Of a DNA stretch of 64,000 nt, positions 1 through 64,000 are shown in pieces. Position 1 is the first letter of the stretch. The number at the start of each line of letters is the position of its first letter. The DNA comes from Trypanosoma brucei gambiense DAL972 (Eukaryota; Euglenozoa; Kinetoplastea; Trypanosomatida; Trypanosomatidae): contig NC_026743.1 of NCBI RefSeq assembly GCF_000210295.1, positions 3,410,001 to 3,474,000 on the forward strand, written 5' to 3'. The notes under the pieces were generated by a model. That model was given only the letters and a program-made list of their open reading frames with translations, ran no database searches and was not told the DNA's origin. Made by a program: the position numbers and the translations under genes.

Positions 1-920
1 ACAGCATGTGAATCAGCTACAGGAAACGAATGCAACGACAGTTGAGACCCTTTCCCAACGTCATCAACAACTTCTACTGAAACATTAGTGCACTGCCTAG
101 GAATACCTAAGGCGGTACAACCCGGATGTTTCTCTGGTGAGTGGCCAGCGGCCTCTCCGTAGCAATCCGCAGATAACGTAGCGGAACAATCAGAACATGA
201 GGCCAACTCCTGACACCCTGCACTCACCAAACACTGCTCAAGTCTTCGAAGGCATTCTTCAGTGAGTTGCAGTTCCTCCATGTCAATTCCGTTGAAGTAC
301 GTGCGGTGATATTGCACAAAACGGGAAAGCTCCCGATGGCGTGATCGCGCGACGGCGAGCCAAACGGGTAAAACTTCAGTATAATTTTCTTCCGGCGAAA
401 ATGGCGGTTGCCGCTCGGTGCTCTGCTGTTGGCACTTAATAAAATGCTCCTTGTACCATTCTACAAGGGTGTTGTGCTCCGCTACTAGCTCATGGGCAAA
501 TGAAGTATGCAGCGGAGCCCAATGATACTCCTCCGAGCAAGCGATAGGAATCCTTGTGTCCATATAGGGAGAAGAAAAATGTGCTTGTTTTGTCAATTTC
601 GATGTCGTTGAGTTCAGATAGGCTCTCGGTGCACCGCATCCATCACCTGTGGAAGGAAAAGAACGTTCGCGCTCCTTACAAACGGAAGTTGAGGTGTCCA
701 CCTGTGCTGCGCTTTTGTTTCCAGTAACCTCGGATACACCAGCCGCATCACAGAATTCTGTCGCGGCAGGCAACGCACCGCTCACGACAGGTCGCCTGCG
801 TAACCGCAAGCTTTGTAGCCGCTCAACTTTCCTAGCTTTCAGTTTTCTTCCCAAAACATGTGGGGCGTGCTCATTGTGCGGCTCCGTACTCATTCTGTGT
901 GTGTGTGTGTGCGCCCGCAT
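1..920 (-). CDS. Conserved-looking hypothetical protein, 3' end off the left edge
   Basis: An uninterrupted minus-strand frame runs from ATG at 920 to the window edge (about 306 residues visible) and has no stop. A second ATG at 893 (MSTEPHNEHAPHVLG) is a good alternative start. A minus-strand pyrimidine tract at about 937-980 is followed by no AG until 895-896, one base before that ATG. A third candidate is ATG 563 (MDTRIPIACSEEYHW). The N-terminal third is basic (KLKARKVERLQSLRLRRR). The middle is helical and rich in Trp, His and Glu, and the visible C-terminal part is Cys-rich. I recognise no domain. It is the last gene seen in the polycistron. That it is coding rests on the long open frame and normal amino-acid composition; the function is unknown. 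Confidence 0.7.
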   Translation of the reverse strand, partial: MRAHTHTHRMSTEPHNEHAPHVLGRKLKARKVERLQSLRLRRRPVVSGALPAATEFCDAAGVSEVTGNKSAAQVDTSTSVCKERERSFPSTGDGCGAPRAYLNSTTSKLTKQAHFSSPYMDTRIPIACSEEYHWAPLHTSFAHELVAEHNTLVEWYKEHFIKCQQQSTERQPPFSPEENYTEVLPVWLAVARSRHRELSRFVQYHRTYFNGIDMEELQLTEECLRRLEQCLVSAGCQELASCSDCSATLSADCYGEAAGHSPEKHPGCTALGIPRQCTNVSVEVVDDVGKGSQLSLHSFPVADSHA

Positions 921-1473
921 GACAATTCATACGTCGTTCAAGGAAAGAAAATGCAAAAAAGAGAGAAAAAGAGGGTGGATGGAGTAGTTAGCAAGATACA
1001 GAGGCTAACAACCGTTGATGGTATGAAACCCCGTCATGAAAGCTACCACAAATCATCTGTACACCTACCTTTCATCACCGCTATTTAAATTTAAATTTGA
1101 ATTGCTGCTTCTTTTTGCTTCTCTTTTTTGTTTTGCATTCTCTCGTTGGAAATCATGTACAGTTCCATAATATTACATACGTGAGGTAAGTGCCGACATT
1201 TAATGTGCTGGCCAATCCACACTGTGTTAACCATACATGAAAGCATCCCATCACATGCACAAAATTAGTAGGAACATCTAAAACAGTAGGAAGACTGTAG
1301 GCAGGAATGTTGTTGCTTCCACCTTTTAGGAGGAAAAAAATAAAGACAAAATCCGGCTCAAAACAAAAAAAAAGAAAAAAAACTTCCACGTATGTGAAGC
1401 GAAGTTGCAGCAATCCGCCTCACCTTTACTTCACTCACTTAGGTACTTAACGTAACGTAGCAACACAGACCCG
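921..1473. other. Intergenic spacer
   Basis: The spacer holds the 3' UTR of the LRR gene and the 5' region of the left-edge gene. The plus strand is purine-rich at 947-980, which on the transcribed strand is a pyrimidine tract typical of trans-splicing signals. There are A-rich runs at 1329-1385. I see no credible gene. Confidence 0.6.
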
Positions 1474-4400
1474 TCATATCCCACTGGGTTTGCTTCCACC
1501 TCCTCGTGTAGTACAAACAGCAGGGAGGGGCGGAAGTGGACGACGAAGCATGCGACGAAGTTCGTTCATAAGAATGCGTGCATTCGTACCCGGTGGCTCA
1601 ACAACCATTTGCGGGGCCTGGTCCGCTCGAGCTCCTCCACGACGCTTCGGTCGTACGGGCCCCCGCTGCTTCGACTGAGGTGGCGGTTTTGGAGTCTCTG
1701 GTTTTTGCACAGGCTCTTTGCGCTCGACATCTTCTTTCAAGGCTTCGGATTGGGCGTCCTCTATTTCAACTTTCTTCCGCCGCTTCGTCCTTTTTCCTTC
1801 CAAAGCTACACCTGTCATGAAAACGGCATCCTGTGGCAGTGCGCCCTCGTCCGAAGAAGTCTCCGTCTCGTCGTCTGTTGTCTCCGTTCTCTTCTCCACC
1901 TCATGCGGTTGCGGGTCGGCATCCTTTACGTCATCATCATCATCCGTAGGCACAAGTACTTGAGCCATTTGCCTTTTCTCTTTTTCTCTTGTCGTGCGGT
2001 AGGGCCGTTTGGAGTTTTTATGAGATGAGGTTCCGGCAAGACGATGCACATTCATGTATTCCTCGTGCTTAGGCACGGTGACAAGTCCCGTTCGCGGATG
2101 CACCATCGAGGATACAACTACATCACCCGACTGCTGTGACCGCTTCTTTCCATAGAATTGCGCTGCAGTTCGTTTTGGCATGACAGTATCGTCGAAAACA
2201 AACTCAACGACACGGAAGTTCGTTAAAGAGGGGAGAGCGGTTGTAGTGGTAGCTTTGCCCTTGTCAAAGGAGTGAGGCATAGGGGCATCACCATACCAAC
2301 AAATGTCACCTGCTAGGATACAACTGTCCTCCGACGGACTGAAGGCGGACTGACTCTGTGTACTTTCCCCATATATCTGTGATTGATGTACACTACTAGT
2401 GTAAAAGCACTCCATGCCAACATCACCATCCTCAGGAGTCTCCGCATTTTCCCCAGAGTCCTCCATATCACCGTATCTGTATGGTTGTGAGCTCGCACCA
2501 TCTTTTTTTGTCTCGTTATTCCAAACACTAAAATCTTGATTTCCTCCTTCCGATCGCTCATACATTGGCATTTCTTCGCTTTCCGTGTCATTTCTACGCA
2601 TTCTTCCTCTCCTCACATTACTTTGAAATTGTGACGATCCAATGTCATCCAACGTATCGGTACCGCACGGACTAAAAGAACCGTGCCCTCTCTGACTGCG
2701 GCTGCTACCTTGAAGGCCCATTTGTTTCCAATAGCGGCTTAGCACTGTTTGAACGAAATGCGCCCGCACCGCCCCTTGTTCCTTCTTGTTTGCTGCTATA
2801 GGGTTTCCTATAAGTATTACCCGGGTTAGAGAATGCTGAAGCTCACTAAGCGCGACCACATCCTGCGCTCTCTCCACACGGTTATGACACAGCCCAATCA
2901 CTTCAATGCTGGGAAAGCAGAGCCCATGACCATCTTTCACCGATATGGGAGGGACGCGGCGCAGCTTGTTGTGGTTTAAATTGACCTCGATCAGGGCTGG
3001 CATCGTTGACAAAGCTCTAAATACATTTTCACCATCACGAAACATATTCCCCTCAAGTGCGAAATGAGTAACGCTAGTAAGTCCTGCAAGGTCATCTGGC
3101 AGCTTACATAATTTGTTTCCACTGAGATCCAATCGCTCTAATGAAGGAAAGTAACTCAAATGTAATATGTCTGACGGTGATATTCTGTTGAAAGAAAGAT
3201 TCAACGTATGAAGATTGGGCAATAAGACATCATGTGTGCTGCATTCCACGATTCGAGAAATGTGATCTAAAACTTTCCCGGGTGACCTTTCACGGACATA
3301 GCCGCTAAATGTATTCCTTCCAGTGGTGACATTAGCAGGGGGTGGTTCGAATTCCTGACTACTAAATTTCTCAGAACCCGCATCTGTGGAAGACGTTTCC
3401 GCCAGATTCTCCCTCGCGTAATAAGCTGCAGCGCTCCTAATTGATGAGTTTTCGGGCCCCGAACTATCGATCCCCTCACCACGCTGAGTACTTCCGGGAC
3501 CCATCTTCATCGAACTATCGTTGCCCATGCTTCTCTTCAAGGAGTTTTGCACCACCTCAGCCAACCCCGCCAGAGAAGTAATTTGGTTATAAGCGAGGTG
3601 CAGAACTTCAAGACCCGTGAGTACCAAAAGCTGCTCCAAAAGCAGCTTGTTCTCGCTCACATCAAGGAAAGAAAGATTACCAAAGTGGGCCATGTCATCT
3701 GATATAACACCAACCAGACTCGATCCCTGTAGCGTTGCCCCCTTCACTGCATCTGGCTCCGGGACACCGCCGGCGCACAGTAGCAGGAAACCATCAAGCA
3801 TCATATTAGGGGGGGTCACATTTGTTCTAATCTGCTGTGGTTTAAGCTTACCTTCCATAGCAGCGTGAAATACACGAGCATCCTCCTCATCATCTTTCAT
3901 ATCAGATATGAGCAGCAACCGCTGGGACAAGACACGTTCCCGTTTAAGATGTTCGCTGGGTGCTGGTGGCAATCTGAAGTAACTACGCAGGGATCGCTCT
4001 ATTGCACTGCGACCCTTCAGGATACGAAACCCCTGAGGATGAACCACACGGGCATCGAGGCGGGGTTGCGGCCGCGCTGACTGGCGAAATAAACCCCATA
4101 AACTGTCGGCTTTTGGCGCCGGCTGCGGTAAAAAATCCTCGGGCACAACCCCACCCACACCATTCGATGCTCTACCGCCCCTGCGAGCACCTGAGAGTAG
4201 TGAACCCATGGTGGGTCCATTGAACTCAGTGTTGTGCGGAAACTGCACGTTGCACCGCTTTGCCTTTGGAATAACGTATTGCAAAAATTCACCTGTGCGT
4301 AACAAGACACATTCATTCCCAAATGTTTGACCTCGTCCAAAGGAGTTCCAAAACCGGTGGTGACTGTATGTTGTCTCTCTTGAACTTCCCTCCCGTTGAG

Positions 4401-4512
4401 AATCACCATTTACTGAAATATCCCCTTCATCCTCCACTACCACTGATGGCGATCCCGGTGCAGGTTGGTGTGTGTCATCCACACCTTGCGGTGGATCTGT
4501 AGTCGCTTCCAT
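1474..4512 (-). CDS. Leucine-rich repeat protein (1012 aa)
   Basis: The gene starts at ATG 4512 and ends in TGA. Two blocks of leucine-rich repeats are visible: residues about 278-325 (LSFLDVSENKLLLEQL, LEVLHLAYNQIT) and about 425-590 (LHTLNLSFNRIS, LERLDLSGNKL, LIEVNLNHNKLRRVP). The second block ends in a cap-like VILIGNPI. The N-terminal 270 residues have no repeat but contain a conserved-looking stretch (DARVVHPQGFRILKGRSAIE). The C-terminal 350 residues are low complexity, acidic then Lys/Pro-rich (KRTKRRKKVE, KPKRRGGARADQ). The general layout recalls XRRA1-like LRR proteins, but this is a weak impression and no symbol is given. A plausible trans-splice acceptor AG lies at 4587-4588 behind a pyrimidine tract at 4591-4615. 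Such proteins usually act as scaffolds. Confidence 0.9.
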   Translation of the reverse strand: MEATTDPPQGVDDTHQPAPGSPSVVVEDEGDISVNGDSQREGSSRETTYSHHRFWNSFGRGQTFGNECVLLRTGEFLQYVIPKAKRCNVQFPHNTEFNGPTMGSLLSGARRGGRASNGVGGVVPEDFLPQPAPKADSLWGLFRQSARPQPRLDARVVHPQGFRILKGRSAIERSLRSYFRLPPAPSEHLKRERVLSQRLLLISDMKDDEEDARVFHAAMEGKLKPQQIRTNVTPPNMMLDGFLLLCAGGVPEPDAVKGATLQGSSLVGVISDDMAHFGNLSFLDVSENKLLLEQLLVLTGLEVLHLAYNQITSLAGLAEVVQNSLKRSMGNDSSMKMGPGSTQRGEGIDSSGPENSSIRSAAAYYARENLAETSSTDAGSEKFSSQEFEPPPANVTTGRNTFSGYVRERSPGKVLDHISRIVECSTHDVLLPNLHTLNLSFNRISPSDILHLSYFPSLERLDLSGNKLCKLPDDLAGLTSVTHFALEGNMFRDGENVFRALSTMPALIEVNLNHNKLRRVPPISVKDGHGLCFPSIEVIGLCHNRVERAQDVVALSELQHSLTRVILIGNPIAANKKEQGAVRAHFVQTVLSRYWKQMGLQGSSRSQRGHGSFSPCGTDTLDDIGSSQFQSNVRRGRMRRNDTESEEMPMYERSEGGNQDFSVWNNETKKDGASSQPYRYGDMEDSGENAETPEDGDVGMECFYTSSVHQSQIYGESTQSQSAFSPSEDSCILAGDICWYGDAPMPHSFDKGKATTTTALPSLTNFRVVEFVFDDTVMPKRTAAQFYGKKRSQQSGDVVVSSMVHPRTGLVTVPKHEEYMNVHRLAGTSSHKNSKRPYRTTREKEKRQMAQVLVPTDDDDDVKDADPQPHEVEKRTETTDDETETSSDEGALPQDAVFMTGVALEGKRTKRRKKVEIEDAQSEALKEDVERKEPVQKPETPKPPPQSKQRGPVRPKRRGGARADQAPQMVVEPPGTNARILMNELRRMLRRPLPPLPAVCTTRGGGSKPSGI

Positions 4513-5493
4513 TATATCCTATCTGCAGCTATGATTCCTTTTAGGTGAGGTATACAGCATGCAAGTTTAATGCCGCGACCTCACACCTACGGTGGGAAGG
4601 GGAAGAAAATGTAACACTTAAATAAGGAGATGAAATCCAAAGGCAAAAAAGAGTAGGGATGGACAGCAACATCAATTATAGAAACAACAACAAACCTTTG
4701 CTTCAAACGAGTTAATGTAGGTGTCACGCAAATAAACACATGTATAACGACGGCTCGACACTCACGACCAACAGCAACATTCATTTGAAGTTCTGTGGCT
4801 ACGCTTCGCTTCTCAAAACCCCAGGAGAGGATGTCACAAATGCAAACACACCGGTAACAACAACAGTTAACAGTAAATTCTCGGCTAAAACAAGGAAAAC
4901 GCAAGAAGCAAAAAATGGGATAGAAGGGAAGAAGAATATGTCAAAATTGAAACAGTAACAAATCAGCAAAAAAAAGAAAAGTACATACCTCGCCATCTAG
5001 GAGCACCACTGCACGTGCGGCATCACTCTATCGTGTATTTTACTTTGAAAAGAAAAGAACTTATCCTCTAGACGGAGTAGGCCGCATTTATGTTATCGTG
5101 CGGTCTAACACATACGCATTTCACAGTTTCTTCCTGAGCTCCATGAACAGCTGTAATTTCCAAGCCGCTTTATACTCACCGGCGAAACCACATGCCTGAA
5201 AAAGATTGAACGGAAACAGAAAAAATGAAAGCAATAACACCAAACAAGGAAAGGGACAGCGGGATAATTAAAAACAACAACAACAACAAACGAACAGACG
5301 AGCAAACGAAGGGTGCCGTTGAGCGCACAGGAAAAATTGCCTCGGCCCCTAACACTCCCTTCTTCCCCGGAAAAATATGTCCACAAACTTTGTGACGCTT
5401 TGTATTTTAGTAATTATTTGTCTATATTCCTTCGTTTCTTTTGCGCCATACCACCGCCCTTCCCACAATACCCTCCTCCTCTATAGTACATCC
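4513..5493. other. Intergenic spacer
   Basis: This holds the IFT140 3' UTR and the LRR-gene 5' UTR, with A-rich and purine-rich runs on the plus strand (about 4620-4980 and 5210-5300, including CAA repeats near 5275-5289). Short frames here are built of Phe, Cys and Val from pyrimidine tracts and look non-coding. No gene seen. Confidence 0.6.
4587..4615 (-). promoter_or_regulatory. Candidate trans-splice acceptor for the 1012-aa LRR gene
   Basis: Read on the minus strand, a C/T-rich tract (attttcttccccttcccacc) is followed at once by GTAG at 4587-4590. The AG is 75 bases upstream of the ATG at 4512. The arrangement (pyrimidine tract, then the first AG) is the kinetoplastid spliced-leader acceptor pattern. 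Use in vivo is inferred. Confidence 0.5.
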
Positions 5494-8400
5494 TTAGATG
5501 CCCTCCATCTGACGACCTCCTTTAACACCGTCGTCCTTTGTATTATCGGTGATGTTGTCACCGCTGACAAATTCTGATAACCTCCTTCCATTGCTTTTAC
5601 ACACTGACTCAAGAAGATCACGTTCGACGAAGAACTGCGGTTCTGCGCCGTGCTTTACCATACTATCAATGACTCGCATCGCATCCGTTGACGCCTTCAT
5701 GTTCTCATGATAGTGCCTTACTAGCAAGGCGAAGATGTCACCAATGCGAATGGAAGATGTTATGTCCGCATGGTCCTTGTGGCTCGGTCGGCTTCGCTTA
5801 ACAAGATCAGAGCAGACTGCAATGAATTCCTTCGCCTGCTCCTCTCCCTTGCCGCTGTCAGCAAGAAGTTTCACCGCTTTTACCGCCTGTGCCACGATAT
5901 CACGGCGGACGCGCAACCCCTCCATCTTTCCTGTAATGTTAACATCACACATCGCATCTCGGTTACGCTCCACTTGACCAATACACTCATCCAAGGCACA
6001 CCATGCATCGTAGTAGTTCCGGTTTTCATCGATTTGCAACTGGGCGTACGAGTCTATATAAGAAATGAGGTTTGTGAACGCTTTTGAACGCGTATAAAAC
6101 AGCACAATATGTTTGTGAATGTTTGCGTCGGTGTGCCAGTTCTGTGACTGCAGGAAATTACCGGCGAGAGTGTAGATCTCCGTACTTCGTGAGTGGTTCG
6201 CGAAGAAAATAACCTTCTTTACGTCACCGCCGCGCATAAGCATTTTCATGGCCTTCACCCGCTCCCCTAATTGCGTATATTTTCTGCACGCAAGGTTCCA
6301 GTTGCCCTGATCCCTCGCAATACTAGCGATCTGCCGCTCCAATTCAGTCTTTTGATCATCCGAAAGCTGGCGCCTCTTCGCTTCAGCGGTGATGGCATCA
6401 GCCATTTCGTCGGTGAGGCCAACACCACGCTCCACACAAAGAGTGAGCGCAGAGGGGTATTCTCTCGCAAAAATATACATTTCTGCTGCTTTGGTGTAGT
6501 GGCCACTCTCTACAAAGTGAGAAGCCATTTGAAGAAAAACCTCTGCATCCTTTTCGGCGTTGAGAGTAGAGCTTATACGGTGCATAGCGTCATACTGTTT
6601 CCCCTTAATGCACACGTCGATCGCCTTTTGTATGTCTCCTATACGATGATACAGATCCACTGACATTTCGTACACACCGTTATGTTCAAGGAATGCGGCA
6701 CAGTCAAGCATTAGATGCGTGTCCTCACTGTTTTGAGCAATCGTTAACAACTCGCTGTGCCGCTCGTGCGACTTGGCCACTTTGGCAGCTGCCCGCCACG
6801 CACCAGCGTGTTGATAATATTTCAGCGCAGATGTTACGTCACCGTTACGTTCGTAGTGCTTGCCAACAAAGTACGCTGCACCAACTGGTTCGATGGATTG
6901 ATTTGGCGATGACTGCATCAGCGGGGTCCTGGAACTCTCAGCTTCGCTGCGCCTCTTTTTAATCTCATTGTCTACAATATCAATGGCCTCCTGTGTTTTT
7001 GGTGGTGACTCGTTGAAAAGGAGTCGCACGGTGTTGAAGACATCCCCAGCGAGAGTGTAAAAGTTCGTTGCCTCGCTGAATTTCTTTCGACGCTCAGCCT
7101 GCCGCGCCCACCAATGCAGGAGCTCAGGGTTGTGCGCAAAGAGCTTCTGCAAGATGGGCTGCACTTGGTTGTCGTCATGACCTCTATCATCGCTTTTCGG
7201 ATTTCCCCCGGCGCTTGCCGCTCGTACCTCTCCGTCACCTGCAATACCAACACTTTTTGGGTCGGTGAGACTGCTGGCGGGATTCGCTGGCGCTTCTGCC
7301 TCCGCGTTTGACCTGGCTTTGTCAACCGTTGCAACCTCCGCCGATTCTCTCTTCTTCTCAGGCGGTGTCACCAAAAGACGGAGATCAGAGAGGCGACCGT
7401 TCTGGAAGTACAAACGTACAACGTCCGTGTCAAGGCACCTTGCATTGCAATACCACATCACCGCCGCATCAAAGTTGGAGAAGGACTCCATAAACTGGGC
7501 GTACTTGTACGCGACTGGGTACACGCGAATGCGGTCGTGCTCACGTGCGTGACGTTGCGCCTGCTCAAACTTTCCACAAGCAATGAAGAGATCGGTAATC
7601 AAGTCGAACCGTTTTGCTTTTCGCAGTAGTTCCTCACATTCCCTCACAAGACCGAGGCTGCAAGCAAGTGTGGCAACCTGTACCTCCTTTTCACCAGGGT
7701 AGTTCGTTCGAGCAACACGAAGGGCGCTTGCAGCAACACCATCTTGCATTTGCGCCAAGCAAACACTAGCAACGTCCAATCGACCGGAGGCAACGCACAT
7801 CTTTGCGAGGCTCTGCCAAACGGTGGCAGTCTTTATCGTCTTAACACATCGGTAGGCCTCATCCATATTCCCGACTGTTGAGTAATAGCTAAATTTCATG
7901 AGAGCCTCCAACACTGCCGCGTCCTTTTCAGTCTTCAATCCCTCAAAGTCCCGAAGCCGCTTCTGTTCAATCATGTAGTCCTCCGGATTGCCAGGGTCGC
8001 CGTTAATGCGAACCGAAGTAAGTAAGAAGTCAGGGATCGTTAGGCCAACCAGACATATGTGATATCGCTTCAGTTCCACGGAGTTGTGCACCACAAGACC
8101 TCTGTTGGTTGCGAAAAGTGTTACAAGGTTGTGCGAGCGGTGGGCAAGTGGGTTCACTGCGCTGAAGCCATTTTCAGCGTCCTCAGCGGCCGATTTGCCT
8201 TTTGCTTCCGCAAAGTTCTCCAGATCAGGCATCGCGCCATTAGTTGCCTCTTTGCTCTTAGATTCGGTCGGTTGAGCTGTCCTTTTCGGAGAACGCACAC
8301 CGCTTTCCCTGTGTTCTGGTGGGCTACAAGTGTCCCTGCCATCGACGTTCCCTTGAGGTCCCGTGGGTTTTTGTTCATCAGGCTGGGAAACGCCCTTCAA

Positions 8401-10584
8401 CTGATGCGTTTCGCAGGCCAGTAAAAGGTATCCGGGCTCGCCAAGGGAGTTGCCATTCGGCTCAGGAGTGTTCCAGTATACAGCATGTGGAATTTCCATC
8501 CGTTCCATGAAATCATACGAAAACATCAGATCGGTATCAGCATCATACACCCAAACACGAGTGTCCGGCTGGTCGTTTGAGACGCACCGAGCCATTAAGG
8601 CCACACGGCGACCTTCAGCATTAACTTTGATACTTGTCACAACCAAATCATTTCCAAGCTTCGGAAGGAGCCGAGGAGGACCCAAGGGCGTCACCTCATT
8701 ACTGTTCACAATGGCTAACCGCATTGCATTCTCAGACGATAGCGCCACGACAACATCTGACATCACATCAACTAATGTTGGTACACCCTCAGCCTCCGTA
8801 AATGCAATCTGCCCTATCATAATCATTTGGAAACTGGAGAACACAATCCGATGGGTGTCCCTCACGTAAAAGATTCCAGACTGGTGAATAGCGAATGCCG
8901 GGTTCTTGGATGGAACGGAGCTAGTCAGTGTCGCCGTAGAGGTAGCCTCGTTGACGGTGTATAGGTCAATTTGATATCCGTTCCAAAGGCCGATGATAGG
9001 AAAGGCGATGGACACACCGTATATCTTGCTGCTGCTCTTTAGTAAGCATTGGCAGCCGGTAACACTTTCAACCACCGCCACCTCCATCGAAATTTGTGTA
9101 GCAGCAGCAACACCATCCCATGCGCGTTTCCGAACTGTTTCCCGTAGCATCTGAAGTTTTCCGTTGGAAAGCGTAACATATATGTAGTTATTTCCACTGA
9201 AACAGAGTCGCTCCACACGGTCCTCTACCTTGACAACCGTCAGCAGTTCCCACTCAGCAGCTGGGTCGCCATTGCTCTCGAAAGCACCCGCTTTCTCTGT
9301 ACCTTTGTTGAACGCATTGGAGGAAGCTGCGGAACCACTTCTCATTCCTACGTCAAACGCACTCACTCCCATGGCATCGTACGGGCTGCTACTCCCCTGG
9401 CAAACAAAGGAAGGTTTCTGGAATACGGCAACTGATCCCTCAGCCGTTGCCATCACGAGGAGTCCCTTTTTCGTCAACGTCGCAATGTGTACGACGTGCG
9501 CTGATGGAGCCAATGGATGCATTACAACGTACATTCTATCACTTTGCACATTGAAAAAACGCACCCGGTCATCCCCACATCCAAACACGAGTACACCGGC
9601 AGAAACCCATTCCATCGCTAACGGGTTCCGATTGGATGAGGCGCCAGGAACCGGTATGGAGAGCTTGCGCCTCATCACTAATTCCGCAACAATGGTGGGG
9701 GTAACACGGTACACAGTCAACATGTGCGTCAAACTGAGAGCAACAAGATAGCGCTCTACCGGGTCATATAAAACTGCGGCTGCAGTTTCTTCCATGGTAG
9801 CGAGAGGAAACAGCTTCTGTTCCTCGCTGAGTCCAAAAATGGTCTTTCCCTTGCTGGACGCAAGTATGAACACGCACTCGCTTTCACCGTCATCAAGTCC
9901 AGCTGCCTGGGGATTTGCTGTTGTCGAGCCCTCAGCGTTTTCCCCCTCGGCTGCAGGTTTCCGCTGCTGGCGCTGCGATCGCTCCCGTGCCACCACAGTC
10001 GGTGTCGCCACACGCATGGCATGTGTTACGGTTTCGTCCGTAGTAACAGACCACTGTGGGGCCACTGTCGAGTGCGGAGCTGGTTTCCCTGCCGAATCAG
10101 CTTCGCCTTCAGCAGCTGTGGCGCCGCTATCGAATACCCACATAACCGCACGCTTTGAATCGGCCGCCGTCACCAGGTACGCGCCGGAACCGGACCATTC
10201 ACACGCTGTCACGGAGCCGTTGACGTGCTGCACCCGGGCGCTTTCTACATCTACCGGTGGGTGTAATGTGAAGTTTGCATCCGTGGGTTTCGTGGGTGGA
10301 AGTGTCCAAACGAGCAACTTCCCACTTCTCGTCCCAATTGCCAAAACTGGCCGGGCTGGGTGCCATGCCAAGCAAGTCACATCATCAGTTGCCTTTGTAC
10401 CATCCGACTGACTTTGCGGCTTGGGCGTGTGGTCGGCAACGCTTTCACCCTCCGAGTCTGTTACCAACACATGCAGCGGGTTTGTCCATACGGAAGCAAC
10501 AAGTGGCAACTGGGGATGGGCCACAACGTGAGTTGCTGAGACGGCGCCACGACTCGCTATGTTATTCACGAAGTACAGAGACAT
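5494..10584 (-). CDS. IFT140: Intraflagellar transport protein IFT140 (IFT-A core)
   Basis: A 1696-residue protein starting at ATG 10584. The N-terminus (MSLYFVNNIASRG) and the following WD40 repeats (VTCLAWHPARPVLAIGTRSG, TACEWSGSGAYLVTAADSK) match the IFT140 layout. A second beta-propeller-like region runs to about residue 700. From about 880 onward come TPR/solenoid repeats with the typical IFT140 stretches GNMDEAYRCVKTIKTATVWQ, RLDVASVCLAQM, KYTQLGERVKAMKMLMRGGD and ITSSIRIGDIFALLVRHY. It is longer than animal IFT140 (about 1460) because of Ala/Gly/Glu-rich inserts near 720-800 and 1100-1160. IFT140 is part of the IFT-A complex, which drives retrograde flagellar transport and protein entry into the flagellum. 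The spacing of conserved blocks leaves little doubt about the assignment. Confidence 0.95.
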   Translation of the reverse strand: MSLYFVNNIASRGAVSATHVVAHPQLPLVASVWTNPLHVLVTDSEGESVADHTPKPQSQSDGTKATDDVTCLAWHPARPVLAIGTRSGKLLVWTLPPTKPTDANFTLHPPVDVESARVQHVNGSVTACEWSGSGAYLVTAADSKRAVMWVFDSGATAAEGEADSAGKPAPHSTVAPQWSVTTDETVTHAMRVATPTVVARERSQRQQRKPAAEGENAEGSTTANPQAAGLDDGESECVFILASSKGKTIFGLSEEQKLFPLATMEETAAAVLYDPVERYLVALSLTHMLTVYRVTPTIVAELVMRRKLSIPVPGASSNRNPLAMEWVSAGVLVFGCGDDRVRFFNVQSDRMYVVMHPLAPSAHVVHIATLTKKGLLVMATAEGSVAVFQKPSFVCQGSSSPYDAMGVSAFDVGMRSGSAASSNAFNKGTEKAGAFESNGDPAAEWELLTVVKVEDRVERLCFSGNNYIYVTLSNGKLQMLRETVRKRAWDGVAAATQISMEVAVVESVTGCQCLLKSSSKIYGVSIAFPIIGLWNGYQIDLYTVNEATSTATLTSSVPSKNPAFAIHQSGIFYVRDTHRIVFSSFQMIMIGQIAFTEAEGVPTLVDVMSDVVVALSSENAMRLAIVNSNEVTPLGPPRLLPKLGNDLVVTSIKVNAEGRRVALMARCVSNDQPDTRVWVYDADTDLMFSYDFMERMEIPHAVYWNTPEPNGNSLGEPGYLLLACETHQLKGVSQPDEQKPTGPQGNVDGRDTCSPPEHRESGVRSPKRTAQPTESKSKEATNGAMPDLENFAEAKGKSAAEDAENGFSAVNPLAHRSHNLVTLFATNRGLVVHNSVELKRYHICLVGLTIPDFLLTSVRINGDPGNPEDYMIEQKRLRDFEGLKTEKDAAVLEALMKFSYYSTVGNMDEAYRCVKTIKTATVWQSLAKMCVASGRLDVASVCLAQMQDGVAASALRVARTNYPGEKEVQVATLACSLGLVRECEELLRKAKRFDLITDLFIACGKFEQAQRHAREHDRIRVYPVAYKYAQFMESFSNFDAAVMWYCNARCLDTDVVRLYFQNGRLSDLRLLVTPPEKKRESAEVATVDKARSNAEAEAPANPASSLTDPKSVGIAGDGEVRAASAGGNPKSDDRGHDDNQVQPILQKLFAHNPELLHWWARQAERRKKFSEATNFYTLAGDVFNTVRLLFNESPPKTQEAIDIVDNEIKKRRSEAESSRTPLMQSSPNQSIEPVGAAYFVGKHYERNGDVTSALKYYQHAGAWRAAAKVAKSHERHSELLTIAQNSEDTHLMLDCAAFLEHNGVYEMSVDLYHRIGDIQKAIDVCIKGKQYDAMHRISSTLNAEKDAEVFLQMASHFVESGHYTKAAEMYIFAREYPSALTLCVERGVGLTDEMADAITAEAKRRQLSDDQKTELERQIASIARDQGNWNLACRKYTQLGERVKAMKMLMRGGDVKKVIFFANHSRSTEIYTLAGNFLQSQNWHTDANIHKHIVLFYTRSKAFTNLISYIDSYAQLQIDENRNYYDAWCALDECIGQVERNRDAMCDVNITGKMEGLRVRRDIVAQAVKAVKLLADSGKGEEQAKEFIAVCSDLVKRSRPSHKDHADITSSIRIGDIFALLVRHYHENMKASTDAMRVIDSMVKHGAEPQFFVERDLLESVCKSNGRRLSEFVSGDNITDNTKDDGVKGGRQMEGI

Positions 10585-12850
10585 GTCAACCTCCGCCTTT
10601 GACTGTCTTAATCTTTTCTTTCTTCTTCCCTTTTGTTTATTTTATTCCCCTTGTTTTTTTTCTTTTTACAATTTCTTTCCCTACACCCCTTTTGGGTTCC
10701 AACCAGCAAAAGGCCCTGCTATCTCTCAGTGCACGTACAGATGGGCAACAGCAGAGAATATGCACGCTCACAGCCTGCTTGTTGTGAATTGCTGGGTTTG
10801 TGATAAGTTGTCTTGCTTCCGCTTGCTTCTTTTTTCCCCCTTTTCTTTGCTCTTAAGCTTCCCCCCTCGTAACTTCACACCACCCACAAGTCCCCAAGGA
10901 ACAAAAAAAAAAGGATAAGAATAAACGCCATTACTGCAAAGAAAACACAAGTAGACCACACTTCAGCAAATTCTTAGATCACCGCTTCCGAAGAAGTTGT
11001 GTGTAAAGAACACTACACGATACAACGCTGCGCTGCAGCTTATTTGCGTCCCTCTTCATATATATTTCTATCTATAAACATATGAGTGTGTACATGCTTG
11101 AAGTTCACGATTACACACTATCACAAGCTTAATTACAAGAGATTCGCGTGGCTTCTAAAATACGGACAGGGGTAAAACATGGATATGTACACATATAGTC
11201 TTCTCTCACAACGATAGAATTTCCCTTCTTTTTATCCCGACCTGCAGCCACGACGGGCACAGGTGTGCGGCATCTACACAATGTAAATAAAAAAAGAAAT
11301 ATATATATGATTTTTGTATGTGAGCAAACCAACCGGAATGTAACGGAGAAAAAGGGAATAGAGAGAAAGAAGGGAAGGAAGAAAGGGAAAGGTTGAGAAA
11401 CCCCATAGCCTCTCCGGAGTGACTTCTGGATGCTACAAACCTGTTCGTTGCACAAATGCAAGGGGAAATCACATTTAGTGTACAGATGAACCCGAGCCTA
11501 ACGGGTTGTTCCCCAGTTATAATAACAGTGACAAGTGGTCACAGTCAACGTGCCGCAACATGCGTTTGCAATTTACAAGCCAAGTCATACAGGTTACATT
11601 TCACAGTTTGCCTTATCTGCCTTCGTCATACATGGTCAATATCGCATGTAAAGTTACTTTCCATGCCAATTATATATAAAAAGGATGAAGGGAAAGGGGA
11701 AAAAAAGAGGAAAAAAGAGGAAAAAGGAAGTAATGCGCAGGAACACTTCTCTCTCCCTTGTACCACGGAGGCCTAAACAGCCAACACATAATCGGTCAGA
11801 CATACAGAAAGAATTTAGTTTATTTTTATTGCAGTAAGCGGAGAAAGGATTTAAAAAAACAAAGGGAAAACAAAAGATAGGGGGAAAAAGAGGGGGAGCG
11901 CGCGTGGTAAAAAAAAAAACGCAAACGATACGAAAGTTAAAACAGAAGAAAAAAAAAGCAAAAAGACAGGGGGAAGATATCACGAGCACCCATACACTGA
12001 AGTGGGACTCGTACCTACAACACACACACACACACACGCAGCCGTACACGATCAAACGAAGTTGCACCAAGTTAGAAATGACAACTCCACGGGAAAAAAA
12101 ATTAATATAGTAACGAAACCTTGTATACTAAGTCTATGGGATAACTCGCGTTTCGAAAAAAAAAAGGTGATAACGGGATTAGAGAATTGGAATAACAAAA
12201 GCGAAGATTAAAAAAATGGAGAAAACGGAAACACTAGAACACGCACTGTTCGCTTTTGTCACATAGCGCAAACAAATGAAGAAAGCGATGCCAAGTCACT
12301 TCGCCTTCATGGCGTTTCTAGCGCTATTTGCTTTTCATGTCACAAAAAACTGACAAAAGTATGAGGGCACTGAAAACCGTGATAGTTCTAGCGGATTCAG
12401 GTAACCCGGTCTCGAAGGCTTCTCCTTAAGGCCACTGCAGCGAGATATAAAGAAAAAACAAAACTAAAACTAAAATAGGAACAAAGGTATAACGGATAAG
12501 TCCGAGAAAGAACAGCAGCGTGACGGTTGAACAGCGCCTCAGCCCTCCCCCGCAAACACGGACACACATAAATAAATATTTATTTATATCACAAGCACCT
12601 AGAACACCCCAGTTTCTTAATCTCATCTACCAATCCTATTAGTGATAATCAATCCTTCATGGGACGTCCCCCCTCCTTTCCGCTGTCCTCTTGTCGAACA
12701 GACCTCATGCACCCTGTAAAATATATAATAATGATAGTAGCTTCCAGTACACGAACTACTGGAGGAAAAAAAAACAAAATCACACCGCCAAGAGAGCCAA
12801 TTGCTGGCCGAAAAGTTATGGTCGGATTAACACTCCTCTCATCATGTAGC
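10585..12850. other. Long intergenic spacer (2.3 kb)
   Basis: The spacer contains the long 3' UTR of the 865-aa gene and the IFT140 5' UTR. Minus-strand pyrimidine tracts lie at about 10897-10925 (nearest IFT140), 11345-11393, 11680-11735 and 11840-11965. A CA repeat lies at 12020-12037. No frame with convincing composition was found; small frames are Phe/Ser/Cys-rich products of the tracts. Confidence 0.55.
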
Positions 12851-15448
12851 TTACAACTTCTTACGCGTGAGACTCCTCGATTTCACTGGCGGAGTCGTTA
12901 CGTTTTCATTGACTTCGCGTACACCTTGCGTGAAACTGCGGTTCCTGCGGTTGACACTAGCAACTTTGGGGTTGGAACCCGAACCTCTACCACTCCGTCC
13001 GCCTACCCCTGTTGCGGAACCAACGGTAAGCTTACAAGGAGGTGTTAGAGACGGCTTCATTTCACTTTTGATGGATCTCAATGATTCATTTCCGTTTTGT
13101 TCCATCTCTTCTTCCCTTGATTGATCCGTCATCGACATCTCCTCCCTTTCGCTCGTATGGTCAAGGGGCGGCAACACTCGCCCGGGAACGGCATCTGGTC
13201 GACGTCTGTGGAGCCGTGGAAAGGACTGTACCGAGCTGGCGCTGCTGCGTTGCGGGTTTGCACAACAAGTGGGGGGTGTTGCCGGAGTTGTTGGTAGGAA
13301 TGTTGAACCGGACAGTGAAACCGAAGCACTGGGGCGTGTACCACTAGCGACTGGAACGGTATCAGACCGCACAATATCCCTTTTCAGTGCCTGGGGCGTG
13401 GTTCCCTGAGATCGCTTGGTGGCAGCAAATGTATTACGAGTGAAGAGGTTGGGATCATTATCGCTGGCACCAGTTTCACTACGATGTACCTCCAGTGGAC
13501 GGCCCGCAGTCTCGTCTGACCTTGCGAGAAGGGCACGGATTCCACGGGCTCCCGCCGCTACAACGACATCACTGGAAACCTGTTTATGAAAGGCCCTCAC
13601 CTCAGCGCTCGTGCCGTTTCTTGGCTCGTGGCCATCAGCTTTACCATCGTCAGGACCCGTAACTACCCCGACACCATAAACTTCAGCAATGAAGTCATCC
13701 ATGAAACTGCTGAACCCATCAAAAGACGAAATGGATTGGAGAAGCCGCCACGCAGGATATGATAACACGTCTATTGACCGACAATGTGTTTGGTGTGCGT
13801 CACGTGAGCCGTCACTCCCACCCTCAGGGTATTCACCAGTACTGCTGCCCGCAAGATCAACATCGTAAAGCGTTAAAACAAATTCCTCCATGCTGAAGCT
13901 CGGTACTTGCCTCCTGAGCAACTGGAGAAGGAAGTTACTGACACAGCTGCTGTACCGCTCGTAGACGGAAAACGCCTCGTGAGGATACTCGCGGATCGAA
14001 CTACTCGCGCCTCCACTGCCACCCCCCTGCAGAAACAGTTTGTGGTGCTCGAACAAAAAGTTACCCAGTTCGTCAACAACTTTGCGGTTTGACGCCGCCC
14101 GTTCCAATACACGCACGCTCATATGGAAACGATCAAGGGCCTGCTCCGCCGCAGTGGCAAGCAAGTCACCGTCCGCGGTGAATAAAGCCTCCAACCCGGG
14201 GCGGTGAGAGGGGGAAATTCCCTCTTCCTGTTGCCGCTCAAGGGCTGATCTTGCGTTGTGCCGAGCCCGTTCCGCAGTTACAACATCCATAAGCGTAAGG
14301 GGCGCACCAAACGTGCAGGGTGCACTCGCTAAGCTAACTCCAGGGTCGGCGGTGCTGGGGAAGCTTGTGGTTGATAAGCTCGCGTGTATCGCGGGGATTG
14401 AGGTGTCCTTGTAGGCACCCAAAGCCGCCAGTGTAAAGGCTTCACTCATGTGGTCCGTTGCGATAAAGTATTTGTTAGATGCGGTGGATGCACCAGCATC
14501 ACCGTCGCCTTCGGCACCGTCTCCCTCCTGGTATGCATCGTACAAGCTTAGAAGCACCCGCTCTTGCAATTCAGAAAATGTGCGTGGAGGTTGAGCAAAC
14601 ATCCTGCGTGCCGTTTCCGGTTGACTTTGATTGTCACTGCCATCGATGGGTAGGTGGTCCACGGATGATAACGATTGATACTCCTTCCGCTTCTCACCGA
14701 CTTTTGATTCCTCGGCAAATATCTCAAGAAGGCGGTCAAATTCACGCCCTGTTTGACTTCCTTCTGATGCTCCTAACCCTTGCAGCGCCTCCCTCACAGC
14801 GAGAGGAGTTTCAACAGATGCTAGGGGAGAACTTCTACCGCTGGAGTCACATCCGGTATTACTTTGATCCTTAGTGCTGTTTATACTACAGCTTGTGACA
14901 TCGTCTCGATGGTGTAGTGCGTACTTGGGACTCGCTGCGCCATGGGTACCGCCGACCTGCTGAGGTACAGACAACTGGGCCATTCCCAACAAAGGTGCCG
15001 AACCCACCGCACCTCTTCCTTCATTTTCTGTATGGGATTTCTCTCGGTTATTGTCCGGCTTCCCGGTGCCAGCAATCTCACTCCGCGGAAACAGCAGCTG
15101 TACAGTACGCTGACGTGCGACACGGTAAAGCTCCGGATCACTTGTAGACGACTCGGCATCACTTTTGGGAATTTGCGAGGAGGTCAACGACGCGTTACTG
15201 ACGTTGTCCTTACAGGCGTTCGCGTTCCGAGGCCGAACTCCCCGCCAGTGCGAGGGATTTCTTTCATTTGATCCACTGTCATCACTGCTACCGCTACTCG
15301 TGGCACTGTCACTACTGATTGACCGCGCGCTTCCCACCGTCGGCTTCTTTGAAGGGTTGGTGCCGCTTCGCGCACTCGTCACCCCCCATTGGCCGCGAGC
15401 GGCACGACGGGCACGTTCAGGGTCAATACGCTTTGGTTTAATGGCCAT
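12851..15448 (-). CDS. Hypothetical protein (865 aa), unrecognised
   Basis: The gene starts at ATG 15448 (MAIKPKRIDPERARRAARG). Ser/Thr/Gly-rich, probably disordered regions occupy residues about 1-230 and 640-865. The C-terminus is very basic (NRRNRSFTQGVREVNEN, SRSLTRKKL). The middle is more ordered and predicted helical: TFSELQERVLLSLYDAYQEG near 290, ARHNARSALERQQEEG, LDRFHMSVRVLERAASNRKV and SMEEFVLTLYDVD. Two helical segments of this kind could be a dimerisation module of the kind found in centrosomal or basal-body proteins, but that is a guess from texture alone. Two long spacers flank it. No function assigned. Confidence 0.85.
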   Translation of the reverse strand: MAIKPKRIDPERARRAARGQWGVTSARSGTNPSKKPTVGSARSISSDSATSSGSSDDSGSNERNPSHWRGVRPRNANACKDNVSNASLTSSQIPKSDAESSTSDPELYRVARQRTVQLLFPRSEIAGTGKPDNNREKSHTENEGRGAVGSAPLLGMAQLSVPQQVGGTHGAASPKYALHHRDDVTSCSINSTKDQSNTGCDSSGRSSPLASVETPLAVREALQGLGASEGSQTGREFDRLLEIFAEESKVGEKRKEYQSLSSVDHLPIDGSDNQSQPETARRMFAQPPRTFSELQERVLLSLYDAYQEGDGAEGDGDAGASTASNKYFIATDHMSEAFTLAALGAYKDTSIPAIHASLSTTSFPSTADPGVSLASAPCTFGAPLTLMDVVTAERARHNARSALERQQEEGISPSHRPGLEALFTADGDLLATAAEQALDRFHMSVRVLERAASNRKVVDELGNFLFEHHKLFLQGGGSGGASSSIREYPHEAFSVYERYSSCVSNFLLQLLRRQVPSFSMEEFVLTLYDVDLAGSSTGEYPEGGSDGSRDAHQTHCRSIDVLSYPAWRLLQSISSFDGFSSFMDDFIAEVYGVGVVTGPDDGKADGHEPRNGTSAEVRAFHKQVSSDVVVAAGARGIRALLARSDETAGRPLEVHRSETGASDNDPNLFTRNTFAATKRSQGTTPQALKRDIVRSDTVPVASGTRPSASVSLSGSTFLPTTPATPPTCCANPQRSSASSVQSFPRLHRRRPDAVPGRVLPPLDHTSEREEMSMTDQSREEEMEQNGNESLRSIKSEMKPSLTPPCKLTVGSATGVGGRSGRGSGSNPKVASVNRRNRSFTQGVREVNENVTTPPVKSRSLTRKKL

Positions 15449-17387
15449 ATAACCCGGAGGAAAAAAAAAAATGGTTCTCAGTTACACACAGAGTCACCAA
15501 TACACTCGTATATTTTTTTATGTATATATGTGTACACCAGTATTCTTGCTGATCTCCTTCCCGTGTCGTCAACAATTCGTCCACAATATAGTAACTGATA
15601 GCGGATGAAGAGGTAACTCTATCCTTTAAGATAGCAGATAAAACAATGGGTAGGAGAGGAGGAAGCCATGTGCAGTGTGGTGCAGCAGTAAAAACATTCT
15701 GTTGCGTAAATACTAACACAGTTTCCAAAATTAACTTCACTATTACAAGAAATGGCACACAACATAAAGCGCAGGTTCCCTGTCGTACTTCTCTTCTGCT
15801 CACCCCCACTGATTTGTTAATTGGTGTACATTTGCACACCTTTCTTCTCTCTAGGTGTTCTTCATACAAAACAACGTTAAACCCAAACATGCAAACTAAC
15901 AGGATAAATACATCTTTGTAAACAACACTTTGCCTGACAACATTCCTTTTTGTGTGTGTGTGTGTGTGTGCATCCTCTCCCTTTCCCCTTCTCCCCAAAA
16001 CACACGCACACTCCTTTTATTCAATATCTCGGAGTTTACGGGGGGCAACGCGCAGGTGGTGGATGCAACGGAGGAAATTAAAAGGAGGAAAAAAAAAAAG
16101 AAGGGCACAGGGCACGGGGAAGTTTATGTAACTTTTCCTCATCTAATAGGTGTTTGGGCTATCCACTAATTAAACAAGCGCCCCACACACAAACGAAAAA
16201 GGCAATCTCACATTCACTGTTTTTTTTTGTCCCCCGGCTGATTGCGCTGCAGTCTTTTTCTGAGGTCATAGATCCCTTTTACTTTCCCCTTCCCTCCACC
16301 ATCACATATACATCAGTGTAAACAATCCCCCCTCCCCAAACAATAACAACAACAACAAAAAAAAAAAAAGAAATCCCCTAAGTAAATGAAAAAAAGAAAA
16401 AAAAGAGTGGGTGAAAAGAAAAAGGCCAAGTTCCTTCAGCTAAGGAAGGCAGCAACTACTGCACACACAATGGACTTGCTTCACTCCTGTCTCATTCCAT
16501 ATATGATAGCTAGTCAATACAACGTGAACAAATCAAACCCATGGGAGCAAAGTAATCCTTTTTTTTTCTTATTTTTCCCTCTCTTCTCAAGAAAAAAAAA
16601 TACATATATTAATACATATATGCTTATATTTATATATATATATATTTCTTGTTTCCTTTTCCTTCGTGTGGCTCTTTAAGTATGTGTTCCCTCCATTCAT
16701 CATAACGAATCGATAAAGAAGAAAGGTGGGGCCATCTGTAGCAGCATTTTGATGGCGAATTTGCTGCCAGATAAGTTAGTGACGCTTATGGCAAAAGAAA
16801 TGAAGCAAAAAAAAAGAGAAAAAGTAACAAATGATGACAGTTAATAATGTTATTATTAATTTCATGCGTGTTAGAAAGGCGTAGAGGAGGGATGGGGCGA
16901 AGGAAACGAGACAGAATGTTGTCATCACCGTAGAAAAAGTGTACAAGAATGAACATCATGGAGGAGATCGTGCATACAAATACACAGTGAACATAATTCA
17001 TGTGAGAACCGTTTTAATTCTTCTACCCTGCCAATTTAACCAACTCTAACACACTTGAACGTACACATATATACGGCAGAGAGCTACATCAAATTTACGT
17101 ATCCGCTAGCTCCCGCTTTGTTGGTTACTTCGCTTTTTTTTCTTTTTTCTCTTTGGTTTTTTTTGTCTTGTCATTTCTCCTATAATTTTTTTCTTCAATT
17201 TAACATGCCGTACAGATCATGCAGCGCAACCACAACAAGTGAGTCCGCTCCAGCACCCCAATAACATCATGAGCGACTCAGCAAAAGTGGTGACTGACAC
17301 AGGTATACTTTACATATTGATGTGCACTGTGTATGTATGTAATCGATACAATTCACAACTAAGCACATATCAGAACATGCACAACTC
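15449..17387. other. Long intergenic spacer (1.9 kb)
   Basis: This contains the 3' UTR of the 420-aa Cys-rich gene and the 5' UTR of the 865-aa gene. There is a GT repeat at 15951-15970, A-rich tracts at 16080-16100 and 16348-16420, and TA-rich sequence at 16600-16650. No coding frame is convincing; the longer open frame 15438-15998 has no ATG start and is Cys/Val/Phe-rich. Confidence 0.55.
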
Positions 17388-18650
17388 CTAATTAGCTGCT
17401 GCGGGAAGGGTGCTTGCAGGCCGTCTAACGGCACTCTCTGCGTATACCTGCGCAGCTGCATCGTGAAGCTTCTTGAACTCAAGGTAACGGTTCATTTGCA
17501 TGCTCGTCTCCTGATTGGTCGTGCGCCACAACGCCGTGCCGCTCTTGAGTGCGGCACTTTCATCCTCCTTCGTTTGTTTTCCAGACTCATCTGCCTTGTT
17601 TGTGGATGGTGGGGTCCCACCCTTCTGAGCGTTAGGCTCTCCTGCTGCTGCTTCTCCGGATCCCGTAGAACCACTGCCATTTGTACGGTCGCTTCTGGCA
17701 TCCTGAGCATCAAACGCGTCAACATCCTCAACATTCCCCTGAGCTCCTGCGTTGCTGTTCGCGTAACTGTCCTTCAAGACACCACTTGCTTGACTTGTTC
17801 CCTCCTTCAACGCCGTGCGATCCCCTGCAGTGTTGAGTGGGAGCCATACGACACCAGATCCGTAAGGGTGCGAACTGAAATTGAAGCGCTGTTGCTTGCC
17901 CCTGACGCTGGGGAGCAACGAATCACGTAGTACATCAGCTGGAGGCACTTGGCACTCATGTTTACCCTGCGCATTCACGGCAAAACAGTGACCGCATAAG
18001 TGTTCGTCCTCGGGGCATTCAGCGACCATCTTCTTCGTCTTCTTGTCCTGCTTTCGCACAAGTTCCCTCAACATCTCGATGTGTCTTACCGAAAGTGGCC
18101 GAGGCCCACCAGACGCCTTGTGTCCGTCTGTCACATTCTTTATTGTTTGCAATGCCTCCCGTAAGTCTTCATCAGCCGAGCACACTGGCTGCTGCTCCGC
18201 AGAGGCGGATTTTCCTTCCACCACAAGCTCTTGCCCATCAGTCCCCACAGATTGATCATGCAGCCGAACATCTTCATCTGGAAGTGTGAGGCCGGAACGC
18301 AACCGCTCTCGACGGAGCTCCTGCTCTGTGCGCAGCCGCTCCCTATTTTCGAGTATCAGCAGCTCCTGTAGGCGGTCACGGCGGCGGACTGGTACTGTTA
18401 GAGCGGCACGGGCCATGTTACCCCGTGTTGACAGCAGCATTTCATCGGGCTCAAATTTGTACGAATTCTTCATGCTTGCCTTTAGGCTTTTCCCACGCAA
18501 GGTGTCATTTAGGGCTTTCACGTAAAGCTCATCTTTGGTGTGGCAGTTAGAGTGTGGGAGCGTGATATTAAAGGGCTGCGTACCATTGAATGAGCGCTTC
18601 TTCTCACAATAGGAGCAGCGGCAGAAGTCTTTGCACTGCTCACGGAGCAT
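17388..18650 (-). CDS. Cys-motif hypothetical protein A (420 aa)
   Basis: The open frame begins two codons earlier at a GTG and has a stop just upstream, so the first ATG at 18650 (MLREQCKDFCRCSYCEKKRS) is the start. The N-terminus carries C-x-C-x2-C (residues 10, 12, 15) preceded by C6, and a second Cys/His group occurs near residues 210-235 (CPEDEHLCGHC). Both could bind metal. A heptad-like Arg/Glu/Leu helix follows the N-terminus (DRLQELLILENRERLRTEQE). Near residue 265 is a GSGVVWLPLN element; beyond it the chain is Ala/Gly/Ser-rich. The order Cys motif, DRLxxLLxLE helix, GVVW element is shared with the gene at 20274-21287, so the two look like diverged paralogues. A pyrimidine tract and AG (18739-18740) lie 89 bases upstream. 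Function unknown. Confidence 0.85.
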   Translation of the reverse strand: MLREQCKDFCRCSYCEKKRSFNGTQPFNITLPHSNCHTKDELYVKALNDTLRGKSLKASMKNSYKFEPDEMLLSTRGNMARAALTVPVRRRDRLQELLILENRERLRTEQELRRERLRSGLTLPDEDVRLHDQSVGTDGQELVVEGKSASAEQQPVCSADEDLREALQTIKNVTDGHKASGGPRPLSVRHIEMLRELVRKQDKKTKKMVAECPEDEHLCGHCFAVNAQGKHECQVPPADVLRDSLLPSVRGKQQRFNFSSHPYGSGVVWLPLNTAGDRTALKEGTSQASGVLKDSYANSNAGAQGNVEDVDAFDAQDARSDRTNGSGSTGSGEAAAGEPNAQKGGTPPSTNKADESGKQTKEDESAALKSGTALWRTTNQETSMQMNRYLEFKKLHDAAAQVYAESAVRRPASTLPAAAN

Positions 18651-18820
18651 CCCCACTGTGTTCTCACTCTTTTATTTGATGAAATGCAAAACAAGGAATA
18701 GGAACCTTGACTCTTTTCTCTTGAACCTTCCGCAATATCTAAAGCAAAAAAGGATATTACCAGGCGCACTGCTGCGAGCACCGGTCGTTATGAGAGGTAA
18801 AAGGGGAATAGATAAGAATA

Positions 18821-18855
<35 letters not shown>

Positions 18856-20273
18856 TTGTGTGTGTTCATTATTTTTCAAGTGGCAGAAGTGAAGTTGTTA
18901 GAGGGCGCCAAATCAAATCCTCATGCCTCTTGAGGAGATGTAGACAACACTTTAAACACGCACGCACGCACACACGCACACGCAACGGTACCAGTGTTAC
19001 AATCATACACCCACAAAATACACAAAAAAAAAGGACGGGGATGGCGAAACACTTGAAGTCTACATCCATGCGTATGCACCAACACATAGAGATGTGTTTA
19101 GATGCGTCTGTGTGTGCGTGTGATTGATGAAGAGAGAAGGAAGTGAGGAGAGTGGTGATTTGTTACATGCAACTCTCCTTTGCTCTTTGACTCTAAGGGT
19201 GGATACAATACATCTTGTGACAGAATGAGATGGCAAGAATAAAAACGGACTCAATCCTGTTGCGTTACCACGTGGCGTTACAACTCACACGATGTGGAAC
19301 GACCATTATCATCCTTGTAGACATTGCGTTGGTGAACGAAAATATAAAAAGGGGAAAAGTGCACGAACCCCATCACCAACCACCTCGTGTACATCCCCCA
19401 CCTCACCTCTCGTTGTTTCCATTATTTACCTCTTTTGCTCGTATTGCTCGGCTCGTTTGCTCGTTCAGTTTGTTTTTGCTCCCCTCCTTGTGCGTGTACG
19501 TGTACGCATCTAACTCACACTCGTAATTACGCGCACAATTGCGTGCTGCCTTTCCCTCATATTCGTTTCTTTCCGTCTCTTCTTGCTCTTTCTTTCCCTC
19601 CTTCGGCACTCCACATGGCGTTTAAGCGGTTATACCGCCTGCAGCTAACCACAGGTATACTCCCATTGGTATAAGCATGCACACACACATATATATACGC
19701 AAGCAGTCTAATGCGAGATTTAAAAGGAAATATATATTTTTTTAAAAAGCAACTAATTTGCGCGAATTGGGAAAAAAACAAGTTAAGACCCGAGCATAAA
19801 CAAAAGGAAACAGCAACTTTCTCTCCCACCCGCACACCAGCAAGCCAAAAGGAGGGCCAATGGAAAAGTTCCACAGAAGGGACTAATCGCACAGAGATCC
19901 TATATACATGTATATCGCCCCCATCACTGCATTTACACAGTAAAGAAGAGGGTAAACCAAAACGGAAAACAACTCACCAGCAACACCAAAAATACGAATA
20001 CATAAAGAACCAAAAAAGAAAAACGGTGCCAAGTTAACCATCGAAAATACAAAGCGACTCGACGTCTGAGACACGCAGAGGCATCAATGACCTACGAGAG
20101 CAGCGACCAGGCGGAGGGGGGGGAGAGGGGTGAAACAAAGCCCACGGGGCCCACAACCACCCCTCATCGACACAACCAGCTTTTTTCACTCCACGACTAC
20201 TTCAACCCCAGTAGTATGAAATTCAATAGAAATATGGGGCTAGATTCCAAGAAGGGGGTTATGTCACCAGTTC
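18651..20273. other. Intergenic spacer (1.6 kb)
   Basis: This spacer lies between the two Cys-motif paralogues. It has a TA dinucleotide run at about 18824-18852, CA-rich sequence at 18958-18985, a pyrimidine-rich plus strand at 19380-19610 and A-rich stretches at 19960-20040. A likely acceptor for protein A is AG 18739-18740 after a T-rich tract. No gene found. Confidence 0.55.
18824..18852. repeat. (TA)n dinucleotide repeat
   Basis: A nearly pure run of alternating T and A about 29 bases long, in the spacer upstream of Cys-motif protein A. Similar runs lie at 30250-30268, 30598-30617, 43577-43605, 60197-60214 and 62815-62837. Confidence 0.9.
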
Positions 20274-21287
20274 CTAATTAGTTGTGGTTGGTTGATTCTT
20301 CAAGAGTGTTGCTTTCCATAGGTCACGGTTGTCCGTGTTGCCCAACGCAGCTGAGGTGCCAATGCCGTCGTCAACCACGGCATTCAGGCCACGGCACCAA
20401 ACCACACCAGCGCCTTCAGGACGGGGACCATACGTATTCAAAGTTCCGATAGTCTTCATCCCTTCAATCGGGGGTGTTGCAACGCCTTCGCGAGAAACTG
20501 GAGGAGTGCCTGCTCCACACTGCCGATGCAGAACAGCGCCTAGCGCCGCCGCGTTATCCCGATTGGCGGGGTCGCGAGCAACCGTACGAACTTTTTCAAT
20601 GACGTGCTGCAGGCGGTGCGAATCTTCGCAATGTGGAGGGGGTGTGACGGAGCAGCGGTGGGCAGCATCGTACGCTTCACGGACCGTACCCGGCATCACA
20701 ATGGTGCCCTGCGGTGGTGTAGCACTCTTCACACGCACCTGTTCTTCCGGTGCATCGAATGGTATCGGGCGTGGCCCCTTTCCAGTTCTCTTCAAAGTTT
20801 CGAAGTTCTCTGCATCTGCAGCTGCCTTTACGCGGGATTTGTGCTCAAGTACGAGAAGGCGCTCGAGACGGTCGAGGTCATCCATCGCATCCTTTTCTTG
20901 TTCCTCACGAGTTTTTGCCATGCCATTACTGCCGTTTAGCAGACACTGTTGTGCGGCTCTTACACCAGGGGGAATCGTGTATTCGTCACCGTGTTGTAAA
21001 CCGTTGCGGCCCATTTTTGCATTGAGCTCCGTTTGATTCGGGTGGTGCTCAGGGTCATCCAATTCAAAGGAAGGCTCCTGCGGCTTCCGGTCATAATTAC
21101 GCTGCGACAGGGAATCGTGGCATTGGCAACAGCAGTTGTGCAGCGCCTGCTGCTCCCTCAAGTGACTCACAGTTGTCATGAGAGCACTCTTTTTCGCATT
21201 TAGATTACGGCGGCTATTGCAGAAGTCACACTGGCAGTGTTGGTGAGACTGGTACTGCACCGATACGTGTGGCAACTTGACAGACAT
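20274..21287 (-). CDS. Cys-motif hypothetical protein B (337 aa)
   Basis: The gene starts at ATG 21287. The N-terminus carries HCQCDFCNSRRN (C18, C20, C23), which aligns with FCRCSYCEKKRS of protein A, and a second cluster NCCCQCHD near residue 52. Then come an Arg/Glu helix DRLERLLVLEHKSRV (compare DRLQELLILENRERL in A), a Pro-rich middle, and GAGVVWCRGLNAVV near residue 295 (compare GSGVVWLPLN in A). The shared order argues for a family that arose by tandem duplication and then diverged strongly. A T-rich tract at about 21355-21372 followed by AG gives a plausible trans-splice site some 60 bases upstream. Metal binding by the Cys motifs is possible; function unknown. Confidence 0.88.
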   Translation of the reverse strand: MSVKLPHVSVQYQSHQHCQCDFCNSRRNLNAKKSALMTTVSHLREQQALHNCCCQCHDSLSQRNYDRKPQEPSFELDDPEHHPNQTELNAKMGRNGLQHGDEYTIPPGVRAAQQCLLNGSNGMAKTREEQEKDAMDDLDRLERLLVLEHKSRVKAAADAENFETLKRTGKGPRPIPFDAPEEQVRVKSATPPQGTIVMPGTVREAYDAAHRCSVTPPPHCEDSHRLQHVIEKVRTVARDPANRDNAAALGAVLHRQCGAGTPPVSREGVATPPIEGMKTIGTLNTYGPRPEGAGVVWCRGLNAVVDDGIGTSAALGNTDNRDLWKATLLKNQPTTTN

Positions 21288-22018
21288 CGTGCACGTTTCT
21301 CTCTCCCTTGCGTCACTGCTTTTACAAACACTTCTAGTTTATACTACTTTCCTCTTTTTAAAAAAAAAAAAATATTGTTACGGCCGCTGTCTTACAGAAT
21401 AGTAATAACGTCATTATTAATAACAAAGTAAAGGGGAAAAAGTGAAGGTACAAACCACATTCAGTGAAAAAGAAGGTTAGCAACCGCAAAGAATTGCATT
21501 CAAGTGTATGTGTGAGAGAGATAGAGAGAGACACCACTACATACGTTCCCACGCAGCGCTCGTGGGTTAGACCTCGCACAGTACAAAGTCGACTTTCATG
21601 ACCCCACAGCACTCCCGAAGTGGCAAAAACTTGCCTCTCAAAGTACTCGCGCGCACGCTGTAAACAATAAGTTGATGTTTACCTACAAACGCAGGGAAAC
21701 ACCACCACCAACAAAAGGAAGATAAGAATATCAAATATGGGGTTTTACATATCTTTAAACATCTTTTTGTATCTGCGCATGACACACAAACTGTGCTCTG
21801 CATACCCAATGCTTGTTCATTTACAGACTACATATCCCCCGCAATATCGTCGCGTACCTGCCGTCCCATTCACGGCAGTGAGCTTCGCAAACGAAAAAAA
21901 AAAGAAAAAACATCCCTCTGTTGCCTTTCCGCGCCCTTAACTTCTCTCCCTTCACGGCAATGATCCCTTCCCTCACACCTCATTCACAGAAGCACAGCGG
22001 CATTCAACAAGAAGGTTA
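21288..22018. other. Intergenic spacer
   Basis: 3' UTR of the SEY1-like gene and 5' region of Cys-motif protein B. It holds an A12 run at 21360-21372 (a T tract on the transcribed strand), a GA repeat near 21509-21531 and an A-rich stretch at 21893-21910. No gene seen. Confidence 0.55.
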
Positions 22019-24583
22019 TTAGTCCTCCCCCTTGTCACGGCTCTCCCTACAAACTCTGCGCCGAGGTGAAGCAGCTGAAGAGGACTCCGAACTCACCCCT
22101 GCAGATGCTCCGCTCACACTTGTGGGTTGCGTCGGATCACGAAACTGTGCTCCACCCCCGCCTCCTCTTACGGCTTCAGTTGGTGCGTATGCATTTTGCA
22201 GTGCCTGCGCTTGCTGAAGCAGAGCCTTTACAGACACTACTAACCACACAGGGCATTTCTCCTCCAGCACCTCCAACTGCGACTTGAGGAAGGTCTTAAA
22301 GAACAACACTGCAATGACAATTATTGCTATGAGCAGAATGGGCGAGGTGAGGAGATAGTACAACTCATTCCACCCCAACAGCAGCATCACCGGCAATACC
22401 CATGGTGGTAAACTTTGTTTCCCACTTTCAATATTACGGAGCTGCATCTGCAGTGTGAAGTCAGATTTTTGTTTGTACAGATGGAAGGCGCGCTGCAGAG
22501 CATTGTGGCTTAGAAGAACGTTGTCTGCATTAACGGTATCAGCGGTCGTATCGCCAGAATCCACCACTGACGTGGGAGCATCCAATGGATAACGTGGGAC
22601 ATCTGATATATTGGTGAAGTGAAGAAAAAAATTCTTCTCCGTTCGATTATCACGTACTTGGAACCTGCAGCGATCACGAACTAGACGCTGTAACGCACGG
22701 GTAGTCCCTTCCCCCTCGACTTCTCCAGCATCGACTTCAACAGGGACAAGCTTTAGGCGGTAGTACAGCAGGCAGCCCAACAGCACAAGTCCTGCTTGGC
22801 GGGCTTGCTTCTCCGCACCGAGGAGACCATCAGTGGTTCGGAAAAAACGCACAGTCCCATCCGTCTTGCTAGTGAGAGCTTGTTCAAACACCTGGTGAAC
22901 CGTTTCCGCCGCATTTTCCGCCATCGCCACAAAGCGATTGCGTAGCTTGTGTTGGGCCCCCTCCATTGCCGCATGGGCCACACCCTCGCGTACTGCCTGG
23001 TCATCCATGATAGCTGTGGCAAACTTTCCATAAAGGGATGACAGTGCGGCCTGATGGGATTTAGAACGCCCATTCAGCATATCAAACGCCCCCTGCAAAG
23101 ATGAACAAATCCTTTTCCAAAACTCCTCCACGAACAGCCGGCACCTCTTATTGTCGACGAGGCCCTCGGCAGTGTCCAGAACGCCTTGCGCGAGTCCACC
23201 CCCATCTATTCTATCCCCTTTGTTATCCTTGCCTTCCAAAAGCAAGACAGACCGGGCCTCATTTTGAAGCCAACGTGCGGCCTCGTCCACACTACTTCCA
23301 ATTACCCCATCCAACGCCACAAGAACTGTCACAGCGATACTTTTTGCGTACTGCTTGAGCAAATGAAGTTCCATGTCGCCCAGTTCCTCCTCGAGCGCTT
23401 CTGCCGTTTCGTGCACAACACTGACCTTATAAAGCTTAGTTTGGTCGGAGAAGTTTTTCAGTAGCCTCTCTATAGTCTCTTCCAAAGCACGCGTAAACTG
23501 AGGAATCACGTCACCGCGTTGTATCTTTTTCGTATATTCCTCGCAAACATCTTTGAATTCTTCGATAGCAGCATGCTTCGCATCCGCGCACCGATGCCTT
23601 GCGAGCATATCACGCTGCGTAGGAATGTCAAGGTCCTTACTCGAGCAGATAGCGTTCCAGCAGTTTGAGAGATATGATGGCATTCCATCGGCTGGGACAC
23701 CGCGAAACATGCTGCAGTTACTGAAGAGAAAGTTCGAGTTTTTAGGTGATACAAACCACTCGCGGAACTCAGAGACTGCACTGTCAAACTCGGGGCGTTG
23801 AAGTTTGTAATGTGGGAGGACCCGATAGCGCAAGTCGAACACCACATCAATGGTCGCATCCGTAAATGACTCCGGCTTCTGAATGTTGCCCCATATTTTA
23901 TCGAAAGACTTCCGAACTGTTTCAAAAGATGGGGCAGGGTCATTCTCCGTGAAATCACGTAAAACAACCAAAAGCGTGGGTTTTTCCTCCTTCACATAAC
24001 TACCGTGGGAAAATAGTTGTAAATTCACTTCGAATACCGTGCGAAGAAGGTTCATATTAGCGGCATTGAAACGACCAACATCGACAGCCCACATGTTTAT
24101 TATTAGAATATCGGCAACACTGAGCGCAAAGAGGGAAAGTTGGCGCTCGAAGTTCTGATCTTCGCCTCGTTCAATACCATCGGTGCCTTCGAAGTCCAAA
24201 ACAAACAGGGGTTGAGGTTTCTCCCTTTTCAATAAGTCTGCTCCTTCACCTTCCTCTCTTTCCTTCCGGTGAGTTTGTGCATCCAGAATGGCACGAGTCA
24301 TAAAGGCCCCTTTTGTTGTCTGTCCGCGGTGATGTGCCTCATCCATTGTCATAAACTCAGTTTGGAAAAGCGAATTAAGTAGCGTTGACTTACCGCTGCT
24401 CTGCCCGCCAAACACACCAACCACATGATAATTGACGCCCGTGCGGTACAAAATGTCACTGGAACCCTTTCCGGCGAGAGCTGAAATGAGAAAGTCGTTA
24501 ATGTCAGCTTCTGGAAGTAGCTCACCGTCATCGTTGATGAGATGAATCCCCTTTACAGCCGTCTCCCCGCTGAAAGCAGCCAT
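22019..24583 (-). CDS. SEY1: RHD3/Sey1-type dynamin-like GTPase of the ER
   Basis: An 854-residue protein starting at ATG 24583. The GTPase domain occupies the N-terminal third. Visible motifs are the P-loop GGQSSGKSTLLN (residues about 59-70), the switch I region HHRGQTTKGAFM, the G3-type FVLDFEGTDG and the G4-type VVLRDFTEND. A long helical middle region follows. Two adjacent hydrophobic segments (LPPWVLPVMLLLGWNELYYL and ILLIAIIVIAVLFFKTFL, residues about 718-765) form the membrane hairpin typical of Sey1/RHD3/atlastin-like proteins. The cytosolic tail is Ser/Arg-rich. Family members fuse ER tubules in a GTP-dependent way. Length and order fit the family (about 780-870 aa). In trypanosomes the protein is usually named after RHD3. 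Confidence 0.93.
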   Translation of the reverse strand: MAAFSGETAVKGIHLINDDGELLPEADINDFLISALAGKGSSDILYRTGVNYHVVGVFGGQSSGKSTLLNSLFQTEFMTMDEAHHRGQTTKGAFMTRAILDAQTHRKEREEGEGADLLKREKPQPLFVLDFEGTDGIERGEDQNFERQLSLFALSVADILIINMWAVDVGRFNAANMNLLRTVFEVNLQLFSHGSYVKEEKPTLLVVLRDFTENDPAPSFETVRKSFDKIWGNIQKPESFTDATIDVVFDLRYRVLPHYKLQRPEFDSAVSEFREWFVSPKNSNFLFSNCSMFRGVPADGMPSYLSNCWNAICSSKDLDIPTQRDMLARHRCADAKHAAIEEFKDVCEEYTKKIQRGDVIPQFTRALEETIERLLKNFSDQTKLYKVSVVHETAEALEEELGDMELHLLKQYAKSIAVTVLVALDGVIGSSVDEAARWLQNEARSVLLLEGKDNKGDRIDGGGLAQGVLDTAEGLVDNKRCRLFVEEFWKRICSSLQGAFDMLNGRSKSHQAALSSLYGKFATAIMDDQAVREGVAHAAMEGAQHKLRNRFVAMAENAAETVHQVFEQALTSKTDGTVRFFRTTDGLLGAEKQARQAGLVLLGCLLYYRLKLVPVEVDAGEVEGEGTTRALQRLVRDRCRFQVRDNRTEKNFFLHFTNISDVPRYPLDAPTSVVDSGDTTADTVNADNVLLSHNALQRAFHLYKQKSDFTLQMQLRNIESGKQSLPPWVLPVMLLLGWNELYYLLTSPILLIAIIVIAVLFFKTFLKSQLEVLEEKCPVWLVVSVKALLQQAQALQNAYAPTEAVRGGGGGAQFRDPTQPTSVSGASAGVSSESSSAASPRRRVCRESRDKGED

Positions 24584-25495
24584 AATGTCACGTAAATAAA
24601 CGACTTGAGTTCAACTAATAATCCTCCTCCTCCTCCTCTTTCCTGTACCCCTTCGTACACGTATCCCAACCTCTACTGCCTTCTCAACCTCACAGTACTC
24701 CAAGCAAACCGCTTTCGCCTTTTTTTTTTTTTCCTTCCGCCAATATCACACTCCCGATGTCACAACGGGGTGTGACGCCGGGGAATATATTTAAATAGTA
24801 ATGATGATAATATAAGCCTCAAGTATCCGAGTACGTGTATTGGTGAGCTCACGCGTGTAGGCAGGTTTTTTTTTCTTTTTCCTTTCCCTGTTCCTCCCCC
24901 CTAAATGCTCTTTTCCCAGCGGTTTCGCTCCACGGAACCAAATTCTCCCACGGGGTGATAATTTCTTTTTAAAAAAAAAAAAAGAAACAAATATGCAATA
25001 AGCGGCACTGACGTGACTCTCTTACAAGTGCATCATCAAAATGCGAAAAGGTAGAACCCCCGAAAGGTAAAGAGAAGAGAGAGAGAGAGAGGAAAAATAA
25101 GATTCACCTAAGAACAACTGATGAAAAGGGACACATTGGCACGACTCGTAGACCGTAGTAATACACACGAGCAAGCAGCATGTATGACCAAAGAAAGGAA
25201 AAGAAAAGAATGGATCGCAAACACTGTCCACCAAATGTGCTCATGTGCATACAAAAACACGTACATGGCACCGAAACGGCGATCACGTGTCACAGTAAAT
25301 GACTCTGCGTTGAGGCAAAAAAAAAAAGAGGAAACAAAAGTACATTAAGAAAAAAACAACTTACAAATACAAATAGTGAACCAGAACGGTCAATACCCCC
25401 GTTCATGTTCAATTGTTAATGTAGTAGGGAAGTTGTGTTTGAATCTTTAAGGGCACCGAAAACAGTATGGAACCCCACCATCTAAATTTCTGTAA
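24584..25495. other. Intergenic spacer
   Basis: AT-rich spacer with T and A homopolymers (24719-24733, 24971-24983, 25318-25327) and a GA repeat at 25076-25092. Short frames here overlap in several registers and look non-coding. Confidence 0.55.
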
Positions 25496-26896
25496 TTACA
25501 AATGGTGAGCGCTTGTGCTGCGTGTCGTTTCCCATTTCTTCGCCTTCTCTGCCAGTGGTGCACTTGGGCTGCGTGTCGTAGGTGGCACCGGACGCAAGTA
25601 GCCATCTTCCTCTAAGCGATTAATGACCTGAGAACGCCTATCTGAGTGAGCATGATCTGTTATAAAGATTTTCCTGCCATGTTTTACGCTACTACTACGA
25701 GCCACAGGTGAGTTTGCGACGCTTTTCTTACACTCATTTGTGGGACGGGGAGTTTTCGCCGCCGAGGGTTCCTCTTTTTCGCTTTTCGCAACGACGGCCG
25801 AGGGCGCCGTCCCAGGGTCCTTCGCAGGTACATTATTATTACAGCGGCACGGCGCAAAACACTTACAAGGCCGGCAACGGCAGACAGCATGGCAACAGCA
25901 TTGCAACACTACTTGAGGGTGCTGGTTGGGTTCTGACCCTTTTTTAATAAAGGAAGTCGACCGGCTTACCTGAGCAGGCCGTGCATCCGTAGCCTTGGAC
26001 TTCTTCGGCGGTTGTGTGTTCTCAGGAACGTTGTCCTCATTATTAGTTACACGGGGTGCCGCCGCGCGCCTTTCCTTGTGCGCGGCTACACATTTCCCTT
26101 CCGCACGCGGAGCCACATGCGCTACTGTATTTCTCGCCAGAGAATGTTGCCTCATTTGACCAGTCCCACAGTGTGATACAGGAGTATAGTAATAAGCCGG
26201 CGTTTCCTTTCGGGGGCGCGCCACAACCCGGGAAGTGCGTCTGTCTTCCACGGGGCCCACTAGTTGCCGATAACCGCGACCTCCCAGCTCCCGCCGTCGT
26301 TCTTCAACTTCGCGCCGAAGCTCTTGTCTCCGTCGCTGTTGCTCAGCCATAGCAGCTTGTTGGTGTATTGTCCCGCGAGCGTGGCGCATAAGGTGTGTCA
26401 TATTGGATTTGTAATGCCCCCGTGATTCGCCGTGAGTACCCACCACCTTCCCACCGAGTGCTTGAAGAAGGTTTTCCCGATCCGCCCGCACTGCGAGATA
26501 TCGCTGCCTCTTCTCATGATGTTCATACTCCCTCAGCTGCTCCCTTTCAGGCACGCAAAACGCACAGAGCCGCGACCCGTGAGCCACTGGGAGAACACCA
26601 ACCCCTCCTCCAGAGTATGGCCGCCCCTGGTGGTGTTGGTATGGCACATTATCACGCGAGCATCCAAAACAACAGTGGCAGCAACTGTGATCGGAAGCTG
26701 TCGCAGGGCAAACGTCGTGAGCCACTTCACAGCAACAAGGAACACGGTAGAGTGGGCCATTGTGACAAGGTGGAATCACATCACCGGCCACTCGAGTGGC
26801 AGCTCCAGCAATATAACCGGCGGGGCAGCCCGTCTGGCACGGCCTATCCTGGCTAGTTTGTGCGGCGTGGTCACGGCAAATAGTGTCCGCGCTCAT
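25496..26896 (-). CDS. Cysteine-rich hypothetical protein C (466 aa)
   Basis: The gene starts at ATG 26896 and ends in TAA. It is strikingly rich in Cys, His and Arg. The first 110 residues contain VPCCCEVAHDVCPA, SCCHCCFGCSRDN and LCAFCVPEREQL. A charged helix follows (MAEQQRRRQELRREVEERRR). Near residue 330 is a second dense cluster, CCCHAVCRCRPCKCFAPCRC. The tail is basic and Ser-rich. The clusters could bind metal or be lipidated. The layout of Cys cluster, Arg/Glu helix and basic disordered region resembles proteins A and B to the left, but I could not align it with confidence, so membership in that family is only suggested. Function unknown. Confidence 0.85.
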   Translation of the reverse strand: MSADTICRDHAAQTSQDRPCQTGCPAGYIAGAATRVAGDVIPPCHNGPLYRVPCCCEVAHDVCPATASDHSCCHCCFGCSRDNVPYQHHQGRPYSGGGVGVLPVAHGSRLCAFCVPEREQLREYEHHEKRQRYLAVRADRENLLQALGGKVVGTHGESRGHYKSNMTHLMRHARGTIHQQAAMAEQQRRRQELRREVEERRRELGGRGYRQLVGPVEDRRTSRVVARPRKETPAYYYTPVSHCGTGQMRQHSLARNTVAHVAPRAEGKCVAAHKERRAAAPRVTNNEDNVPENTQPPKKSKATDARPAQVSRSTSFIKKGSEPNQHPQVVLQCCCHAVCRCRPCKCFAPCRCNNNVPAKDPGTAPSAVVAKSEKEEPSAAKTPRPTNECKKSVANSPVARSSSVKHGRKIFITDHAHSDRRSQVINRLEEDGYLRPVPPTTRSPSAPLAEKAKKWETTRSTSAHHL

Positions 26897-27647
26897 TTGT
26901 GTATATATATAGATATATACTGCTCTGTGGAACCTACTTTTTCGCTCTCCTTTCCCTCAATAACTTCCACCACGTGAGCAATGCACACGCACCCCACCCT
27001 CTCTCTCCTCTATTTCTCTCTCCCCGCTCCAAACTCGTTCACTACTTTCAAATGTTGTTTCTACTCTAAAATATATATATTCAGCCTTTGTCTCCTTTTT
27101 TTTTTTCAGATCCTTTTTTGCCCTTTTCCCTCCTCGCGCCACGGTGAGCCCCTCGACAGCGTTACCACCGCCACGAGTCACGAACGGCAGACACAATGCG
27201 TACGAAGGACAAATGTTTTGCCAAACAATGCCGATGGTAACGAAGGGTCGGCGAACTGATCGTACCGCTATCCCACCAGTAAATGATAAAAAAGGACCAA
27301 AGACTGGACCCGAAAGGAAAAGAAACAAAATAAATAACAAGAAAGAGGGGGAAAAAAAACAGATGAAATATGCGAAGTAATTACAGGAAGGGGGAAAGAA
27401 AAAAAGCTCAAGGAGCGTGCGCTGTAGAGGGAGGAAGCGGCAAATCGACTTCTACCTTGAAGAAACAGAATGAAGACAGAGGGTAACGGATTTGGCACAG
27501 AGTAGCCAAGCACGAAAGGAAAAAAAAGATATGAGGAAACCGCCCATGTTGCAGCGAAGTGCAGCCAAAATGCACAGCGCGTAAAGGAAACGCGAACCCA
27601 TGACCCACACCACCTGCGTGCATTACCCAGCCTTCATCCATATTCAG
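26897..27647. other. Intergenic spacer
   Basis: RPN8 3' UTR plus the 5' region of Cys-rich protein C. The plus strand is pyrimidine-rich at 26995-27130 and purine-rich at 27290-27420 and 27500-27535. No gene seen. Confidence 0.55.
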
Positions 27648-28793
27648 TTACTTCCCTTCTGAAGTTCCACCGTTATTCTTATTTTTCGCAGCACCTTCTT
27701 TTCTACTTTCCTCCGTGGCGGCCTCCTTCGCCTTGTGCTGTTCGTTTCCTAACTTTTCCTTTAGTGACCGCTCCCGCCGCGCTCTCACTTCCTGTATTTC
27801 GCGAGCTATGCGCCGTCGGTTAGCAATAACGTCGTAGAGAGTGCAGACACATCGCCCAATGGCGGCGATGAACATTGCAATCGCCTGATCATTTGCATGC
27901 CGCACCATGTCAGTTGATGTCTTCAAGTGATAAATGTGCGGCTGCAGGCTGATAACTTCCTGCAAGACACTCAAAACATCCTCTGAGATGGGCATGGTAC
28001 CCTCTGCAACGTCATTAAGATACTCCTCAATTGACTGCAGAACACGACCGAGGTGGCCAAGTGAAAGCTCACGCTCCTGGACCTGGGCGGAAAGTGTTGT
28101 GATGGTGGAGTCGGTAAGATCCCGCAAGAGATGTTCAATACCGATTTCCTCCGCCTCTTCCGCGCCGAGATGTGTGGGGATGTTGCGAAACTCCAACGAT
28201 CGCGCCCCGTCTCGGCCATGCACCGTCGTATAAGCCAGCACGGGCACACCTTTGTTGTTAGGATCTGTATTCACAATGCAGTACACCGGATTCAGCGAGA
28301 AGCGATCTGCAATAAGGAGGTGCAAGAGCATGTCATTCGGCTGCACCGCGCACGAGGGACCTGCAGAATACCACCCAACAATCCGCACCTTGGGGTGTAC
28401 GCGACGAAACATTAGGAACATTTCCTCTGCATAGTTTGTATCGAGAAACCAGACATCAGGATTCTGAGGGTCCTCATCAAACGGAACAGCGAAACTGTTG
28501 TTAATGTCAAGCACTTGTATTCCACCAGGGTGGCTGAGGTGACGGCCGAGAAGAAGCCCAGCGACACGCCGCTTTTGTGACACTTTTGCGTTAACACGGG
28601 CGTAGTGGTCGACAAGTGAGAGCAAAACAAGTGGGTGAACCTCTACTCGTGCCCCCGCAGGAGTAAATACCGGAACATCTTTTCCACCATCACGTTCCGC
28701 GTCGCCGTCGTCCCCATTGACGGATGTGTCCTGTTGATCCACTTCAGGATTGACTACCGCAGTTTGCGGTTCCTTGGGGTCATCATTGGCCAT
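27648..28793 (-). CDS. RPN8: 26S proteasome lid subunit RPN8 (MPN domain)
   Basis: A 381-residue protein starting at ATG 28793. After an acidic leader of about 48 residues it matches RPN8/PSMD7 throughout. Key stretches are VEVHPLVLLSLVDHYARVN, RVAGLLLGRHLSHPGG, VLDINNSFAVPFDEDPQNPD, IVGWYSAGP and LGAEEAEEIGIEHLLRDL. The MPN domain lacks the His-x-His and Asp metal ligands of an active JAMM protease (GWYSAGP in place of a catalytic motif). This is normal for RPN8, which acts as the inactive partner of the deubiquitinase RPN11. The C-terminus is the usual Lys/Glu-rich tail, and the length is slightly above that of PSMD7. Upstream lies the long gene-free spacer. Confidence 0.96.
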   Translation of the reverse strand: MANDDPKEPQTAVVNPEVDQQDTSVNGDDGDAERDGGKDVPVFTPAGARVEVHPLVLLSLVDHYARVNAKVSQKRRVAGLLLGRHLSHPGGIQVLDINNSFAVPFDEDPQNPDVWFLDTNYAEEMFLMFRRVHPKVRIVGWYSAGPSCAVQPNDMLLHLLIADRFSLNPVYCIVNTDPNNKGVPVLAYTTVHGRDGARSLEFRNIPTHLGAEEAEEIGIEHLLRDLTDSTITTLSAQVQERELSLGHLGRVLQSIEEYLNDVAEGTMPISEDVLSVLQEVISLQPHIYHLKTSTDMVRHANDQAIAMFIAAIGRCVCTLYDVIANRRRIAREIQEVRARRERSLKEKLGNEQHKAKEAATEESRKEGAAKNKNNGGTSEGK

Positions 28794-29382
28794 TAGCTAT
28801 AAGAGTATAGTATATGGGAAACCAAATAACAACAACAACGATGACGACTACGACGACTAAAAGTGAAACACAGTCCTCACAAAAAGAACAGTGCAAGTCC
28901 ACCGCTCTCCTTTTGTTCCCTCACTAACCTAACTTCTGATCACTATTTTCCCCTCGCTCCCTTCCTTCCTTCTTTTTTTTTTTTTAATGCGTCTCTCTGG
29001 CTCCTACTATTGATCCACACTCCGCAATCGAAGCGGTAGCAATGAATGAATGAAGGAGGGGGAGAGGGGAGGGGGGTCGACAAAGAGAGGAAATCCGCAA
29101 GCAAAAAATAATAATAAAAAAAGGAGAAGAGAGGAGAGAAATAGATAAACCAGAAGGCAAAAACACAAAATTTTGAGCAACACAGCACCAAGTACAGCCA
29201 GTAATTAGCCAACAAAAAAAACCAAACAAAATTGGGCAGTCAGTCGAAAGAAAAGAAAATAAATAAATAGAGTGTTCCCGGTGAGACCCCCTGCGATTTT
29301 CTCTTTTTTTACCCCCTCAGATTTTTTGGGGGGGGGGGGAGTAGGGACCCCTTGTTTGGATGGATGAGGGGTTTTTTTTTTT

Positions 29383-29482
29383 NNNNNNNNNNNNNNNNNN
29401 NNNNNNNNNNNNNNNNNNNNNNNNNNNNNNNNNNNNNNNNNNNNNNNNNNNNNNNNNNNNNNNNNNNNNNNNNNNNNNNNNN
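29383..29482. other. Assembly gap of exactly 100 N
   Basis: One hundred undetermined bases, a conventional placeholder length for a gap of unknown size. The flanking sequence (poly-G at 29328-29339 and poly-T at 29372-29382) looks like low-quality read ends. Confidence 0.98.
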
Positions 29483-29565
29483 TTTTAAAATACCGTTTCA
29501 TTTAGGGAACTTCTCTTCTCTTATTTTATACCATATCATCGTTATATCACCACCACCATTGCCAT

Positions 29566-29603
29566 CGTATTATTATTATTATTATCATCATCATCATCAT
29601 CAA
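29566..29603. repeat. Triplet repeat, ATT then ATC units
   Basis: A run of ATT units followed by ATC units on the plus strand. Related AAT-type runs lie at 29677-29699 and 31485-31527 in the same spacer. Confidence 0.85.
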
Positions 29604-29843
29604 TATTGTTACCCCCTCCTGTTTGTTCGAGTACAAAAAGCAGAGAGATACAAACCAAACAACAACAACAAGGAAAAATAATAATAATAATAATAATAAA
29701 AAACAAAAAATGGAAAAAAGGGGGGAAAACACAAAAACAAAAAAACAGAAGAAAAAAAAAAACGAACACGTATTTAAAAACTTACAAGTAAAAGAGAAAA
29801 AGAGTAAAGAGAAAACGGAAAATAAGAAGCGGGAGAAATGAGA

Positions 29844-29912
29844 TTTATTTGATTCCTCATGTGGACTCCCTTCCCTGGTAGATGCAGGAATCCACATGAG
29901 GAATCAAATAAA
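29844..29912. repeat. Perfect 22-bp inverted repeat with 25-nt loop
   Basis: The left arm at 29844-29865 (tttatttgattcctcatgtg, then ga) is the exact reverse complement of the right arm at 29891-29912. The spacer of 25 bases is GC-richer than the surroundings. The arms are of mixed sequence, unlike the nearby simple repeats, so they are unlikely to pair by chance. Confidence 0.9.
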
Positions 29913-30597
29913 ACATATAAAAATCAAAACAATACAAAAAAAACAAAAAAAAGGAGGAGGTCGCAGAGGCGAAGCGACTCGCTGAAGAGTGTGCTGAAAA
30001 CAAATGAAAGGAACAAAAAAAAAAGGCAAAAAAAAAGAGAAGGGTGTTGAGACCATTGAATGTTTTTGATTGCCAGGAAAGCGATAAAAACAAAAATAAA
30101 AGTAAAAAAAAACTATTCTACCGAAGGAGGGGGGAAGAAGGCTTTTTTTTAAAGGACAAACAAGGGGAATAGGGAAGAAATGAACAAAAAGCAAAAAAAA
30201 AACAAAAAAAACACCGCTATCGGAAGTGAGTCATAACACTACGCACGCTTATATATATATATATATATGCCTCTTTTTATACGGGTGTGCGCGTGCGCTT
30301 TCCTTTTTTTTTTTCTTTCTTTCTTCTCTTCATTCCTAAATATTTATTAGTTCGTGTGGCATCGAGTGAAATCCGTCGTTGCGTGCGGGGCCGCTAAAAA
30401 AAAAAAACAAAAACAGAAAAGGGCAAAGGGTAAAAACTGTCAACCTCCATTATTCTTTTTCTTTTCCCTAATTATTTTACCTTCAATTTTATTTTGGCTC
30501 CTCTTCTTTTTTTTTTTTAATTTCATTATTTCCTTTTACACCAAACACATTTACACTCCTTTTTCTTTTTATAAATATACTGCCGTTCTCACCTCTC

Positions 30598-30676
30598 ATA
30601 TATATATATATATATATTTATTTATATTTATATAAGTAAATATATAAATATATAAATAAATATATATATAAATAAA
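30598..30676. repeat. AT-only imperfect palindrome
   Basis: A TA run followed by sequence whose left half (about 30609-30634) is nearly the reverse complement of the right half (30641-30668), around a short centre (agtaaa). Apart from that centre it contains only A and T. Confidence 0.7.
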
Positions 30677-33488
30677 TATTTCTTTCTCTCACTGTACCTC
30701 TACCCTTTTAAACATTTCCCAACAACCACTGGGCTCAATAGAAAAAAAAAAGTGACAACAACGGTATTATCACCGTGAAAAAGAGAAAGAAAAAGATATG
30801 GTAAAAAAAAAAAAACACAAATACAAATATAAATAGAAAGAAGGGGGGAATAATTTAAAAAAAAAAAACTGAAAGAAAAAAAAGAAAAAACCAAGGGGAA
30901 AGAAGTCAAATCCAAAAGACATTAACGGTGAAATAACACAAATTGGAAGAAAAGATAAAAATGAAGATAAATGGGACTTTTATAATTTAATAAAAGAAAA
31001 AAAAACAACAAAGGAGACATTTTATTTTGCTTCACCGGCTTTCTTTTCTTTTTCCTGCTTTCATGGGAGAAGGAAGGACGAAGGAAAGAGAAACTTTACA
31101 AAAAAAAAAAAAAAGAAACGAAAACGAAAAATTAAAAAAAAAAAGACAAAAAGCAAAAGGGAATGGAAAAAGTGACACCAGGCGACAAAGTGGAAAATGA
31201 GAAGAAGATAAAAGACAAAAAACAGAAGGGGGAAGAGGACGGGAACAAAAAGCAAAAACGTAATATCGCTCGAATAAAAATAAAAATAAAAACATAACTT
31301 TTTTAAAAAAAGAAGAAAGTCAACAAAGAGAAAAGTAGAAAAACAAAAAGTTAACAAAAACAAAAAGAATCATAGCGTGGACCCCAAGGGAAACTATTCT
31401 GTACTGTGCTTTTATTCATTTGGTTCATTTCCCCCCCCCCTTGTCAAAGCGTCACCATAACGGTAACAAAAAACGGTAGAACGCGATAATAATAATAATA
31501 ATAATAACAGTAATAATAATAATAATTGAACTCATATTTTAGTGCACGCGTGCGTGTGAGTGCAGGTTTAGGTTTGTGTACGCGTGAACACTTATTAATA
31601 TTATATTTTAAAGGGTTGTTATTATTATCGTTGGTGTTAATATCGTTAGCATTATCATCATTATTATTAGGATCGAAGGAGCAAAACAAAAATATTTCGA
31701 AACATCAACAACAACAACAAAAAAAAGGGAACTCTGGATAGGACCACGGGAGTTTAAACGGGGAGGATGGAAAAAAAACAAAAATAAAGAAGAAAAAGAG
31801 AGAAAACGGTGGATCTAGTGGAAATGGATGCCAAATAAACAAACAAATACATATATATATTGGTAATGGTATTGATATTGATATTGATATATTGATATAT
31901 TTAATAAAATGGAAAAAGCAAATAACAAGAAAGAGCAAAAGTGAAGACTATCAGACAACAACGACAACAAATGAAAGAATGAAATAAAATCAAAAACTAT
32001 AAAACTTAAAAAAATTAAAAAAAAGGAACTACAGAGACTTATGTGACGAATGAAGGAGCGAAGTGGGCGAACAGGAGCAGCATTAGCTGGCATACACACA
32101 TACACATATGTTAATATGTAAATATATAAATTAAATACTAACCTAATATATATATATATATATAAACATATATGTACTTACCGGCATGTAAGCGTAGACA
32201 TAGTTCCCTCACGCCCACAGCCCCTACTTCAAACATAAACATATATCCATAGCACATATAATATTATATATATATATATACAAACATACATATATACGAA
32301 ATAAGGTCATCCACCACCACTTCCATCAATATCTTTTTTCTTTTCTTTTCTTATTTCATTGTGCTTTTGAGTTTCTCTCCCCCTCGCTTTTTTTTCTTTT
32401 TTAACCCTTTGATTTGTTCGTTTGTTTCTCATTCTTTTTTTTTTTCCTCCTACTCCCCCCACCTCTCCCTTTTTCCCGTAGTAAAGATTATTATTATTAT
32501 TTCTTTTTTTTTTTTCCTCTCCCTCTCTCTCTCTCTTCACAGAAAATACAGTAAGGCACACATCTCCCCACTCACAGCACTAAACACAAAAGAGAGATTT
32601 TTCCTTTTTTTTTTTTTGTAAAAGGAAAAAAAATGTACATACCAAAAACTAAAACAAAAAGAACAATAATAAAGAAAAAGTGAACGAAAACGAAAACGAA
32701 AACAATGAGCGACAAGCGTAAACTTAATAAATAAAAAAGAAAAAAAATGAAAAATGAAAAAACAGACAAAAAACCCCTTCGTGTTATTCCCCGTCCTCAG
32801 ACCTCATTCTCATCATCTCACCACACAAATTTTCGCCACTTAAACGCCAGCTGTACTTTCGCCCCCTCCCCCCCCCCAAAGAAAAAAATATAAATAAAAA
32901 TAAAAATATTAATATTAATATTAACTTCGCGGTGTCACAAACTTCCCTTCTTCCTTTTCTCTCCTTTTCGTCTCGAATACCTTCGCACAAACACACACAT
33001 ATAAATACATATAAAAAAAACGAAAAATATATATATATATATGTATATTTCGTACACGGTGGCATCCCTACTACAAATATTTGAGAAGAACAAAACAAGA
33101 AAAAACCCTTTGTGTATTCCTCTTTTTTCCTTCTTGGTTATTTTTCTTTTTTTTAAAAAAAAAATTATTTATTTATCGATCTCTGCATTGTCTTCACCGA
33201 ATCGCGCACGCTTCATTCTTTTCCTTTGAAATCATTTAAAAAAAAAAACTCGAAATTGTTTCGTATGCGCTTGCGGGCTCTCACGCCCCTCCCCCAAAAC
33301 AGAGAAACCAACTAAAGTTTAAAACAAATTACAATAGTTTCTGTGCATATTTTCCCTCTCCTTAACAAGTACAAGAAAAAACAAAAACAAAAACAAAAGC
33401 ACACATTCACACACTTTGGTCCCCGCAAATGTGATTTCCATCCCCTTCGTTCTCCTTCCTTTCCCCCTTCTCTCCTTTTCTATCTTGG

Positions 33489-33535
33489 AAAAAATAAAAT
33501 AAAATAAAACAAAATAAAGTAAAATAAAGTAAACA
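33489..33535. repeat. AAAAT-type pentamer repeat
   Basis: About nine units of AAAATA-like sequence (aaaataaaataaaataaaac and diverged copies ending in taaagtaaac) on the plus strand, within the long spacer. Confidence 0.7.
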
Positions 33536-34889
33536 GTTTAATTATCTTCCCCCTTTTCACCCCACACACCCACACCGCACGCACGCACGAACGTAAATTT
33601 TTATGCGTTGAGACTCTTCCTTTTCTTTCTTTATTTCTTTACTAATTTATTCATCTCTTGAGTGTTTTGTCATAGTTTTATCATTATTTTTTTTTTTGCG
33701 TCTCCTTCCTTGATGCCGCTCAGCCGCTACACATGCCTTTTCTCGCCTTCCCTTCCTTTCTCTTCGGTGTTTTCTTTTTGCTTTCCTCCTTCTTCTTTTT
33801 CCCCCCTTTTTTTCTCCTTTCTTTTTCTTGTTTTAGTCTTAATTTTAGTTTTAGTTCTATTTTTATTGTTGTTGTTGCTTTCCCCTTGTTTTGCTCCTCC
33901 ATTTCCTTCATTCCTTCCCTTGTTTTAATGTTGCGGTTTTTTGTTCTGTTCTCTCCTTCAATGCTTCTTCCTTCTCCGAAATCGTGTTCGGTACGGGTTC
34001 AGATGAGAAGTCACACACACACACACAAAAAAAAAAAGAGATTCGGCCTCCTCCCGCTCCCCCTTTAGGTTCCAAAAAAAAAAAAGAGGCGTAACAGCAC
34101 TCACAGCACTGTTTCTCCATGTTTCTTTTCCTTCTTCTTCTTTTTTCCTCTTCTTTTGTTCGTTTAACATCAATGATATGTTTCGGTGAAAAGATAAAAC
34201 GAACTGTAGAAGAAAATGGGAGAAGGAGGAAGACCGATGCAGTGGCACACCATCTGCCAAAAGCGCATCTTTCTTCTGCTCTTCTTTTCTTTTCTTTTTA
34301 TTTCTATTCCTTCTCCTTCCTTTCCCATTTTAGTCACTTCCCCTTCACCTTCCCATAACGCCACACGCCACATGCCGTCCAAAGACAGTTTGGTGACGGT
34401 AGAAAAGGTTTTTTTTCCCCCATCCCACCACTTTAAATACCCCTCAAACATAAATAAATAAATAAATAAATTTATATATATATATATATACTTTTTTTTT
34501 CGTTTCTCTGTGCGCGAGCGGCTCCACGGCTGACGGTCAAGAATTTCTGAAACTCTGCTCCCTTCCCCTCCCTTCCCTTCCTCCTTCAGTAACAACACAA
34601 AAAGACGCTCCCTCGTCCTCCTCTAAGCGGAAGAGGAGTTCTGGGGTGAAACGAACTTCGAAACAAGAAAAAAAAAAGGTCTCGCAACACTCCCCACCTC
34701 CTAACCAATAAACACACACTTACAATCATTCCGCTACCAACCAACTCACTATCCTATACCTACGTGTTGAACTGCACGGAGCACAATTTATCTTTCCAGT
34801 CACGCAAAGACAAAAAGGAAGCGTCAAACCTCAGCGTCACTTTCTTCCACAAAGTGTAGTTCTGCAGCCGTTAACACTTTCACACACAC

Positions 34890-36740
34890 TTACATGGTGG
34901 GGCCTCCTCCTCCTCCTCCAAACATCCCGCGCATATTTCCTCCCGATGCTCCAAATCCCCCGCTGCCGAAACCGCCACCACCACCGCCGCCGCCGCGACC
35001 ACCGCCCATTCCAAAACCACCGCTGTTGCCGCCACGCCCGAAAACGTTGCTCATTCCAAAACCACCGCTGTTGCCACCCCGACCGCCGCGATAACCGCCA
35101 CCACCACCGCCGCCACCGCGACCACCGCCCATTCCAAAACCACCGCTGTTGCCACCACGCCCGAAACCGCGATAACCGCCGCCACCACCTCCACGGTTAT
35201 TGTTGTTGTTATTATTGTTGGGTCGCTTGGCCAGTGCACGAACTTCAGGAGAAATGACCTGATTGGTCTCATTGAGAAGTGGAATGAGATCATCCACAAT
35301 GTTGCGGTTCTTCTCGTTAAAAAATGAAATGGCGACGCCCACTTTGCCAGCACGGCCTGTGCGGCCGATGCGATGCACGTAATCGTCAATATTGCTCGGC
35401 ATGTCATATTGGATCACAACCCCGACGTTGGGGATGTCGAGTCCGCGAGAAGCTACGTCTGTTGCGACAAGAACTTGACAAGCGCCTGACTTAAACAGCC
35501 TGAGAGCCTCTTCGCGCTCACGCTGCACACGATCACCGTGGATAGAAACGCACGCCAACTCGCTATTGCGCAGGAAACGCTCCAAATAATCGGCATCACG
35601 CTTCTTTTCGACAAAAACGAGAACAAGCTTGCCTTCATTTTCACGAAGTAACGTGAGTAGCGCCTGACGCTTGTCCGGGTCCTCAATCCAGCGAACGTCC
35701 TGAGTGATATTCTCCGTTGTGGAGCCCACGCGTCCAACCTGAAGGAACGAGTGGCGGCACATAAACTCCCTGGCGAGCCGCTGAATCTCAACGGGAAAAG
35801 TGGCAGAATAGAGCAGAGTTTGGCGCTGACCTGCCCTTGGCATATCACTGTCTGGACCTTGAACAATCATCCGAATTTGCGGTTCAAATCCCATATCCAG
35901 CATTCGATCAGCTTCATCCAATATCAGGAAGCGGATTTCAGAGAAGCGGACGTATCCACGAGAGAACATATCCATAAGTCGTCCAGGGGTCGCAACAAGC
36001 AATTTACACCCGCGGGAGAGCTCATGTACCTGGTGGCGTGGATCAGCACCGCCATAGACGACTACACAGCGGACAGGCGTATGGTAGGTGAACTTGCGGG
36101 CTTCTCCATAGATCTGAAGAGAAAGCTCCCTCGTTGGTGCAAGGATAAGGGCTTGGGGGCTGGAGTGGCTGCCCGGGCTGTACGGAGGGCGGTTCGAAAT
36201 ATTCAACAGTATCTCGTTGATAGCAGGAATAAGGTACGAAGCTGTTTTCCCCGAACCAGTTTGTGCACACGCCATAAGATCCCGATGATTGAGCGCTGTT
36301 GGAATACCCAAGCTCTGCACAGGCGTTGGCTTGGTGTACCCACAGCGTTTCACATTTTCCAGCAGCACCGGAACCATGTTCATTTCACTGAACGATAACA
36401 CTGGTGCAATGTCGTTTGGCGTGATAGTCATATTCACCTCTCCGTGTTGGTCAAAGTTGATGCCCGGAGTGTGATCCTTAAATATGTCCTCATCGGCTGG
36501 CTCCTCACGGTGGTAGCCATGGCCGGAGGTTTCCCCTTGGTACGGCACGTTGCGACGGATAAATTCGCCACGACCACGGGAGGGGCCATCAAAACCTTCG
36601 CGCGGCCTTTGCTGATAACCACCATAGTTGTTGTACCCAACCTGGTGGCCGGCTTCGCCAAATGCTGGGGCGCGTGCCCACGGGTTGGCGTTGGGGTTGA
36701 ACTGCTGATGGCCGCCCTGGCCGAAATTCATGCCGTGCAT
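34890..36740 (-). CDS. DED1: DEAD-box RNA helicase DED1 (DDX3 type)
   Basis: The start is ATG 36740 (MHGMNFGQGG); the open frame extends 16 codons upstream only to a TTG. The protein has 616 residues. The full set of DEAD-box motifs is present: Q motif (F117, PTPVQ to Q142), AQTGSGKT 159-166, PTREL 202-206, TPGRL 251-255, DEAD 275-278, SAT 312-314, VATDVASRGLDIP from 425, and HRIGRTGR 456-463. The Gly/Asn-rich N-terminus and an Arg-Gly-Gly C-tail (with an Asn run and tandem GGFGMGGGRGG units) place it in the Ded1/DDX3 group. This ATP-dependent helicase helps scanning and translation initiation in the cytoplasm. A T-rich tract and AG about 10 bases upstream of the ATG suggest a short spliced 5' UTR. 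It precedes the 6.1-kb spacer, so the 3' UTR may be unusually long. Confidence 0.95.
   Translation of the reverse strand: MHGMNFGQGGHQQFNPNANPWARAPAFGEAGHQVGYNNYGGYQQRPREGFDGPSRGRGEFIRRNVPYQGETSGHGYHREEPADEDIFKDHTPGINFDQHGEVNMTITPNDIAPVLSFSEMNMVPVLLENVKRCGYTKPTPVQSLGIPTALNHRDLMACAQTGSGKTASYLIPAINEILLNISNRPPYSPGSHSSPQALILAPTRELSLQIYGEARKFTYHTPVRCVVVYGGADPRHQVHELSRGCKLLVATPGRLMDMFSRGYVRFSEIRFLILDEADRMLDMGFEPQIRMIVQGPDSDMPRAGQRQTLLYSATFPVEIQRLAREFMCRHSFLQVGRVGSTTENITQDVRWIEDPDKRQALLTLLRENEGKLVLVFVEKKRDADYLERFLRNSELACVSIHGDRVQREREEALRLFKSGACQVLVATDVASRGLDIPNVGVVIQYDMPSNIDDYVHRIGRTGRAGKVGVAISFFNEKNRNIVDDLIPLLNETNQVISPEVRALAKRPNNNNNNNNRGGGGGGYRGFGRGGNSGGFGMGGGRGGGGGGGGYRGGRGGNSGGFGMSNVFGRGGNSGGFGMGGGRGGGGGGGGFGSGGFGASGGNMRGMFGGGGGGPTM
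34975..35166. repeat. In-frame repeats coding the DED1 Gly-rich tail
   Basis: Two nearly identical blocks of about 68 bases (34975-35043 and 35098-35166) plus a partial third copy (35052-35083) encode the NSGGFGMGGGRGGGGGGGG units at the DED1 C-terminus. The copies differ at only a few third positions, which suggests recent slippage or unequal crossing-over. Confidence 0.8.
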
Positions 36741-38188
36741 TTTCAAATATCTTTTTTTTTTTTTGTGAGGGGCAAGATGGGTGCACAAGGTGGTGAAAGA
36801 CGTGTCAAAGATTTAAAGCAAACAAGTAACGCTCGTGTAAAGAAGGACAGAGGACAAACAGTTAGCATAAACACGAAAACGGAGCAAAAAAGCAGCGGAC
36901 CAAAGCATGGATACGCATGTGAGCAGTACGCAAAACAAAACAAAAAGGAATAAAAAATAGATCACGTTAAAAAAGCATTGAGGTGGTCACATGAATGGCT
37001 TGGGCTCACCTCAAACAATACTCACATCACTCACGAACACATAATTCGATGTTGGTGTGCCTCATCCAACGTTCCCTTGAGTGTTTTTGCACACAATATT
37101 CAGTGGAAGGGAAAAGTAACAAGATGTAGCAGCAAAGGGGGAAAACAATGGAATACAACAAAACAAAGTAAGCAATATAACAAGCTTCAACGGCCCAACA
37201 TTACACAAAACATGTTTTGCAACCACGTCACTGCACAAAAGCCTCAATCTTTTTTTCCCCACCACCACCAGCATAAATAAGGGGTCTCATATAATATGCC
37301 TGAGATAACCTCTTTTCCTCACAGCAAGAGCCCAGTAATTGCATCACCCCGCCCCCACCCGTTAAAAATAAAAAAATAAAAAGGACAAGGGCAACACCAT
37401 CGCGTTTGTTTTTGGAACAAATTATGCACGTCCGCGCGCGGATGTACGCACGGAAACTAACAATGGAACTAAACCTTATGTCTCTCAGCCTCCCGTGAGA
37501 ATATACGCTGCGTACACTTACACAGAAATTCGGTGAGGCCACGGCAGTGCAAGGAGTCCGCTTTGCAATGGGGCACAACTTCAGTGACAACTCTTTGGCA
37601 CGAATTGCAGTGTTGCCTGAGGAAAGAAATCGAGAAAAAAAAGTGTTTACACTTTGATCCTTCCGTCAATATCGTAAGGTTGCAGCATAAACCCTCCATG
37701 CTGTTCATATCTCAGTGCAAGCGCAGATGCAACAGCCGCCGTTCACTATTCCACGGATGGCATAATCATCGGCGGCATCAAGTTCCTGTCTGTCCTTACC
37801 TACAAATAATGATCTCAACAATAAACAAATAGCAAATACACGAAGGAAAAACAAAACGCAGGAGAAGGACACATGTGAAATGTTACAAGTGAGGCCGACA
37901 AAACCTCCGAAACCACAGGTTACACCACTTCTGCGCGGCGAATCCAAACATGCAGAACAACCTACACATTACATATCCCTCATTCTTTTCTAGTTCCCAC
38001 AAGAATCCTTCCCACAACGCACGTAAACGAACTCCACCACAGGTGGTAAACACGTGGCAGTATAACGGACGACGAGGAAGTAAAAAAAAAAAAAAATGTA
38101 CATATATTGGTCTGTATAGATATGTTTGCGTACGCATAAATTGATACAAGGAAGCGTCTTACACCGGGGTCGATTCACTGCCTCCGCC
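36741..38188. other. Spacer with two coding-like blocks
   Basis: The spacer between the TPR gene and DED1. It contains the candidate small gene at 37469-37708 and a second block at 37705-37799 whose composition looks coding. A strong pyrimidine tract ending in CAG lies at 37617-37643. Otherwise it is A-rich, with an imperfect GC-rich hairpin at 37424-37453. Confidence 0.5.
37469..37708 (-). CDS. Candidate small Cys-rich protein (79 aa), doubtful
   Basis: A frame with an ATG start whose second half has protein-like composition: CNSCQRVVTEVVPHCKADSL followed by HCRGLTEFLCKCTQR, with a regular pattern of Cys and His. Its middle (KHFFFSISFL) is encoded by an obvious pyrimidine tract that ends in CAG at 37617, a textbook splice acceptor. 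The acceptor may therefore cut the frame, and the gene may really be either non-coding or an exon of something else. No domain recognised. Confidence 0.25.
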   Translation of the reverse strand: MNSMEGLCCNLTILTEGSKCKHFFFSISFLRQHCNSCQRVVTEVVPHCKADSLHCRGLTEFLCKCTQRIFSREAERHKV

Positions 38189-40198
38189 TTATCTCCGTTT
38201 AACCTTCTTTCCGCTTCTTGTCAACATGAGGTCCTCCCGCAGCCGTTCCACATCGGTCCTGTACGGCTCCCAGAGTTCCATGAATTCGTATTGGAGAGAA
38301 GAGAAGACGGTTGGCTCAAGCGCACGCAGCCCCTGGAAATGTGATTCCACCATTTGATAACCGACAGCCGGAACGGCAACCAACGGCTTCTCGGCCTCTT
38401 TCTTATCGGTAGTTTTTGCCTTCTTGGGTTCTGCCGCCACGGGGGCCACTGGTTTTTCTCGTGCTTCATACGACACCTTGAACATCTCTTCATTCACTGG
38501 GTGTTTGGAAATTACGACATGTGCGATGGAGATGGTCATTTTCGTCAGCAGATCCGTCTCTGTGGCCGCTGCAAACGACACCACGGCTGAGGAGGTGGTT
38601 CTCTTCCTTCGTTTTGAGCTTTTTGGAAGAGGTTCACGGGGTTTCCAACCACGAACAACAGCACGTGAAAAGAAATTGGCCGCAACGTCAAACTTCCTCT
38701 CCTCAAATGCACCATCGGCCAAGATCAACATCGCTTCCGTAATGCTCTCAGGCGGAATCGATGGTCCCTGAGGAGAGGAAAGAGATACCTCTACAAACTT
38801 TTCGTAATCACGCAGCGCCGCTGCACGATCCTCGTGTGAATTTGATGGATACCTTTCACTGCGCTGGTAGAACGCGTTGGCTCGTTGCAGGTACGCCATA
38901 GCTCTGCAATAATGTTCCCCATGCATACTTAACAGAAGTGATAAGTCTACAATCGCATTATTGAAATTCTCCAGCTTCGATGCGTACACAGAAGCACGGC
39001 GCAAAAGCGTTTGTTGCCGCTCCAGCGCCGTCTGCCGGCGATCCAGGGCTTTAGAAAGTTCCTCCAACTCCGACTGCGTATCATTCATCATAGCACACAC
39101 ATCGGCTGCACGAAAGTGATACCTTGCGCAGTTGCTGCGCAGATGCTGAAGATTGCGAAGGTTCTCAAGAGCCAGCGGCACATCACCTGCTGCAATGGCA
39201 CCTTCGGCGGCCTCCTCGAAGGCATTTACGTATTCTACATTTGAGGCAGCCAGTTTGTAGAACTCGCGCGCCTGCCTCATCCGCTCATCTGCTACGCTAC
39301 AACACACGTGCACTTTTTCAGGGGAAGATTCGGCCGAAGCTTGTGAAAGTGACTCCTCTGCCTGCCGGTCCCTCACAAGACCCAAACAATAATACGCATG
39401 AGACTCATAAAAACTTGGTGAATCAAAGAATTTTGGACTCTTCGATGAAGGGGAAAGTATGGTAGAGTTTGACTCCTTTGCAAACCGCAACAACTCACGC
39501 AAGTGGTGTTCGGCACCCTCATAATGACCTGCCTTCAGAGCACATTGACCGGTGTGAGCCAGCATGGCCATGCTGGGCTCGTTAATGAAAAGGTACTTTT
39601 TGTACTCGTTGTACGCGTCGTCGTAATTTCCTAGATGTTCTTGACAGGAGGCTCGCAAGGCATATGTGGCCGAAGTGAGAGGATCTAAACGGCTGCTTAG
39701 TAGAAAGAAATTGAGGGCCTTCTGGTAGTCGCTCTGCCGCATCGCTACCTTCCCTAAGCGAGAGAGAATCCCCGCAACACAACTGTGGTTCTGCTCCGCC
39801 ATGCCTTCGGGTACAATTGCTCCGCTTTGAGTGTCGCCCACTGGATGGTTTCCACCCCGCTGCAACTGCTCTAAAGCAATCTGCAGGTAATTGTTCGCTT
39901 CGGTGAGTTTACCCTCATTCTCCAGTGCATCAGCACGGTCAATACACCATTGGACGGAAACTGCAAAATTCCACGCCGACGACGAGGCACCTTTAATGGT
40001 GGCTTCACGACGTGTGGCGAAAGGTACACCACACGTTCCACCGTAGCGGTCGGAGAAGGTATGATACGCCGGGGGTTCCCGGCCGGACTCAACTACCGAC
40101 CGATGGTACTCCTCAACAAGACGCCGTCTGAAAGCTGGGCAATCGTTTTTTGGCGGCACCACTTTGACGGCGGCGGCCTTTTTCTTTGAATCGCTCAT
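38189..40198 (-). CDS. TPR-repeat protein (669 aa)
   Basis: The gene starts at ATG 40198 (MSDSKKKAAAVKVVPPKND). TPR-like helical pairs run from about residue 85 to 530: WCIDRADALENEGKLTEANN, LGKVAMRQSDYQKALNFF, ALRASCQEHLGNYDDAYNEY, TGQCALKAGHYEGAEHHLRE, EEAAEGAIAAGDVPLALENL and RANAFYQRSERYPSNS, each with the G/A and Y/A positions of the TPR consensus. The C-terminal section is Lys/Ala/Pro-rich (KPVAPVAAEPKKAKTTDKKE) and the last residues are basic (RSGKKVKRR). TPR arrays bind protein partners. Flagellar and assembly TPR proteins look similar, but nothing here fixes the role. It lies between the kinesin-MORN gene and DED1. Confidence 0.9.
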   Translation of the reverse strand: MSDSKKKAAAVKVVPPKNDCPAFRRRLVEEYHRSVVESGREPPAYHTFSDRYGGTCGVPFATRREATIKGASSSAWNFAVSVQWCIDRADALENEGKLTEANNYLQIALEQLQRGGNHPVGDTQSGAIVPEGMAEQNHSCVAGILSRLGKVAMRQSDYQKALNFFLLSSRLDPLTSATYALRASCQEHLGNYDDAYNEYKKYLFINEPSMAMLAHTGQCALKAGHYEGAEHHLRELLRFAKESNSTILSPSSKSPKFFDSPSFYESHAYYCLGLVRDRQAEESLSQASAESSPEKVHVCCSVADERMRQAREFYKLAASNVEYVNAFEEAAEGAIAAGDVPLALENLRNLQHLRSNCARYHFRAADVCAMMNDTQSELEELSKALDRRQTALERQQTLLRRASVYASKLENFNNAIVDLSLLLSMHGEHYCRAMAYLQRANAFYQRSERYPSNSHEDRAAALRDYEKFVEVSLSSPQGPSIPPESITEAMLILADGAFEERKFDVAANFFSRAVVRGWKPREPLPKSSKRRKRTTSSAVVSFAAATETDLLTKMTISIAHVVISKHPVNEEMFKVSYEAREKPVAPVAAEPKKAKTTDKKEAEKPLVAVPAVGYQMVESHFQGLRALEPTVFSSLQYEFMELWEPYRTDVERLREDLMLTRSGKKVKRR

Positions 40199-40566
40199 CC
40201 TAAGGAAAATAATGACAATAGTAACACCAATAGCAGGTTATGAACGGAGTCAACCCTTTTTTTCACTTTTTTTTTCTCCTTCACGATTCTCAGACCCACC
40301 TGAGTAACACCTACACTAAACACAGACTCAGGCTAGTGTTCATATGGTAAAAAAAATAATAAAGAAAAAAAAGCATAACATATCAGGCAAGAATCACCAA
40401 CTGTAATAGTACAAGCAAAGTTAACCTGGCCCTAAGAAGGCCAACCGAGAGGGCACAACAACAGAATCATAGTGGTAGTCAAACATTCAAGACGAAAAAA
40501 AAAAAAGATGCAGATGTACAAACAAGCGAAATCTACACATAACAAAAGGGCGGAAACCCAACAACT
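40199..40566. other. Intergenic spacer
   Basis: Short spacer with T-rich and A-rich runs (40257-40275, 40346-40372, 40496-40506). No gene. Confidence 0.55.
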
Positions 40567-42723
40567 CTACTCTACATCCAAGCCCCATCCCTCGGCAACA
40601 TTCGTCCCAACTGATTCCTCCCCGTCTCTGCTGCTGTTTCCAGCGTCCAAATCATCGCCGCCGCCACTAGTGCTATCAACGTTCTTGGAGAGAGCCCCAA
40701 GGGGTGCAGAAACAAGAGGCGTCCGCCACTCTACATTCATTTCTGGGTACTCTTGAGCACGGCGATCACGTAATTTCAATTGCTCTAGTTCAAGTACCTC
40801 ATCGCAGCGAAGAAGACCCAATCGCGGAATGAAACGGCTGTTTTCATTCGTAGTTTTATCAGGCATATCCAGCATCGTACCACATTTGCAGATACCCTTC
40901 GACCACTCTCCAACAAAATACTGCTGCTTCTGCGTATAGCACCACAAGCCCGGACCTTCGCGAAGACCAAGGGCCCAGTAACCGTCATACCAGTCCCCGC
41001 TTGTTAAACGTAAGATCCCCCTACCGTAGTGCTGATCATCACGGAACTCACCCTTGTAGATATCTCCGTTAGCGAAGAACAACCTCCCAAACCCATCCCG
41101 CTTACCCCCGGACCACCCACCCTCGTAAACATCGCCATTCTCCTCCCACGATATTCCTACACCATCGCGCTTTCCTGCGAGCCATTCCCCACGATAGACA
41201 CGTACCCACGGTGACTTCACATCTTTTCGCAACCAGAGTGTTCCCTCGCCTTCACGTAATCCGTTGCGGAACTCACCCCGGTATTTGCTAAGTTTTTTTA
41301 GTAGTTCACCGAAGCCGCCAAACTTCCCGTCCTCCCACTGACCTTCGTATGATTCGGTCTTACGAGGCGTAAGAAAGATCCGTTTACGCATTCCGTGTGT
41401 GTCCACTTTTCCATGGAGGCGTTGGGCTCGAGTCTTGCAACGCTCAATGATGGCCGCCTCGGGATCCACCGCTGGGGATTTCACGGCCCCACGCCGTGGG
41501 TCAAACCCGTGTAATTTCCGATATATTTGCAATAATTTCTCCTCTGCCTCATTCAGGGGACAGCCATTAGCATCCGAGCCATACAACTCCGCCACAGCTT
41601 CAGCACCGAGTAGCTCCTCTTGCCGGCGCAGCTCTTTCAGCAATAGGCCACGTTCAGACACAACGACTATCGCCTTCAGGGCACAGCGCAACCGGCGGAA
41701 GTACTGCAAGTTTTCAAGCGTGTCAATTGACTCCTTAAACTGCAATGGATTTGTGCATCCAACAACAAAGGAGGCCTCAAGTCCAGAGATGAACTGGGAC
41801 ATTAATCGTGAAAACTTACACTCCATGAAAAATGACTGACTACTGCAGATGAGGTCATGGTGACCCTCTGGGGTTGTCGCCCGCGACCTACGCTTCTCAC
41901 GGTAATTAATAGAATGAATGACTGCTGCTCGAAGAAGAGTTACACTTACGTTGATACCACAACCCTCCTTCAGCTGATCACCTGCAACGCCCTTCAAACC
42001 GAGGCAGTCTGTCCCTTTGAGATGTACAAATGTCATTGAGCGTATTACAGTCTTTCCCGAATCCACTTTGGGAGTTGTGGAAACCATAAGCTGCAGGAAA
42101 CCATGCCAACGACTCTGCCGTTGCTTGGTGCGACGGACACGATTCCTGTTTCCACGTTCAAGTTGTTCGAGAAAATCCTCAAATGTTGGCACCCTAACTG
42201 CCATCAGATTTGGTATGACGAGACGGTCGAAAGTGTCACGGGTAACCGTATACGCTCTCTCTGATCCATCTTCGTCCAGCAAGTTGTCCTCCACGGAGTC
42301 GCGGTTCATCTCCCAATAACGCAGCACAATATCCGTCTCAAATTCCCCCGCAACAGCCCCGAGTCGTTGATAAAGTCCCCCCACCGTGTCATAAATAAGA
42401 CCAACAGATTCGTTGTCCCCGAATAAGGTGTGAGTCTTACCTGTAACAGCAAACCCCATGACAACCACGTTGGAGCTGAGACCTTGAGCAACCAGATCAA
42501 TCATCTCCAAGCCTATCGCATGGTATAGCTCCTCCTGCTTTGCAGAGCAGGGGAAGAAATAGTCACAGTCGTACATCAAACCTTCTGTGGCATCGGGAGA
42601 GTAGGCAAAAAGTTTTCCCTCGCTCTGCCTGACGTGTAATTTCACGCCAAGTATATCCTCTTCCGCAATGGGCCGCTCCCGCACAGCGATACGGACCCGG
42701 TCGAACGAACTGGAATTCTCCAT
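40567..42723 (-). CDS. Divergent kinesin motor fused to MORN repeats (718 aa)
   Basis: The frame is open to a GTG at 42870, with a stop further upstream and no ATG before 42723 (MENSSSFDRVRIAVRERP), which I take as the start. Residues about 8-350 are a kinesin-like motor: RVRIAVRERP opens beta-1, GFAVTGKTHTL (90-100) is an altered P-loop that keeps GKT, and NVSVTLLRAAVIHSI (258-272) matches the relay helix. The nucleotide switches are eroded: QSRWH replaces SSRSH (203-207) and HLKGTD replaces DLAGSE (234-239). Seven MORN repeats follow (about 459-615; YEGQWEDGKFGGFG, YRGEFRNGLREGEG, YEGGWSGGKRDGFG). MORN repeats usually bind membranes or proteins. ATP-driven motility is doubtful; a structural or tethering role is inferred. 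Confidence 0.88.
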   Translation of the reverse strand: MENSSSFDRVRIAVRERPIAEEDILGVKLHVRQSEGKLFAYSPDATEGLMYDCDYFFPCSAKQEELYHAIGLEMIDLVAQGLSSNVVVMGFAVTGKTHTLFGDNESVGLIYDTVGGLYQRLGAVAGEFETDIVLRYWEMNRDSVEDNLLDEDGSERAYTVTRDTFDRLVIPNLMAVRVPTFEDFLEQLERGNRNRVRRTKQRQSRWHGFLQLMVSTTPKVDSGKTVIRSMTFVHLKGTDCLGLKGVAGDQLKEGCGINVSVTLLRAAVIHSINYREKRRSRATTPEGHHDLICSSQSFFMECKFSRLMSQFISGLEASFVVGCTNPLQFKESIDTLENLQYFRRLRCALKAIVVVSERGLLLKELRRQEELLGAEAVAELYGSDANGCPLNEAEEKLLQIYRKLHGFDPRRGAVKSPAVDPEAAIIERCKTRAQRLHGKVDTHGMRKRIFLTPRKTESYEGQWEDGKFGGFGELLKKLSKYRGEFRNGLREGEGTLWLRKDVKSPWVRVYRGEWLAGKRDGVGISWEENGDVYEGGWSGGKRDGFGRLFFANGDIYKGEFRDDQHYGRGILRLTSGDWYDGYWALGLREGPGLWCYTQKQQYFVGEWSKGICKCGTMLDMPDKTTNENSRFIPRLGLLRCDEVLELEQLKLRDRRAQEYPEMNVEWRTPLVSAPLGALSKNVDSTSGGGDDLDAGNSSRDGEESVGTNVAEGWGLDVE

Positions 42724-43053
42724 ACAGTAACGACCCAATGTGCCTCCTTCCAAATTTGATATAACTAAAATGAGCTTGATGCCTACGCAGACAGCGAGAA
42801 AGGTAGTTAACAATTTTAAAAGAAAAAGACGGAGAAGAAGAGAGAAATTACCTGTTGAAAAACGTTTCACTCTTTTTCGGTAGTGTGCGGAAGCTCATGT
42901 CGCCTCTTTGTCTTCACAAGAGCCTGTGAAACAAAAGGGCCTCATTGAACAAAAAAAAAACGAATTCCTCTGTGCATTAGCAAAAACAAGCAATAATAAC
43001 AGAAGAGAAATTAATTCAAAGAAAAATAATTGAAACCACCGTTGACCGCCGAT
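42724..43053. other. Intergenic spacer
   Basis: RPL17 3' UTR and the kinesin-MORN 5' region. A pyrimidine-rich transcribed strand lies at about 42822-42848 (plus-strand purines). No gene. Confidence 0.55.
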
Positions 43054-43554
43054 TTACTTCTTCGGCTTGCTCTTGGGGACGGGCACACGCTCTTGGGGCT
43101 GCGTCATAAAAAGTTGCACGTGGCACGGACTGCGCATGTACGGTGTGATGCGACCATGTGCACGGAACGTACGGCGACGCACGCGAGGGGCCTGATCCAC
43201 CTGAACGTGTTTAATGACCATTTTGCCGGGGTCAAGCCCCTTCTCGATGGCGTTCGCCTCGGCGTTCTTCAACAGCGACAGCATTGCCACAACGGACTTG
43301 CGCGGCCAGCGTCCCTTCGTCTGCCCCCATTCCTTCGCTTGTGCTGTGTTACCAATCTTTCCATTGTAGCGCTTGAAGGGAATGCAGCGGGTTTTGGCCA
43401 GGACTTGACGGTACAGCTGCTGCGCTTTGCGGAGCTTCATACCGTTGATCACATTAGCCGTCTCGAAGGTATTCTTGTAGTGGCACCGGAGGTCGGCGAT
43501 CTTCGCCTTGGCCGTCTTCGAGGAAACCTGTGGCTTGCGGGAGTAATGCACCAT
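43054..43554 (-). CDS. RPL17: 60S ribosomal protein L17 (uL22)
   Basis: A 166-residue protein starting at ATG 43554 (MVHYSRKPQVSSKTAKAKI). It matches eukaryotic RPL17 of the uL22 family from end to end, with NTFETANVINGMKLRKAQQ, IPFKRYNGKIGNTAQAKEWG, GRWPRKSVVAMLSLLKNAEA, HVQVDQAPRVRRRTFRAHGR and a Lys/Pro-rich C-terminus. uL22 lines the peptide exit tunnel of the large subunit. Upstream, only about 20 bases separate the ATG from a long TA run that ends in AATAG, so the spliced 5' UTR is probably very short. Length is normal for a kinetoplastid L17. Confidence 0.97.
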   Translation of the reverse strand: MVHYSRKPQVSSKTAKAKIADLRCHYKNTFETANVINGMKLRKAQQLYRQVLAKTRCIPFKRYNGKIGNTAQAKEWGQTKGRWPRKSVVAMLSLLKNAEANAIEKGLDPGKMVIKHVQVDQAPRVRRRTFRAHGRITPYMRSPCHVQLFMTQPQERVPVPKSKPKK

Positions 43555-43573
43555 GGCTTGGCGGTAAAGTTCC

Positions 43574-43608
<35 letters not shown>

Positions 43609-43906
43609 TGTGGCAGTGGAGAAGCGCGGTGCAAAACAGAGCAAAATCGGACAACGAGTATACGAGCAAATAAGAAACAGTGAAAACAAGCAGAAGCACA
43701 GGAATAGAGATCACAAAAAGAGGCACAAAAAATCCACTGCAGCAGAAAATTGGCAGAGCTATGCAAGGAAAAAAAAAATGCCATCTACAACTCACGAGGC
43801 GGCCTGCTGTATACAAACGATTGTCAAGGGCATGATGTCCAATCCCACCCACTAAATCCGGTATATTAGTTTGTATCAGATATGTATAATATATATGTAT
43901 ATATAC
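43555..43906. other. Intergenic spacer
   Basis: A TA run at about 43577-43605 sits directly upstream of RPL17, with a pyrimidine-rich transcribed strand further upstream. More TA-rich sequence lies at 43885-43903. No gene. Confidence 0.55.
43577..43605. repeat. (TA)n run at the RPL17 5' end
   Basis: About 29 bases of alternating T and A. On the transcribed strand it lies between a C/T-rich stretch and the AG used or usable as splice acceptor some 18 bases before the RPL17 ATG. Confidence 0.85.
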
Positions 43907-44842
43907 TTACTTTCCCGCCTTACAACCCGCAATAATAGATTTCACGCGCGGAATGACTCTCGCGGCGATCGGTTGCAACCGGGGAACAAGACGTGGGGCC
44001 AGCACCACGGTGACAGCCACCTCCAAAGGCACAAGAAGCTTGTTCAGTAGAATTGAAAGAGCCAAAGCAGTCCAAAATGAGGGATATTTCTTCTCTCCCT
44101 TCCCGTTGCCGCTATCCACATCTGTAGATGGTGCCTCGGAAGTACCGTCCTCTTTTCCAACTTTGAACCCGTACGACCGAGCGTAAGCAACAACGTCGAT
44201 GTGAAGAAAGTACAAGGTAAAGAAAATAATAGCCAATAAGATGTTGTGAACGATGAGGTAAAGGAGCAAACCACCCGCACCGTAAGCGGCCAGTTTATGT
44301 TTTAAACCAGAAACCCCGTGCGGTGACGGCCCCGATGGTGGAGGAGGATTAACGTCCGGTGGAAAACCGCTACACGAGGACGAGGATGAACCGAAGCCGT
44401 CCGTATTCCCTACTATTCCGTTGGTCTTCACACCTGGGGAACCACTGTTTCTAAAAACACGATTCGCTTCGTCAACGAAAAGTTTTTGGCGTCGGTGATA
44501 CGTTGGGAAGCGGGTCGTGAACCCCTCAGGGACTTCGAACGTTGTTACATTGGTTACAAGATGATGGTAGTACGGCTTACGGTACTGCAATGAAAAATAT
44601 TCACGCCAAACCACACACGGATCGTCATAATGGGGAATCTCATTGCTTGTTATTGTAGCAGCAAACATCGGGCAAGGACGAGCCACACACATCGCGGCTC
44701 TAACCGCCGGTAGGACAACGCCTCTTCCAACAGCATGCTGATCCTTCACACCGTTCGACGGCGGGGCTACGCCGCTTGCCGCGTCATGTGCAAGACATCG
44801 GCATAAACCTACGTTTAACCTCACACAAGCTATCCGCCGCAT
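43907..44842 (-). CDS. WW-like plus DUF1279 (FAM210-like) membrane protein
   Basis: The frame is open to a TTG at 45016, but the upstream part contains a splice-tract-like stretch, so ATG 44842 (MRRIACVRLNVGLCRCLAH) is the likely start, giving 311 residues. The N-terminus is basic, short of acidic residues and fits a mitochondrial targeting signal. Residues about 77-107 resemble a WW domain (two aromatic anchors, RKPYYHHLVTNVTTFEVPEG). A Gly/Ser/Pro-rich linker precedes a DUF1279/FAM210-type domain (about 180-295) with the signature AAYGAGGLLLYLIVHN and a hydrophobic segment ILLAIIFFTLYFLHIDV, then a second hydrophobic stretch near 265-285. FAM210 proteins are mitochondrial membrane proteins. 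The WW-like module in front is unusual. Confidence 0.8.
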   Translation of the reverse strand: MRRIACVRLNVGLCRCLAHDAASGVAPPSNGVKDQHAVGRGVVLPAVRAAMCVARPCPMFAATITSNEIPHYDDPCVVWREYFSLQYRKPYYHHLVTNVTTFEVPEGFTTRFPTYHRRQKLFVDEANRVFRNSGSPGVKTNGIVGNTDGFGSSSSSCSGFPPDVNPPPPSGPSPHGVSGLKHKLAAYGAGGLLLYLIVHNILLAIIFFTLYFLHIDVVAYARSYGFKVGKEDGTSEAPSTDVDSGNGKGEKKYPSFWTALALSILLNKLLVPLEVAVTVVLAPRLVPRLQPIAARVIPRVKSIIAGCKAGK

Positions 44843-45080
44843 CAAGTCCTTCAACGCAGTAATATGGAAGAAGATCTTCAAAAAAAAATTATGAAGGGAA
44901 AGAGTCACTACAGTAGCCACAAAACGGGTAAACGAAACGAACGAAACAGACATGAAAGCACAGACAAGATGCTTTCCAATCGAAGACCTCCTAAGCAGAG
45001 GGGAGCACGTTGTCAAAAAAAAAAAGAAAATAACAAAAACAGTTGCCGTCCATCAGGCTTTTGCAGTGAGCACCAATGCT

Positions 45081-45881
45081 TTAAGCAGCCACCATCTTCC
45101 TTCCCATAGAGAGGAACTCGGAGTGCTCGTCGGTGGGGTCGCGCGACACCTCCGTCTCCGCCCAGAGGTCGGGGGTAAGGAAGCCGTATGTCTTGCGCAG
45201 CGCATAGAATGTGGCCATGATGAAATTACCACGCGTACGCGTCTTACCACATGAGCTAGTATATACGTCCTCAACGCCGGCAAACTCAAGAATCTTCTTC
45301 GGCACAGGCGCAGCAACGATACCAGCACCACGTGGGGCAGGGATCAAGCGAACGGCAACGGAGCCGCACTTCCCGGTTACCTTGATAGGGATTGTATGCG
45401 GTTCACCGATCTTGTTACCCCAGTAGCCACGGCGCACAGGCACAATACTCAGCTTCGCAGCGATCATTGACGCACGGATGGCCAGGGACACCTCCTTGCC
45501 GACGCGGGCGCCGACACCAATGTGGCCGTTACCGTCACCAACAACATTGAAGGCCTTGAAGCGTGTGCGCTGTCCGGCAGACGTTGCCTTCTGCACGGGG
45601 AAAACAAGCATCATCTCATCACGGAGGTCGCCTTCGCGGATCAGTTGGTCCACGATCTGATGCTCTTTGATGGGCATCGAAAAGAGGAAGATTTCCTCCA
45701 GCGAGGTGATCTTTTGATCCTTCACAAGGCGGCCAAGTTTTGTGCATGGCACCCATTCCTTCTCATCACCACCACCGCCACGACCGCCACGACCACCGCG
45801 ACCGCCGCGACCGCCACGTCCGCCACGGCCACGACCGAAGCCGCGCTGCTCGCCACCTGTACCGCGTGGTGCGTCAGCCAT
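45081..45881 (-). CDS. RPS2: 40S ribosomal protein S2 (uS5), copy 1
   Basis: A 266-residue protein starting at ATG 45881 ([20 protein letters not shown]). An Arg/Gly-Gly-rich N-terminal extension precedes the uS5 fold, with [58 protein letters not shown] and [19 protein letters not shown]2 sits at the mRNA entry of the small subunit. The RGG region is a likely arginine methylation target. The protein is identical to the one encoded at 61915-62715, and the DNA identity begins and ends at the coding region. A pyrimidine tract at about 45922-45965 on the transcribed strand provides a splice signal that differs from that of copy 2. Confidence 0.97.
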
Positions 45882-46358
45882 TCTCGGTTCAACTATGACA
45901 GCTTATCGTTTCAAATAACGGAGGAAAAAGCAATAAAAAGAGCAAAGACAAAATTTAAAAAAAAACGAAAGAAGGTGCTGCAGTGATCAAAGGAAAGGGA
46001 ACCTCAAAAAGGGAATGAAGTACGCCGACGCCCACAGACAAACATACGTAGTCAAAAATTAATCAGAACGCCTTCTAATCGCAGAGATTGGTCGGTGAAA
46101 GCCACCTGAGCAGCTAGCAGCATGCTAGAAGATATTGTACATCTGTCTCCCCGCGAAAGGGAAAAAAACATACAAATAAACATATATACACGCTATAATA
46201 CAGTTCCTTCGACCTCGTCTATTCCCCTGAACTCTATTACCACTACAGTTCCACTCTCTCAATTTTTCCAACACTTAATTTGTGATAATGAAAAAGTTGG
46301 GGAACCCTAACTTCGGGAATATATATATATGAGTATTTTCACCGGCGTGCCCTCACTC
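45882..46358. other. Intergenic spacer
   Basis: 3' UTR of the acidic LRR gene and RPS2 copy 1 5' UTR. Pyrimidine-rich transcribed strand at 45922-45975; short TA run at 46319-46330. No gene. Confidence 0.55.
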
Positions 46359-49300
46359 CTACACCGTTGCGACTACCTGCGTTAGATGCTCCATGCGGCG
46401 AGCGGTGAGTGTGGCCTCCAGTTGGCCAAGGGCATCCTCGGCATCTACAGCGCCATCGAAGCGCAAAAGCACACCGAGGTCGACAAACAACAAACTCTTT
46501 ATTTGCCGTATAACCTCCGCCAACACCGGAAGGTGCGACTCCATTTCCAGCTTGCGGCTCCACAAGGAGAGTAGCTCTAATCTAGTGGCGTTGGAACGCA
46601 ACAACTCAGCGAAATTCAGCAACTCACCCGCAGTAAAAGGGTTGTCAGACACAATAAGTTCCTGCAGAGACCCCAGTACTTCGTCTGGGAAAGCTTTAGC
46701 ATCAGCCACTTCGGCATTCTTAATACTAAGAAACCTGAGGCCTGACGGCTTGAGGAACTTAAAGGTTGCCGATACACCCGCTGCCCCGAGAGGTATTTGA
46801 TCAAGCGACAATCTCTCCAGTGTTCCCTTACACCGAGATAGTAGGCATCCGAGTGCACCACCACCTTCAGCACCACCCAGGTTGTTACGCGACAACTGTA
46901 ACTCCCGCAACACAAAGTTGCCTTCCGGGGATGCTCCGGACCACTTCAGAATGTGCTCTGGTCCCAATTCATTGCCATTAAGATGAAGGATATCCAAACG
47001 GCTGCATAATCCACCCAGTGCCTCGACCTCATCGTCACCCCAACACTGGGAGAGGTCGTTAAAACCTAATAACAGTGTTGTGATATTACCAGCAGCAACT
47101 GCAGACAAAAGTTCAAAAAAACAGGAAGACTTGGAACCCTCTTGGTTGACGTCCGGGCACTCCGATGAATCGGGTAGTCCCTCCCCCAATACCTCCGTAC
47201 CCGCTTCATGAGACAGCTCGACAAACCCAATGCGATTACCCTCAAGTGAAAGCGAAGTAATCGTCTTGTTGGTACGCAAACTCTCAGCCAGTGCGCGGAT
47301 GGTTTCCGGGTACATGTCGTTGTACGCTAGATCAAGCACCTTAAGCGTGTTATTGCGACGAAGAGCCGCGAAGAGAGAAGAACAACCGGGCGTAACACCG
47401 CTGGGCACATCCACGACACTCGGCGCAACTGCCTCATCCCCATCGCTTGCAACATCTTCAACTACCTTTGCCGCGCGCTTCCTCCCGAAGACATTGCGGC
47501 GCAAAAGAAGGCACTCTACCGTCTTATTTTCCGCGAGGACGTTTCCGATATGCTTCATTCCGTGGCTTCCAATCTGGCAACTTCCAAGGTCCAGTACTCG
47601 AAGGAAAGGAACGCAGCGTTTTTGTGAAGTAACGGGTATACTCCATTTTCCGAGAACATCCAGAAGCGCCGATATTTCCTCCTCTATGTTATTGACATCC
47701 CCTTCTCCATCCGGGCTGGGTATGTGCTGATCATCTTCGTGCACCACCTGTTCCTGTTCTTCGTCCCCCCCGTGCTGGTCCTCGTCAAATTCCCCACCAT
47801 AATCACTTGCTGCGCCAAAAGTGGCTGTTTCGTCAATAGCCAAGACGTCTGCACTTGCCCTTGAGTTCCCTGTAATCCACGCCTTAAAGGTTTGTAACCA
47901 CAAGAGGTACTCAGATTGCATCCGGTCACGCTCGCGCGACTCCTCAACCAGCGTCCTCTTGTAATCTACTGTCAATTTGTTGAGCAGTCGGTCCGCATCG
48001 TTCGATAAATCCTTTTGGATACGCTCTTCCTCCTCCTCCTCAAGCTGTAACTCGTGCCGTAACGCAGAGGCTAAAGCAACGGCACCTTTATTCCCAATGG
48101 GGTTGCCACGCAGACGAAGGACCTGTATGTGTGACCACCCGCTCCGGCGCCTGCAGTACTTGTCAATCTCAACACGTTTTTCTTCAGCCAATTCCTCACG
48201 GATGATGGCGTGCTCCTCCATCAGCAATGAAGCCTCACGTACATATTGATTAGCACAACCCCGGCGTAACTCCCTCTCCTCCTTGTATAGCCTACGAAAT
48301 AGGCGGTTGAACTTCCTCTCTAGATGTGGTGGAAGGGGTTTGGGCTTTCCTTCTCCCTCTTCATCCTCCTCCTCTTCTTCTTCCTCCTCCCCTTCCTCTT
48401 CCGCATCCCCGTCAGCCGCGTCCTCCTGCTGCTCCTCATTCCCTTCATCCTCTTCATCCTCCTCGTCGTCATTTTCATTATCCGACCCATCTTTCATTAG
48501 TGGTGAACCACCTTCCTGTGTGCCATCTTGGTCGGTGCCCTCTTCCTCCACGGGGTCCTCTACTTCCTCGTCATCTTCAAAATCATCCCCTTCATCCTCT
48601 TCTTCATCCTGGCCAATAAAAAAGGAAACGGATTCAAGACCAACACCATCATCCTCCTCGTCCACAACAGCATCTTCCTCCCCATCTTGCACATCCTGAG
48701 GATAGAGCCGTGTGTCAGACTTCACGAGGGCTTCCAGCAGCTGCTGCGCCGTTATCCCATTGATGTTATTATTATTAAGGTTCAGGTCGACAACGAACTT
48801 ATTAAACTTAATAAATTCGACAAGTTGCGCTAACGCATCGCTGTCATCCTTCGTCAGACCTAAGTCATTGCCTTCAAGATCCAGAACGCGAATCATCGTA
48901 TCCTTCAGCATCGGCAGCAGTGACTCAGCAACCCGACCAAACTTTGTGTTGGGCAAACCCAACACCTCAAGCTCCTTTGCTCCATGAAAAAAATTCTGGA
49001 AATCGTCAATTGAAGAACCTTCAACGAACTCACCGGAAACTGTAAGGGAACGAAGATGCCCCAACATACGGTGGTTTGCACATATAACGGTAAAAATGTC
49101 ATGAATCGCAACAGTTTTCGCCGGTGCTAACATGAGAGTGACATGTCGCATATTATCCGATGTCCTGTAGTCTTTGGATTGCGCCTCCGTTCGTACAATG
49201 TGATTAAGAAAATCCACTATTTGATCTGAGGGAAGCTGAACATTCGAAAGAGCTTCGGGTGACGGAAACGCATTCCATATGTGTGAGGTATGGTAACCTA

Positions 49301-49670
49301 CAAGTGGCTGACCTCTTGGAGTCGTACAGCGGACCTCATCCTCAACATTCGCAACAAGTGGTTGGGTACCGTCAGAAAAAACGCGCGCGGCAGAACAACT
49401 ACTGCATGGCCACCATGCCAAATTAGATCTAGAACATACAATAGACGCGTTGAACCGTAAAATTGAACACTCCACTTCCCGCGCCACCTCCGCCTCAAGA
49501 GCCTTGGCTGCAATGCCGTGTTGGGCCGCGATATCACCCTTTACTTTCGCACTGTTTACCCGTGGAGGAGCAGCAGCAACTCCACTTTCTGCGGCACAAC
49601 TCCCCAAATGCAAACTATCAAACTGCACAGCATCGTCGGCGGAGGAAAATGTACACCATGATCGTGACAT
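46359..49670 (-). CDS. Ribonuclease-inhibitor-type LRR protein with acidic insert (1103 aa)
   Basis: The frame opens with a GTG at 49673; the next codon is ATG 49670 (MSRSWCTFSSADDAVQF), taken as start. Leucine-rich repeats of the long RI type occur in several blocks: IRVLDLEGNDLG and VVDLNLNNNNINGITAQQLL near 275-325, LRGNPIGNKGAVALASAL near 525, LRVLDLGSCQIGSHGMKHIG and LKVLDLAYNDMYPETIRAL near 695-800, and LRELQLSRNNLGG near 930. Between blocks 1 and 2 is a very acidic insert (about residues 350-450, long Glu/Asp runs). RI-type LRRs bind proteins; the acidic insert could bind basic proteins such as histones or tubulin-associated factors, which is only inference. Of eukaryotic NLR type by fold, but with no NTPase domain. 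Confidence 0.9.
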   Translation of the reverse strand: MSRSWCTFSSADDAVQFDSLHLGSCAAESGVAAAPPRVNSAKVKGDIAAQHGIAAKALEAEVAREVECSILRFNASIVCSRSNLAWWPCSSCSAARVFSDGTQPLVANVEDEVRCTTPRGQPLVGYHTSHIWNAFPSPEALSNVQLPSDQIVDFLNHIVRTEAQSKDYRTSDNMRHVTLMLAPAKTVAIHDIFTVICANHRMLGHLRSLTVSGEFVEGSSIDDFQNFFHGAKELEVLGLPNTKFGRVAESLLPMLKDTMIRVLDLEGNDLGLTKDDSDALAQLVEFIKFNKFVVDLNLNNNNINGITAQQLLEALVKSDTRLYPQDVQDGEEDAVVDEEDDGVGLESVSFFIGQDEEEDEGDDFEDDEEVEDPVEEEGTDQDGTQEGGSPLMKDGSDNENDDEEDEEDEGNEEQQEDAADGDAEEEGEEEEEEEEDEEGEGKPKPLPPHLERKFNRLFRRLYKEERELRRGCANQYVREASLLMEEHAIIREELAEEKRVEIDKYCRRRSGWSHIQVLRLRGNPIGNKGAVALASALRHELQLEEEEEERIQKDLSNDADRLLNKLTVDYKRTLVEESRERDRMQSEYLLWLQTFKAWITGNSRASADVLAIDETATFGAASDYGGEFDEDQHGGDEEQEQVVHEDDQHIPSPDGEGDVNNIEEEISALLDVLGKWSIPVTSQKRCVPFLRVLDLGSCQIGSHGMKHIGNVLAENKTVECLLLRRNVFGRKRAAKVVEDVASDGDEAVAPSVVDVPSGVTPGCSSLFAALRRNNTLKVLDLAYNDMYPETIRALAESLRTNKTITSLSLEGNRIGFVELSHEAGTEVLGEGLPDSSECPDVNQEGSKSSCFFELLSAVAAGNITTLLLGFNDLSQCWGDDEVEALGGLCSRLDILHLNGNELGPEHILKWSGASPEGNFVLRELQLSRNNLGGAEGGGALGCLLSRCKGTLERLSLDQIPLGAAGVSATFKFLKPSGLRFLSIKNAEVADAKAFPDEVLGSLQELIVSDNPFTAGELLNFAELLRSNATRLELLSLWSRKLEMESHLPVLAEVIRQIKSLLFVDLGVLLRFDGAVDAEDALGQLEATLTARRMEHLTQVVATV

Positions 49671-49960
49671 CACAAATATATTTACTCCTATCCTACACAG
49701 ATAACAATCAGGTCACAACAAGGTAAAAAAGAAAAAGAAAAATAACTAAACTACCAACAAACACACCAAAGTACAAACCGTACATAACTCTAATTAACAT
49801 ATGCTACGAACCTTCATGCATCACCAAATAAAAACATAACAAACAAAAAGACACATTAACCAGAATTTTTTAAAAAAAACAAAAATAAAAATATACATAA
49901 ACTAGGATCACCAAAAAAAAAAAATTATCATACAAAGCAACAACACAACATCTAAACTAT

Positions 49961-50116
49961 TTACCATGCATTAACGACCAACTTAAATACTGCCTCCCCT
50001 TCGGGATTCTTGTCAGGATGTAACTCGAGCGCCTTCAGTTTGTAAGCCTCTCGTATTCCTTCCTTAGACGCAGTCCTTGGAACCCCCAGGATCGCATAAT
50101 AGTCCGCCTGCTGCAT
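49961..50116 (-). CDS. 51-aa J-domain fragment with HPD motif
   Basis: A short frame starts at ATG 50116 with an in-frame TGA upstream, and ends in TAA at 49961. It encodes a recognisable J domain up to helix [23 protein letters not shown], then [16 protein letters not shown] and [10 protein letters not shown], where it stops. The catalytic His-Pro-Asp that stimulates Hsp70 is intact, but helix IV and the usual end of helix III are missing. It may be a remnant of a decayed DnaJ gene, a mini J protein, or the start of a gene broken by a premature stop. The next gene upstream (50666-51823) is J-like but has no HPD. I have no evidence for expression. Confidence 0.6.
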
Positions 50117-50665
50117 ACCGTACTTTTTCCCTTCCCTTTCTCAGCAGTAATAAGGGAGAAGTGCAGTGGTAAAAGAAGTAGAAATAAAATAAGAGACAGC
50201 GACTTTAAGAAGCAGCAACAGACTCATAGATCCAACAAGACAATCAATAGCGAGCTCGGCAAGCACGTAAGCACCGCCCCCATTTACACACAAGAAAAAG
50301 GAAACATATACTCCGTTGCTTACACGGTCAAGGGGAAAGGATCATAGGGAAACCAGGCAAGCAAAGCCACAATACGTTTCGCCCCACTATCGGCAGGGTA
50401 AACCACCACATATTAAAGACGAACAGGAAGACATGGAGACAACACGCCACGCACAGAAGCCACACCCAACGTATATAAGTGCGCGAGTCCCATCTTCTCA
50501 CACTAGCCATCTATTACATTCAATACTGCATAGGACAAGGGCGTACAGAGAAAATTCAAGCAACCATTCTGAACCGGTTATCCAACAAATAAAAATATGC
50601 TGCATTCCCTTAACCATCCACACCACAGCATCCTAAAAGGAATGACGGTAACGCACCACGTATGT
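50117..50665. other. Intergenic spacer
   Basis: 3' UTR of the J-like membrane protein gene and upstream region of the J fragment. A purine-rich plus strand just before the fragment (50138-50160) gives a pyrimidine tract on the transcribed strand. No further gene. Confidence 0.5.
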
Positions 50666-51823
50666 CTATTCACCGTTCCGCCGTCTCTCCTCCTCTATCG
50701 CATCTTCCCATTCAAGATCCTCCATTATGCTCTCCGACTGCCGCAGTGCAGCTGGAAGGCGCGAAAGGACGAAGCCTACTGCGCAAAGTAACACAATGGT
50801 CTCACCCCACAGTCCAATATATTCCTGCATGAAGTCCAGCCACGAAATTATCACACGGTATTTAAACGTTCCAAGCGTCATCTCCTGTCCCCATCCACCA
50901 CTGCGAGCACTGGTATACCGCATATGCTCTGGAGGCTTTATCCCATAGAGAAGATAGTAATTACGTGCCTCAGGGTTCACAAGAATGTCGTATGCATCCT
51001 TCAGCTCCTCAAGAACCATCGACCGGTCTTCCTCATTCTTCTCCGTCTCTTCCACTAATTTCTTTTTTGTTTCGTATGCTCTCTTCAGTTCAGCGGGGTC
51101 GACTGAGCGTGCGTCCTTCGTATCCTTCGTGTCCAGCAAAACACTGAAAAGTTCACGGTCTACCTGAGAGGCAAGGCGATTGTACGCAAGCTCCACCTGT
51201 TGATTCTTGGCTTCGCACGCACGACCACAGTGAACCAGCTGCCCTCGCGCATCCTGATGTTCTTTATACGCCTTACGGATTTCCTGCCGGATGCGGTAGT
51301 TCTCCCGCCGTCGTTCCTTGTCAAGGTCCTCTCCACCTGCCTCATCAGCAGCAGCTCCGGTAGATTTCGGACGGATTCTCCCCTTCACACCCAATATTTC
51401 GTAATAGCTCTCCGCTTCACTTGGAGTGACGGCACCATCATGAGTCGGATTGACCTCACCGAACCCTTTGCCACTCTCAATCTGAGGTGGCTCCAGGTTA
51501 AACTCCACGTCATACTTCGCTAACGCAAGCAACGAAATGGCAATCACTACCGCTACGGAGAAAAAAATGCGAAACATAGAGCCAGAATTTTCATGCTCGC
51601 CTACGACAGCATCCCACTCGGCTTGAGTGATTATACCACGGTTGGGGTCCCGTCGAGAGTAGCGGTTGGTATTAGCAAACCGTGAATTGGGCCGCTGCAC
51701 ACCATACATGGCGTTGTGCCGTGCAAACACATCCTCCCGAGCAGCACGAGCCGCGCTCTCCTCCAGCTTGTTACGCCGCTCCTGAGCCTGCTGCTGCCGT
51801 ATTTGCGCTGCTCGAGGTATCAT
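50666..51823 (-). CDS. Two-TM protein with degenerate J-like domains (385 aa)
   Basis: The frame opens at a TTG three codons earlier; ATG 51823 (MIPRAAQIRQQQAQERR) is the start. A Gln/Arg/Glu-rich helix leads to one membrane segment (FRIFFSVAVVIAISLLALA, about 84-102) and a second near 340-355 (ETIVLLCAVGFVLSRL). Between them are two stretches that follow the J-domain pattern but lack HPD: residues 139-220 (ESYYEILGVKG, IRKAYKEHQDARG, VELAYNRLASQ) and 240-295 (LKRAYETKKKLVEE, LEELKDAYDILVNPEARNYY). In both, the HPD position carries other residues, so classical Hsp70 stimulation is not expected. The layout recalls Sec63 or ER J-like proteins, but I cannot place it precisely. A 51-aa HPD-bearing J fragment lies downstream. 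Confidence 0.85.
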   Translation of the reverse strand: MIPRAAQIRQQQAQERRNKLEESAARAAREDVFARHNAMYGVQRPNSRFANTNRYSRRDPNRGIITQAEWDAVVGEHENSGSMFRIFFSVAVVIAISLLALAKYDVEFNLEPPQIESGKGFGEVNPTHDGAVTPSEAESYYEILGVKGRIRPKSTGAAADEAGGEDLDKERRRENYRIRQEIRKAYKEHQDARGQLVHCGRACEAKNQQVELAYNRLASQVDRELFSVLLDTKDTKDARSVDPAELKRAYETKKKLVEETEKNEEDRSMVLEELKDAYDILVNPEARNYYLLYGIKPPEHMRYTSARSGGWGQEMTLGTFKYRVIISWLDFMQEYIGLWGETIVLLCAVGFVLSRLPAALRQSESIMEDLEWEDAIEEERRRNGE

Positions 51824-52335
51824 ACTTAGCAACTTAGAGCTACACTCCCCATTAGTAACAAATTAAAAACAGGATTCAAGGAAGAAGAGGGGAAAAATAA
51901 AAAAAGAAACGGTGATACGACGGGGAAAATAATCGAAGGAAAGCAGTTTGGTGCGGAAATAGGATTGCACAAACAATCACAATGTAGTCGCCCACATACC
52001 ACACAGTCAGTTACGTCCCTGTTATTACGTAAAATGATTAACGTCGATCATATAAATGATTTCATTATTCCTTTATTTTCCCCCACTCATACAGAAAACT
52101 TCCATTTACTTCCGTTGCATATTCATCTTTCTTCTCTTGCCTTATAATAGTTTTTCTCGCTGTTATTCGCTGGTTCCTTCTTAATGTTCGTTTCCCCTCC
52201 CCACTCCAACCCGGGCATAGGAAACGTGAAACACAAACATATAATCTCAGATCACACAGTCAGACAAAGAGCTCCCCACGCAGCCTCTCCCACCAAACGT
52301 GGCTTTCCTACATCCTTTTGTCCACATTCCTATTC
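51824..52335. other. Intergenic spacer
   Basis: Fibrillarin-copy 3' UTR and the J-like gene 5' region. A-rich run at 51895-51910. No gene seen. Confidence 0.55.
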
Positions 52336-53022
52336 CTATTGCGGGGGGGATTTGTAGTAACCTGTAACCACAGCGTGGTCACGCTCGAACGGTTCCAGCG
52401 AGGCCTGTTCCTTCGGTCTCAGCCCTGAGTCCTTCAGCTTCTGCACCTCCGATGCAAAAACAGTAGCAGAGTCCGCTGTCGAATCAATGCAATTGGCCTT
52501 TATCGAAATAACAAAACCACCGTTCTGTTTCAAGAAGTGTTGTGCATTCAGAGCTAATATTCGCGCCTGGTCGGGTTGAGCAACATCCATAAAGATGCAG
52601 TCTACCAAACGCGGTATCAGCATCCGATATTTCTGCGGGTAGCGGGCATCCTCAAGGATCGGGACAATATTACTCCGACGTTTCGACATCTCCTCCAGGT
52701 CACGCCCGCTACGGTGTGAGAACTCCACAGCGTACACAACACCCTCCGGACCCACCAAATCAGACACATGACTAACAGTTGTCCCACTGGCAGCACCCAG
52801 GTATAACACTGTTGAGCCCGGTTCCATGTATATCTGAGCAACACCAGCGTAAATCGCCGCCGCAAGTTTCGACCGGTATGGATTCCATACGCGGAACTCG
52901 CAGGACTCGGTCTCTCCGGCAATTGTACCGCTTACGCGCTTCTCACCGTATATGGAGACACCAGGTACAAGTGACTTTGTGGCAAGAGTGTCTTTACCCG
53001 CAAGGAGGTAGCAGCCACGCAT
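52336..53022 (-). CDS. NOP1: Fibrillarin (NOP1) copy, start and Gly/Arg region lost
   Basis: The methyltransferase core is complete: [53 protein letters not shown] (AdoMet site), [32 protein letters not shown] and [19 protein letters not shown]. The open frame continues past the ATG at 53022 up to codon TTT at 53089-53091, covering [11 protein letters not shown] and a remnant [12 protein letters not shown] of the usual Gly/Arg-rich N-terminus, but an in-frame TAA (53092-53094) comes before any ATG. The copy thus either starts at 53022, cutting into the first strand of the domain, or is a recently decayed pseudogene. Fibrillarin 2'-O-methylates rRNA within box C/D snoRNPs in the nucleolus; loss of the Gly/Arg region should affect nucleolar targeting. 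Confidence 0.75.
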
Positions 53023-53091
53023 ACGAGCATGGGGTTGGAATATGTTGCCCTTCACCCCACCGCCGGCTTTGCCTCCGCCTCGTCCGCCAAA

Positions 53092-53454
53092 TTATTATAC
53101 TACCAGTTAATGAAAACATTAACAATTTCGGTGCTACAACATTGTTCTTACGATATGTTATTATTTTCTGATGGGCGATTGTACTGTACAGGAGTCGTAG
53201 GGGGTATATATGAGAAAAAAGAGAAAATAAAAAGGATAGGGTGTCGACCGCAACAAAAAAAAAAAAAGCAAAAGCCGTCCAAAAATTATGAGCATGTACA
53301 AAAATGTTCCAAATCCTTTGGCAACCGAAGTATGTAAAAGAAATAGCTGAGGCGATAGGTAAACCCCCGAACCATACCGATGTATTGTCTGCAACACATT
53401 CGTAATGTTCGGTGACGATATGGACCCTTTCCCGTTACTCAGCATACTTCTACG
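53092..53454. other. Intergenic spacer
   Basis: RTF2 3' UTR and the sequence where the 5' end of a normal fibrillarin gene should be. The purine-rich plus strand at 53209-53270 is a pyrimidine tract on the transcribed strand. No Gly/Arg-coding repeats are left here. Confidence 0.55.
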
Positions 53455-54117
53455 TCACGCGTTTGAGCGCCCACGCTTCCTAAACACTCGGTGAAGAGAA
53501 CGAAGTCTTCTATACTGTTTAACTTCATCACTTTCCTGATCCAGAATCAGGTGGACGGCGAAACTGGTTGCTCCACAAAACGGGCAAACCGATGCGGGAT
53601 CGTCATCCACGGGGCAATCCTTTTTTGCAGCGGCTGGTTTCCCAACAGACTCATTCACCGCAGCGCAAGCCACAACGTGCCCGCAAGACCAAAACCCAAG
53701 AAATTGGTGAAGACCTGAGGCAGAGTCATAACCTGTTACTGGGCACCGAATAAGCACCTTTCTGTCCTTCCCCTCCTCTACATTCGACACCTCACACACA
53801 TCAGATAGTTTCGATATTTTCATATCGCTGTTCAAATCGCTACTGTTCTGCTTATGGAGTGAACGTTTCTCCAATATGTTATCCAACACCGCCTTCTTTG
53901 AATACAGGCGTCCATAAAGATCAAAAACAACCGGAAGCTGCAGCGGCTCCAGTGACAGACCACAATGCGACCACCGCAAAACCTTTTCCTCCTTTAATTT
54001 TCGCGTCGTTTCTCCTCCACCATTGTCCCCTTTCCGCAGCTCATCAGCGGTGAGGAACACACGTGACTTTTCTAATATCCGCCGCTTGTTTGAGAGCGCT
54101 TGGCCATCGCCGCCCAT
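53455..54117 (-). CDS. RTF2: Replication termination factor 2 (RTF2) homologue
   Basis: A 220-residue protein starting at ATG 54117. The N-terminus MGGDGQALSNKRRILEK and the following WSHCGLSLEPLQLPVVFD and GRLYSKKAVLDNILEK are the hallmarks of the RTF2 family. The second half has the RING-like zinc site CPVTGYDSASGLHQFLGFWS, CGHVVACAAV and CPFCGATSF. In the first half the RING is degenerate, as usual for RTF2. The tail is short and basic (KRGRSNA); human RTF2 is longer (about 306 aa), with a long disordered tail that is absent here. RTF2 proteins act at stalled replication forks and have also been linked to splicing in some organisms. Assignment is strong, the exact role in this organism inferred. 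Confidence 0.9.
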   Translation of the reverse strand: MGGDGQALSNKRRILEKSRVFLTADELRKGDNGGGETTRKLKEEKVLRWSHCGLSLEPLQLPVVFDLYGRLYSKKAVLDNILEKRSLHKQNSSDLNSDMKISKLSDVCEVSNVEEGKDRKVLIRCPVTGYDSASGLHQFLGFWSCGHVVACAAVNESVGKPAAAKKDCPVDDDPASVCPFCGATSFAVHLILDQESDEVKQYRRLRSLHRVFRKRGRSNA

Positions 54118-54503
54118 CGGGGTATAACTTCATAGTCATGCATCAGGGGAAACCAATACCAAATAAAAAAAAAAAGATGGCAACGGTGGAGAGCAGTTTT
54201 GTTTGGCAGTGACGGTAGGACAATCAAAGGGGCACGGTGTCCCGAAAACGACTAAGAGCATCCACCGGTACAAAATGTTGCAGAGGGTACACGAATAACA
54301 AGAAGGTCTGGCTAAACACATGCATACACAGAGAAGGGGAGAAATACATAAAGGTAAGGGAGGCGAGAGATCCATCAACGTTGGCACTGGATGGTCGCCA
54401 CTCACTATGCTCAAAAACAAACAAAAAACTTTCTGAGGGCCCCACTACAATCTTTCTTCCATTCCGGCAGTTGATCCCTCACACCTACCGTCACTTCGCC
54501 AAC
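54118..54503. other. Intergenic spacer
   Basis: 3' UTR of the 124-aa gene and RTF2 5' region; an A-rich run on the plus strand at 54163-54177 supplies a T tract about 45-60 bases upstream of the RTF2 ATG. No gene. Confidence 0.5.
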
Positions 54504-54878
54504 TCATTCACCAAGACGAATATTCAATAACGGAAAACGCAAAGCTGCCGGTTCAAAGTCGTAGTAAACCGTCACCTCATGATGCGGAATATCCTCCTCA
54601 GAGGTCATTAGTAGTGCCGACGGAGGGGTTAACCCGAACGCCTCACGCAGCGACTGTTTGAAGTTGCGCACGATAAACCCAGGCTCGACACGGTTGAGCC
54701 ACATTCGAAAACCGTCACTTATTGCCCCTCCATGGTGCTCCTTGATTCTCTCCGCCACTCCGTAAAGTTCAAAATTCCAGTCACAGTTAAACTGGTCATC
54801 AAAGGCGGACACGCCCACCATTCTGTGGTGAACCACAACATTTGTATATTCTCCCCTCGGCACCGTAAGTCCAGTCAT
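54504..54878 (-). CDS. Small hypothetical protein (124 aa)
   Basis: The frame is open from a TAG further upstream, but the first ATG is at 54878 (MTGLTVPRGEYTNVVVHHR). The composition is that of a normal folded protein: alternating hydrophobic and charged residues, WNFELYGVAERIKEHHGG, GFRMWLNRVEPGFIVRNF, FGLTPPSALLMTSEEDI, and a C-terminal YDFEPAALRFPLLNIRLGE. There is no membrane segment or low complexity. I do not recognise the family. It lies between RTF2 and the 391-aa gene with short spacers, as expected for a genuine member of the polycistron. Confidence 0.75.
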   Translation of the reverse strand: MTGLTVPRGEYTNVVVHHRMVGVSAFDDQFNCDWNFELYGVAERIKEHHGGAISDGFRMWLNRVEPGFIVRNFKQSLREAFGLTPPSALLMTSEEDIPHHEVTVYYDFEPAALRFPLLNIRLGE

Positions 54879-55161
54879 TCTATGAACGCGATCCAACAAG
54901 CATACACGTATGGCAGCCAGTCGCTAAAACGCTAGCCCACCTCAATAATACTAACGCTAACAGCAAAAACAATGTTCATACACACCATTAAATGAGGGAA
55001 AGTTGAGAGAAAATTTTCACTCGGATGCATAGCAGGTTCCACATCTGGCACTACTTATTAGTGCACGTATATACGGTACGATACATACAGAGAGGCACGC
55101 ATATAAGGCAAGCACAACAAAAGGAGGAGGGTGAGAAGATAATAAAAATCAGACTGCGCCA

Positions 55162-56337
55162 TCATCTGTCTTCAGTCCTCTGCTTGTCATCAACTGCCCC
55201 AAGCAACTTTGACTCCAAAAACGAAAACCGCGCCTCCAACGCGTCAAACCGCCCCGATATCTTTTTGTCCATGTTCTCCAGCATCGTCATGATGTTTATC
55301 ATAGTGGCTGAGATAAGCGGTTGCTCTGGCTCCGTATTCCCCTTCCCGCACGACGTCTGGTAGCTTACACTCGAGCCGGCTATGGGCATGGCCTCGGAGG
55401 AGGAATGCTGCGACAAAGCGGAACGGTCGAGCGGGAGGGGTTCCAGGTACACAACAGGGTCCCAAATAACTCGAACCAAATAGAGTGAATCCACAGAACT
55501 TGTGTACACGCACAGCCGCCACCGCTCATGCCGTCCTCTGTATTGGCACTCGTCAGTACAAAAAAATGTCGCTCGGTGATACGCGCTTCCCTCGTGAACT
55601 AATACCTTTTTGCTGCCGAGGGTAAAGGTCCACTTGTGGCCTAAAAAGGTTTCCTCATTGGGGGTAAATATCTCCGCTCGCGTGACGTATGTCATGCCGT
55701 TCCAGGAAGACGTGGGATGCTGGGCAGATGGACCGATGTAACACTTCTGAAGCTCCACATTGGCCGTCTCGAGACTAGACAGTAGCCCCAATATGTCACG
55801 CTCGCCAATAAGGGGCGAGTTCCCCCAGTAAGGTGTTTCACAGTCCGTGTTACCCTGCTGGGGGGTAACCACTGTCGGTATCCTGTAGCGCTTGCCGGAA
55901 AAATGCATAACCGAATCATCTCCACTGCAACAAGAAAGATTCGTTTGCGGTCCGCGATCGACGGGCTCGGGACCATACTTCCCAACGAGTATTGCCATCA
56001 ATTGTTCTTCCTTCCCCTTATATGCAGCCAAATATTCCGATATTCTGCTCAGATTCTTTGGGTTGTACTGCTCGTAAAAGCGATGAAGTCGTTGATAGTA
56101 CCTCGTGCAAGCGTCCCCATCCACACCAGATTGCTTCTCGTGGGCATAGCCGGAGTTACTCTCCCGCGACTCCCAAGCACTCTCAGTTAAATTCGAGTGC
56201 ATCCCTGATCGCACGCTGCACAGCAGTTGCTGAGGAGGAATATTTGAAGGGGGAGAACCACTTGAAGGAGTTGTGTTGCACTCCCGGTTATGTGGCTTCG
56301 CACACTCGTCTGTTTCGGGGGGCGACAGGCCCTCCAT
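55162..56337 (-). CDS. Hypothetical protein with YGPEP motif and coiled coil (391 aa)
   Basis: The gene starts at ATG 56337 (MEGLSPPETDECAKPHN). After a Ser/Pro/Asn-rich leader, residues about 80-125 carry a conserved-looking helical motif (LHRFYEQYNPKNLSRISEYL, then KGKEEQLMAILVGKYGPEP). From memory this motif recurs in several otherwise unrelated trypanosomatid proteins. The middle (about 215-320) looks like a folded beta-rich domain: FLGHKWTFTLGSKKVLVHEG, RWRLCVYTSSVDSLYLVRVI, VVYLEPLPLD. The C-terminus is a coiled coil (MLENMDKKISGRFDALEARF), consistent with oligomerisation. The role is unknown. Confidence 0.85.
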   Translation of the reverse strand: MEGLSPPETDECAKPHNRECNTTPSSGSPPSNIPPQQLLCSVRSGMHSNLTESAWESRESNSGYAHEKQSGVDGDACTRYYQRLHRFYEQYNPKNLSRISEYLAAYKGKEEQLMAILVGKYGPEPVDRGPQTNLSCCSGDDSVMHFSGKRYRIPTVVTPQQGNTDCETPYWGNSPLIGERDILGLLSSLETANVELQKCYIGPSAQHPTSSWNGMTYVTRAEIFTPNEETFLGHKWTFTLGSKKVLVHEGSAYHRATFFCTDECQYRGRHERWRLCVYTSSVDSLYLVRVIWDPVVYLEPLPLDRSALSQHSSSEAMPIAGSSVSYQTSCGKGNTEPEQPLISATMINIMTMLENMDKKISGRFDALEARFSFLESKLLGAVDDKQRTEDR

Positions 56338-57901
56338 GGAGGTAAGATTTTCTTTCCCTCAGGTTTCAAAAGGGTCAGCCTCCCCCTCATGCACATATTC
56401 CAAGTAGCACCCAGTAACCAAAGTAAAAAAAAAGAAATTAGCGGCACCGGCATGTATGCAAAGGAGATGAACAAACGATGCAAAGCGGCAGTTCAGATAC
56501 GACCGTACAAATATGAGGCCAGAGAGTGATGACAACGCACACATGCACGGGGGCGAAGCATTGGCCACCTTCGCTGCCCCGGTAGAGCCTCCAAGTGGAA
56601 ACCAGCATATTATTCGACCCACAGAACCCCAATCGAAGAAAAAGAATCAAAAAGAGGGGCAACGGGAAATAGAAAACCAGAAGACAAAATGCAATTCCAG
56701 TATCCGTCAAGGATTTAAAATCCATGAATCGGCGCATAAAGGACAGCACCTCACCGAGGGAAACGGAAAAAAAAAAGTCCATCATGGCATGGAACTGAGC
56801 GATTTTCCAGTTTTTTTTTATTTTTATTCTGCACAGCGCATGGTGGCTGAGTTCATTGCTGTCACGTTCTTCAAACCGGCCTGAGTCAATCCCCCCCCCC
56901 CTGAGAAAACAACAGCAGGACCTCTCCAATACCCCACGGCCGCTAAACCGTATACTCCACTTCGTGTTAGACATATTGTTGCTACTAAAACATTAGACGC
57001 ATAACCGCTTGTAGAATCCGCTACCTCACTTGGTGGGCCCGAAAATGTGAAATCATTCCAGTGGCCGTCCCATTGCTCAAACTGCGCTTAACCTCACACA
57101 CTCCTCCACCGGGCGAAACCGCGTGGAGAGATACAGATAATCCATTAACATCCGTCATCGGCTTAATCCACCTCGTGAAAGCACTGCGCTGGTCTGCGTA
57201 TCGGGCAAAGACTCAACAAAGAAGGTAACTCAATCACCTCCTTCCACCTGCTGCGGCAAAACACAAGCAAGACGCATCAACACTTAAGCAAATGAACAGA
57301 GAGATGAAAAAAATTAAAAAAAAAAAGAAGAAACGTGAAGACATATCGAGTTAATAAATTTTTTTTAAAAAAAAGTCAAACTCATTTATCCTCAACCGCG
57401 CCTCCCCCTCCAGCCCCGCGACTTTCCCCTCGCGAAGTCAACAACCGTTGGGGGGAGAAAGAAAAACGCTGCGGAATTGGCGCAAGTTGCCAAGGTGCAG
57501 AAATGAGAATTAAGGTGGTGAACACATGTTAATTTTACTCGGTGATTATTCCGCGCTTCAAAAAGAAAATAAACCTTCTCGCCTTACTCCCATCATCATT
57601 CTTAGCCCCCCTCGCATGAAACACCGCTGCAACCCACCGACCCTCCCCCAACTATTCAGATGTTGGAATACGGAGAACTGGTTAGGAGAGGGGAGATCTC
57701 GGTTTTTTTCTCAACTCCCCACACTCCTGTCATGCGTCTTCACCCTTCTTAGGAATTCTCAAATGCATCCACTCTGTCGTCACTCTTTTTGTGTCTTATT
57801 GCAGGCTCACAATGGCCTCGACGCTTACACCACCAGGCCCCCTGAGTTGCACAATGAGACAAGCAAAGAAGGTACGAAATGCAACAGCCGAACCACAATT
57901 A
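56338..57901. other. Intergenic spacer (1.6 kb)
   Basis: BRX1 3' UTR and 5' region of the 391-aa gene. C9-type and A/T runs lie at 56890-56900, 56768-56778, 56809-56825 and 57307-57375. A 178-codon ATG frame at 56438-56974 is rich in Phe, Cys, Leu and Arg, crosses a pyrimidine tract and looks non-coding. No convincing gene. Confidence 0.5.
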
Positions 57902-58825
57902 TCAATCGCGGAATACTAAGTCCAATGGGTTCGGTTCCGGCGCGGGATTTAGCGCCTTGTGAATCTTTGATTTCGCTTTAACGGCCTCGTTCATGTGTAC
58001 CTTCTCCAGCCGCCGCGTCTTCCTGTCGCGACGCTGCTCCGTGGGGGTCCTGGCCAGCGCATTTTTCCAAATGACGTTCCCCTTGAAGCACCCGTTGAAT
58101 ATGGACGTCGGCTCCAACGTAAAACGTGGTCCAATTTCCATCAATGACTTTGGCTCCGTGTCAATTATCTGGTAGTGACGGAACCATATGTGTCCATCAA
58201 GGTAGAAAAAGCACAAAATGTGGTCAACAAACGGCTTAGATCTTGGGTGATACCGTGGGGTATTGAATGTCATTTGGAGAAGTGACTTCACGACCCGTAG
58301 GTGTGGTTGGGTCTCAAAATCCCTGTCAAAGTGGAGGAGCGGCCTACTATACTTCAAGCAGTTTCCAGCCATGCGTAGTTCATCTGCCGTGTGTACATTT
58401 GTTAATTGCATCTTCACACTGGGACCCCGCGGAGCCTGAGCAATCCAAAGGTAACTGATATCCTGGCGGTGAGCCTCAATAAAGAGTGAACTATTGCACT
58501 GGTGAAGCTCGCAAAGTTCAATCACACTATCTCCTAGGCCACCAGTACGACCAAGCTTCGGGTGCTCCCGAGCATGCGGCATCAAATTCCGGATGTCAAG
58601 AAGAAGATGGCGGTCTCGACTAGATATATTACGGGAGCCCAAAACTAGGCACTTCTGCCGGTTTGTCATCCGCTTATCCGTTGTTGCGCGTTTCAGCTGC
58701 ATTTCGCCGATCATTGACTCCTCCACCACACCCCTTTCCCCATGAACTTCTTGCTTTGTTTCCTGGGTCCCTCCATGTTCCTCACTTGAATCGGCGAGCC
58801 GCTGACGTTTCTCCCTCTTAACCAT
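57902..58825 (-). CDS. BRX1: Ribosome biogenesis protein BRX1 (Brix domain)
   Basis: A 307-residue protein starting at ATG 58825 (MVKREKRQRLADSSEEH). The Brix/sigma-70-like domain is complete: RQKCLVLGSRNISSRDRHLL, DIRNLMPHAREHPKL, SLFIEAHRQDISYLWIAQAP, NVHTADELRMAGNCLKYSRP, TFNTPRYHPRSKPFVDHILC, IWFRHYQIIDTE and IGPRFTLEPTSIFNGCFKG. These are specific to BRX1 rather than RPF1, RPF2, SSF1 or IMP4. BRX1 acts in the nucleolus in early pre-60S assembly with EBP2. The tail is basic and ends in DLVFRD. Length matches the family. Confidence 0.95.
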   Translation of the reverse strand: MVKREKRQRLADSSEEHGGTQETKQEVHGERGVVEESMIGEMQLKRATTDKRMTNRQKCLVLGSRNISSRDRHLLLDIRNLMPHAREHPKLGRTGGLGDSVIELCELHQCNSSLFIEAHRQDISYLWIAQAPRGPSVKMQLTNVHTADELRMAGNCLKYSRPLLHFDRDFETQPHLRVVKSLLQMTFNTPRYHPRSKPFVDHILCFFYLDGHIWFRHYQIIDTEPKSLMEIGPRFTLEPTSIFNGCFKGNVIWKNALARTPTEQRRDRKTRRLEKVHMNEAVKAKSKIHKALNPAPEPNPLDLVFRD

Positions 58826-59179
58826 TGACTACTTCCTTCTTCTGCAAACAACCTTTTCCACCGCAACACTTTCACAAGTCAATTTAGAAGAGATAAGATA
58901 CAATATGAAAGAGACCTGAAACCTCTTTAAACAAATATGGACACGCATTTGCATTATGTGGGCGCAACCCCTGTGCATCAAAAGCCGATATTCATCACCA
59001 GTCCTCCCAGAGCAAAAAGTTTTTAATTCCTTTTAAAAAAGGCACTGCGCTCATAACAGTAAGAGGAAGAAAAAGCTGGTCTGAGAAGCAAAGAACAAAC
59101 CGAACAGGGTTGTGCAACTATTACGGTAGCAAGCATCACCACCCTCTACGTGCCTCCGTATACACAGGGGACAACATTT
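58826..59179. other. Intergenic spacer
   Basis: SNARE-gene 3' UTR and BRX1 5' region. Plus-strand purines around 59029-59080 give a pyrimidine tract upstream of BRX1. No gene. Confidence 0.5.
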
Positions 59180-60151
59180 TCATATGACGTCAAACTGCAT
59201 GAGAAAAAAACCTACTAAGGACATAATGAGTAAGATGCAACAAACGTATAAGAAAACACTCATTGGCTTCATTTCCTTAACGAGCTTCTTCAGGCGTACG
59301 TTCAGAGTGTGCAGCTGCTCGGTTTGTTTATTCATTACCTGCTCCGTGTTGTCTAAATGCTTATTTTGCATATCAATCTGCCCCCCAATCTCCAGTGCTA
59401 GGGTATGCAACCTAGACACTCCCTTTGAAACTACTTCAAGAGAATTTTGTATTTTCTTGTCCTGGGCCGCAATTGTCTTCATCGCCTCCGCCGTGTCCTC
59501 GTGATCCTCCAAGCGGCCTCCACCCACCGTGTCGTCTTCAAGGTTAGCCCCCGCGTACGGATCAACATGACCACCACCGTCCTTTTTGTCTCGCCACAAT
59601 GAGCCAAGTTCGCCACGAAGTTGGGCCCTACGACCGACAAGCAATTCCTGACCCACATTCACCCCGCTCGTTGCAGCAATTCGCTGGTGGTCAGACTCCT
59701 TTACCAGCTCCAGAGTAGCAAGACAATCCTTATATTGTCCAGATTTGGCAGAATGCGCCTTCTCCAACAAAGCAATCTTGTGTGGTTTCGCTTTCTTCCT
59801 TCTGGTTTCCTTTTCAAGGGCAGCACCGGACTTATTCACTTCTTGCTTCATTTCTTCCAGTATAGTTTCAAGGTTTCTTATGTCTTTATGTATTGCAAGT
59901 GATTGTTCCACGGCTATTCGGTCCTGACCGTGGCGCGCAGCGCCCTCATTGCGTTCCTTAATATTTTCCTTAACTCGCTCGACGCAGCGAATGAACGCTA
60001 ACGTCAAATCACGAAAGGGGTCGCCGGTCGTTTCTATCTCTTTGGGCTCATCCGTACGGCCCGCACGCTCACGCACACGGCGGATCCTCTTTATTGTCTC
60101 CCGCAGCATGGCACGCATGAAGCCATCCCTGTTGGGTAAGTAATTAGGCAT
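59180..60151 (-). CDS. Q-type SNARE (Qc-like), tail-anchored
   Basis: A 323-residue protein starting at ATG 60151. Helical, charged N-terminal region (residues 1-190), then a SNARE heptad region (about 222-290), VSKGVSRLHTLALEIGGQID followed by MQNKHLDNTEQV, with Gln at the expected ionic zero layer (DMQNKH). The pattern is closest to Qc or to the C-terminal half of SNAP-25. A single membrane anchor at the very C-terminus (MSVFLYVCCILLIMSLVGFF) leaves five residues behind it. SNAREs drive fusion of transport vesicles; which compartment this one serves cannot be told from sequence. A TA run ending in TATAG on the plus strand (60197-60216) lies about 50 bases upstream. Confidence 0.87.
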   Translation of the reverse strand: MPNYLPNRDGFMRAMLRETIKRIRRVRERAGRTDEPKEIETTGDPFRDLTLAFIRCVERVKENIKERNEGAARHGQDRIAVEQSLAIHKDIRNLETILEEMKQEVNKSGAALEKETRRKKAKPHKIALLEKAHSAKSGQYKDCLATLELVKESDHQRIAATSGVNVGQELLVGRRAQLRGELGSLWRDKKDGGGHVDPYAGANLEDDTVGGGRLEDHEDTAEAMKTIAAQDKKIQNSLEVVSKGVSRLHTLALEIGGQIDMQNKHLDNTEQVMNKQTEQLHTLNVRLKKLVKEMKPMSVFLYVCCILLIMSLVGFFLMQFDVI

Positions 60152-60623
60152 TTACTGCTCTCAATAAACCCCTACACAACCAACTGCAAAACAAGAATAT
60201 ATATATATATATATAGTTAAAAGCAAAAATGATAAAGCGTTTGCACGGGTGAATGGAGCGGAAATGTACCACACAAAAGACTGCCGAGCCTCCAACAAGG
60301 AAACAGCACACAACCTACACACTTATCGCTGTAACCAATCGACAGATATATTAACACTGTAAACCGCGAGGTGTTGTAAAGAACCTTTCTTATTAGATAT
60401 ACAGAGAAAAAAAACGGGAACCGCAAAGGGAAAAGAAAGTAAAACGCCCGCGTCGTTCGATTCATTCCTTGGATTACCCATCACTTTTCTCTCCTTAAGG
60501 TGGAACATTCTTCCCTCACTCCTTTCATTGGCCTTTTTCTCTTTCGTCTCTCCATTCCTTTACTATTTCCCCTCTCCCTTGCTCGTGCGGACCCGCGCCC
60601 CCAGCTCCCATACTGGAAAACGA
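60152..60623. other. Intergenic spacer
   Basis: 3' UTR of the 342-aa gene and SNARE 5' region; TA run at 60197-60214; purine-rich plus strand at 60404-60440. No gene. Confidence 0.5.
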
Positions 60624-61652
60624 TTACCATACACCCTCACCGTTGCCAAGCTGACGGTTGATGGTTGTAGAATCGCGAAGGGAACGAAGAGGGTGTTCTC
60701 CCAAATCGGGTTGACGCACTCTGCTCATTGTGGGGCCGAAGTTCCGCTGCGGGAGTTGCGAGGGAGGGCCATAAGAATTGTATTGCATTCCTTGGTGAAA
60801 AGGTCTTGTACTGCTCTCCAGTGGCCGCCAACCCATTGACGACAAGTCGACACCATGGTTCGGCTGCGGATTCCAGTGCGTATTTCGAGTGATATCCGAC
60901 ACTGCGACCGGATTCGGGAAAATACGAGCTGCAGCCGACGGTTCCGCCCGATAGAAATGCTGGGACTGCGTGGTGGGCAAACCCAGCTGTGGTGGTTGTT
61001 CACCCGGTTGTCCAGAAAAGGTAAACGTGCATAAATTCTCTGACGCCACAGCTGTCACTCGTGGAGGCAGCACAGTTTGCTCCTCAAAGATACGGTCAAT
61101 CTCAAGCACATAATACTTCACTGGAGGTGCCTGTTCCATTTCCTCTTCCTGTGGTTCGATGGGTACGTCCACAACGGGAATCTCTTCCTGTATAGCAATG
61201 TACGGAGGTTCTTCGTTGTTGCTCGGTGGTTCCATAGTTATAGGAACCTCATCCTGAACCTCAGCTGGTGAGTCTACAGCATCCTCCGTCACCGCAATCG
61301 TATCACCTCCATTCAAAAAGGTTACGGGTTCGGGTTCGGGTTCCGACTCCGGCTCCGGGGCCGGTAGAGCAACCACAACTTCGTTCTTACCGCGGGCGAT
61401 CTCTAAAAACGAAGGTGAACTACCACCCCTCGCCCATGCATTAGAAGGAGGCACACGAACCTTTTGTTGCACCAAAGGGCCTTTGGTTGAAGGGGGGTCG
61501 GTTGGTCGCGAGTCCCCACCTTTGTTGCCTACGGGAGCCCTTTTTCTTGCCTCGTTTAGCGGTTGATTTTGCTTTTCCTCTTTATTTGGCCGACTGCGCG
61601 TACCATCCTTCTCATCCGCCTTCACGGGTCGTCCTTTACCTCTCGCGTTCAT
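60624..61652 (-). CDS. Pro/Glu-rich hypothetical protein (342 aa)
   Basis: The frame opens two codons earlier at a TTG; ATG 61652 (MNARGKGRPVKADEKDG) is the start. It is basic at the N-terminus, then acidic with a Pro-Glu repeat (PEPESEPEPEPVTF) and further Pro/Glu stretches (IPVVDVPIEPQEEEMEQAP). A short conserved-looking patch YVLEIDRIFEEQTVLPPRV, then an aromatic/Gln/Pro/Asn-rich C-terminus (NTHWNPQPNHGVDLSSMGW, QGMQYNSYGPPSQLPQRNFG). The composition is that of a disordered scaffold or RNA-granule type protein. No domain recognised; the sticky C-terminus is consistent with RNA-binding partners, which is a guess. Confidence 0.85.
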   Translation of the reverse strand: MNARGKGRPVKADEKDGTRSRPNKEEKQNQPLNEARKRAPVGNKGGDSRPTDPPSTKGPLVQQKVRVPPSNAWARGGSSPSFLEIARGKNEVVVALPAPEPESEPEPEPVTFLNGGDTIAVTEDAVDSPAEVQDEVPITMEPPSNNEEPPYIAIQEEIPVVDVPIEPQEEEMEQAPPVKYYVLEIDRIFEEQTVLPPRVTAVASENLCTFTFSGQPGEQPPQLGLPTTQSQHFYRAEPSAAARIFPNPVAVSDITRNTHWNPQPNHGVDLSSMGWRPLESSTRPFHQGMQYNSYGPPSQLPQRNFGPTMSRVRQPDLGEHPLRSLRDSTTINRQLGNGEGVW

Positions 61653-61914
61653 TAACAATCAACCGACAAAATAAAAATTACTACAGACAATCCTCTTCTT
61701 GCAGAAAAATAACAAAAACCCTTTAGAGGCACCCCGAAAGGGGAAGAACATGAGGAAAAAGAACGAAGCATTCATAATACAACCACAAGCACTAAAAAGA
61801 TAGGAGGAAAAAGACCAGGGCAAACGTACAAAGAGGCAACACACTAAAAACATTAAATTAAAAATACCAAACCGAAAAATAAAGCAGAAACAATCCTGTA
61901 CAGCCCGGATCTCG

Positions 61915-62715
61915 TTAAGCAGCCACCATCTTCCTTCCCATAGAGAGGAACTCGGAGTGCTCGTCGGTGGGGTCGCGCGACACCTCCGTCTCCGCCCAGA
62001 GGTCGGGGGTAAGGAAGCCGTATGTCTTGCGCAGCGCATAGAATGTGGCCATGATGAAATTACCACGCGTACGCGTCTTACCACATGAGCTAGTATATAC
62101 GTCCTCAACGCCGGCAAACTCAAGAATCTTCTTCGGCACAGGCGCAGCAACGATACCAGCACCACGTGGGGCAGGGATCAAGCGAACGGCAACGGAGCCG
62201 CACTTCCCGGTTACCTTGATAGGGATTGTATGCGGTTCACCGATCTTGTTACCCCAGTAGCCACGGCGCACAGGCACAATACTCAGCTTCGCAGCGATCA
62301 TTGACGCACGGATGGCCAGGGACACCTCCTTGCCGACGCGGGCGCCGACACCAATGTGGCCGTTACCGTCACCAACAACATTGAAGGCCTTGAAGCGTGT
62401 GCGCTGTCCGGCAGACGTTGCCTTCTGCACGGGGAAAACAAGCATCATCTCATCACGGAGGTCGCCTTCGCGGATCAGTTGGTCCACGATCTGATGCTCT
62501 TTGATGGGCATCGAAAAGAGGAAGATTTCCTCCAGCGAGGTGATCTTTTGATCCTTCACAAGGCGGCCAAGTTTTGTGCATGGCACCCATTCCTTCTCAT
62601 CACCACCACCGCCACGACCGCCACGACCACCGCGACCGCCGCGACCGCCACGTCCGCCACGGCCACGACCGAAGCCGCGCTGCTCGCCACCTGTACCGCG
62701 TGGTGCGTCAGCCAT
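61915..62715 (-). CDS. RPS2: 40S ribosomal protein S2 (uS5), copy 2
   Basis: The start is ATG 62715 (a GTG two codons upstream extends the frame but is not needed). The 266-residue product is identical to copy 1 at 45081-45881, including the RGG-rich N-terminus and uS5 core. By eye the DNA is also identical from TTAAGCAGCC just past the stop to CCATTCTC just before the ATG, while the flanks are unrelated. The upstream pyrimidine tract (about 62765-62803) and acceptor belong to this copy only. Two genes probably raise the dose of an abundant product. Confidence 0.97.
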
Positions 62716-63066
62716 TCTCACTGTTCTTGGACGTCTGCTTTGGGCGGGTCGACGGAAGTCGGCAGTGTTGAGTAGAAGTAGAAGAAAAAGAGGGAAATCG
62801 ACAGGTAGGGAATCATATATATATATATATATATATTTATATGCAAATGTGATAAAAAACTCAGAAATTCATGGTGATCAAATAGAAACACCGCCGAAGC
62901 AGTGTCATTTAACGACAAAAAGTTGTTTGTCTGCGAGAAAAGTAATATCTGATGCCCTGACACGGTAAAGGATTTAACCCCTACATCGCTGCATCAGATG
63001 GGTATATCAGGGCGGTAGACAAAACAGGAATTATTAGCAGGGGACAGTGGTTTAGATGACGAGTTC
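62716..63066. other. Intergenic spacer
   Basis: PEX13 3' UTR and RPS2 copy 2 5' region. A TA run at about 62815-62837 and a purine-rich plus-strand tract (62765-62795) precede the RPS2 gene. No gene. Confidence 0.5.
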
Positions 63067-64000
63067 CTAGAGTTTTGTCTCCCTCTCCAGAAGACGCAAA
63101 AAATTTCCCGGCACAAGTCCCTTCCGCTCCAATTTCTTGTCATCAGTTGCGGTAGTTGCCTGGCACCAACCATTTTCCGTGTAGTCATCAACAATAAACC
63201 GGTCCCCGGTCTTGAATCCAATAAACCCCTCTTTCTCGGGGGATACATAATCAAACATGGCTACGTAGACACGTCCACCATTACAGTGTTGCGCATCGTG
63301 TCGATTTGACGAGCGAGCCGTTGCCTCTACTGTCTCATCAGACCACTCCTCCTCACTACTACAATCTTCACTCTCAGACAGTTCATCCTGTAATTCATCA
63401 TCCTCCTCACTCAGGGTCAAGTCAGAATCTTTTCGTCTTAAAGACTGCCGAGCTGTCCAGTTACGGTACCGAAGATGTGCCCGGTACAGTATTTCCATGA
63501 GTATAAATAGTGCAACCCTTAAAACCCACGACTTCCATCTTCCGCCTGCTGGAGGCGCAGAAGACCCACTGGGGGCTAATTCCGCGGCTTTTGCAACCGC
63601 TGCTCCAGAAATCCCTTTTGGTACTGCACCCTCCTGACTCTTTACTATAGACTTCAGAGCCTTTATACTGTAGTACGTCCCAAAGCCAACCCCAAACAGT
63701 TCTAAGCCCGACCGCATTAATTGGAAAAGAATCTGAAGCACATGACCAACGACCTCGATGGTTGAGTGTATAGCCAGCTGCTTCTTCTGTTGGCGATGCC
63801 TTTCTACAGCCTCCTTTTCTTGTCGCCGGCGCGCCCGTCTCTCCCGGCGAGTTTCGGTTGCTAAGGGTTTAGCAAACTGCAGAGGCTGCTGCTGGTCAGG
63901 CTGGGAAGGTAACAACCCACCACCAGCCTGGTCACCGGGAAGCGCTAAGGCCCCATTCATGCCATTGCCGCCTATAGCACCACCAACTGGATTGCCCAGA
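63067..64000 (-). CDS. PEX13: Peroxin 13 with SH3 domain, 5' end off the right edge
   Basis: The frame stays open to the window edge (Gly/Asn/Pro-rich LGNPVGGAIGGNG before the first visible Met at 63960), so the N-terminus is missing; about 310 residues are seen. It has an Arg/Glu/Gln-rich helix (RRERRARRRQEKEAVERHRQ), two hydrophobic segments (VVGHVLQILFQLMRSGLELF and VLRVALFILMEILYRA), an acidic Ser-rich linker, and a C-terminal SH3 domain (VYVAMFDYVSPEKEGFIGFK, GDRFIVDDYTENGWCQATT, KGLVPGNFLRLLE). The last residues are -TKL, like a peroxisomal targeting signal. PEX13 docks the PEX5-cargo receptor at the glycosomal membrane for matrix-protein import. The assignment rests on Gly-rich N-terminus, two membrane segments and C-terminal SH3. 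Confidence 0.9.
   Translation of the reverse strand, partial: LGNPVGGAIGGNGMNGALALPGDQAGGGLLPSQPDQQQPLQFAKPLATETRRERRARRRQEKEAVERHRQQKKQLAIHSTIEVVGHVLQILFQLMRSGLELFGVGFGTYYSIKALKSIVKSQEGAVPKGISGAAVAKAAELAPSGSSAPPAGGRWKSWVLRVALFILMEILYRAHLRYRNWTARQSLRRKDSDLTLSEEDDELQDELSESEDCSSEEEWSDETVEATARSSNRHDAQHCNGGRVYVAMFDYVSPEKEGFIGFKTGDRFIVDDYTENGWCQATTATDDKKLERKGLVPGNFLRLLERETKL

Follow-up and report, generated by a model that had tools for sequence, protein, structure and literature searches.

The reading frame at 40567-42723 of the window, the 64,000-nucleotide stretch of Trypanosoma brucei gambiense DNA analysed here, encodes kinesin-MORN, which belongs to the axonemal 96-nm repeat and joins a kinesin motor domain with family-wide losses in its switches and in loop 12 to a half related to MORN3/FAP207. 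We consider it most probable, at about 0.78, that this protein is a Euglenozoan MORN3/FAP207 with an N-terminally fused dead kinesin, which would serve as a static module bracing the base of the radial spokes.

Identity of the gene product

40567..42723 (-): complete coding sequence of kinesin-MORN, 718 amino acids plus stop; sequence identical to PDB chain 9e5c_4y

In a sequence comparison with the PDB, the product of this open reading frame (ORF) matched chain 4y of entry 9E5C (9e5c_4y) with full identity over residues 1-718; the PDB label of this chain is MORN repeat-containing protein 3. A GTG lies in frame upstream at 42870, whereas the solved chain starts at the ATG at 42723. The 717-residue orthologue of L. 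tarentolae, labelled Kinesin-MORN in entry 9Y6S (chain 8a, 9y6s_8a), scored 592.9 bits. The entry titles name the T. brucei flagellum (9E5C) and L. tarentolae (9Y6S) as the sources of the modelled 96-nm doublet repeats, so that sequence and title together identify the protein as a component of the axonemal 96-nm repeat. The structure paper for 9E5C is Xia 2025, as cited by PMC12637542. The protein was already known: it was named kinesin-MORN in print in 2017, when its eYFP fusion was reported to locate to the 9+2 axoneme (PMC5540225), and it has been modelled in both 9E5C and 9Y6S. In the genome used for the kinesin and MORN searches (22.1 Mb, 11 contigs), the two match lists overlap at the 40567-42723 locus only, and we therefore take the ORF to be Tb927.10.14570, based on name, architecture and contig.

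Domain layout and predicted fold

41689..42702 (-): kinesin motor domain, about residues 8-345 (Pfam PF00225, AlphaFold2, structure comparison)
40744..41442 (-): MORN3/FAP207-like half with non-repeat flanks, about residues 428-660 (MORN3/FAP207 comparison)
40867..41352 (-): seven MORN beta-hairpins, residues 458-619 (AlphaFold2)
40741..40806 (-): C-terminal helix past the MORN repeats, residues 640-661, common to MORN3
40570..40701 (-): tail, residues 675-718, of low confidence and poorly conserved (pLDDT <50; high column entropy)

The Pfam profiles matched the ORF product with E values of 1.6e-28 for the kinesin motor and 1e-15 for MORN, with four MORN stretches individually significant. In the AlphaFold2 model (47 alignment rows, mean pLDDT 84.7, pTM 0.67), a complete motor is followed by a linker that is helical in part, then by seven MORN hairpins, the helix at 640-661 and a disordered tail. 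Seven MORN repeats joined to a kinesin motor, as originally predicted from the DNA letters, are thus confirmed by Pfam and by the modelled hairpins, and the fold check proposed at that time, by profile search and structure prediction, found a kinesin fold, with structure comparison in agreement; both its fold and a Pfam score above the cut-off place the motor in the kinesin superfamily. The model fits 9E5C with an rmsd of 5.2 over 655 residues, compared with 2.5 over 227 residues for the MORN half alone, and the angle between the halves in the free model is therefore not to be trusted. The L. tarentolae chain 9y6s_8a ranks second in Foldseek and is absent from the best 50 rows of VIA-align.

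Composition of the family

The single-sequence search yielded 49 proteins and the profile search, in which the best 7,998 candidates were scored, 50. Alignment A1 consists of 47 family rows; P0048 and P0049 (of the 49 matches) were excluded as outside the family, and P0050, P0051 and P0052 from the profile search were not included. Since P0046 begins at switch II, counts for the P-loop and switch I refer to 46 rows and those for switch II to 47. Named members belong to Trypanosoma, Leishmania, Leptomonas, Strigomonas, Novymonas, Porcisia, Angomonas and the euglenid Eutreptiella gymnastica, and many others are metagenome or transcriptome records. No kinesin-MORN3 fusion bearing a non-Euglenozoan name was found among the matches listed. 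P0051, P0071 and P0074, each on a 12,638-base contig, look like parts of a single kinesin-MORN gene that has been split over several ORFs, possibly by an intron, a frameshift or the assembly.

Motor motifs kept and lost across the family

42433..42456 (-): P-loop GFAVTGKT, residues 90-97 (A1)
42103..42126 (-): switch I KQRQSRWH, residues 200-207 (A1)
42007..42024 (-): switch II HLKGTD, residues 234-239 (A1)
approximately 41833..41904 (-): family insertion between helix alpha4 and loop 12, about residues 274-297 (AlphaFold2, spacing comparison)
41824..41826 (-): loop 12 place equivalent to kinesin-1 Arg278, here M300 (A1)

The P-loop conforms to GxxxxGK[ST], and its residues G90, G95, K96 and T97 are invariant in 46/46 rows of A1. 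The N-terminal RxRP motif, which has an adenine-side role in nucleotide binding, is also retained (R15 in 44/44 filled rows, R17 in 40/44, P18 in 42/44). Switch I departs from the consensus N-x-x-S-S-R-S-H: R205 and H207 are kept in all 46 rows, the last serine is replaced by a tryptophan (W206) in all of them, and serine is found at the Ser201 place (kinesin-1 numbering) in two rows and at the Ser202 place in four, the remainder at the latter being mostly Ala (20) or Phe (17). The DxxGxE consensus of switch II is likewise lost throughout the 47 rows, with His (41) or Gln (6) but never Asp at the Asp231 place and Lys (K236) at the Ala233 place in every row; Gly234 (G237) is retained in 47/47. 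The Glu236 place (residue 239) holds Asp in 33 rows and Glu in 14, and the Arg-acid latch pair, where both partners are present, is R/D in 32 rows and R/E in 14. Asn255 is retained in 47/47 rows. The partial sequences P0050 and P0051, outside A1, show the same motifs.

The original prediction had noted an intact GKT in the P-loop, QSRWH in place of SSRSH and HLKGTD in place of DLAGSE, and had named an alignment of orthologues as a check. The kept GKT, the RWH ending of switch I and the loss of the switch II Asp extend from the T. brucei sequence to the family, and no homologue with canonical switches was found in A1 or in P0050 and P0051; the idea of a conserved switch-defective motor is upheld. 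A bad gene model, or erosion confined to T. brucei, was rejected because the identical chain has been solved and the family shares the switch changes. W206 and K236 are new invariant residues at places where other kinesins carry Ser and Ala, and a new contact within the dead pocket is a possible role for them.

On the microtubule face, the place of the loop-12 arginine, Arg278 in kinesin-1 numbering, is occupied by Met in 38 of the 47 rows, by Ala in five and by Ser, Gln, Val or Gly in one row each, with no Arg. The insertion ahead of loop 12 is modelled by AlphaFold2 with an extra helix at 285-299. Asn255 and loop 12 are spaced at least 44 residues apart in 46/47 family rows and 35 in the remaining one, compared with 24-46 in other T. 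brucei kinesins, where 1/46 rows reaches at least 44. Kinesin is described as contacting the microtubule principally through its switch II helix and loop 12 (PMC4383081).

Comparison with other T. brucei kinesins

The control alignment combined 46 other T. brucei motor rows, including two near-copy pairs (L016/L017 and L027/L028), with 12 family rows; four ORF pieces were skipped for length. The P-loop Lys, Arg203, Asp231, Gly234, Asn255 and Arg278 are each kept in 44/46 control rows, and Ser201, Ser202 and Glu236 in 43/46. Set against these controls, the family has lost the serines, Asp231 and Arg278 but retains Arg203, Gly234, Asn255 and the Lys of the P-loop. In a quick tree built from 53 rows (44 from T. 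brucei kinesins and nine from the family, with two T. brucei and three of the twelve family rows omitted), the kinesin-MORN family was recovered as one group with an SH-aLRT support of 100 and a long stem of 1.73; no supported sister kinesin class was found in this tree. Three other T. brucei kinesin-like motors, L048 (G000:C6:631500-637500), L049 (G000:C7:1150000-1155500) and L053 (G000:C11:2854500-2859000), are eroded in a switch or the P-loop, for example with VVELSSVGC in switch II of L049 and GGAGSGRVY in the P-loop of L053, so eroded motors are not unique to the kinesin-MORN gene.

Conservation of the kinesin-MORN motor comes close to that of the MORN part and far exceeds that of the linker and tail. 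Mean column entropy is lowest in the MORN part (1.32 bits), followed by the motor (1.44); it rises to 1.85 in residues 631-662, to 2.24 in the linker and to its highest value, 2.69, in the tail (663-718). Compared with T. congolense, the MORN part shows 82% identity and the motor 69%.

Relationship to MORN3/FAP207

The C-terminal half aligns in one stretch, non-repeat flanks included, with residues 8-237 of the 241 of MORN3 and 14-249 of the 256 of FAP207, which covers nearly the whole length of these proteins. A generic MORN fusion was rejected because the match covers the non-repeat flanks of MORN3. Kinesin-MORN shares with MORN3 (human, bovine) and FAP207 (Chlamydomonas) the MORN array, both flanks and the axonemal doublet location; it differs in adding a 430-residue motor plus linker N-terminally to proteins of 241 and 256 residues that have no kinesin domain. 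In a translated search of the genome with a single protein, kinesin-MORN scored 208 bits and the next match 64 bits, over repeats only, and no separate MORN3 was found in T. brucei by this search. Among the 120 listed of 293 matches there was no stand-alone Euglenozoan MORN3, and the four closest Euglenozoan-looking matches (P0053, P0054, P0071 and P0074) are short-contig fragments or pieces of one split gene; a stand-alone copy may still exist elsewhere.

Discussion

In Chlamydomonas, FAP207 has been modelled at the base of radial spokes RS1 and RS2, where it docks inner arm dynein c (IDAc) to RS2 together with p28 (PMC12399478). MORN3 has been fitted in the stalk and base of RS2 (PMC10774353). 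The MORN3/FAP207 half and the location of these homologues suggest that T. brucei kinesin-MORN also sits at the radial-spoke base. The original prediction of a non-motile, microtubule-linked tether is supported by the sequence and by the axonemal doublet location. MORN3/FAP207, the closest relative by the MORN half, points to the spoke base as a more specific site.

The losses in the motor fall on residues whose roles have been described for kinesin-1. There, the two serines of switch I make contact with Mg, the lytic water and the gamma-phosphate, and Asp231 has a different partner in each nucleotide state, Arg190 in the ATP state and Mg in the ADP state; the switches are held together by the Arg203-Glu236 latch, and Asn255 connects helix 4 with switch I (PMC4924600). 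In the kinesin-MORN family, the nucleotide-holding and latch residues stay and the readers of gamma-phosphate and Mg go. A motor with this pattern of residues would be expected to lack ATPase activity; nucleotide is probably still held, since the P-loop and the adenine-side RxRP are kept. We propose the following scenario as the most likely one. Anchoring in the spoke-base complex would be the task of the MORN half; the pseudo-motor, probably retaining nucleotide yet without a normal hydrolysis and stepping cycle, would act as a static structural module frozen in one state, perhaps the nucleotide-bound one; and this module would serve as a brace between the spoke base and either the doublet or an adjacent axonemal protein.

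Other readings of the same residues were weighed against this one. The P-loop, RxRP, Gly234, Asn255 and the Arg-Asp/Glu latch are conserved beyond the needs of a pure scaffold, which would fit a nucleotide-sensing switch whose shape follows the flagellar energy state or doublet bending and tunes the spoke base without stepping. We regard such a switch as unlikely: the Ser201, Ser202 and Asp231 places, which read the gamma-phosphate and Mg (PMC4924600), are altered in nearly all rows, and ATP and ADP states would therefore be hard to distinguish. An atypical but active motor, which might for instance deliver the MORN3 part to the flagellum before parking there, could likewise draw on the retained kinesin fold, GKT, latch pair and Asn255. 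It seems to us decidedly improbable, given that the family has lost residues each kept in 43 or 44 of the 46 control rows (the serines of switch I, the Asp of switch II and the Arg of loop 12), and that the long insertion after alpha4 is nearly confined to the family. The same loss of catalytic residues would suit a passive relic, a functionless motor merely carried along by the fusion, and this we consider very improbable indeed. Conservation close to that of the MORN part is not expected of a relic, W206 and K236, both new and invariant, hint at a newly gained structural role, and the fusion persists from trypanosomatids to the euglenid E. gymnastica.

The static spoke-base module can be extended to a more specific and rather unlikely hypothesis. 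IDAc is docked through FAP207 and p28 in Chlamydomonas, and PMC12637542 describes it as not RS2-associated in L. tarentolae and absent from T. brucei; the main text of that paper contains neither the word 'MORN' nor 'kinesin'. In both of these species the FAP207 relative bears a dead kinesin. On this basis, the pseudo-kinesin on the Euglenozoan MORN3 may have taken over from the IDAc docking partner at the RS2 base, as a built-in clamp by which the dynein site is filled or blocked. If this were true, a kinesin fold would serve as a structural replacement within a dynein-docking complex. The link to the missing or moved dynein is testable, and kinesin-MORN offers a specific explanation for a possible difference between trypanosome spoke bases and their algal and animal counterparts.

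Kinesin folds that have lost a switch motif are also found in KIF26A and KIF26B (kinesin-11). Kif26b, which also lacks DLAGSE, was reported to have no ATPase and still to bind microtubules (PMC3387196), a precedent for the tether idea on kinesin-MORN. In contrast to the kinesin-MORN family, which keeps GKT, KIF26 proteins lack the usual motif of the P-loop region and a MORN part, and they have another location. Vik1, the partner of the kinesin-14 Kar3, acts as a heterodimer partner to an active motor, whereas no such partner is known for kinesin-MORN. The likeness to Vik1-type proteins lies in a non-catalytic motor domain with a structural role (PMC4338441). Although surprise is limited, because the protein had already been named and is present in solved structures, kinesin-MORN represents a kinesin fold kept under strong constraint after losses in its switches and microtubule contacts and fixed in the 96-nm repeat, and this constrained pseudo-motor spans trypanosomatids to a euglenid.

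Neighbouring genes

The gene at 38189-40198 (-) encodes a 669-residue TPR protein that, at E 1e-10 or better, matches only engineered TPR proteins in the PDB, and it therefore gives no sign of being a modelled axonemal protein. The 1104-residue leucine-rich-repeat protein encoded at 46359-49673 (-) has one PDB match at this threshold, LRRC34 of the bovine sperm doublet (9fqr, E 2.9e-11), over repeats only. In the product of the ORF at 43907-45016 (-), a FAM210-like domain shares the chain with a WW-like match that, at 24.3 bits, stays under the curated cut-off of 26.9 bits. A run of TA dinucleotides at 43577-43606 lies just upstream of a ribosomal L22/L17 family gene at 43054-43554 (-).
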